From NCBI GenBank assembly GCA_014338185.1, contig QUBV01000024.1:1-38768 (forward strand): DNA of 38,768 nucleotides, given 5' to 3'. Within the stretch, counting starts at the first letter, position 1. The number at the start of each line of letters is the position of its first letter. The notes beneath the pieces were generated by a model. That model searched no databases. It had not been told where the DNA came from and saw only the letters and a list, made by a program, of their open reading frames with translations. Below are positions 1 through 38,768 of the stretch, one piece after another. Origin of the DNA: Lysobacterales bacterium (GTDB taxonomy: Bacteria > Pseudomonadota > Gammaproteobacteria > Xanthomonadales > Rhodanobacteraceae). The translations under genes were made by a program, and so were the position numbers.

Positions 1-98
<98 letters not shown>

Positions 99-107
99 GG
101 GCCGCGG

Positions 108-138
108 CGCTGCCGCGCGCGCAAGTGCGCCGGCAGCG
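108..138 (+). other. Stem-loop after tuf
   Basis: CGCTGCCG (108-115) pairs with CGGCAGCG (131-138), and GCGC (117-120) with GCGC (127-130), with one bulged C, closing a 6-nt loop. It starts 10 nt after the tuf stop. No T-run follows directly; the nearest, TTTTCTTTT, is at 155-163. It may be a weak terminator or a 3' mRNA stabiliser for the str operon transcript. Confidence 0.45.
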
Positions 139-154
139 TGGTCTTGAGCAGGGC

Positions 155-183
155 TTTTCTTTTGCCGCGAACTGCACTATAGT
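155..183 (+). promoter_or_regulatory. Candidate S10 operon promoter
   Basis: TATAGT at 178-183 matches the sigma-70 -10 box at 5 of 6 positions. TTTTCT at 155-160 lies 17 nt upstream and matches TTGACA at 3 of 6. The -10 box sits inside a perfect 12-nt palindrome, GCACTATAGTGC (174-185). A start near 190 would give rpsJ a leader of about 330 nt. This is inferred from sequence; read-through from tuf is also possible. Confidence 0.45.
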
Positions 184-335
184 GCGCGGCTCCTTGCTGA
201 CACGGCGCCGAGTCGTGGCGGCAACAACAGCGAAATGAGGCGCAGGAAGCGCTTCGAGTTCGCGGACACGGACGGTCGACCGCGCTGCAGCGGTCACGGA
301 ACGGTGGTTGGGTTCCGTCTTGTTGCACATTCCAG

Positions 336-367
336 GATTGGGCGGGCCGGCAGCGGCCCGCCCAATC
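336..367 (+). promoter_or_regulatory. Perfect 14-bp hairpin in the rpsJ leader
   Basis: GATTGGGCGGGCCG (336-349) and CGGCCCGCCCAATC (354-367) are exact reverse complements around a 4-nt GCAG loop. A second, smaller stem CGGCCC/GGGCCG follows at 385-403. The hairpin lies 150 nt upstream of rpsJ and is followed by TGCTTGGTTGTGG, which is only mildly T-rich. In E. coli ribosomal protein L4 represses the S10 operon through a leader hairpin; a similar attenuator role here is inference. The rest of 99-517 holds no gene I can support. Confidence 0.6.
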
Positions 368-517
368 TGCTTGGTTGTGGTGGTCGGCCCGCGGCATGGG
401 CCGCATGCATGCGACCGCAAGGGCAGGCCGGCAGCGCCCCAGCAAGCGCCGGCGGACGGGATTCAACGAGCCCCGTCGCCACCGCACACTGTTCTTTCAG
501 ATTCAAGGGACACGGCA

Positions 518-829
518 ATGGCGGACCAGAAGATTCGTATCCGGCTCAAGGCGTTCGATCACCGCTTGATCGATCGTTCGGCGAGCGAAATCGTCGAGAC
601 GGCCAAGCGCACCGGCGCGACCGTACTCGGTCCGATTCCGCTGCCCACGAAGATCGAGCGCTACACGATCCTCGTGTCGCCGCACGCCGACAAGGATGCG
701 CGTGACCAGTACGAGACGCGCATCCACAAGCGCGTGATGGACATCGTCGACCCGAACGACAAGACCGTGGACGCGCTCATGAAGCTCGATCTCGCGGCCG
801 GCGTCGATGTACAGATCAAGCTGCACTGA
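518..829 (+). CDS. rpsJ: 30S ribosomal protein S10
   Basis: S10 is a small-subunit head protein and, as NusE, joins NusB in antitermination complexes. The 103-residue product has the length of the E. coli protein and the family sequence throughout, including the N-terminal [15 protein letters not shown] and the loop region [18 protein letters not shown] 518 is preceded by AAGGGA at 505-510, so upstream in-frame extension of the reading frame is rejected. It is the first gene of the S10 group, 11 nt before rplC, and its long leader is the likely control point for the whole cluster. Confidence 0.98.
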
Positions 830-840
830 GGCAATAGATC

Positions 841-1485
841 ATGAGTATCGGGTTGGTGGGTCGTAAGTGCGGCATGAGCCGCGTCTTTACCGAGGACGGC
901 CGTTCGGTGCCGGTGACGCTGATCGAGGCGACGCCGAACCGCGTGACGCAGGTCAAGACGGTCGAAAGCGACGGTTACAGCGCCGTGCAGGTCACGGCGG
1001 GCAGCAAGCGCGCCGGGCTGGTCAACAAGCCGCTGGCGGGTCATTACGCCAAGGCCAAGGTGACGGCCGGGCGCGGCCTGTGGGAATTTCGCGTCGATGC
1101 GGCCGAGCTGGGCAAGTACGCGGTCGGCGGTGAACTCAAGGCCGATGAGGTGTTCGCGGTCGGCCAGAAGGTCGACGTCGCGGGCGTGAGCAAGGGCAAG
1201 GGCTTCCAGGGCACGATCAAGCGCCATCACTTCACCATGGGTGATGCGACGCACGGCAACTCGTTGTCGCATCGCGCGCCTGGCTCGATCGGCCAGCGCC
1301 AGACGCCCGGTCGCGTGTTCCCGGGCAAGAAGATGGCCGGCCACATGGGCGCGGTGAATCGGTCCTCGCTCAATCTCGAAGTGGTCAAGATCGACAGCGA
1401 GCGGCACCTCATCGCGGTCAAGGGCGCCGTTCCGGGTGCACCGGGCGGCAATGTCGTGATCCGTCCTGCCGTCAAGTCGAAGTAA
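841..1485 (+). CDS. rplC: 50S ribosomal protein L3
   Basis: L3 is an early-assembly 23S rRNA-binding protein whose extended loop reaches toward the peptidyl-transferase centre. The 214-residue product (E. coli 209) begins [16 protein letters not shown] and carries the loop motif [20 protein letters not shown]. Gln152/Gln154 in that motif cover the site methylated by PrmB in E. coli. It sits 11 nt after rpsJ and 12 nt before rplD. The latter gap contains AAGGAGGAG, a very strong ribosome binding site for rplD. Confidence 0.98.
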
Positions 1486-1497
1486 GGAGGAGACGCC

Positions 1498-2100
1498 ATG
1501 GAACTCAACGTCATTGGCGCCAAGCCCGTCAGCGTGTCCGACGCGGTGTTCGGCAAGGACTTCCGCGAGGATCTCGTGCACCAGGTGGTGGTGGCCTACC
1601 GCAATGCGGGGCGCGCCGGCACCAAGCGGCAGAAGTCGCGTTCGGAAGTCAGCGGCACCACCAAGAAGTCCAAGCGCCAGAAGGGCGGCGGTGCGCGCCA
1701 TGGCGCGCTCACGGCGCCGATCTTCACCGGTGGCGGCGTGACTTTCGCGGCACGTCCGCGCAGCTTTGCGCAGAAGGTCAACCGCAAGATGTTCCGCGGT
1801 GCGATCGCCTCGATCCTGTCCGAACTCGCGCGCCAGGATCGCCTCGTCATCGTCGAGTCGATCGGCGTCGAGCAGCCGCGCACGAGCCTCATGGTGGCAC
1901 GGCTGGCCGAGCTCAATGCGGCCGGGCGCGTGGTGGTGGTCACCGAGAACGGTACCGAAGCGCTGTATCTGGCGGCGCGCAACATTCCCTATCTGCAGAT
2001 CGTCGATGTCGCGGCGCTCGACCCGGTCAGCCTGGTCGGCGCCGACAAGGTCGTGATGACGGTCGAGTCCCTCAAGCGTGCCGAGGAGTGGCTGGCGTGA
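1498..2100 (+). CDS. rplD: 50S ribosomal protein L4
   Basis: L4 binds 23S rRNA and lines the peptide exit tunnel. In E. coli it also represses its own operon at transcription and translation level through the S10 leader. The 200-residue product (E. coli 201) contains the long basic loop [18 protein letters not shown], around residues 60-77, and a globular alpha/beta domain on both sides. Its TGA overlaps the likely GTG start of rplW, so the two are probably translationally coupled. Whether autoregulation operates here is not shown by sequence alone, but the 336-367 hairpin is a natural target. Confidence 0.98.
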
Positions 2101-2387
2101 AAGAGCAACTGTTCAGCGTCCTGCGTGCGCCGCACATCTCCGAAAAGAGTGCGCGCCTGCAAGAGACCAACCAGTACGTATTCGAGGTTGTGCAAGCCGC
2201 CACCAAGGCCGACGTGAAGGCCGCCGTGGAAGGCCTGTTCAGCGTCCAAGTGCAGTCGGTCAACCTGGTCAACATCAAGGGCAAGACCAGGTCGTTCCGC
2301 AATCGGGCCGGCAAGCGCGGCAGCAAGCGCAAGGCTTATGTTCGACTCGCCGATGGCCACACCATCGACGTGACGGCGAAGCCCTAA
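2097..2387 (+). CDS. rplW: 50S ribosomal protein L23
   Basis: L23 sits at the tunnel exit and docks trigger factor and SRP. The frame encodes [20 protein letters not shown] and the conserved C-terminal KKAYV-like strand ([16 protein letters not shown]). I place the start at GTG 2097, which overlaps the rplD stop as GTGA and has GAGGAG at 2083-2088 at good spacing; this gives 96 residues. An in-frame GTG at 2088 would add three residues but overlaps that ribosome binding site. GTG with a stop overlap suggests coupling to rplD translation. Confidence 0.95.
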
Positions 2388-2438
2388 GACCGTGTCCATG
2401 GGCGCCCGCGGCGACCATGGGAATCAGGAAAAGACATC

Positions 2439-3266
2439 ATGGCACTGATCACAGTCAAACCCACTTCCGCCGGACGCCGCGCCGTGGTGCGCGTGTCGAC
2501 GCCGGGGTTGCACAAGGGCGCGCCGTACGCGCCGTTGACCGAGGCACAGTCCAACACGGGCGGCCGCAACCATTACGGGCGCATCACCACGCGCCACAAG
2601 GGCGGTGGTTCCAAGCAGCATTACCGCATCATCGACTTCAAGCGCGACAAGGAAAACATCGCGTGCCGGATCGAGCGGATCGAGTACGATCCCAACCGCA
2701 CCGCCCACATCGCGTTGCTGTGCTTCGTCGATGGCGAGCGTCGCTACATCATCGCGCCCAAGGGCGCCAAGGTGGGCGACCAGCTGATGTCGGGCCGCGA
2801 TGCGCCGATCAAGGTCGGCAATTCGTTGCCGCTGCGCAACATCCCGATCGGCTCGGTCGTGCATTGCATCGAAATGAAGCCTGGCAAGGGTGCGCAGATC
2901 GCGCGTTCGGCCGGTGCCTCGGCACAGCTCGTCGCACGTGAGCAGGGTTACGCCACCTTGCGCCTGCGTTCGGGCGAAATGCGCAAGGTGCCCGCCGATT
3001 GCCGCGCCACCATCGGGGAAGTGGGCAATTCGGAGCACAACCTCGAGAAGCTCGGCAAGGCCGGCGCGTCGCGCTGGCGCGGCGTGCGTCCGACCGTGCG
3101 TGGGGCGGTGATGAACCCCGTCGACCATCCGCATGGTGGTGGTGAAGCCAAGGCGGGCCAGGGCAATCCGCACCCGGTGTCGCCGTGGGGCATGCCCACC
3201 AAGGGCTACAAGACTCGCAAGAACAAGCGCACGACGCAGTTCATCGTCCGCGATCGCAGGGGTTAA
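2439..3266 (+). CDS. rplB: 50S ribosomal protein L2
   Basis: L2 is one of the largest and most conserved 50S proteins, needed for subunit association and peptidyl-transferase function. The 275-residue product (E. coli 273) contains the signature [16 protein letters not shown]; its histidines fall at residues 230 and 232, the region of functionally important His229 in E. coli. An OB-like domain precedes an SH3-like barrel, and the tail is basic ([18 protein letters not shown]). A 51-nt gap separates it from rplW, and rpsS follows 3 nt after its stop. Confidence 0.98.
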
Positions 3267-3269
3267 TCA

Positions 3270-3548
3270 ATGGCACGCTCTCTGAAGAAAGGCCCGTTCG
3301 TCGACCACCACCTGATGAAGAAGGTGGAAACCGCGGGCAGCAGCAAGAAGCCGATCAAGACCTGGTCGCGGCGTTCGATGGTGGTGCCGGAGATGGTCGG
3401 CTTCACGCTGGCCATCCACAACGGCCGCCAGCACGTTCCGGTGTTGGTCAACGAAAACATGGTCGGGCACAAGCTCGGCGAATTCGCGGTGACGCGGACG
3501 TTCAAGGCGCACGGCGGCGACAAGAAAGCCGCGGATGCCAAGAAGTGA
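3270..3548 (+). CDS. rpsS: 30S ribosomal protein S19
   Basis: S19 lies in the 30S head with S13 and contacts the A-site finger. The 92-residue product equals the E. coli length and begins [19 protein letters not shown], with the conserved core [20 protein letters not shown]. It starts 3 nt after rplB and its TGA overlaps possible upstream starts of rplV. The tail [11 protein letters not shown] is lysine-rich, as usual. No anomaly seen. Confidence 0.98.
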
Positions 3549-3559
3549 CGGTGAATACG

Positions 3560-3889
3560 ATGGAAGCCAAAGCGATCCTGCGCAGCGCGCGCATCTCCCC
3601 GCAGAAGGCCCGCCTGGTCGCCGACCAGGTGCGCGGGCTGCCGGTGGACCGGGCCACCAACCTGCTGCAGTTCAGCGACAAGAAGGCCGCGCACCTGATC
3701 CGCAAGGTGCTGCTGTCGGCGGTGGCCAACGCCGAGAACAACCTCGGTGCCGACGTGGACGAGCTCAAGGTGGCGCGCATCTTCGTGGACGAGGGCGCGA
3801 TCATCAAGCGCATGCATGCGCGTGCCAAGGGCCGCGGTTCGCGCATCTCCAAGCGTACCAGCCACATCACCGTGGTTGTCGGCGAATAA
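3560..3889 (+). CDS. rplV: 50S ribosomal protein L22
   Basis: L22 spans the 50S from surface to exit tunnel; its beta-hairpin is a known site of macrolide resistance changes. ATG 3560 gives 109 residues, [20 protein letters not shown] onward, against 110 in E. coli. The hairpin tip [20 protein letters not shown] is present and intact. In-frame GTG codons at 3545 and 3551 could extend the N-terminus by up to five residues, and GTG 3545 overlaps the rpsS stop, so the exact start is uncertain. rpsC begins 14 nt downstream. Confidence 0.96.
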
Positions 3890-3903
3890 ACGGGACGATA
3901 CTC

Positions 3904-4611
3904 ATGGGTCATAAAGTCAATCCGATCGGCATCCGCCTGGGCATCGCCAAGGACTGGAACTCGAAGTGGTTTGCCGGCAAGCGCGAATATGCGCAGTACC
4001 TGGGCGCCGACCTCAAGGTGCGCGAGCTGCTCAAGAAGAAGCTGGCGCAGGCCGGCATCTCCAGGATCCAGATCGAGCGCCCGGCCAAGACCGCGCGCGT
4101 CACGATCTTCACCGCGCGTCCCGGTGTCGTGATCGGCAAGAAGGGCGAGGACATCGAGAAGCTGCGCAAGGAAGTCTCCGACGTGATGGGCGTGCCCGCG
4201 CACATCAACGTGAGCGAAGTGCGCAAGCCCGAACTCGACGCGCAGCTCGTCGCCGAATCGATTGCGCAGCAGCTTGAGCGCCGCATCATGTTCCGCCGCG
4301 CGATGAAGCGCTCGGTGCAGAATGCGATGCGCCTGGGCGCACTCGGCATCAAGGTCAATGTCGCCGGCCGCCTCAACGGTGCGGAAATCGCCCGCTCGGA
4401 GTGGTATCGCGAGGGTCGCGTGCCGCTGCACACGTTGCGCGCCGATATCGACTACGGCTTTGCCGAGGCGTCGACCACCTACGGAATCATTGGCGTCAAG
4501 GTGTGGGTCTACAAGGGTGAGATCTTCGACCTGCACGCCGCCCAGCAGGAAGCCAAGGCCGAGGCCGCGGAAGAACGTCCGCAGCGCCGTGCGCCGAAGG
4601 CAGGAGCGTAA
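3904..4611 (+). CDS. rpsC: 30S ribosomal protein S3
   Basis: S3 forms part of the mRNA entry channel and helicase face of the 30S subunit. The 235-residue product (E. coli 233) starts [20 protein letters not shown]. It has a type II KH domain with the GKKG loop at residues 78-81 and the C-terminal S3 domain ([20 protein letters not shown]). The tail [17 protein letters not shown] is a flexible basic and acidic extension of family-typical length. It is 14 nt after rplV and 3 nt before rplP. Confidence 0.98.
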
Positions 4612-4614
4612 GTC

Positions 4615-5028
4615 ATGCTGCAACCCAAGCGCACCAAGTTTCGCAAGGTCCAGAAGGCCCGCAATCGCGGCCTGTCCTACGTCTCCAACAAGGTCAGCTT
4701 CGGCGAATTCGGCCTCAAGGCGACCACGCACGGTCTGCTGACCGCGCGCCAGATCGAGGCGGCCCGCCGCTGCATCACGCGCTACGTCAAGCGCGGCGGC
4801 AAGCTGTGGATCCGCGTGTTCCCGGACAAGCCGATCACCAAGAAGCCGATCGAAGTCCGCATGGGCAGCGGCAAGGGCAACGTCGAGCTGTGGGTGGCGC
4901 CGATCCAGCCCGGCCGCATGTTGTACGAAATCGAAGGCGTCGCCGAAAACGAGGCGCGCGAGGCGTTTCGCCTGGCCGCCGCCAAGCTCTCGGTCCAAAC
5001 CCAATTCGTCGCGCGTACGGTGCTGTGA
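4615..5028 (+). CDS. rplP: 50S ribosomal protein L16
   Basis: L16 is essential for late 50S assembly and for placing tRNA in the A and P sites. The 137-residue product begins [19 protein letters not shown] and carries the loop [20 protein letters not shown]. Arg82 in that loop aligns with E. coli Arg81, which is hydroxylated by a 2-oxoglutarate oxygenase. Its TGA overlaps the ATG of rpmC (TGATG), a coupling arrangement shared with many bacteria. Confidence 0.98.
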
Positions 5029-5222
5029 TGGAACTCAAGGAACTCCGCCAACAGAACGAGCAGCAGCTCACCGAACATCTGCGCGAGCTGCGTCGTGAAC
5101 AATTCAACCTGCGCATGCAGAAGGGCTCCGGCCAGCTGACGCAGACCCATCAGTTTGGCCGCGTTCGCCGCGAGATCGCGCAGGTCAAGCACCTGCTCGG
5201 CGCGAAGAACAAGGGGCAGTGA
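5028..5222 (+). CDS. rpmC: 50S ribosomal protein L29
   Basis: L29 is a small helical protein beside the tunnel exit next to L23. The 64-residue product, [20 protein letters not shown] onward, is a predicted antiparallel helical hairpin and is the same size as the E. coli protein (63). The start ATG overlaps the rplP stop by one base, and rpsQ begins 1 nt after the L29 stop. Translation of the three genes is therefore probably coupled. Confidence 0.97.
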
Positions 5223-5223
5223 A

Positions 5224-5487
5224 ATGAGCGAGAGCGAAAAGAAGGCGCGGACCCTCGAAGGGCGCGTCGTATCCAACAAGATGGCCAAGACGGTGACCGT
5301 CCTGCTTGAGCGCCAGGTGCAGCATCCGCTGTACGGCAAGATCGTGCGCCGCTCCACCAAGGTGCACGCGCATGATGAGGCCGGCGAGTGCCGTGAGGGC
5401 GATGTCGTGCGCATCACCGAGTGCCGGCCGCTTTCCAAGACCAAGAACTGGCGCGTGGTGAAGGTCGTCACGCGCGCCGAAGCCTGA
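5224..5487 (+). CDS. rpsQ: 30S ribosomal protein S17
   Basis: S17 is a primary 16S rRNA-binding protein with an OB fold. The 87-residue product (E. coli 84) contains [20 protein letters not shown] and the characteristic loop [19 protein letters not shown]. It begins one base after the rpmC stop and closes the S10 group. A 25-nt spacer with GGGAGA leads to rplN, the first gene of the spc group. No separate promoter is evident in that spacer, so the S10 and spc groups appear fused. Confidence 0.98.
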
Positions 5488-5512
5488 GCGTGGGGCAAAG
5501 GGAGACAGCGAC

Positions 5513-5881
5513 ATGATCCAGATGCAGACCACGCTGGCCGCGGCGGACAACAGCGGCGCCAAGGAACTCATGTGCATCAAGGTGCTGGGTGGCTCCAAGC
5601 GCCGCTATGCGCAGATTGGTGACGTGATCAAGGTGTCGGTGCGCGATGCGATTCCGCGCGGCAAGGTCAAGAAGGGCGAGGTCTACGACGCCGTGGTGGT
5701 GCGCACGCGCAAGGGCGTGCGGCGTGCCGATGGTTCGTTGATCCGTTTCGACGGCAATGCGGCCGTCCTGCTCAACAACAAGCTCGAGCCGATCGGCACC
5801 CGCATCTTCGGGCCGGTGACGCGCGAGCTGCGCAGCGAGCGCTTCATGAAGATCGTCTCGCTTGCGCCGGAAGTCCTGTAA
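5513..5881 (+). CDS. rplN: 50S ribosomal protein L14
   Basis: L14 lies at the subunit interface and is a binding site for the silencing factor RsfS. The 122-residue product starts [20 protein letters not shown] and keeps the signature [17 protein letters not shown]. coli L14 is 123 residues. It heads the spc group; rplX follows after 11 nt. No anomaly seen. Confidence 0.98.
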
Positions 5882-5892
5882 GGGGTGATGTC

Positions 5893-6207
5893 ATGAACCG
5901 TATCCGCAAGGGCGACCAGGTCGTGGTGATCGCCGGCAAGAGCAAGGGTCAGAAGGGCACCGTGGCCCGCGTCACGGGCGAGTCCGTGTTCGTCGAGAAC
6001 GTGAACATGGTCAAGCGCCACACCAAGCCCAATCCGCAGGCCAACCAGCCTGGCGGGATTGTCGAGCGCGAGGCTCCCATCCACATTTCCAACGTAATGC
6101 TGTTCAACACCGCCACCGGCAAGGGTGAGCGCGTGGGCTTCAAGACGCTCCAGACGGGGCGCAAGGTCCGCGTGTACCGTTCCACCGGTGAAGTGGTTGA
6201 CGCCTGA
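5893..6207 (+). CDS. rplX: 50S ribosomal protein L24
   Basis: L24 is an assembly initiator of the 50S subunit and reaches the tunnel exit. The 104-residue product equals the E. coli length. It opens with the KOW motif, [19 protein letters not shown], at residues 3-21, and continues with [16 protein letters not shown]. It lies 11 nt after rplN and 11 nt before rplE. Confidence 0.98.
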
Positions 6208-6218
6208 GGTCCGCTGTC

Positions 6219-6758
6219 ATGACGCGTCTTGCGAAATACTACAAAGAACAGGTCGTGCCGAAGCTGACCGACCGCTTCAAGTACACCAATCCGATGCAGG
6301 TGCCGCGCCTGACCAAGATCACGCTCAACATGGGCGTGGGCGAGGCGGTGGGCAACAAGAAGATTCTCGAGAATGCCGTGGCCGATATGGCCAAGATCTC
6401 GGGCCAGAAGCCGGTCGTGACGCTGTCGCGAAAGGCCCACGCCACGTTCAAGATCCGCGAGAACTGGCCGATCGGCTGCAAGGTCACGCTGCGCCGCGCG
6501 CACATGTACGAGTTCCTCGACCGCCTGATCAACATTGCGTTGCCGCGCGTGCGCGACTTCCGCGGCATTTCCGGCCGCTCGTTCGATGGTCGCGGCAATT
6601 TCAACATGGGCATCAAGGAACAGATCATCTTCCCCGAAATCGATTTCGACCAGATCGATGCACTGCGCGGCATGGACATCGCAATCACCACCACCGCGCG
6701 CACCAACGACGAAGCCAAGGCGCTGCTCGAGGCCTTCAACTTCCCGTTCCGCAACTAA
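6219..6758 (+). CDS. rplE: 50S ribosomal protein L5
   Basis: L5 binds 5S rRNA and contacts P-site tRNA and the 30S head. At 179 residues it is the same length as E. coli L5. The conserved [18 protein letters not shown] and the C-terminal [19 protein letters not shown] are present. The order rplX-rplE-rpsN is the standard spc order. A 15-nt spacer separates it from rpsN. Confidence 0.98.
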
Positions 6759-6773
6759 TCGCAGGCGATACCG

Positions 6774-7079
6774 ATGGCCAAGCGTTCAATGATCAACCGC
6801 GACATCAAGCGTGCCAAGCTGGTGAAGCGCCATGCCGCCAAGCGGGCGGAACTCAAGAAGATCGTGTCGAGCACGACCGCTTCGTACGACGACAAGCTCG
6901 CGGCCGCAGTCAAGCTGCAGAAGCTGCCGCGTGACTCCAGTCCGTCGCGCCAGCGCAATCGCTGCGAGCTGACCGGCCGCTCGCGCGGCGTCTACAAGAA
7001 GTTCGGCCTGGCGCGCCACAAGCTGCGCGAAGCCACCATGCGTGGTGACGTGCCGGGCTTGCGCAAGGCCAGCTGGTAA
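6774..7079 (+). CDS. rpsN: 30S ribosomal protein S14 (zinc-independent long form)
   Basis: S14 is a late-assembling head protein near S3 and S10. The product has 101 residues and only one cysteine ([12 protein letters not shown]), so it is the long form without the CxxC zinc ribbon, as in E. coli. The C-terminal [20 protein letters not shown] is typical. A 52-nt spacer precedes rpsH. Confidence 0.98.
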
Positions 7080-7131
7080 GTCCCTTTCTCCCGCCTTCCA
7101 GCGGATATCGATGCTAGTCAGGAATTGAAAC

Positions 7132-7527
7132 ATGAGCATGACTGATCCCATCGCCGACATGTTCACGCGCATCCGCAATGCGCAAGCCACGGGCAAGCGT
7201 TCCGTGGCGATGCCGGCTTCCCGTGTCAAGCAGGCCATTGCCAAGCTGCTCAAGGATGAAGGCTACGTCGCCGACGTCCAATCGAGCATGGTCGAGGGCA
7301 AGGCCCGCCTCGAAATCGCCCTCAAGTACCACGAAGGCAAGCCGGTGATCGCGCGCATCGAGCGCGTGAGTCGCTCGGGCCTGCGCGTGTATCGCGGCAA
7401 GGACGAACTGCCCAAGGTCCTCAACGGATTGGGTATTTCGATCGTTTCCACCTCGTCGGGCCTCATGACCGACGCACAGGCGCGCAAGAAGGGCCTGGGC
7501 GGCGAAGTCATCGGCCTGGTCGCCTGA
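7132..7527 (+). CDS. rpsH: 30S ribosomal protein S8
   Basis: S8 binds 16S helix 21 and in E. coli represses the spc operon by binding an rplE mRNA mimic of its rRNA site. The 131-residue product starts [18 protein letters not shown] and ends [11 protein letters not shown], with the conserved [20 protein letters not shown]. The spacer upstream (7080-7131) ends with AGGAATTGAAAC, giving an acceptable ribosome binding site. Confidence 0.98.
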
Positions 7528-7547
7528 TGGCTCTTGGAGGAATTCCC

Positions 7548-8075
7548 ATGTCACGCGTTGCCAAGAAGCCGATCCAGCTGCCCAAGGGCGTGGAGTGCCA
7601 GGTCAAGTCCGATGCGATCACCGTCAAGGGCCCCAAGGGCAGCCTGTCGATGGCGCCTCTGCACGGCGTCACCGTGAGCGTAGAGAACGGTTCGATCGCC
7701 TGTGCCGCACAGGATGCCGACACCATCAAGATGGCCGGCACCACCCGCGCGCTGCTGGCGAGCATGGTCACCGGCGTCACCGAAGGCTACCAGCGCAAGC
7801 TCGAACTCGTCGGCGTGGGTTTTCGTGCCGCGCTGCAGGGCAAGGACCTCAATCTCACGCTTGGGTTCTCGCACCCGGTGGTGTTCAAGGCGCCTGAAGG
7901 CATCACCATCACGGTGCCGGCGCAGACCGAAATCCTCGTGGCCGGTGCCGACAAGCAGCAGGTCGGACAGGTTGCGGCGAAGATCCGCGGATTCCGTCCG
8001 CCCGAGCCCTACAAGGGCAAGGGCGTGCGCTACGCGGGCGAACAGATCACCCTCAAGGAAGCCAAGAAGGCGTAA
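7548..8075 (+). CDS. rplF: 50S ribosomal protein L6
   Basis: L6 lies near the sarcin-ricin loop and helps bind elongation factors. ATG 7548 gives 175 residues (E. coli 177), [20 protein letters not shown] onward. The duplicated L6 fold ends in the [20 protein letters not shown] signature. GGAGG at 7536-7540 fixes this start, so the longer frame beginning at the rpsH stop is not used. An 81-nt spacer with short stems (TGCGG/CCGCA and CTCTC/GAGAG) leads to rplR. Confidence 0.98.
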
Positions 8076-8156
8076 TGCGGGGTTTCCGCAAGGGCCGGGC
8101 CGCCATGTGCCGGACCTCTCGATGAGAGCAGCCGATCCGCTTCTGGAGCCAATACC

Positions 8157-8510
8157 ATGGAAAAGAACATCGCAAGACTGCGTCGCGCCAAGTCCACGCG
8201 CGCCCACATCCGTACCCTGGGCGTACCGCGCCTGTCGGTCCATCGCAGCGCCCAGCACATCTATGCGCAGGTGCAAAGCGCCGATGGCAGCACCGTGATC
8301 GCTGCCGCCTCGACGCTGCAGAAGGCGGTCAAGGACGGACTCAAGGGCACCAAGAACAAGAGTGCGGCGGCCGCGGTCGGCAAGGCCGTCGCCGAAGCGG
8401 CACTCAAGGCCGGCGTGGATACCGTGGCCTTCGATCGCTCCGGCTTCCGCTACCACGGTCGCATCCAGGCGCTGGCCGATGCAGCGCGCGAGGCGGGCCT
8501 GAAGTTCTGA
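8157..8510 (+). CDS. rplR: 50S ribosomal protein L18
   Basis: L18 carries 5S rRNA into the 50S subunit together with L5 and L25. The 117-residue product equals the E. coli length and ends [20 protein letters not shown], the family signature. The start [20 protein letters not shown] is preceded by CTGGAGCCAATACC, which includes a GGAG ribosome binding site. Spacers before it (81 nt) and after it (121 nt) are unusually long for this cluster. Confidence 0.98.
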
Positions 8511-8520
8511 ATTTGCGCGT

Positions 8521-8545
8521 ACGGGCGCCGCTGGCGCCGGCCCGT
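8521..8545 (+). other. Stem-loop in the rplR-rpsE spacer
   Basis: ACGGGC (8521-8526) pairs with GCCCGT (8540-8545), with further GC pairing possible inside (GGCGCC occurs twice). It is the structured part of the 121-nt rplR-rpsE spacer, which otherwise holds no gene. CCGGCAATACC follows at 8553-8563 and recurs in the rpsD-rpoA spacer. No T-run follows, so termination is unlikely; an RNA-processing or regulatory role is only a guess. Confidence 0.35.
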
Positions 8546-8631
8546 GCAGTCACCGGCAATACCCACAACTCCAAGCGGCCCAGCCGCAAGTACAAGTCCG
8601 CACTGCGCTGCAGGCGGCACACAGGTGAATC

Positions 8632-9147
8632 ATGGCAACCAACAGCAATGATCGTGAAAACAGCGATGGCTTCCTTGAGAAGCTCATCGCCGTCAACCGT
8701 GTGGCCAAGACCGTCAAGGGCGGCCGCCAGATGAGCTTCACCGCGCTGACCGTGGTCGGCGATGGCGAAGGTCGCGTCGGCTTCGGCTATGGCAAGGCCC
8801 GCGAGGTCCCGGTCGCAATCTCCAAGGCGATGGAACATGCGCGCAAGGGCATGATCAAGGTGCAGCTCAACAACGGCACGCTGTTCCACGCAGTCAAGGC
8901 CAATCATGGCGCGGCGCGCGTGTTCATGCAGCCGGCCTCGGAAGGTACCGGCGTGATCGCCGGTGGCGCGATGCGCGCGGTGCTCGAGGTGGTCGGTGTG
9001 AAGAACGTGCTGGCGAAGGCGGTCGGCTCGCGCAACCCGATCAACCTGGTGCGGGCCACGATCAATGGTCTGCAGTCGATGGTGTCGCCCGAGCGCATCG
9101 CGTCCAAGCGTGGCAAGACGGTCGAAGAGGTGCTTGGCAATGAGTAA
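8632..9147 (+). CDS. rpsE: 30S ribosomal protein S5
   Basis: S5 shapes the mRNA entry channel and decoding fidelity with S3 and S4. The 171-residue product (E. coli 167) has the double-stranded RNA-binding N-domain, [20 protein letters not shown], and the C-terminal S5 domain. The loop [20 protein letters not shown] is typical. AGGTGA at 8622-8627 is a good ribosome binding site. The last codons overlap rpmD by 8 nt (ATGAGTAA). Confidence 0.98.
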
Positions 9148-9346
9148 GAATGCAGCCAACGCAGGCAAGACGATCCGCGTGCGCCTGTACAAGAGCATCA
9201 ACAGCTGCCAGCAGCGCCATCGCGTGAGCGTGCGCGCGCTGGGCCTGCGCAAGCTCAATGACGTGCGCGAACTGGTCGATTCCCCCTCGGTACGCGGCCT
9301 GATCAACCAGGTCAGCTACCTCGTCCGTATCGAGCAAGGCGCGTAA
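9140..9346 (+). CDS. rpmD: 50S ribosomal protein L30
   Basis: L30 is a small 50S protein near 5S rRNA that some bacteria lack. The 68-residue product, with [20 protein letters not shown] and [20 protein letters not shown], matches the family. It is slightly longer than E. coli L30 (59) because of an N-terminal MSKNAANAG extension. ATG 9140 overlaps the rpsE stop by 8 nt, favouring coupled translation. Confidence 0.96.
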
Positions 9347-9375
9347 GCGCGCGACAGCATCCGGAGTTTTCAGCT

Positions 9376-9810
9376 ATGCGTCTCAATTCCATCAAGCCGG
9401 CCGCCGGCGCACGCAAGAGCGGCGTCCGCGTGGGTCGTGGCATCGGTTCCGGCCTGGGCAAGACCGCCGGCCGTGGCCACAAGGGCCAGTACGCACGCTC
9501 GGGCAAGGGCAAGGTCAAGGCCGGCTTCGAAGGCGGCCAGATGCCGCTGCAGCGCCGCCTGCCCAAGATCGGCTTCCGCTCGCGCATGTCGCATGAGGTG
9601 AGCGAGGTGTTGCTGTACAAGCTCGACGTGGTCAAGGCCGACGTCATCGACTTCGATGCCCTCAAGGCTGCCGGACTGGTCGAGAAGCGTGCCGAGCGCG
9701 CCAAGATCGTCAAGAAGGGCGAGCTCAAGCGCGCCATCAAGCTCAAGGGCGTGGCCGTGACGGCCGGCGCCAAGGCCGCGATCGAGGCTGCCGGCGGCAG
9801 CGTGGAGTAA
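9376..9810 (+). CDS. rplO: 50S ribosomal protein L15
   Basis: L15 is a 50S assembly protein with a long glycine- and basic-rich N-terminal extension. The 144-residue product equals E. coli L15. The N-terminus carries [20 protein letters not shown] and the family motif [17 protein letters not shown]. secY begins 3 nt after its stop, so the two are probably coupled. Confidence 0.98.
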
Positions 9811-9813
9811 GCC

Positions 9814-11124
9814 GTGGCGACGCAGTCCAACCCGCTCGCTTCGCTGGGCAAGCTCACCGAACTCAAGCAGCGCCTGCTGTTCGTGGTCGGTGCCTTGTTC
9901 GTGTTCCGCCTGGGCACGTTCATTCCGCTGCCCGGCGTCGATCCGGTGAGGATGGCCGACCTGATTGGCCGGTCGGGCGGGCTGCTGGACATGTTCAACA
10001 TGTTCTCGGGCGGCGCACTCGAGCGCATGTCGGTGTTCGCGTTGGGCGTGATCCCGTACATCTCGGCCTCGATCATCGTGCAGATGTTCGCGGCGGTGAT
10101 CCCGAGCTGGCAGGCGCTGCGCAAGGAAGGCGAATCGGGTCGGCGCAAGCTGACCACCTACACGCGGGCCGGTACGGTTGCACTGGGCCTGTTCCAGTCC
10201 TTTGGCGTCGCCACCATGCTGCAGCAACAGGGCGGCGTGGTCATCGCGCCGGGTCCGAGTTTCGTACTCAGCACCGTGGTCGGCCTGACCGCAGGCACGC
10301 TGTTCCTCATGTGGCTGGGTGAGCAGGTCACCGAGCGTGGCGTGGGCAACGGCATTTCGCTGCTCATCTTTGCCGGCATCGTGGCCGGCCTGCCGTCGGC
10401 CGTGGTGCAGACCCTGGGAATGGCGCAGACCGGTGAAATGCCCGTACTGCGCGTGTTGATCGTGTTCGCAATCGTGCTCGCGGTCACCGCCTTCGTGGTG
10501 TTCATCGAGAGCGGCCAGCGTCGCATCACGGTGAACTACGCACGGCGCCAGGGTGGCGCGGGCAAGGCCTACATGAACCAGAGCTCGCACCTGCCGCTCA
10601 AGATCAACATGTCGGGCGTGATCCCGCCGATCTTCGCCTCGTCGCTGCTGATGTTCCCCGCCACCGCGGGCAGCTGGTTCAACAACGCCAACGAAATCCA
10701 CTGGCTGCAGGTGCTGACCTCGTCGCTCAATCCGGGCGAGCCGCTGCACATGCTGCTGTACGGCTTGCTGATCGTCATCTTCACGTACTTCTACACGATG
10801 CTGACGTTCAACTCCGAGGAAACCGCCGACAACCTCAAGCGTTCCGGCGCGCTGATCCCGGGCCTGCGCCCGGGGCGTGCCACGGCCGACTACATCGAGG
10901 GTGTGCTGACCCGGCTTACCGGCGTGGCGGCGGTGTACCTGGTTGCGGTGTGCCTGATTCCCGACGTGTTGCGCAACGCGTGGCACGTGCCGTTCTATTT
11001 CGGCGGCACCTCGCTGCTGATCGTGGTGGTCGTGGTGATGGACTTCACGGCCCAGATCCAGGCGCACCTGGTGTCGCACCAGTACGAAAGTCTGCTCAAG
11101 AAGGCGAATTTGCGCGGCCGTTGA
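9814..11124 (+). CDS. secY: Protein translocase subunit SecY
   Basis: SecY is the channel-forming core of the SecYEG translocon in the inner membrane. It threads unfolded proteins to the periplasm and inserts membrane proteins with SecA or the ribosome. The 436-residue product (E. coli 443) has ten predicted membrane segments. The plug-region sequence GRSGGLLDMFNMFSGGALER and IPYISASIIVQM are conserved, as is the cytosolic loop VNYARRQGGAGKAYMNQSSH that contacts SecA and ribosome. Start is GTG 9814, 3 nt after rplO. rpmJ (L36), often next in gammaproteobacteria, is absent. Confidence 0.98.
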   Translation: MATQSNPLASLGKLTELKQRLLFVVGALFVFRLGTFIPLPGVDPVRMADLIGRSGGLLDMFNMFSGGALERMSVFALGVIPYISASIIVQMFAAVIPSWQALRKEGESGRRKLTTYTRAGTVALGLFQSFGVATMLQQQGGVVIAPGPSFVLSTVVGLTAGTLFLMWLGEQVTERGVGNGISLLIFAGIVAGLPSAVVQTLGMAQTGEMPVLRVLIVFAIVLAVTAFVVFIESGQRRITVNYARRQGGAGKAYMNQSSHLPLKINMSGVIPPIFASSLLMFPATAGSWFNNANEIHWLQVLTSSLNPGEPLHMLLYGLLIVIFTYFYTMLTFNSEETADNLKRSGALIPGLRPGRATADYIEGVLTRLTGVAAVYLVAVCLIPDVLRNAWHVPFYFGGTSLLIVVVVVMDFTAQIQAHLVSHQYESLLKKANLRGR

Positions 11125-11162
11125 GTGGCGATGATCTGATCACGTGGCCTGGACCCAGGGAC

Positions 11163-11191
11163 TTTTCGCGAGTGCCTTATCCAGCTACAAT
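11163..11191 (+). promoter_or_regulatory. Candidate alpha-operon promoter before rpsM
   Basis: TACAAT at 11186-11191 matches the -10 box at 5 of 6 positions. TTTTCG at 11163-11168 is spaced by 17 nt and matches the -35 box at only 3 of 6. It lies in the 114-nt secY-rpsM spacer, which has no gene. A start near 11198 would give rpsM a 41-nt leader. The spacer could also hold an S4-binding leader as in E. coli, but I could not recognise a pseudoknot. Confidence 0.45.
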
Positions 11192-11238
11192 GTCAAGTTC
11201 CCTGCGCATCCAGTAACAGAGTTTGGAGAGTATCCAGC

Positions 11239-11595
11239 ATGGCACGCATTGCGGGTGTCAACCTTCCGGTCCAGAAGCACGTCGTGATCGGCCTGCAGAG
11301 CATTTTCGGCGTCGGGCGGTCACGGGCGAAGACGGTGTGCGTCGGCGCCGGCGTGAATCCGACCACGAAAATCAAGGACTTGAGTGAGGCCGAGGTCGAC
11401 AGGTTGCGCCAGGAAATCGCCAAGTTCACGGTCGAAGGCGATCTGCGCCGCGAAGTGGGCATCTCGATCAAGCGCCTCATCGACCTGGGTACCTACCGCG
11501 GTCTGCGCCATCGCCGCGGCCTGCCGCTGCGCGGTCAGCGCACGCGCACCAACGCCCGTACCCGCAAGGGTCCGCGCCGCGCGATCAAGAAGTAA
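11239..11595 (+). CDS. rpsM: 30S ribosomal protein S13
   Basis: S13 forms bridges between the 30S head and the 50S subunit and touches P-site tRNA. The 118-residue product equals the E. coli length, with [20 protein letters not shown] at the start and [20 protein letters not shown] near the end. TTTGGAGAG at 11221-11229 is its ribosome binding site. It begins the alpha group after a 114-nt spacer. Confidence 0.98.
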
Positions 11596-11631
11596 GCAAC
11601 AAGCACACGACATTTCAGGACATTCGGGCCA

Positions 11632-12024
11632 ATGAACAAACCCGCAGCAGCCAAACCCAAGAAGAAGATCAAGCGCGTGGTGACCGATGCGGTTGCCCAC
11701 GTGCAGGCTTCGTTCAACAACACGATCGTCACGATCACCGACCGGCAGGGCAATGCGTTGTCATGGGCCACTGCGGGTGGTGCGGGTTTCCGTGGCTCGC
11801 GCAAGTCCACCCCGTTCGCCGCGCAGGTCGCGGCCGACAAGGCTGCGCGGGTCGCCGCCGACTACGGCGTGAAGACCGTGGAGGTGCGCATCAAGGGTCC
11901 GGGTCCGGGTCGCGAATCGGCCGTGCGTTCGCTCAACAACGCCGGTTTCAAGGTTACCAACATCATCGACGTCACGCCGATTCCGCACAACGGCTGCCGT
12001 CCGCCCAAGAAGCGCAGGGTTTGA
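11632..12024 (+). CDS. rpsK: 30S ribosomal protein S11
   Basis: S11 lies on the 30S platform near the Shine-Dalgarno helix. The 130-residue product (E. coli 129) contains [20 protein letters not shown] and ends [12 protein letters not shown]. The Asn of that tail is the site of isoaspartate formation in E. coli S11. It follows rpsM by 36 nt and precedes rpsD by 3 nt. Confidence 0.98.
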
Positions 12025-12027
12025 CAC

Positions 12028-12660
12028 ATGGCTCGTTATCTCGGTCCCACATGCAAGCTGGCGCGTCGTGAAGGCGCCGACCTCAGCCTCAAGAGCCCGG
12101 CGCGTGCGCTCGATTCCAAGTGCAAGCTCGAGCAGAAGCCCGGGCAGCATGGCGCTGCCGGCGCCAAGCGCGGGCGCCTGTCCGATTACGGCGTGCAGTT
12201 GCGCGAGAAGCAGAAGGTCAAGCGCATCTATGGCCTGCTCGAGCGCCAGTTCCGCTCGTACTACCAGAAGGCGTCGAGCCAGAAGGGCAATGCCGGCGAG
12301 AACCTGCTGCGTCTGCTCGAAGGCCGGCTCGACAACGTGGTCTACCGCATGGGCTTTGCGGTAACCCGCGCTGCGGCCCGCCAGCTGGTGGCGCATGCCG
12401 GCGTGCGCGTCAATGGCAAGAAGGTCAACCTGCCGTCCTACCAGGTGCGTCCGGGTGACGAGATCGCGCTGTCCGAGCGCGCCAAGAGCCAACTGCGCGT
12501 GCAGGAGGCCCTGACCGTGTCGCAGGAGATGGACCTGGCACCGGCGTGGGTCGAAGTCGACGCGAAGAAGGCGAGCGGCTTGTTCAAGGCCCTGCCGGAA
12601 CGCTCGGACCTGCCGTCCGACATCAACGAAAGCCTCATCATCGAGCTTTACTCGAAGTAG
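12028..12660 (+). CDS. rpsD: 30S ribosomal protein S4
   Basis: S4 nucleates 30S assembly on the 16S 5' domain and in E. coli represses the alpha operon. The 210-residue product (E. coli 206) starts [20 protein letters not shown] and includes [15 protein letters not shown] and an S4 RNA-binding domain around residues 100-165. Only two cysteines are present, so this is not a four-cysteine zinc form. A small four-residue expansion lies near [14 protein letters not shown]. It starts 3 nt after rpsK; a 76-nt spacer leads to rpoA. Confidence 0.98.
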
Positions 12661-12736
12661 GAACGGCCCTGCGACGGGGCTGCTCCGGCAATACCAATTC
12701 ACTGTGCGGAGTCCGTGAGGATTCCTGGAGTCTGCA

Positions 12737-13735
12737 ATGGCGGGAACGTCCACCAACGTGCTGCGTCCGCGCGGCATTCGAGTCGAACGCGCCGGCAACG
12801 GCGTCGCCAAGGTGTTTGCCGAGCCGCTTGAGCGCGGTTTCGGCCACACGCTCGGCAACGCGCTGCGTCGCGTGCTGCTGTCGTCCATCCCGGGTTGTGC
12901 GATCACCGAGGTCGAGATCGATGGCGTGCTGCACGAGTACACCACGCTCGAGGGCCTGCAGGAAGACGTCATCGAGGTGCTGCTCAACCTCAAGGACGTC
13001 GCGATCCGCATGCACGGGGTCGACGAAACCATGCTCACGCTCAGCAAGAAGGGCAAGGGCGTGGTCACCGCGGCCGACATCACGGTCGACCACTCGGTCG
13101 AGATCGTCAATCCCGACCACGTGATCTGCCACCTCACCAAGGACATCGCGCTCAACATGCGCCTCAAGGTCGTGCGTGGCGTCGGCTACCAGCCGGCCAC
13201 GGCGCGGCGCCATCCGGACGAGGAGGCGAGCCCGATCGGTCGCCTGCAGTTGGATGCCTCGTTCTCGCCGGTGCGGCGCGTGGCCTACAACGTCGAGAAC
13301 GCGCGTCTGGAGCAGCGCACCAACCTCGACAAGCTCGTGCTCGACATCGAGACCAATGGCGCGATCGAGCCCGAGGATGCGGTGCACAAGGCCGCCGAAA
13401 TCCTCCAGGACCAGATCAGCGTGTTCGGCGAGTTCGCCCGCCGCGAGAGCGTGGACACCAAGGCCGACAAGGGCGGCGTCGACCCGGTGCTGCTGCGCCC
13501 GATCGATGATCTGGAACTCACCGTGCGTTCGGCCAACTGCCTCAAGGCCGAGAGCATCTACTACATCGGCGATCTCGTGCAGAAGACCGAGGTCGAACTG
13601 CTCAAGACGCCGAACCTGGGCAAGAAGTCGCTCACCGAGATCAAGGACGTGCTGTACCAGCGCGGCCTGCAGCTTGGCATGAAGCTCGACAACTGGCCGC
13701 CGCCGGGCATCAGCCACGGCATGCAGCTGGGCTGA
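12737..13735 (+). CDS. rpoA: DNA-directed RNA polymerase subunit alpha
   Basis: Alpha dimerises to seed RNA polymerase assembly, and its C-terminal domain contacts UP elements and activators. The 332-residue product (E. coli 329) has the N-terminal domain with [20 protein letters not shown]. After a linker the C-terminal domain reads [20 protein letters not shown], whose Arg corresponds to the DNA-contacting Arg265. The end [16 protein letters not shown] is family-typical. CTGGAGTC at 12726-12733 is the ribosome binding site. Confidence 0.98.
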
Positions 13736-13749
13736 GCAGGCGTCACAGC

Positions 13750-13786
13750 GCCGCTGGTGGCGGGCAAGGCCCGCACCGCCAGCGGC
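13750..13786 (+). other. Long stem-loop between rpoA and rplQ
   Basis: GCCGCTGG (13750-13757) pairs with CCAGCGGC (13779-13786), and GCGGGC (13760-13765) with GCCCGC (13769-13774). A small internal loop (TG/ACCG) separates the two stems and AAG closes the hairpin. It starts 15 nt after the rpoA stop in a 128-nt spacer with no gene. No T-run follows. It could adjust rplQ expression relative to rpoA or mark a processing site; function is not known. Confidence 0.5.
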
Positions 13787-13863
13787 CAACAAGAAGCGGG
13801 TAACCGCGGGGTGTCGGACCTGGGTGCCGCCACCTCATAACAATCAAGATCGAGGATTCCACC

Positions 13864-14250
13864 ATGCGTCACCAGAAATCGGGTCGCAAGTTCAGCCGCA
13901 CCAGCAGCCATCGCGAGGCGATGTTCAAGAACATGGCGTCGTCGCTGTTCAAGCATGAGCTGATCCGCACCACGCTGCCCAAGGCCAAGGAACTGCGTCG
14001 CGTGGCCGAGCCGTTGATCACGCTGGCCAAGGTCGACGGCGTGGCCAATCGCCGCCTCGCCTTCGCACGCCTGCGCGACAAGCAGGCGGTGGGCAAGCTG
14101 TTCGTCGAACTCGGGCCGCGCTATCGCGAACGCAAGGGCGGTTACCTGCGCATCCTCAAGTGCGGTGTGCGCGCCGGTGACAACGCGCCGATGGCCTACG
14201 TCGAACTGGTCGACCGTCCGCGCAACGACGCGGCGCCGGCGGCGGATTGA
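13864..14250 (+). CDS. rplQ: 50S ribosomal protein L17
   Basis: L17 sits near the tunnel exit of the 50S subunit. The 128-residue product (E. coli 127) starts [20 protein letters not shown] and includes [20 protein letters not shown] and [20 protein letters not shown]. It is the last gene of the cluster and is followed 21 nt later by a strong intrinsic terminator. CGAGGATTCCACC before ATG 13864 supplies the ribosome binding site. Confidence 0.98.
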
Positions 14251-14271
14251 ACCTGCGCCTGCCAATCGCTG

Positions 14272-14298
14272 AAAAGCCCCGGCGTGTCCGGGGTTTTT
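14272..14298 (+). terminator. Intrinsic terminator of the ribosomal superoperon
   Basis: AAAAGCCCCGG, loop CGTGT, then CCGGGG and TTTTT. The six-pair GC core (14277-14282 with 14288-14293) extends by a G-T and A-T pairs, and the T-run is at 14294-14298. It lies 22 nt after rplQ. It is the only textbook GC-stem plus U-tract terminator in the window. Confidence 0.9.
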
Positions 14299-14312
14299 CG
14301 TTTCTGGAGAAC

Positions 14313-15530
14313 GTGCGGCGCACGCCGCGCGAGAACTGGCTGCTCGGCGTCGCCGCCGGACTGCTGTACCTCGCCGCGATCCTTGCGGTGCGGTGGCTCG
14401 CTCCGCTGACCGACGAGGTCACCCACTACTCGCAGATCTGGCTGTTCGTGCAAGGCCAGTGGCGCGTGCTGCCCGAACTCACCACGCTCCCGGGTTACCA
14501 CCTGGTGGTGGCGGCGATCCTCGATGCCTGCGGCGCCGTGTCGCTGCAGGATGCGCGCTTGGCGAGCGCCGCCTTCGGCTTGTGCGCGGCGGCCGGCTTC
14601 CATGCCTTGCGTGCACGCCTGTGGCCGGGCACGCAGGCGCTGGCGACCGCCCAACTGCTGGCGCTGCCGATCCTCGCGCCACTGCTGTTCATTGCCTACA
14701 CCGACGTGCTCGCGTTGGCGCTGCTGCTGTGGGCGACCTGGGCGAGCGTGGCGCGCCGGCATTGGCTGGCTGCCGCTTTGCTGCTGGGCATGGTCATGGT
14801 GCGCCAGCATTGGGTGCTGTGGAGCGGCCTGCTGGCGCTGCTCGCGCTGCGCGACCAGGACCTGCGCAGCGCCTTGCGCGACTGGCGTACGAGCCTGGCG
14901 GAGGTGGCGCCCTACCTGCTGCCGGTGCTCGCCTTCGTCGCGTTCTGGATCGGCAACGGCTCGATTTCGCTGTCGCCGAGCCAGTCGGCGCTGCATCCGG
15001 ACCTGAGCCTGCACACCGGCAATGTGTTGCTGGCGCTCGTGGTGGTGGCGCTGCTGTTGCCGCTGCAAGTGGCGCAGCAGCTGGCGGCGGCGTGGCCGCT
15101 GGCGCGGGCGCGCCCGCTGCTGCTGGCCTGGCCGCTGTTCGTGTTCGTGGCGTTCTGGTTCGGCTTCGGCGCCGACAATCCCTACAACAGCGCGCTGCCC
15201 GGCTACTACCTGCACAATCGCCTGTCCCAGGCGATCAACGGCATGCCGTGGATGCGGGCCGCGGCCGCGCTGCTGGCCGCGCTGGCGGCCGTGGCCCTGG
15301 CCACGATCCGGCTGCGACCACGCCTCGGGCACTGGTTGCTGCCGTTCGCCGCGGCATTCCTCGCCGCTTCGTGGCTGGTCGAGCTGCGCTACGTGATGGT
15401 GCCGCTGGTGCTGTGGCTGGCCTTGCGCGAGCATGCGCCGCGACGGCTGGAATGGGCCACGCTGGCGCTGTGGCTGCTGCTGGCGACGTGGATCCTGCGC
15501 GGCGTACTGGCGCAGCGGCTTTTCCTGTAG
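14313..15530 (+). CDS. Polytopic membrane protein, GT-C / ALG10-like glycosyltransferase candidate
   Basis: The product (405 residues from GTG 14313) is strongly hydrophobic with about nine to eleven membrane segments. An acidic pair in the first outer loop (PLTDEVTHYSQIWLFVQG, Asp34-Glu35) is followed by PELTTLPGYHLVVAAILD. That pattern, DE(x)nH then a TTLPG motif, resembles the DIE2/ALG10 branch of GT-C transferases, which use lipid-linked sugars. The assignment is by motif resemblance only; acceptor and donor are unknown. The frame is open back to a TTG at 14247 overlapping the rplQ stop, but that would place the terminator inside the coding region, so I prefer GTG 14313 (GGAG at 14306-14309, rather close). 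Confidence 0.7.
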   Translation: MRRTPRENWLLGVAAGLLYLAAILAVRWLAPLTDEVTHYSQIWLFVQGQWRVLPELTTLPGYHLVVAAILDACGAVSLQDARLASAAFGLCAAAGFHALRARLWPGTQALATAQLLALPILAPLLFIAYTDVLALALLLWATWASVARRHWLAAALLLGMVMVRQHWVLWSGLLALLALRDQDLRSALRDWRTSLAEVAPYLLPVLAFVAFWIGNGSISLSPSQSALHPDLSLHTGNVLLALVVVALLLPLQVAQQLAAAWPLARARPLLLAWPLFVFVAFWFGFGADNPYNSALPGYYLHNRLSQAINGMPWMRAAAALLAALAAVALATIRLRPRLGHWLLPFAAAFLAASWLVELRYVMVPLVLWLALREHAPRRLEWATLALWLLLATWILRGVLAQRLFL

Positions 15531-15542
15531 CGACTTGCCACC

Positions 15543-15548
15543 TAGACT
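15543..15548 (+). promoter_or_regulatory. Candidate -10 box before dsbB
   Basis: TAGACT lies 29 nt before the dsbB start, with TTTTCC at 15520-15525 spaced by 17 nt as a poor -35. The same TAGRNT form recurs before the aminotransferase, tetR, the aldehyde dehydrogenase and prpB, which raises its credibility slightly. Confidence 0.3.
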
Positions 15549-15576
15549 TGACCGTCTGCCGGTCCGTGGAGTCGAC

Positions 15577-16107
15577 ATGAAGCTCAACCCGTTGCGTTGG
15601 CCCTTCCGCGCGCAGTACCTGCTCGGCGCCGTGGTGAGTCTGGCGCTGGTCGCGTACGCCTATTTCTGGGTGGAGTTGCACCAAGGCATCACGCCGTGTC
15701 CCAAGTGCATGTTCCAGCGTGGCGCCTTCGTCGGCATGGGACTGTTCTTCCTGCTCGGCGCGCTGCACGGACCCGGCGCTTTCGGGCGCCGCGTCTACGC
15801 GCTGCTCGTGGTCGTGTTTGCGCTGATCGGCGCGGTTATCGCGGTCGATCATTTGCATATGCAGTTCTCTCCGCCCGATCCGTTCGCATCCTGCGGCATG
15901 GATTTCTACACTCTGTTCGACAACCGCTTCCCGTTGTCGCAGGCGATCCGCAAGGCGTTCATGGCCTCGGGCGATTGTTCGGACTCGCACTGGCGCCTGC
16001 TGGGCATCACCATGCCGGGCTGGACGCTGATCTGGTACCTGATTCTGGGCGGCGGCGCGCTGTGGGCTGGATTCCGCAGGCGCAGCACGAGGATCTTCGG
16101 CCAGTAG
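15577..16107 (+). CDS. dsbB: Disulfide bond formation protein B
   Basis: DsbB is an inner-membrane quinone reductase that reoxidises periplasmic DsbA. The 176-residue product (E. coli 176) has four predicted membrane segments. The first periplasmic loop carries the CPKC pair (Cys41, Cys44), and the second carries Cys106 and Cys134; all four catalytic cysteines are therefore present at the expected spacing. GGAG at 15568-15571 fixes ATG 15577. It lies between the GT-C-like gene and the DAHP synthase gene on the same strand, with gaps of 46 and 50 nt; whether these form an operon is unclear. Confidence 0.95.
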   Translation: MKLNPLRWPFRAQYLLGAVVSLALVAYAYFWVELHQGITPCPKCMFQRGAFVGMGLFFLLGALHGPGAFGRRVYALLVVVFALIGAVIAVDHLHMQFSPPDPFASCGMDFYTLFDNRFPLSQAIRKAFMASGDCSDSHWRLLGITMPGWTLIWYLILGGGALWAGFRRRSTRIFGQ

Positions 16108-16157
16108 GCGCATGCGGGCGGCTGTGGCATCATGAACTTTTCCGCAGTGCAGCAATC

Positions 16158-17585
16158 ATGAACCAGCTGGCGCAGACTCCGGTGCACACCCATCTCGATC
16201 CATCGGCCTCCGACTGGTCGCCCGCATCGTGGCAGGCGCGACCCAGCCTGCAGCAGCCGGTCTACGACGATGCGCTGGAACTCGCCCAGGCCCTGCACAA
16301 GCTCGGCCAACTGCCGCCGCTGGTGACCTCGTGGGAAATCCTCGCGCTCAAGCGCCTGCTCGGTGAGGCCGCCGAGGGGCGGCGCTTCCTGTTGCAGGGT
16401 GGCGACTGCGCCGAGAGCTTCGATGATTGCACCTCGCCCCTCATCTCCAACCGCCTCAAGGTCATGTTGCAGATGAGCCTCGTGCTCGTGCACGGGCTGC
16501 AACTGCCGGTGGTGCGCGTGGGACGCTTCGCGGGGCAATACGCCAAGCCGCGCTCGGCCGACACCGAGACGCGCGGGGATGAAACCCTGCCGTGCTACCG
16601 CGGCGACCTGGTCAACGATTGTGCCTTCACCGCCTCGGCGCGCCGCGCCGATCCGCAGCGGCTCGTGCGTGGCCATGCACATTCGGCGATGACGATGAAC
16701 TTCGTGCGCGGCCTCATCGATGGTGGCTTCGCCGACCTGCACCATCCCGAGTACTGGGACCTGGCCTGGGTCGCCCACTCGCCGTTGCAGAGCGAGTATC
16801 GCGCGATGGTCGAGTCGATCGGCCAGTCGCTGCGCTTCATGGAGACCCTGGCCGGCAAGAGCATCGACAGCTACCAGCGCATCGATTTCTACACCTCGCA
16901 CGAGGCCTTGCTGCTGCATTACGAGCAGGCGCTCACGCGCCAGGTGCCGCGCCAGCCGGGCTGGTTCAACCTGTCGACGCATTTTCCGTGGATCGGCATG
17001 CGCACCGCGGCGCTCGACGGCGCCCACGTGGAGTATTTCCGCGGCATCCGCAATCCGATCGCGATCAAGGTCGGGCCGTCGGTCACCGCGGACCAGTTGC
17101 TGCGCCTGTGCGATGTGCTCGATCCCGCGCGCGAGCCGGGCCGCCTCACGCTCATCCATCGCATGGGCATCGCCAAGGTCGATGTGGTGCTGCCGGGCTT
17201 GCTCGCTGCGGTGAAGGCCGAGGGGCGTGCGCCGCTGTGGGTGTGCGATCCGATGCACGGCAACACCGAGGCGGTCGCCAACGGCTACAAGACCCGACGC
17301 TTCAAGAACATCCGCGCCGAACTGGAGACCGCGTTCGACGTGCACGCCGCGGCGGGCACCCATCTTGGCGGTGTGCACCTGGAGCTCACCGGCGAGAACG
17401 TCACCGAATGTCTGGGCGGTGCGCGCGGCCTGACCGAGCAGGACTTGGGCGTGGCCTACAAGTCGCAGGTCGACCCACGCCTCAACTACGAGCAGTCGCT
17501 GGAACTGGCGATGCTGATCGTGCGCAAGCGCGGCCACGCCGCGGGGCACCCCGGTGCGGATGGGGCAGTCGTTTCCGGCCCATAG
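16158..17585 (+). CDS. aroG: Class II 3-deoxy-D-arabino-heptulosonate 7-phosphate synthase
   Basis: This enzyme condenses phosphoenolpyruvate and erythrose 4-phosphate, the first step of the shikimate pathway to aromatic amino acids. The 475-residue product is the plant/mycobacterial-type (AroA_II) enzyme, not the shorter E. coli type. Metal-ligand positions known from M. tuberculosis AroG are visible: Cys84 in LLQGGDCAESF, His in LTLIHRMG, Glu in GVHLELTGENVTEC and Asp in QVDPRLNYEQS. Substrate-binding runs WVCDPMHGNTEAVANGYKTR and YFRGIRNPIAIKVGPS are conserved. No separate ACT or mutase domain is fused. It converges on the GGDEF-EAL gene. Confidence 0.96.
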   Translation: MNQLAQTPVHTHLDPSASDWSPASWQARPSLQQPVYDDALELAQALHKLGQLPPLVTSWEILALKRLLGEAAEGRRFLLQGGDCAESFDDCTSPLISNRLKVMLQMSLVLVHGLQLPVVRVGRFAGQYAKPRSADTETRGDETLPCYRGDLVNDCAFTASARRADPQRLVRGHAHSAMTMNFVRGLIDGGFADLHHPEYWDLAWVAHSPLQSEYRAMVESIGQSLRFMETLAGKSIDSYQRIDFYTSHEALLLHYEQALTRQVPRQPGWFNLSTHFPWIGMRTAALDGAHVEYFRGIRNPIAIKVGPSVTADQLLRLCDVLDPAREPGRLTLIHRMGIAKVDVVLPGLLAAVKAEGRAPLWVCDPMHGNTEAVANGYKTRRFKNIRAELETAFDVHAAAGTHLGGVHLELTGENVTECLGGARGLTEQDLGVAYKSQVDPRLNYEQSLELAMLIVRKRGHAAGHPGADGAVVSGP

Positions 17586-17600
17586 ACGCCGCGCGAAAGT

Positions 17601-17630
17601 CCGCGCTGTCGATGACCCGCTTCAGCGCGG
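17601..17630. other. Inverted repeat between convergent genes
   Basis: CCGCGCTG (17601-17608) and CAGCGCGG (17623-17630) form an 8-bp stem over a 14-nt loop. It lies in the 36-nt gap between the DAHP synthase gene and the minus-strand GGDEF-EAL gene and overlaps the latter's stop codon. No T-run is seen on either strand. It is a possible bidirectional transcript end. Confidence 0.35.
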
Positions 17631-19715
17631 GCCCGTGACCAAGGCCTCGAACGCATCGGCGGGCACCGCCGCCGAGTACAGGAAGCCCTGGAACTCGTCG
17701 CAGTCGGTGTGGCGCAGCCAATCCAGTTGCTCCTGCGTCTCCACGCCTTCTGCCACCACGCGCAGCCCGAGCGTGTGGCCGAGCGCGATGATGACTTCCG
17801 CGAGCGGGCGGGAAGGCTGCGTCGCGCTGATGAACGAGCGGTCGATCTTTAGGCTGTTCAGCGGCAGGCGCTGCAGGCAGGCGAGGTTGGAATAACCGGT
17901 ACCGAAGTCGTCGACGATGACGCCGCAACCCAGTTCGCGCAGGCCGTGCAACAGCGCCTGCGTGGTCTCGTCGTTGCCCAGCAACACCGATTCGGTGATT
18001 TCCAGCTCCAGCCCGCGCGCATCGCAGCCGCTGGCGTCGATGATCCGGCGCAGGCTGGCCAGCAGCGAGACGCTGCCGAACTGGCGCGGTGACAGGTTGA
18101 CTGCGATCGAATGCAGCACGCCCGTGCGTTGCCAGCGCTCGAGCTGGATCGTGGCCTGCTCCAGCACCTGTTCACCGAGCGCGACGATGAGGCCGGTTTC
18201 CTCGCACAGCGGAATGAACTCCCCGGGCGGGACCAGGCCGCGCTGCGGATGGTCCCAGCGCACCAGAGCCTCGGCGCCGACGATGCGGCCGCTGCCGATG
18301 TGGCAGCGCGGTTGGTAATGCAACACGAACTCGCGCCGTGCCAGCGCGCGCCGCAGCTCGATTTCCAAGCCCAAGCGGCTCTGGGCCTTGGCCAGCATCG
18401 CTTCGGAAAAGAACTCGAGCCGGTTGCGCCCGGCATCCTTGGCCCCGTACATCGCCAGGTCGGCCTGGCGCATGAGCGTGCCCAGGTCGTTGCCGTCCTT
18501 GGGGAAACGGGCCACGCCCATCGATGCGGTGACCGACAGTTCGTGATGGCCGAGCCGGACCGGTTGCGACAACGTTGCCAGCAGTCGCTGGCCAAGTTCG
18601 CGCACGGCCGCGTCGGCGCCGTCGGCGGTGGTGAAGATCAGGAACTCGTCGCCACCCAGGCGCGCGACCAGGTCGTTGCCATGCATGGCCTGCTCCAGCC
18701 GCGCCGCCATCGTGCGCAGCAACTGGTCGCCCGTGGCGTGGCCGAGCGAATCATTGATCTGCTTGAAGTTGTCGAGATCGATGAACATGAGCACCGCCGG
18801 TTGTCCGACCGGCAGCAACTGGTCGAGGCGCTGCTGGAACGCGTCATTGACGAAGTGGCGGTTGGGCAGACCGGTGAGCGAGTCGTGCATCGCGAGGAAC
18901 TGCGCGCGCGCCTCGACCTGCTTGAGGTCGCTGATGTCGACTTCGCTGCACAGCCACGCCTGCTGGCCGGTCACCGCGTCCTGGCAACGCCGCGCCGACA
19001 CGCGGTGCCAACGCATGCCATCGGCGGTGTTCACGCGTGACACCTGCAACACCGAACCTTGCTGGCGCAGGTCGGCGAGCATCTGGTCGGTCTCGGCCGG
19101 ATCGACGAAATGCTGCCACAGGCCGTTGAGGGGATTGGCCACGCTGCTGCGCGCGGCGGGATTGCGGTACAGCGCGCGCCCCGATTCGTCGAACAGCGTG
19201 ATCATGACCGGCGTGTGCAACAGCGCCTCGGCACTGCGCAGCGTCTCCGGATCGGCGTGTTGCTCACCGATCGCCTCGCACAGCATCGCGATGCGCCCAT
19301 CGGCCAGGCGCACGCCGCTGAACATCACGCGCACCGTGCGCGGCACGCCCTTCGGGTACAGGGTCCACAGTTCACTGAAACGCGCATCGTGGCGCTCGAA
19401 GTCGAGCTGGTACTGGCGCAGGCGGCGTGCCACCGATTCGGACATGTCACTGCCCATGTCCCGCGCCAGAAGCTCGTCGAGGTGCGGGGAACGCCAGACC
19501 TCCAGCGCCGCGTCATTGGCCCAGTGCACGCGCGAGTGGTCGATGTCAAAAACCCAGATCGGCGTCTGCAGGCGGGACAGCTGCTGGACCATGGCCGCAT
19601 CCAGCCGTAGCAGCGCGACCGGCTGCTGCGGATCCGTCACGGGCATGGGCGCGGGGCAGGGCGCGGTGGGCCTTGCCGATCGCTCGTCCGCCTTTGGCCC
19701 GTCGTGACGCTTCAT
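17622..19715 (-). CDS. PAS-GGDEF-EAL cyclic-di-GMP signalling protein
   Basis: The 697-residue product has two PAS-like sensor regions (about 38-160 and 165-270), a GGDEF domain (about 275-440) and an EAL domain (about 450-697). The cyclase signature LGGDEF is intact at 354-358. The upstream inhibitory-site position reads HGND instead of RxxD, so product inhibition is probably lost. The phosphodiesterase part keeps EAL (482-484), [22 protein letters not shown] and VVAEGVET, all expected in active enzymes. No signal peptide or membrane segment is seen, so it is probably cytosolic. It could make or break cyclic-di-GMP; the signal sensed is unknown. It lies 145 nt downstream of typA on the same strand. 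Confidence 0.93.
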
Positions 19716-19749
19716 CAGGGACCGCCCGTCAGTGCCCGCCTGTCAGCGT

Positions 19750-19775
19750 GCGTGGCTGCGGGATCGCAGCCGCGC
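19750..19775 (-). other. Stem-loop between typA and the GGDEF-EAL gene
   Basis: GGCTGCG (19754-19760) and CGCAGCC (19765-19771) form a perfect 7-bp stem with a 4-nt loop. It extends by three more pairs past one mismatch (GCG 19750-19752 with CGC 19773-19775). In the minus-strand transcript it lies about 85 nt after the typA stop. No U-tract follows. It may limit read-through from typA. Confidence 0.35.
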
Positions 19776-19860
19776 GACTTGCGTGTCCGTTTATCACATT
19801 TTTCAGCCACCCGCACGGACGCGGGGGGGCAGTTCTGCGCGGCATGCTTGCCGCCGCGGC

Positions 19861-21693
<1,833 letters not shown>

Positions 21694-21745
21694 GCGAATG
21701 GGCGGCGCCCGTGAAGGCCCGCCTGGATGGAAAGGGAAGCCGGCG

Positions 21746-21774
21746 ATTATACGGCCTGCGCTGCCGCGCCGCAG
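21746..21774 (-). promoter_or_regulatory. Candidate typA promoter
   Basis: On the minus strand TATAAT (plus 21746-21751) is a perfect -10 box. The -35 position with 17-nt spacing reads CTGCGG (plus 21769-21774), a poor match, so this may depend on an activator or only on the strong -10. The start would fall near 21739, 46 nt before typA. Confidence 0.5.
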
Positions 21775-21874
21775 CACGCCACGCCAACCCCCGCACACGT
21801 GCGGTTCAGTGGCGCGGGGCGCGGGTTGCGCTGGCGAGCCGTGGCCGGCACCCGGGTCGCACAGGTGGCTCGGG

Positions 21875-21880
21875 TATCAT
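21875..21880 (+). promoter_or_regulatory. Candidate -10 box of the cyclophilin gene
   Basis: TATCAT (5 of 6) lies 30 nt before ATG 21911 in the 217-nt gap divergent from typA. No convincing -35 box is seen at 16-18 nt spacing. The remainder of the gap holds no gene I can support. Confidence 0.35.
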
Positions 21881-21910
21881 GCGTGTTCTTTACCTGCGGG
21901 AATCCCCACC

Positions 21911-22438
21911 ATGAGCAACGACCTGATCGCCAACATCCAGACCTCGAAGGGCCTGATCCGCGTGCGCCTGCATGCGCAGCAGACGCCGGTCACGGTCGCC
22001 AGCTTCGTCAATCTCGCGCGCCGCGGCTACTACGACGGGCTCAATTTCCATCGCGTGATCCCCGACTTCATGATCCAGGGGGGCTGCCCGCACGGCAGCG
22101 GCACCGGCGGGCCCGGCTACAAGTTCGAAGACGAGACCCGGCCCGACCTCAAGCACGATCGTGGCGGTGTGCTGTCGATGGCCAACGCGGGGCCGCGCAC
22201 CAACGGCAGCCAGTTCTTCATCACCCACGTGGCCACGCCGTGGCTCGACGGCAAGCACACCGTGTTTGGCGCGGTGGTCGACGCGAGCGACAAGGCCGTG
22301 GTGGACCAGATCCGTGGCGGCGACACCATCGAGTCGATCCGCATCGACGGCGATGCCGATGCGCTGCTGGCGGCGCAGCAGCCGCGTGTGGAGCAATGGA
22401 ATGCCGCGCTCGACGCGGCCGGTTTCAAGGCCCGCTGA
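21911..22438 (+). CDS. Peptidyl-prolyl cis-trans isomerase, cyclophilin type
   Basis: The enzyme speeds cis-trans isomerisation of proline peptide bonds during folding. The 175-residue product has the single cyclophilin domain: [13 protein letters not shown] with catalytic Arg48, the loop [32 protein letters not shown] and HTVFGAVV. There is no signal peptide, so it is probably cytosolic like E. coli PpiB rather than periplasmic PpiA. It is divergent from typA and converges on the small membrane protein gene. Confidence 0.95.
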
Positions 22439-22448
22439 GGCGGCCGAT

Positions 22449-22476
22449 GCGGCGCTGCGCAGACGCGCAGCGCCGC
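22449..22476. terminator. Perfect 12-bp hairpin between convergent genes
   Basis: GCGGCGCTGCGC (22449-22460), loop AGAC, and GCGCAGCGCCGC (22465-22476) are exact reverse complements. It lies in the 44-nt gap between the cyclophilin gene and the minus-strand small membrane protein gene. There is no T-run on either side. The position suggests a bidirectional transcript end; whether it terminates alone is untested. Confidence 0.5.
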
Positions 22477-22482
22477 CATCGA

Positions 22483-22743
22483 TCACGCGCGTCGCTGCAC
22501 CATGCGGTACACCGCCAGCAGGATCAGCGCACCGATCACGCCGCCGATGAAGCCCGATGGCTGGATCTGGCCGCCCACCGGGTTGCCACCGAACACCAGG
22601 CCGCTGAGAAAGCCGCCCACGAACATGCCGGCGACGCCGAGCAGTGCGGTGATGATGAAGCCGCCCGGGTCCTTGCCCGGCATGAGGAACTTGGCGACAA
22701 GGCCGACCACGAGGCCGACCAGGAACATCCATAACCAGGACAT
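22483..22743 (-). CDS. GlsB/YeaQ/YmgE family small membrane protein
   Basis: The 86-residue product, MSWLWMFLVGLVVGLVAKFL onward, has three predicted membrane helices rich in glycine. The pattern KFLMPGKDPGGFIITALLGV and GGFIGGVIGALI-like final helix (PSGFIGGVIGALILLAVYRM) is the transglycosylase-associated/GlsB family, often stress-induced in proteobacteria. Its molecular role is not established. The ribosome binding site is GGAGG at plus 22750-22753 read on the minus strand (context TGTGGAGGTTGC). It lies downstream of the TetR gene on the same strand after 70 nt. Confidence 0.9.
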   Translation of the reverse strand: MSWLWMFLVGLVVGLVAKFLMPGKDPGGFIITALLGVAGMFVGGFLSGLVFGGNPVGGQIQPSGFIGGVIGALILLAVYRMVQRRA

Positions 22744-22813
22744 GCAACCTCCACAGGCGTGGGTGAAGTCGCGACTGTAGCGCCGCCGATGATGCGCCGG
22801 TTGTGACGATTGG

Positions 22814-23434
22814 TCACGTGTGGCGCAGGCCGCGCAGGAAGATCCACGCGGCCTCCTGCACCAGCGCGTCGGCATCGAGTGGCGCATCCAGGTGGGCGTC
22901 GAGCCGCTGGTCGAGGACCAGGCGTGCGACACCGTGCGCGAAGGCCCACGCCGCAAGGGTCTGGTGCGTGGCCGGCGCCGGCACGCCGAGCGCCTCCACC
23001 GTGGCGCGCAAGTTGGCGAGCACGAGGCGCGAGGCATCGAGCAGGGCCGGGTGCTGGGTCTTGTCCAGCGTATTGCCGAACATGAGCCGCCACAGCTGCG
23101 GCTGTTCGCGTGCGAAGTCCACATAGCTGCGTGCCATCTCCACCAGACGCCGCTCCGGAGTGGTTGCGGCCGGCAACCCCGCAAAACGCGCCGCCAGCTG
23201 TTCGAAGCCGATCGCCGCCAGATCGGCCAGCAGGGCCTCGCGGTTGGCATAGTGGCGGTAGGGCGCGGCATGCGAGACACTCGCGCGGCGCGCGATCTCG
23301 CGCATGCCCACCGCATCGCTGCCGCCGCCGGCCAGCAGTTCGGCCGCGGCGGCGAGCAGCGCCTGGCGCAGTTCGCCGTGGTGGTAGCTGCCGGCATTGC
23401 GGTGGCGCGGGCGCGAGCGGAAGTCCATGGGCAT
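22814..23434 (-). CDS. TetR/AcrR family transcriptional regulator (WHG-type C-terminus)
   Basis: The 206-residue product has an N-terminal TetR DNA-binding domain; the helix-turn-helix is MREIARRASVSHAAPYRHYA (about 44-63). The C-terminal half, with SYVDFAREQPQLWRLMFG, resembles the TetR_C WHG class. It is divergent from the aldehyde dehydrogenase gene over a 72-bp gap that contains a palindromic operator, so it probably represses both. The ligand is unknown; an aldehyde or aromatic substrate of the neighbour is a reasonable guess. ATG 23434 and ATG 23428 are both possible; a -10 box ending at 23435 would make 23428 the start of a leaderless mRNA. Confidence 0.93.
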   Translation of the reverse strand: MPMDFRSRPRHRNAGSYHHGELRQALLAAAAELLAGGGSDAVGMREIARRASVSHAAPYRHYANREALLADLAAIGFEQLAARFAGLPAATTPERRLVEMARSYVDFAREQPQLWRLMFGNTLDKTQHPALLDASRLVLANLRATVEALGVPAPATHQTLAAWAFAHGVARLVLDQRLDAHLDAPLDADALVQEAAWIFLRGLRHT

Positions 23435-23464
23435 AGCCTAGCCGGATGATGTTGACAGCGTCAA
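23435..23464 (-). promoter_or_regulatory. Candidate tetR promoter
   Basis: On the minus strand TTGACG (plus 23459-23464) is followed after 18 nt by TAGGCT (plus 23435-23440). Its -35 box is one arm of the operator palindrome. Transcription would begin about at ATG 23428. Confidence 0.5.
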
Positions 23465-23467
23465 CAT
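23449..23467. promoter_or_regulatory. Palindromic TetR operator
   Basis: ATGTTGAC (23449-23456) and GTCAACAT (23460-23467) are exact inverted repeats around a 3-nt AGC spacer. This size and symmetry is typical for a TetR dimer. The palindrome contains the -35 boxes of both divergent promoters, so binding should block both genes at once. Confidence 0.8.
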
Positions 23468-23480
23468 TGCGCGGTAGGGT
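23452..23480 (+). promoter_or_regulatory. Candidate aldehyde dehydrogenase promoter
   Basis: TTGACA (23452-23457), a perfect -35 box, lies 17 nt before TAGGGT (23475-23480), which keeps the three key -10 bases T, A and final T. The -35 sits inside the operator. Confidence 0.6.
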
Positions 23481-23506
23481 GACGCGCGTCTACCGGGAGT
23501 ATCGCC

Positions 23507-24955
23507 GTGGCCGCAGCCGTTCCACTCCAGGACGCATCGATCACGCTCGCAGCGCCGGACCTGCCGGCACTGCTGCGTGCCCAGCAGCAGGCCTTCGCGC
23601 AGGACATGTGTCCGTCGCGGGAACTGCGGCTCGACCGCCTGGCGCGGCTGGAGCGCCTGCTCGATGCCGATGCCGAACGCGAGTTCGCGGCCTGCATCGC
23701 GCAGGATTTCGGCTGCCGCTCACGGGTCGAGACGGTGCTGGCGGAGGCGATCTTCACGCGCAGCGCACTGCGGCACGCGCGTTCGCACCTGCGGCGCTGG
23801 ATGAAGCCACGGCGCGTGCCAACCTCGCCGATCTACTGGCCCGGCCGCTCGCGCCTGTACCGCCAGCCGCTGGGCGTGATTGGCATCATCAGCCCGTGGA
23901 ACTACCCGTTGCAGCTGGCACTGGCGCCACTGGTGGGCGTGCTCGCCGCGGGCAACCGCGCGCTGCTCAAGCCGTCCGAGCTCACGCCACGTTTCTCGCA
24001 GGCGCTGGCACAGCGCATCGCGGCGCAGTTTGGTGCCGACGAAATCGCGGTGGTGATCGGGGATGCCGAAGTCGGCAAGGCGTTTGCGGCCTTGCCATTC
24101 GACCATCTCGTATTCACCGGTTCGACTGCGGTGGGGCGCAGCGTCGCGCAGGCGGCCGCGAACAACCTCACCCCGGTCACGCTCGAACTGGGCGGCAAGT
24201 CGCCCGCGCTCATCGACGCCTCCGCCGACCTTGCCAGGGTCGCGCCGCGCATCGCCTTCGGCAAGCTGCTCAATGCGGGCCAGACCTGCATCGCGCCCGA
24301 CTACGTGCTGGTGCCGCGCGCGCTGCGCGCGGACCTGGTCGACCACCTGCGCAGGGCGGTGGCACGCCTGTATCCGACCATCCACGACAATCCCGACTAC
24401 ACCAGCATCATCAGCGAGCGGCACTGGCAGCGCCTGCGGGATCTGCTCGCCGATGCGCGCGCGCGTGGCGCGCAGGTGATCGAGCTGGCGCCAGCGGGCG
24501 AGGCGGCGGGCACGCGCAAGCTCGCGCCGACGCTGTTGCTCGATGTCGACGACTCGATGCGGGTGATGCAGGAGGAGATCTTCGGCCCGCTGCTGCCGAT
24601 CGTCGCGGTCGACAGCGAGCGCGATGCACTGGACTACGTCAACGCGCGCGAGCGGCCGCTGGCGCTGTATTGGTTCGGCAGCGATCGCGCGGCGCGCGAG
24701 CGCGTGCTCACCGGCACCATCGCCGGCGGCGTGACCATCAACGACACCTTGCTGCACATCGCCCAGGAGAGCCTGCCCTTCGGGGGCGTGGGGCCGTCGG
24801 GACAGGGGCACTACCATGGTGAGTTCGGCTTTCGCCAGTTCTCCAAGGAAAAGCCCGTGTTCATCCAGTCGCGCTGGTCGGGCGTGAGTCTGCTGTACCC
24901 GCCGTATCGGCCCTTCACCGAGAAGATGCTCAAGCTGCTGGCGCGGATTTCATAA
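23507..24955 (+). CDS. Aldehyde dehydrogenase, coniferyl aldehyde dehydrogenase-like
   Basis: The enzyme family oxidises aldehydes to acids with NAD(P). The 482-residue product has the full ALDH fold: GVIGIISPWNYPLQ (cofactor site), FTGSTAVGRSVAQAA, ELGGKSPALI with Glu227, and NAGQTCIAPDY with catalytic Cys261. The C-terminal LPFGGVGPSGQGHYHGEFGF and the membrane-proximal tail FTEKMLKLLARIS match the group annotated as coniferyl aldehyde or fatty aldehyde dehydrogenases. Start is GTG 23507 with GGGAG at 23495-23499. Substrate cannot be fixed from sequence. It is controlled with the adjacent TetR through the shared operator. Confidence 0.93.
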   Translation: MAAAVPLQDASITLAAPDLPALLRAQQQAFAQDMCPSRELRLDRLARLERLLDADAEREFAACIAQDFGCRSRVETVLAEAIFTRSALRHARSHLRRWMKPRRVPTSPIYWPGRSRLYRQPLGVIGIISPWNYPLQLALAPLVGVLAAGNRALLKPSELTPRFSQALAQRIAAQFGADEIAVVIGDAEVGKAFAALPFDHLVFTGSTAVGRSVAQAAANNLTPVTLELGGKSPALIDASADLARVAPRIAFGKLLNAGQTCIAPDYVLVPRALRADLVDHLRRAVARLYPTIHDNPDYTSIISERHWQRLRDLLADARARGAQVIELAPAGEAAGTRKLAPTLLLDVDDSMRVMQEEIFGPLLPIVAVDSERDALDYVNARERPLALYWFGSDRAARERVLTGTIAGGVTINDTLLHIAQESLPFGGVGPSGQGHYHGEFGFRQFSKEKPVFIQSRWSGVSLLYPPYRPFTEKMLKLLARIS

Positions 24956-24984
24956 GGCGCGGCCGCAGTCGCGCGTGGCGTGCG

Positions 24985-24993
24985 TGCTAGAAT
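24985..24993 (+). promoter_or_regulatory. Candidate extended -10 promoter of the aminotransferase
   Basis: TGCTAGAAT combines a TGn extension with TAGAAT (5 of 6). The -35 region at 17 nt (GCAGTC) is poor, as tolerated in extended -10 promoters. The start would fall near 25000, giving a 39-nt leader. Confidence 0.5.
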
Positions 24994-25038
24994 TGGCGGC
25001 TGCACAGCGCAGTATTTCCGTCATCGAGCAGGTTCGTC

Positions 25039-26238
25039 ATGCCCAAGCTTGCCGCGCGCATGGGGCGCGCCAAACCCAGTGCGATCATGGCAGTGGCCGA
25101 GAAGGCCAAGGCGCTCAAGGCCGCCGGTCGCGACATCATCAGTTTCTCGATCGGGGTGCCCAACTTCCTGCCGGGTGAGCACGTCTACGCGGCGGCGCGC
25201 GAGGCGCTGGCCAAGGACAGCGGCCAGTACGGCTCCAACCGTGGTGCCGACGTGCTGCTGGATGCGTTCATCAAGCACCTGCACGGCAGTGGCCTGGACG
25301 GTTACACGCGCAAGCACGTGGCGGTGGGCATCGGTGCCAAGCATGTGCTGTACAACCTGGCCGAGGCCCTGCTCGATCCGGGCGACACGATCGCGTTCGC
25401 GGTGCCGTACTGGACCACCTATGTCGACCTGGCCGAGATCGTCGACGCGAAGATGCGCCTGATGCCGTGCCCGGCCAGCCAGGACTACAAGCTCACGCCG
25501 GCCCAGCTCGATGCCGCGCTCGCGGGCGTGAAGGTGTTCCTGTTCAACAATCCGTGCAACCCGACCGGCATGGTGTACACGCGCGAGGAGATCGCCGCGC
25601 TCGCCGAGGTGCTGGTCAGGCACCCGGACGTATGGATCATCTGCGACGACATCTACAACCGCATGGTGTTCGACGGCGTCGGTTACCACAATTTCGTCAA
25701 CGCGCGACCCGAGCTGCGCGAGCGCACGATCCAGGTCGACTCGCTGTCCAAGACCTACGGCATGCCGGGCTGGCGCGCCGGGTTCATCGCGGCGCCCGAG
25801 TCGGTGGCGCAGGCCTTCACCACGCTCAACTCCAACCACATCACCAACCTGCCCGAGATCGTCACCGCGGCCGCGGTGGCGGCGCTGGACGGCCCGCAGG
25901 ACGTGCCAACCCACAAGTGCGCCGACTTCCAGGCCCGCCGTGACCAGGTGGTGGCGGCGCTGCGTGCGATCCCGGGCGTGCATTGCCCGATGCCGCAGGG
26001 CGCGTTCTACGTGTTCCCCGACGTATCATGCGCATTCGGCAAGAGCCATGGCGGCAAGCGCATCGACAGCGACGTCGACTTCTGCAACCTGCTGCTCGAC
26101 GCCAAGGGCGTGGCCTGCGTGCCGGGTTCCGCGTTCGGTGACCCCAACGCCCTGCGCATTTCCTACACCTGCCCGGCCGCGCAGTTGCAGCCCGGCATGC
26201 AGCGCATTGGCGAGTTCTTCGCCGAGCTGACCCACTGA
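25039..26238 (+). CDS. Class I pyridoxal-phosphate aminotransferase (aspartate aminotransferase-like)
   Basis: Family members move amino groups between amino acids and 2-oxo acids. The 399-residue product begins MPKLAARMGRAKPSAIMAVA and has the glycine-rich GIGAKHVLYNLAEALL, the NNPCNPTG motif with the ring-contacting Asn, CDDIYNRMVF with the ring-nitrogen Asp, and the PLP lysine Lys238 in SLSKTYGMPGWRAGF. The C-terminal Arg in NALRISYTC would bind the substrate carboxylate. Aspartate is the most likely donor by overall resemblance, but prephenate or aromatic specificity cannot be excluded. A 15-bp hairpin follows its stop. Confidence 0.93.
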   Translation: MPKLAARMGRAKPSAIMAVAEKAKALKAAGRDIISFSIGVPNFLPGEHVYAAAREALAKDSGQYGSNRGADVLLDAFIKHLHGSGLDGYTRKHVAVGIGAKHVLYNLAEALLDPGDTIAFAVPYWTTYVDLAEIVDAKMRLMPCPASQDYKLTPAQLDAALAGVKVFLFNNPCNPTGMVYTREEIAALAEVLVRHPDVWIICDDIYNRMVFDGVGYHNFVNARPELRERTIQVDSLSKTYGMPGWRAGFIAAPESVAQAFTTLNSNHITNLPEIVTAAAVAALDGPQDVPTHKCADFQARRDQVVAALRAIPGVHCPMPQGAFYVFPDVSCAFGKSHGGKRIDSDVDFCNLLLDAKGVACVPGSAFGDPNALRISYTCPAAQLQPGMQRIGEFFAELTH

Positions 26239-26247
26239 GCGGTGTCG

Positions 26248-26283
26248 CGCAGGCGTCGCGATCGCGGTGATCGCGCGCCTGCG
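26248..26283 (+). terminator. Long hairpin after the aminotransferase
   Basis: CGCAGGCG (26248-26255) pairs with CGCCTGCG (26276-26283), and CGCGATC (26257-26263) with GATCGCG (26269-26275), with one bulged T and a 5-nt loop. It begins 10 nt after the stop codon. There is no U-tract. It may protect or end the upstream mRNA before mdh. Confidence 0.5.
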
Positions 26284-26330
26284 GGTCGGCGCCGTCCACC
26301 GTTCCATCCATTTGCTGTCGAGGGTTTCCG

Positions 26331-27317
26331 ATGAAAGCTCCAGTCCGTGTCGCAGTCACCGGCGCCGCCGGCCATATTGGCTACGCCCTGCTGTTCCGTA
26401 TCGCTGCCGGCGACATGCTCGGTCCCGACCAGCCCGTGATCCTGCACCTGCTGGAGATCACCCCGGCCCTGCCTGCGCTGCAGGGCGTGGTGATGGAGCT
26501 CAACGACTGCGCGTTCCCGACCCTGGCTGGCGTGGTGGCGACCGATGACGCCAACGTCGCATTCAAGGATGTCGACTATGCGCTGCTGGTCGGCGCGCGC
26601 CCGCGCGGACCGGGCATGGAGCGCAAGGATCTGCTCGAGGCCAACGGCGCGATCTTTGGCCCGCAGGGCCAGGCGCTCAATGCCCACGCCAGCCGCGGCG
26701 TGCGTGTGCTCGTGGTCGGCAACCCCGCCAATACCAACGCGCTGATCGCGCAGCGCAACGCACCTGACCTGGATCCACGCCAGTTCACCGCGATGGTGCG
26801 CCTGGACCACAATCGTGCGCTGAGCCAGCTTGCCGAGAAGACCGGCACCCACACCACCCAGGTCAAGCGCGTGACGATCTGGGGCAACCACAGCTCGACC
26901 CAGTACCCGGACATCCATCACGCGACCATCGACGGCAAGCCAGCGCTCGAGTGCGTGGACGCGGACTGGTATCGCGACAGCTTCATCCCGACCGTGCAGC
27001 AGCGCGGCGCCGCGATCATCAAGGCGCGTGGCGCCTCCAGCGCAGCCTCGGCCGCAGCCGCCGCGATCGACCACATGCGCACCTGGGCCCTGGGCACGGC
27101 GCCCGGTGACTGGGTGTCGATGGCGGTGCCATCCGACGGCAGCTACGGCATCGCCCCCGGGGTGATCTACGGCTATCCGGTGAGCGTGCGCGATGGCGTG
27201 TACTCGATCGTGCAGGGGCTTGAAATCAATGCGTTTTCGCGTGAGCGCATGGATGCGACCGACAAGGAACTGCGGGAAGAGCGCGCGGGCGTGGAAGCCC
27301 TGTTGGGCAATCACTGA
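26331..27317 (+). CDS. mdh: Malate dehydrogenase
   Basis: The enzyme oxidises malate to oxaloacetate with NAD in the TCA cycle. The 328-residue product has the Rossmann motif [19 protein letters not shown], the substrate arginine loop [41 protein letters not shown] and the catalytic His187 in [12 protein letters not shown]. It belongs to the LDH-like (cytosolic/type 2) malate dehydrogenase group rather than the shorter E. coli type. The upstream neighbour aminotransferase would use its oxaloacetate if it is an aspartate enzyme, a plausible but unproven link. Confidence 0.96.
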
Positions 27318-27370
27318 GGCAGCACCGCCGCGGACGCGCCGGCCAGACGCCGGTGCGGACGGGGCAAGGC

Positions 27371-27386
27371 CGGGCCGGGTGGCCCG
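27371..27386 (+). other. Stem-loop after mdh
   Basis: CGGGCC (27371-27376), loop GGGT, GGCCCG (27381-27386). It lies 53 nt after the mdh stop in a GC-rich 119-nt gap with no gene. No U-tract follows. Weak evidence for a transcript end. Confidence 0.3.
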
Positions 27387-27436
27387 CGGGACGCGCAAGC
27401 CGCGGCCAAATGGCGTAGGCTGCACGCTTGGTGCTG

Positions 27437-30421
27437 ATGTCACCAGTCGGTACAGGGGCCGCCTTGGCAACGTCAGGTGCAAATCGCGAAGCGGATGACA
27501 AGCTTGCCGTGGTCAGAAGCGGCGAGGGCGTGGCACTGCGACCGCGCATGCGCGCCGACGCCATCGCGTGGATGCTGCGCCTGGTCGAGTCGACCACGCC
27601 GCACGCGCTCGCGCACCAGGTCGAGGCATTCGCGCGCACGCTCACCGATGCACAGCATGCGACGCTGCTGTGGCTCGACAGCGATCGTCTGCTGTGCGGC
27701 AACGACCTCGAGGCGCTGGACATCGCCGAGCTGGGTGCGGCGACCGAGTTCCTGATCGGCACCAGCCTGGTGCAGGCGCGCGGGGGCGCGTTGTTCATGC
27801 GGGTGTCGTCCAACGCGCTGTTGCTGCTGCGCGGAGGCGGTGAGCAGCCGCCGCATGGTGCCGAGGATCTGGCCGATTTCCTGCCGCTCATCGGCGCGCA
27901 CCTCAAGCAGGCGCTCAAGTTCGCCTCGCTGCAGCGTGCGCATCGCCAGTTGCTGCGCTCGGAAGTGTTGCAGCGTGCGTTGTTCGCGATCTCCGACCTG
28001 GCCGGCTCGACGCTCGACATGAGCGAGATGCTCGAGCGCATTCACGGCATCGTCGGCACGCTGATGTATGCGGCCAACTTCTTCATCGTGCGCCACGACC
28101 CCGAACGGCAGACGTTGCGCTTCCTGTATTTCTCCGACGTGGTCGACGCCGACAACCCGATCGGCGAGGACATGCCACTGGCCGCCAGCGAAGGTACCTT
28201 GACCTGGCACCTGCTGGTCACCGGCAAGCCGATCATGGGCAGCATGGAGCAGATCCAGGCTCTGCTGCCCGGCACCTTCCGCCGCAAGGGCCCGATCAGC
28301 CGCGACTGGCTCGGCGTGCCGATGCTCAGCGAAGGCCAGGTGCTCGGCGCGCTGGTGGTGCAAAGCTACGAGGAGGGCATCCGCTACACCGACGAGGACC
28401 GTGCGCTGCTCGAATTCGTCGGCAGCCACATCCTCACCGCGCTCGAACGCAAGGAGCGCAAGGACGAACTTGAGGCGCAGGTACGCCAGCGCACGCTCGA
28501 ACTGGCCGAGGCCAACCGCGGCCTGCAGCAGGAAATCGTCGAGCGCGAGCGCGCCGAGCGCCTGCAGGCGAGCCTGTTCCACATCGCGCAGCTGGCCACG
28601 ATCGACATCGACGAGGAATCCTTCTACAAGCGCATGCACCTGGCGGTGGGCGAACTCATCAACGCCGACAACTTCTTCATCGGCCTGCTGTCCGAGGACG
28701 GCGCCGCGCTGGATTTTCCTTACTACGTCGATGCGGGCGAACGCCGTCACGTGTCGCGCGAGGTCGGGCGCGGCCTGAGCGAATACGTGATGCGCACCGG
28801 GCGCGCGCTGCTCGGCAGTCGCGCCGAACTCGATGAGCTGGGCATGCGTGGCGAAATCGATGTCGGCCGCTTTGGCCGTCCGTCGATGTGCTGGCTCGGG
28901 GTGCCGTTGAGCGTGGGGGACCACGTCATCGGCGTGGTGGTGGTGCAAAGTTACGTCGAGGAATCGGCGTATGGCCCGATCGAGCGCGACCTGCTCGGCT
29001 TCGTCGCCACCCAGATCGCGACCAGCATCCAACGCCGCCGCATCGCGATGGCGTTGCAGCAGGCCAACACCGACCTGGAGCGGCGCGTGCTCGAACGCAC
29101 CCAGGAACTGCGCGAACAGATTGTGCGCCGTGAGTCGATGCAGAAGCAGCTCGAGCATCAGGTGATGCACGACACGCTGACCGGACTGCCCAACCGGCGT
29201 GCGTTGCGCGAGCGGCTCGAGTTCGTGCTGGAGCGCGAGCGCAACGACCCCGACGGTGTGTACGCGCTGCTGTACCTGGACGTGGACCGCTTCAAGGTCA
29301 TCAATGACAGCCTCGGCCACCTGGCCGGCGACAGCTTCCTCAAGGAAATCAGCAATCGCCTGCGCAGTTGCGCGGGCGCGAGCGACCTGGTGTCGCGCCT
29401 GTCGGGCGACGAATTCGCCATCCTGCTCGATGACGCGCGCTCGGCCGCGGGTGCGGCCGCGTTCGCGGCGCGCCTGCTCGCCGCGCTCAACCGGCCCGTG
29501 CACCTGGCCGGTCGCGACATCGAGCCGTCGGTGAGTATCGGAATCGCGATCGGTGGGCCGCGCCACGATACGCCCGACGACCTGCTGCGCGAAGCCGACC
29601 TGGCGCTGTATCGCGCCAAGGAGTTCGGCCGCAATCGCTACGTGGTGTTCGACGACACGCTCGCCCGCAACATGATGGACGTGCTGCTGCTCGAAGCCGA
29701 GTTGCGCCAGGGCCTGCAGCGCGGTGAATTCGAGCCGTACTTCCAGCCCGTGCACCGGCTCGACAGTGGCGAGGTGGTCGGCTACGAGGCGCTGCTGCGC
29801 TGGAACCACCCCGAGCGCGGCGTGCTCGAACCGGTCGCCTTCGTCAAGGCGGCCCACGAGGGCGGCCTCATGGAGGCGATCGACTGGCAGCTGTTCGAAC
29901 GGGCCTGCCGCACGACGGCGCAGTCGGCCGGATCGGGCACCTTCCTCACGATCAACGTGTCCGCCCAACACTTCCGCCACGACGACTTCGACGAGCGGCT
30001 ACTGGCGATGCTCGAGCGCAGCCAGCTCGAGCCGGGGCGGCTCATCGTCGAGGTCACCGAGGGCTCGCTGCTGGATGATCCGATCTGCGTGCATGCCACG
30101 CTCGAGCGCCTGCGCGCGTTCGGTGTCGGTGCCGCGCTCGATGACTTCGGCACCGGCTATTCCTCGCTCAGCTACCTGCATTCCCTGCCGCTGCGCATGA
30201 TCAAGATCGACCGTTCGTTCGTGGTCTCGCTCAACGACAACCAGATCACCGCGCATTCGATCGTGGGCGCGATCCTCGCGCTCAGTCGTGCGCTCGGCAT
30301 CGAGGTGATCGCCGAGGGCATCGAAACCGAACAGCAGCTGGCCGCGCTGCGCGCGATGGGCTGCGCCTTGGGGCAGGGTTTCCTGCTCGGGCGGCCAGCG
30401 CCGCTGGGGCGCGTGGCCTGA
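27437..30421 (+). CDS. Multi-GAF GGDEF-EAL cyclic-di-GMP signalling protein
   Basis: From ATG 27437 the product has 994 residues. It has an N-terminal degenerate GAF-like region (about 25-150) and two GAF domains (about 177-335 and 379-535), each followed by a coiled-coil (for example ELEAQVRQRTLELAEANRGL). GGDEF (about 575-735) and EAL (about 740-990) domains follow. The cyclase signature is SGDEF (656-660), with serine for the first glycine, and the inhibitory-site position reads GASD, without the arginine. EAL (784-786), [16 protein letters not shown] and VIAEGIET are intact, so phosphodiesterase activity is likelier. No membrane segment is seen. Starts at TTG 27428 or GTG 27431 are possible; no ribosome binding site is clear. 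TAGGCT at 27416-27421 is a possible -10 box. Confidence 0.9.
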   Translation: MSPVGTGAALATSGANREADDKLAVVRSGEGVALRPRMRADAIAWMLRLVESTTPHALAHQVEAFARTLTDAQHATLLWLDSDRLLCGNDLEALDIAELGAATEFLIGTSLVQARGGALFMRVSSNALLLLRGGGEQPPHGAEDLADFLPLIGAHLKQALKFASLQRAHRQLLRSEVLQRALFAISDLAGSTLDMSEMLERIHGIVGTLMYAANFFIVRHDPERQTLRFLYFSDVVDADNPIGEDMPLAASEGTLTWHLLVTGKPIMGSMEQIQALLPGTFRRKGPISRDWLGVPMLSEGQVLGALVVQSYEEGIRYTDEDRALLEFVGSHILTALERKERKDELEAQVRQRTLELAEANRGLQQEIVERERAERLQASLFHIAQLATIDIDEESFYKRMHLAVGELINADNFFIGLLSEDGAALDFPYYVDAGERRHVSREVGRGLSEYVMRTGRALLGSRAELDELGMRGEIDVGRFGRPSMCWLGVPLSVGDHVIGVVVVQSYVEESAYGPIERDLLGFVATQIATSIQRRRIAMALQQANTDLERRVLERTQELREQIVRRESMQKQLEHQVMHDTLTGLPNRRALRERLEFVLERERNDPDGVYALLYLDVDRFKVINDSLGHLAGDSFLKEISNRLRSCAGASDLVSRLSGDEFAILLDDARSAAGAAAFAARLLAALNRPVHLAGRDIEPSVSIGIAIGGPRHDTPDDLLREADLALYRAKEFGRNRYVVFDDTLARNMMDVLLLEAELRQGLQRGEFEPYFQPVHRLDSGEVVGYEALLRWNHPERGVLEPVAFVKAAHEGGLMEAIDWQLFERACRTTAQSAGSGTFLTINVSAQHFRHDDFDERLLAMLERSQLEPGRLIVEVTEGSLLDDPICVHATLERLRAFGVGAALDDFGTGYSSLSYLHSLPLRMIKIDRSFVVSLNDNQITAHSIVGAILALSRALGIEVIAEGIETEQQLAALRAMGCALGQGFLLGRPAPLGRVA

Positions 30422-30654
30422 GTTGCTGTGGGCCGCGCCGCGGCGGTCATGGGACGCGCCGCACTCGCGCCGGGGCGCGAACCTTGGCATGATCCGCGCG
30501 CCTGTCGGCAGTCGCTGGCATCGAGGCGGCCCGCGCGGGGTGGCGCGCCGCCGCCGCTGGACGCGACCGCTGCTCGCACCTGCATGGCCACACACCCGGA
30601 CCCATGCGCCGCGGCGACATGCCCTGGCGCCACCAACGCTTGCGAGGAATACCC

Positions 30655-32733
30655 ATGAAACGAGTTTGCGCAACGCTCGTGCTGGCCGCGCTGTCCAGCA
30701 CCGCCGCCGTCGCCGGCGAAGGCATGTGGACACCCGACAACCTGCCGCTCGCGCAGCTGCGCGCCGAATACGGCTTCACGCCCACGCCACAGTGGGCCGC
30801 GCACGTGCGTAAAGCCGCGCTGCGCCTGGCCGGCGGGTGTTCGGGTTCGTTCGTCTCGCCTGATGGACTGGTGCTGACCAACCACCACTGCGTCAATTCG
30901 TGCGTGCAGCAGCTGTCGAGTGCCGACAAGGACTACATCAAGTCGGGCTTCCTGGCGCGCGAGCGCAAGGACGAGATCAAGTGCCCCGAGATCGAACTCA
31001 ACCGGCTCGATGAGATCACCGATGTCACCGCGCGCGTGCAACAGGCCACCCATGGCAAGAGCGGCGAGGACTACAGCAAGGCCGAGAAGGCGGTGAAGTC
31101 GGCGATCGAGAAGGAATGCGCGGGCAAGGACAGCGCCACCACGCGCTGCGACGTGGTGAGCCTGTACCACGGCGGCGTCTACAAGCTCTACCGCTACCAT
31201 CGCATCCAGGACGTGCGTCTGGCGTTTGCGCCGGAGCTGGAGGCGGCGTTCTTCGGTGGCGATCCCGACAACTTCAACTTCCCGCGCTTCGACCTCGACA
31301 TGGGCCTGCTGCGTGCGTATGAGCAGGGCAAGCCGATGCGGCCCAAGGACTACTTCCCGTTCTCGCGCGCCGGTGCCGATGCGGGCGAGATGACCGTGAT
31401 CGTCGGCAATCCGGGTGGCACCGACCGCCAGCTCACGTTGGCCCAGCTCGAACTCGCGCGCGACGTCGACCTGGTCGATTCCCTGCTGCTGTTGTCCGAG
31501 CGGCGCGGCTTGCTCACCCAGTTCCGCAGCGAGAGCGCCGAGCATTGGCGCATTGCCCAGAGCGACCTGTTCGGCGTCGAAAACTCCTACAAGGTGCTGC
31601 GCGGACACCTGGCGGCCTTGCAGGAACCAGCCGTGTTCGAGCTCAAGCGCGCCCAGGAACGCGAGCTGCGCGAGTTCGTCGCCGCCGATCCGGTGCGCCA
31701 GGGCAAGTACGGCGCGGCCTGGGACGAGATCGCGCGCGCGGTCGCGGTGGAGAAGGCGATCGGCGAGCGCCACGACTGGATCGAAGGCGGTCGCGGACTG
31801 TGGTCGCGCCAATTCAGCTACGCGCGCATGCTCGTGCGCGGCGCGGCCGAGCGTGCCAAACCCGATACCGAGCGCCTGCGCGAGTACACCGATTCGAAAT
31901 TGCCGGCGCTGACCCAGCGCCTGTTCTCGACCGCACCGATTTATCCCGACTACGAGAAGGTCAAGCTTGGCTGGTCGCTGACCAAACTGCGCGAGATCCT
32001 CGGCACCGGCGATCCGTTCGTGCGCAAGGTGCTCGGCAACGACGCGCCCGAGGACTTGGCCAAGCGACTGGTCGATGGCAGCAAGCTCGCCGATGTCGCC
32101 GTGCGCAAGGCCCTGTGGGAAGGCGGTGCCGATGCGGTGGCGCGGTCCGATGATCCGTTCATCGTGCTGGCGCGGCTCATCGACGCCGATGCGCGCGCGA
32201 TCCGTACACGCTACGAGAACGAGGTCGAATCGGTCGTCGACAAGAACTCCGAGCTCATCGCCGCCGCGCGTTTCGACAAGTACGGCACCAGCGTCTACCC
32301 CGATGCGACCTTCACCCAGCGCTTCTCGTTCGGCAAGGTCGAGGGCTGGATCGAGAAGGGCGAGCCGGTGGCGCCGTTCACTACCATCGGCGGAGCGTTC
32401 GGGCATGCCACCGGGGCCTATCCATTCGCGCTGCCGCAAAGCTGGCTCGATGCCAAGGCCGCGGGCAAGCTCAACCTCGACCAGCGCTACAACTTCGTCA
32501 GCACCAACGACATCATCGGCGGCAACTCCGGCAGTCCCGTGATCAATGCCAAGGCCGAAGTGGTCGGGCTGGTGTTCGACGGCAACATCCACTCGCTGGG
32601 TGGCAACTACTGGTACGACGGCCGCCTCAACCGCGCGGTGTCGGTGCACAGCGGCGCGATGCTCGAAGCCTTGCGCAACATCTACGGCGCGAGCGCGCTA
32701 GCGCAGGAGCTGGAGTCCGCGCGCAAGCGCTGA
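30655..32733 (+). CDS. S46 family dipeptidyl-peptidase (DPP7-like), secreted
   Basis: S46 enzymes are periplasmic serine exopeptidases that remove dipeptides from peptide N-termini, feeding non-sugar-fermenting bacteria. The 692-residue product has a signal peptide (residues 1-20, cleavage after AVA). The His region is SPDGLVLTNHHCV (His77/His78), the Asp region is DNFNFPRFDLDMGLLRAY, and the serine region is GGNSGSPV with Ser625. Gly643 in FDGN is 18 residues after it, where DPP7-type enzymes have Gly and the acidic-specific DPP11 has Arg, so hydrophobic P1 preference is predicted. GAGGA at 30644-30648 fixes the start. The 233-nt gap upstream holds no supported gene. Confidence 0.95.
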   Translation: MKRVCATLVLAALSSTAAVAGEGMWTPDNLPLAQLRAEYGFTPTPQWAAHVRKAALRLAGGCSGSFVSPDGLVLTNHHCVNSCVQQLSSADKDYIKSGFLARERKDEIKCPEIELNRLDEITDVTARVQQATHGKSGEDYSKAEKAVKSAIEKECAGKDSATTRCDVVSLYHGGVYKLYRYHRIQDVRLAFAPELEAAFFGGDPDNFNFPRFDLDMGLLRAYEQGKPMRPKDYFPFSRAGADAGEMTVIVGNPGGTDRQLTLAQLELARDVDLVDSLLLLSERRGLLTQFRSESAEHWRIAQSDLFGVENSYKVLRGHLAALQEPAVFELKRAQERELREFVAADPVRQGKYGAAWDEIARAVAVEKAIGERHDWIEGGRGLWSRQFSYARMLVRGAAERAKPDTERLREYTDSKLPALTQRLFSTAPIYPDYEKVKLGWSLTKLREILGTGDPFVRKVLGNDAPEDLAKRLVDGSKLADVAVRKALWEGGADAVARSDDPFIVLARLIDADARAIRTRYENEVESVVDKNSELIAAARFDKYGTSVYPDATFTQRFSFGKVEGWIEKGEPVAPFTTIGGAFGHATGAYPFALPQSWLDAKAAGKLNLDQRYNFVSTNDIIGGNSGSPVINAKAEVVGLVFDGNIHSLGGNYWYDGRLNRAVSVHSGAMLEALRNIYGASALAQELESARKR

Positions 32734-32777
32734 TGGCCGCCGATGGTCGGGCGCGAAGCCTGACCCGGCCCGGTCCT

Positions 32778-32807
32778 GCGCAGCGGGCACGCCAGTGCCC
32801 GCTGCGC
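32778..32807. terminator. Perfect 13-bp hairpin between convergent genes
   Basis: GCGCAGCGGGCAC (32778-32790), loop GCCA, and GTGCCCGCTGCGC (32795-32807) are exact reverse complements. It lies 45 nt after the S46 peptidase stop in the 215-nt gap facing the minus-strand symporter. A weaker stem, CCCAT-CACC with GGTG-ATGGG, follows at 32812-32832. No U-tract occurs on either strand. The rest of the gap holds no gene. Confidence 0.5.
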
Positions 32808-32948
32808 GCAGCCCATCACCGGGTGAAATGGGTGTCTGACCGGGCGATCGCCTGGCGTGCGCCGGCGCGTGCCGCCGCGGCTCGGCCCGGCACGTCCGCT
32901 CGGTCGCTGCCGTACCGTGGCTGGGCGCATGATCTGCGCCCAGGCGCG

Positions 32949-34271
32949 TCAATCGTCGCCGCCCACGAGGCCGGCGCGGCGCATCTGGTGGTCGACCACG
33001 ACCGCGGTGGCGACGTCACTGCCGACGTTGACGGTGGTACGCATCATGTCGAGGATGCGATCGACGCCGATGATGATGCCGATGCCCTCGGGCGGCACGC
33101 CGAACGTCGCGAGCAGGCCCGCGATCAGCGGCAGCGAGCCGCCCGGGATGCCTGCGACGGCCACCGCGCTGAGCACCGCCATGAGCATGAGGATGGCCTG
33201 CTGGGTCAGCGACAGGTCCACGCCGAACACCTGGGCGATGAACAGCACCACGCAGCCCTCGAACAGCGCGGTGCCGCTCATGTTCATCGTCGTGCCCAGC
33301 GACAGCACGAAGCTCGACGTGCTCTCGCTGAGCTTGAGGTCCTCGCGTGCGGCCGCCAGCGCGGTCGGCAAGGTCGCGTTGCTCGAACTGGTCGAGAACG
33401 CGGTGACCAGCACCGGGCGAATGCGGCGGAAGAAGTCCAGCGGCGAGCGCTGGGCGAGGAAACGCATCCACAGTGACATCGTGCCGAACAGGTGCAGCAC
33501 GAAGGCGAGGGTGCAGCCGACCACGAACCAGGCCAGTGCCGCGAGCACGCTCATGCCGACCTTGACGATCACGCTGTAGATCATCGCCGGCACCGCATAC
33601 GGCGCCAGGCGCAGCGCGAAGTCGACGATCCGGGTCATGACCTCGGCCAGCGTCTCGAGCCCCTCCAGCACGCGCTGGCGGCGCGCCTCGACGAGTTGCG
33701 TCGCGGCCATGCCGAACAGGATCGCGAACAGGATCAGCGGCAACACCTCGCCGATCGAACCGCGCTCATGGCCGGTGATCGCGCCGAGCAGGTTGCGCGG
33801 CATGAACATGTCCACGACCAGCGCCAGGCTCATCGACGGCTGTGCCGCACCGCGCTCGGTGATGCCCTTGGCCGTGCCGCCGTATTCGGCCAGCAGTTGC
33901 CGGGTGACTTCTTCGGGCAGGTGCCGACCCGGCTCGAACAGGTTCATCATCACCAGGCCGATGGTCACGCCGATGGCCATGTTGGCGAAGAACACCGCGA
34001 AGGTGCGCAGCGCGAGCGGCCCGAGCCGTCCGGGTCGCCCCAGCTGCACCACGCCGGCAGTGAGCGAGGCGAACACCAGCGGCATCACCACGAAGAACAG
34101 CATGCGCAGGAACACCTGCCCGAATGGGTCGAACACCGCGCTCGACACCTTGCGCATGAGTTCGAGCGTGGCCGGGTGGAACTGGCCGATGCCGAGCGTG
34201 GCGACGGCGGCGACGATGCCGATCCCCATGCCGATGAGGATGCGGTTGGCGAGCGAGGTGGGCGCGTTCAT
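32949..34271 (-). CDS. Dicarboxylate/amino acid:cation symporter (DAACS family)
   Basis: The family imports C4-dicarboxylates or amino acids with Na+ or H+ across the inner membrane. The 440-residue product, [20 protein letters not shown] onward, has about eight membrane helices. It has the serine-rich hairpin [14 protein letters not shown] and helix 8 [17 protein letters not shown] with the substrate Arg, Asn and Asp retained. The helix 7 motif, usually NMDGT, reads NMSGT (residues 330-334), so a conserved Asp of a sodium site in the archaeal homologue is missing. The longer frame upstream of ATG 34271 lacks family sequence. It is divergent from prpB; transport of a related organic acid is a guess. 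Confidence 0.93.
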
Positions 34272-34385
34272 CCGCGCGAATGTACGTGGCCGCCGCGCCC
34301 GAGTCACGCGTCCGTCGCCGATCGGCGCCAGCCGGATGCGGGGCGGCCCGTGGCCGTGGCCGCCGGCCGGGTGCGCGCGATCGGC

Positions 34386-34391
34386 TAGACT
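34386..34391 (+). promoter_or_regulatory. Candidate -10 box of prpBC
   Basis: TAGACT lies 22 nt before ATG 34414. The -35 position 17 nt upstream (CCGGCC) is not recognisable, so an activator may be needed. The 142-nt gap also serves the divergent symporter gene. Confidence 0.3.
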
Positions 34392-34413
34392 ATGCGGTCT
34401 TCCGGGAGACTCC

Positions 34414-35298
34414 ATGACAGCCACTGCCTCTGCCGGCGCGCGCTTTCGCGCCGCGCTCGCCGAAGAAAACCCGCTGCAGGTGGTCGGTACGATCACCGCC
34501 TATGCCGCGCTGATGGCGCGTCGCGTCGGCTATCGCGCGCTGTACCTGTCCGGCGGCGGCGTCGCCGCCAATTCGCTGGGCATCCCCGACCTCGGCGTGT
34601 CGACGATGGAGGACGTGCTCATCGATGCGCGGCGCATCGTCGAGGCCAGCGGCATGCCCCTGCTGGTCGACATCGATACCGGCTGGGGTGGGGCGTTCAA
34701 CATCGCGCGCACGATCCGCAGCTTCGAGCGCGCGGGCGTGGCCGCCGTGCACATGGAGGACCAGGTCGGCCAGAAGCGCTGCGGCCACCGCCCGGGCAAG
34801 GAGGTGGTACCGGCCGCGGAAATGGTCGATCGGGTCAAGGCCGCGGTCGATGCACGCAGCGATGCCGCGTTCGTGGTCATGGCGCGCACCGACGCCGCCG
34901 CCGTGGAGGGCATCGAACGCGCGATCGAGCGGGCGCTGGCCTATGTCGAGGCCGGCGCCGACATGATCTTCCCCGAGGCGATGCGCACGCTCGACGATTA
35001 CCGGCGGTTCAAGGCCGCGGTCAAGGTGCCGATCCTCGCCAACCTCACCGAATTCGGTGCCACGCCGTTGTTCACCACCGCGCAGCTGCGCGACGCGGGC
35101 GTTGACATCGCGCTGTACTGCTGCGGCGCCTACCGGGCCATGAACAAGGCCGCGCTCCACGTCTACGAGACGATCCGCCGCGACGGCACCCAGGCCGCGG
35201 CGGTGCCGACCATGCAGACCCGTGAGGAGCTGTACGACTTCCTCGGCTACCACGCCTGGGAAGCCAAGCTCGACCAGTTGTTCGCCGCGCAGAAATGA
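34414..35298 (+). CDS. prpB: 2-Methylisocitrate lyase
   Basis: PrpB splits 2-methylisocitrate into pyruvate and succinate, the last step of the methylcitrate cycle for propionyl-CoA. The 294-residue product has [18 protein letters not shown], metal-binding DIDTGWGG and the catalytic loop KRCGH at 121-125. Cys123 there is at the same position as in E. coli PrpB. The remaining TIM barrel, including [10 protein letters not shown], is intact. GGGAG at 34404-34408 is the ribosome binding site. prpC follows within 15 nt, so they form an operon. Confidence 0.96.
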
Positions 35299-35312
35299 CC
35301 GAGGAACCCGCC

Positions 35313-36467
35313 ATGAGCGAGACCACCGCCACCCCGTTCAAACCCAAGAAGTCGGTAGCGCTGTCGGGCGTGGCCGCGGGCAATACCGCGCTGTGCACGG
35401 TCGGCCGCAGCGGCAACGACCTGCATTACCGCGGCTACGACATCCTCGACTTCGCCACCCGTTGCGAGTTCGAGGAGATCGCCCACCTGCTGGTGCACGG
35501 CAAGCTGCCCAATCGCGCCGAACTGACCGCGTACAAGGCCAGGCTCAAGGCGTTGCGCGGCTTGCCGGCCGCAGTCAAGGCGGTGCTGGAGAGCCTGCCC
35601 GCGAGTGCCCATCCGATGGATGTGATGCGCAGCGGCGTGTCGGCGCTGGGCTGCGTGCTGCCGGAGAAGGACGACCACAACCATCCCGGTGCGCGCGACA
35701 TCGCCGACCGGCTCATGGCCAGCCTCGGCAGCATGCTGCTGTACTGGTACCACCATGCGGTCAACGGCCGGCGCATCGAGGTGGAGACCGACGATGACTC
35801 CATCGGCGGCCATTTCCTGCACCTGCTGCACGGCACGGCGCCCAGCCAGGCGTGGGTGCGTGCGATGCACACCTCGCTGATCCTGTACGCCGAGCACGAG
35901 TTCAACGCATCGACCTTCACCGCGCGCGTGATCGCGGGTACCGGCAGCGACATGTACTCGTCGATCGCCGGTGCGATCGGCGCGCTGCGCGGCCCCAAGC
36001 ATGGCGGTGCCAACGAGGTCGCGTTCGAGATCCAGAAGCGCTACGACACTCCCGACGAGGCCGAGGCCGACATCCGCGCGCGGGTCGAGCGCAAGGAGGT
36101 CGTGATCGGCTTCGGGCATCCGGTCTACACCACGGGTGATCCGCGCAACCAGGTCATCAAGCAGGTCGCGCGCGAACTGTCGGTGGCACAGCACGACATG
36201 CGTATGTTCGATATCGCCGAACGGCTGGAGACGGTGATGTGGGACATCAAGAAGATGTTCCCGAACCTGGACTGGTTCAGCGCGGTGAGCTACCACATGA
36301 TGGGCGTGCCCACGGCGATGTTCACGCCGTTGTTCGTGATTTCGCGCACCTCGGGCTGGAGCGCCCACGTGATCGAGCAGCGCATCGACGGCAAGATCAT
36401 CCGCCCGAGCGCGAACTACACGGGCCCGGACAACCTGCCGTTCGTGCCGCTCGACCAGCGCGCCTGA
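35313..36467 (+). CDS. prpC: 2-Methylcitrate synthase
   Basis: PrpC condenses propionyl-CoA with oxaloacetate to 2-methylcitrate. The 384-residue product has the citrate synthase fold with GPKHGGANE and [13 protein letters not shown] carrying catalytic histidines, and [10 protein letters not shown] near the N-terminus. It is closer to PrpC than to GltA in length and lacks the GltA N-terminal domain. I choose ATG 35313, preceded by GAGGAA at 35301-35306. An in-frame ATG at 35295 overlaps the prpB stop but has no ribosome binding site. prpD or acnD/prpF genes are not in the window. Confidence 0.94.
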
Positions 36468-36494
36468 CCCGGGCACGCGGCGCGCCGCGGCGCA

Positions 36495-36518
36495 GGACGG
36501 CCGCGAGTGCGGCCCTCC
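36495..36518. repeat. REP-like hairpin after prpC
   Basis: GGA-C-GGCCGC (36495-36504), loop GAGT, GCGGCC-C-TCC (36509-36518): nine pairs with one C-C mismatch. A mismatch inside a short GC stem is a feature of REP elements. A palindrome GCGGCGCGCCGC lies just before it (36477-36488). Only one copy is visible here, so repeat status is unproven; it may simply end the prpBC mRNA. Confidence 0.35.
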
Positions 36519-36519
36519 C

Positions 36520-36547
36520 TTGACGCCGGCGGCCTTGCCCGCATACT
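36520..36547 (+). promoter_or_regulatory. Candidate promoter of the 157-residue protein gene
   Basis: TTGACG (5 of 6) at 36520-36525 lies 16 nt before CATACT (4 of 6) at 36542-36547. The start would be near 36554, 24 nt before ATG 36578. Confidence 0.5.
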
Positions 36548-36577
36548 GGCGCCAGACGGGCACGGACAGGGGATTGG

Positions 36578-37051
36578 ATGGCCACGTATGGGAAAACCGA
36601 CCTGGGTCGCGCCGAGGTCGGACAACGCCAGCACAAGCTCGCTTCGCCGGTGCGCTCGCTGCTGTTGCTGGTGGACGGGCAGCGCGACCTGGCCACCTTG
36701 CGCCGCTTCGCCGCGTCGCTCCACGCGCCCGGCGATGCGCTCGAGCAGCTGCAGGCGCTTGGCCTCATCGCAATGGCCGGACCCGATGCACCGCGTACGG
36801 CCGCGGCCAATGCCGAACCGGCACCCTCGGATGCGGCCATCCGCTTCATCACCCTGAGCGGACTGATGTCGGAGGGCGTGCGTTCATACCTGGGCATGCG
36901 CGGTTTCATGACCCAGCTGCGCATCGAGCGCTGCGCGGACATCGACGACCTGCTGCAGTTGCTGCCCGAGGTGAGCGCGGCGGTCGCCAAGGCGCGCTCG
37001 CCGGAGTTCGCGCAGCAGTGGGAGTCCATCGTGCGCAGCTCGGTGGCCTGA
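36578..37051 (+). CDS. Conserved-looking protein of unknown function
   Basis: The 157-residue product has two parts. Residues 1-65 (SPVRSLLLLVDGQRDLATLR, then LEQLQALGLI) look like a small helical, winged-helix-like module known in many proteobacterial hypothetical proteins. Residues 85-157 are mostly helical (LSGLMSEGVRSYLGMRGFMT). An Ala/Pro-rich linker joins them. No signal peptide, membrane segment or catalytic motif is seen, and I do not recognise a function. It has its own candidate promoter, faces the GST gene, and has codon use like its neighbours. Confidence 0.8.
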   Translation: MATYGKTDLGRAEVGQRQHKLASPVRSLLLLVDGQRDLATLRRFAASLHAPGDALEQLQALGLIAMAGPDAPRTAAANAEPAPSDAAIRFITLSGLMSEGVRSYLGMRGFMTQLRIERCADIDDLLQLLPEVSAAVAKARSPEFAQQWESIVRSSVA

Positions 37052-37168
37052 CCCGCCGCCGCGGGTTGGGCATCGCGCACATCACCACTGACCGCACGCG
37101 GCCGGCCATCAGGACCGGCCACGTGGCTTGGCGCGCGTGAATGCAGCGCGCGGCCGACAGCGGTCTTG

Positions 37169-37774
37169 CTACTGGACCGCGAGCACCTTTTGCACCGCCG
37201 GGTCGGCCTCCATGCGCGCGCAGAAACGCGCGAGGTTGTCGTAGCCGCTCAGGTCCACGCCCGTGCCCTTGGCCCAACGCGCGGTGATGAACAGGTAGGG
37301 GTCGGCGATCGAGCGCGACCCGCCCGCGATCCACTCATGCTTGCCCAGCTGCGCGTCGGCGCGACCGAACAGGGTGCGCAGCGTGGCGCGCGCATTGTCC
37401 TTGCTCTTGTCGACCGCTGCGGCGTCGTCGAGGTAGGCGGTCGCGCCGAACAGCGGCTTGAACGCGGGATGCACGTCGGCATTGACGAACGCGAGCCAGC
37501 GGTTGACTTCGGCCCGGCCCTTGGCGGTGCCGTCGCCATCGAGCCCGGCTTCGGGATTGAGGTCGGTCAGGTAGTGCAGAATTGCCATGTTCTGGGTCAG
37601 CACCCAGCCATCGTGCTCCAGCGCGGGCACCGCGCCGGCCGGATTGATCGCGCGGAACTCGGGCGTGGCGCGCATTTCGCGCGTGACGACCTGGACGTCA
37701 TAGGGCTTGCCGATCCATTCGAGCACGATGTGGTCGGCGGTCGAGCAGGCGCCCGGGGAGGTGAACAGCTTCAT
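37169..37774 (-). CDS. Glutathione S-transferase, beta-class-like
   Basis: GSTs conjugate or exchange glutathione on electrophiles in the cytosol. ATG 37774 gives 201 residues, MKLFTSPGACSTADHIVLEW onward. The thioredoxin-like N-domain carries Cys10, the hallmark active residue of bacterial beta-class enzymes, the cis-Pro GAVPALEHDG and LTQNMAILHYL. The helical C-domain includes GGSRSIADPYLF, the N-capping box region. Upstream in-frame codons are not family-like. It follows the VanX-like gene on the same strand after 84 nt. Confidence 0.94.
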   Translation of the reverse strand: MKLFTSPGACSTADHIVLEWIGKPYDVQVVTREMRATPEFRAINPAGAVPALEHDGWVLTQNMAILHYLTDLNPEAGLDGDGTAKGRAEVNRWLAFVNADVHPAFKPLFGATAYLDDAAAVDKSKDNARATLRTLFGRADAQLGKHEWIAGGSRSIADPYLFITARWAKGTGVDLSGYDNLARFCARMEADPAVQKVLAVQ

Positions 37775-37858
37775 TGGATGTCCTTGTGCGGTGGAAAACC
37801 ATTGGCAGGCGCCGAGATGGTGGCGCGGGGGCGACAAAACAAGTGCCGGTGGCGCGCG

Positions 37859-38410
37859 TCAGCGCCGTTCGATGTCCTCGAAGCGCAGGTTGCCGATCGG
37901 CCACGACTGCCAGTCGCGGTAGTCGAAATGCCACCACTCGAACTCGTAGACCGTGAAGCCTTCGCGCTCCATCGCCGCGCGCAGATGGTCACGGTTGGCG
38001 CGCTCCTGCGCGCTGCCGCCGGCATAGGCGGGATAGGCGCGCTCGGTGAACTCATCGTACAGGCTCGGCATCGGCAGCGGCTTGCCGCTGCGCAGGTCCA
38101 CCAGCGTGAGGTCGACCGCGCAACCGCGGTTGTGGCGCGAGCCCTTGACCGGATCACCCACGAAGTGGTGCTGATGTTCGGGCGTGGCGTCCCAGAACAT
38201 CCGCGTCACGTACCACGGCCGGTAGCCATCGAAGACGAGCAGGCCCAGCCCCTCGCGTGCCAGCGACTGTTGCACGCGCACCAGAGCCTCGGCGGCCGGG
38301 CGCTGCAGGAACGCGCGGGCCTGGCTGTACAGCGGCGTGCCAAGGAAGTTGTCGCTGCCGGCATAGCGGATGTCCAGGCGCAGCGTGGGGTCGAGCCGGA
38401 CCAGCTCGAC
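37859..38410 (-). CDS. D-alanyl-D-alanine dipeptidase (VanX/DdpX family), 5'-truncated
   Basis: The family cleaves D-Ala-D-Ala in a zinc-dependent way, for peptidoglycan recycling or glycopeptide resistance. About 184 residues are recognisable, from ELVRLDPTLRLDIRYAGSDN to the C-terminus. Key features are FDGYRPW (substrate Arg), SRHNRGCAVDLTL (zinc His and Asp) and EFEWWHFDY (catalytic Glu and zinc His). Upstream of about 38410 the minus frame stays open to 38593, but that peptide is the antisense of another gene and not VanX-like. The natural N-terminus, probably with a signal sequence, is missing because of the junction described separately. It is therefore partial, and its start cannot be given. 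Confidence 0.85.
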   Translation of the reverse strand, partial: VELVRLDPTLRLDIRYAGSDNFLGTPLYSQARAFLQRPAAEALVRVQQSLAREGLGLLVFDGYRPWYVTRMFWDATPEHQHHFVGDPVKGSRHNRGCAVDLTLVDLRSGKPLPMPSLYDEFTERAYPAYAGGSAQERANRDHLRAAMEREGFTVYEFEWWHFDYRDWQSWPIGNLRFEDIERR

Positions 38411-38768
38411 AAGACCGGCCTGTTCAAGGTCAACCTCCAGTCGACGGAATGGGTGAAGTACTCCGAGGACCGCACGGCCGACGTCTACCCGATGTACCAG
38501 CTGGGATGGTTCCCCGACTACTCGGATGCCGACAACTACCTGGTGCCGTTCTTCTACGACACGGATGAGACCCCGAGCTTCCTCGGCAACCACTACCGCA
38601 ACGAGGACATCAACAAGGCCCTCACCGAGCAGGCGTCGATCGCCGACAAGGGCGAACGCGCCAAGGCGATCGAGGATCTCCAGAACCAGCTCGCGGAGGA
38701 GCTGCCGACGCTGCCGCTGCTCCAGGGCAACCAGATCGCGGTCGCCGGCAAGGACGTCCAGGGGCTCG
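38402..38768 (+). CDS. Family 5 ABC transporter peptide-binding protein, C-terminal fragment
   Basis: A plus-strand frame runs open from the junction to the window end, giving 122 residues: QLDKTGLFKVNLQSTEWVKY, then YQLGWFPDYSDADNYL, ending LPTLPLLQGNQIAVAGKDVQ. This is the C-terminal lobe of oligopeptide/dipeptide-binding proteins (SBP_bac_5). The LGWFPDYSDADNYL and QGNQIAVAGKDVQG forms resemble actinobacterial members most. Neither the 5' part (signal peptide, N-lobe) nor the stop is present. It does not fit the surrounding gammaproteobacterial genes and probably belongs to another organism. Confidence 0.8.

Follow-up and report, generated by a model that had tools for sequence, protein, structure and literature searches.

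The right end of a Lysobacterales contig is very probably a chimera that joins Brevibacterium-like DNA to a broken host dipeptidase gene

Contig C79 in the draft genome of a Lysobacterales bacterium ends in two genes that are cut at the same point and face in opposite directions, which raises the question of whether its last few hundred bases belong to the host. The window analysed is the entire contig (G000:C79:1-38768; 38,768 nucleotides), base 38768 being the contig end, and no tRNA gene was found in it by ARAGORN. The host assembly consists of 3,173,066 bases in 118 contigs and is rated 99.99% complete with 0.17% contamination. The features of the right end of the window are as follows.

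37859-38413, minus strand: Peptidase_M15 gene (D-Ala-D-Ala dipeptidase, DdpX-like) of the host, truncated on its N-terminal side; assigned by PF01427 and same-genus homology
38398-38413, no strand: junction zone in which host and Brevibacterium homologies overlap, with the exactly shared core CAGCTCGAC at 38402-38410
38402-38768, plus strand: Brevibacterium-like fragment of a solute-binding protein family 5 gene, foreign to the host; assigned by DNA and protein identity to B. casei and absence from host relatives

An initial annotation of the sequence had traced dipeptidase family sequence on the minus strand up to approximately position 38410, and homology agrees: window:37859-38419(-) matches Pfam Peptidase_M15 (PF01427) with an E-value of 5.7e-36 and 124.6 bits, above the gathering score of 27, and DNA homology to genomes of the same genus ends at 38413-38419. 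The dipeptidase protein has matches in eight of 15 other same-genus genomes, with an identity of 66-79% in seven and of 46% in the eighth (G006). The locus is 80.2% identical in DNA to that of G011 over 38001-38414, and the order of genes upstream in G011, on the C-terminal side of the dipeptidase, is the same as in the window across 32946-38414. The homolog in G011 (79% protein identity) is intact, with 246 amino acids, and the motif that adjoins the break in the window lies at its residue 63; the window copy, in contrast, lacks approximately the first 61-62 residues of the G011 protein, among them an apparent lipoprotein signal peptide (by reading), and it stops at the onset of the foreign DNA. 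The label VanX, which the initial annotation had given to this gene, was not upheld. The score against the vancomycin-resistance VanX model (NF033115) is 98.4 bits with an NCBIfam cut-off of 320, and the score against the general D-Ala-D-Ala dipeptidase model (PRK10178) is 141.9 with a cut-off of 176, both scores being depressed by the missing N-terminus. Because the protein falls so far below the VanX cut-off, DdpX-like would be the safer name for this D-Ala-D-Ala dipeptidase, and the scores lend no support to a VanX of the resistance type. The minus-strand frame of the dipeptidase (37859-38767) stays open through the joint to the contig end for 302 residues, from which an automatic annotator could predict a false, longer dipeptidase.

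To the right of the joint, the plus-strand family 5 frame that had been described as beginning abruptly in mid-protein and staying open to the end was recovered as a single open stretch of 122 residues at 38402-38767(+), with neither start nor stop, which matches SBP_bac_5 (PF00496) at 33.8 bits (gathering score 32.4) over positions 311-365 of the 368-position profile. The two genes are thus on opposite strands and each is broken mid-gene at the joint, as first reported. The actinobacterial look of the binding protein can be narrowed to Brevibacterium by both DNA and protein: positions 38398-38768, the contig's last bases included, are identical to B. casei CIP 102111 at 349 of 371 bases (94%), and the encoded protein is 93% identical to residues 406-527 of a B. 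casei solute-binding protein (L005:3786-5420, NZ_FXZC01000001.1) that is whole, with 544 residues, whereas the window holds a 122-residue piece. The match at 38398-38763 has an E-value of 6.8e-164 and for that reason can be regarded as not due to chance. Brevibacterium is named in the titles of 34 of the best 80 protein relatives (82 were found), the top one being B. casei at 93%. Within the genus of B. casei, the stretch is present in 50 of 57 genomes at 77-95% DNA identity, each time from 38398-38402 onward; one of the other seven has a 45-base match only and six have none. Because B. casei is the nearest (95%) and the next genome reaches only 88%, the donor is predicted to be B. casei or a close sister, at an identity short of strain level. 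From 38402 on there are 21 mismatches to B. casei, of which 13 are at third codon positions, a share such as would be expected for a working gene of a close relative. The complete B. casei protein is far below all NCBIfam equivalog cut-offs shown, and the tail is predicted to be the C-terminal part of a gene for a peptide- or nickel-type solute-binding protein, of which the substrate class is only putative. Searches with the two sides separately, a check proposed at the outset, gave best matches in different, distant lineages.

Two of the binding-protein relatives carry unexpected titles. A contig titled as a Propionibacteriales metagenome-assembled genome (L018, JAKDKP010000282.1) encodes a binding protein at 79% identity, amid the Brevibacterium range, and is possibly a mis-binned Brevibacterium contig. 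A record titled Sporosarcina beigongshangi (L060, NZ_JADHDY010000016.1) has an actinobacterial-type copy at 61% that ranks among those of Microbacterium and Arthrobacter, and possibly comes from a contaminated or mislabelled assembly.

The change from one source to the other is abrupt. In ten-base steps, ungapped identity to B. casei is 0-40% for 38338-38397 and 80-100% for 38398-38467, and the host and Brevibacterium homologies overlap in a microhomology of approximately 9-12 bases. Its core (38402-38410) is found in B. casei; at the corresponding position, four of eight relatives have 8-10 consecutive bases identical to B. casei and the remaining four have 5-6, a comparison in which the relatives stand in for the host's original sequence. 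Because common runs this short are equally compatible with a chimeric library molecule, a mis-join or natural illegitimate recombination, the microhomology does not discriminate between these origins.

The host's native continuation is on another contig. In G011, the gene past the dipeptidase start encodes a FadH/OYE-type oxidoreductase (Pfam Pyr_redox_2 and Oxidored_FMN, with FadH/OYE-type NCBIfam models under their cut-offs), and the stretch that follows the dipeptidase corresponds in the host to C90:79-5841 at 82% identity. Contig C90 opens with the end of a complete FadH/OYE-type gene (minus strand, last base 79), which has the same strand sense as the dipeptidase neighbour in G011. The start of C90 matches six of the seven same-genus loci compared, the seventh (G012) stopping at a contig edge; the dipeptidase and FadH/OYE-type genes are directly adjacent in G011 and G015 and approximately 0.8, 1.0, 2.0 and 4.0 kb apart in the other four. 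The number of bases missing between C79 and C90 is approximately 208 by comparison with G011 and 213 by comparison with G015. By this synteny C79 and C90 should abut with approximately 210 bases missing, and the gap should encode the dipeptidase N-terminus (the first 61-62 residues). That N-terminus is not in the 355 bases of the tail past 38413, and so C79 appears to have been continued with foreign DNA where the assembly has a short gap. With a host-genus dipeptidase on the left, Brevibacterium on the right and the native neighbour on C90, the proposal that the joint crosses organisms is borne out.

The tail protein is unmatched in all 15 same-genus and all 21 same-family genomes searched; close relatives with the same arrangement, which would have spoken for a genuine locus, were therefore not found among the 15. 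Weak matches in seven of 24 same-order genomes (25-36% identity, E-values of 1.5e-7 to 5.7e-4) come from ordinary remote homologs, the protein family being a large one. Within the host assembly the tail itself is the only match to its protein, up to an E-value of 10. A 10.4-kb B. casei locus used as a query against the host (40 of 427 candidates scored) returned the tail and three matches of 28-98 bases: 98 bases at 77% on C18, 95 bases at 73% on C93, and 28 bases at 96% near the start of C47. The C47 match was rejected as a further piece; among the matches listed, the first 1200 bases of that contig gave only 15-49-base matches to 80 actinobacterial loci, with E-values of at least 0.002. The evidence that the rest of the B. 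casei dpp/opp-type locus is absent from the assembly is strong, if not complete, 40 of 427 candidates having been scored.

Composition was compared by a fifth-order Markov score of host versus B. casei DNA. The score of the tail (38414-38768) is equalled by only seven of 2964 interior host windows, five of 112 held-out B. casei windows score at or under it, and the top-scoring 350-base stretch of the window is the last one sampled, from 38401. A sample for wider contamination comprised 103 host stretches (1.29 Mb) plus the window, out of 3.17 Mb, and 0.31 of approximately 3.8 Mb (approximately 8%) of B. casei. Beyond the tail, no B. casei-like piece of at least 86% identity was found between the 1.29 Mb of host and 0.31 Mb of B. 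casei DNA, and the five other matches, at 77-85% over 71-466 bases, are ordinary conserved genes. Wider Brevibacterium contamination was rejected on these matches, in a sample of approximately 8% of B. casei that leaves other pieces possible. A plasmid source of the tail was also rejected: the three record matches, all from Streptomyces, each cover 18% of the query at 79-81%, and would indicate Actinomycetota rather than a plasmid.

The same score was applied to 156 of the 236 contig ends of the assembly, eight of which are from four all-N contigs and are uninformative; four ends lie above the 99.9th percentile of the 2964 interior windows. Repeats and tRNA genes are frequent at contig ends, and a high score alone therefore proves nothing. 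The left end of C57 was dismissed as foreign: its approximately 100 opening bases recur at the end of C41 and are, by reading, a repeat with a tRNA gene. Three other ends among the 156 scored look foreign, as putative cases. The right end of C56 (L194:7636-8666), with the top non-host composition score of the 156, holds approximately 1 kb of a gene for the type VI secretion protein TssG on the minus strand (PF06996, E-value 2.9e-98), adjoined, by reading, by an acyltransferase-like gene; comparison with G003, G011 and B. casei gave no match, an empty result that is uninformative there, and this end may be a second foreign one or a native island. The left end of C62 (L200:1-288) has a weak DinB_2 match (E-value 0.0013, under the curated cut-off) and its frame leads on without a break to a DUF2339 gene; relatives show long matches only from base 289 (G011) or from approximately 380-413 or later (others), and the stretch is a possible foreign tail. 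At the right end of C63 (L201:6957-7375), a possible foreign end, long matches to relatives stop at or before 6956, and the last 419 bases are unlike in composition and contain the beginning of an open frame, for which Pfam gave no match.

Two DNA sources meet at the joint of C79, the true neighbour of the dipeptidase is on C90, and the binding protein is absent from the host's relatives. The right end of C79 is almost certainly a chimera in which approximately 370 bases of B. casei-like DNA are joined to the broken host dipeptidase gene, an artefact of assembly or contamination. We infer with high confidence an in vitro or in silico origin of the join, because a natural insert should have left further parts of the donor locus in an assembly rated 99.99% complete, and there would be little reason for it to end roughly a fragment's length beyond a contig gap. 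In such an event, approximately 370 bases from a Brevibacterium near B. casei would have become attached to the severed dipeptidase gene within the 9-12 bases of microhomology, either in a chimeric library molecule, through ligation or through template switching in amplification, or by mis-extension of the contig into reads of a contaminant or community member at a short coverage gap. The length of the tail, about that of one read or short fragment, fits both routes and favours neither. Counting against an artefact are the identity to B. casei, which at 94% is below the 99-100% that would mark the exact donor strain, the reported contamination of only 0.17%, and the three short further matches of the 10.4-kb query (40 of 427 candidates scored), of which the one on C47 was rejected.

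A real and recent transfer, with a Brevibacterium insert separating the dipeptidase from the FadH/OYE-type gene and the end of the contig falling within that insert, is very unlikely. A gap-spanning insert would also leave C79 ending in Brevibacterium DNA and C90 starting on the far side, and a few common bases at a joint can mediate natural illegitimate recombination as well; however, the 10.4-kb query (40 of 427 candidates scored) recovered no remainder of the dpp/opp-type locus, the first 78 bases of C90 have no convincing Brevibacterium match, both genes are cut mid-frame, the fragment is a quarter of a protein (122 of 544 residues), and all 15 same-genus genomes lack the tail protein. Reading of 36500-38768 revealed no mobile element beside the joint and no integrase or insertion sequence; of the other marks of mobile-element transfer, a tRNA site and a second boundary, neither is present, there being no tRNA gene in the window and a match that runs to the contig end. 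The version of this event in which a fragment of a Brevibacterium peptide-transporter gene arrived very recently by natural microhomology and the remainder of the insert was lost in the gap between C79 and C90 is extremely unlikely. That a deletion or rearrangement inside the host genome joined two host genes is extremely improbable: solute-binding proteins of this family are common and have weak relatives (25-36%) in seven of 24 same-order genomes, but the tail is 94% Brevibacterium DNA, and this identity, together with the lack of a second match in the host assembly even at an E-value of 10, led to its rejection.

The tail of C79 is thus most likely not a real biological feature of the host, and the advice of the initial annotation not to attribute sequence after approximately 38.4 kb to this organism holds, for everything to the right of approximately 38402. 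The consequence is mostly one of housekeeping: the tail should be trimmed, which would keep a Brevibacterium fragment and the fused 302-residue dipeptidase frame out of databases. The case also illustrates that foreign DNA can end a contig even where the genome has ratings of 99.99% for completeness and 0.17% for contamination, and that the gene order of relatives suffices to expose such an end without reads. Among the papers listed for Brevibacterium casei, Lysobacter (a presumed host genus) and genome contamination together, none concerns the C79 case. The class of error has a name: one review notes that vector contaminants frequently occur at the ends of contigs and that chimeric sequences in metagenome-assembled genomes can result from errors of assembly, and it uses the term chimeric sequence contamination (PMC10978663). 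The C79 end has distant lineages on its two sides, a joint absent from relatives and a native continuation elsewhere in the assembly. As in that class of error, sequences of two organisms share a contig, in this case with the foreign DNA at its end, and nothing of substance sets C79 apart; in C79 the donor is another bacterium and the missing neighbour has been located on C90.
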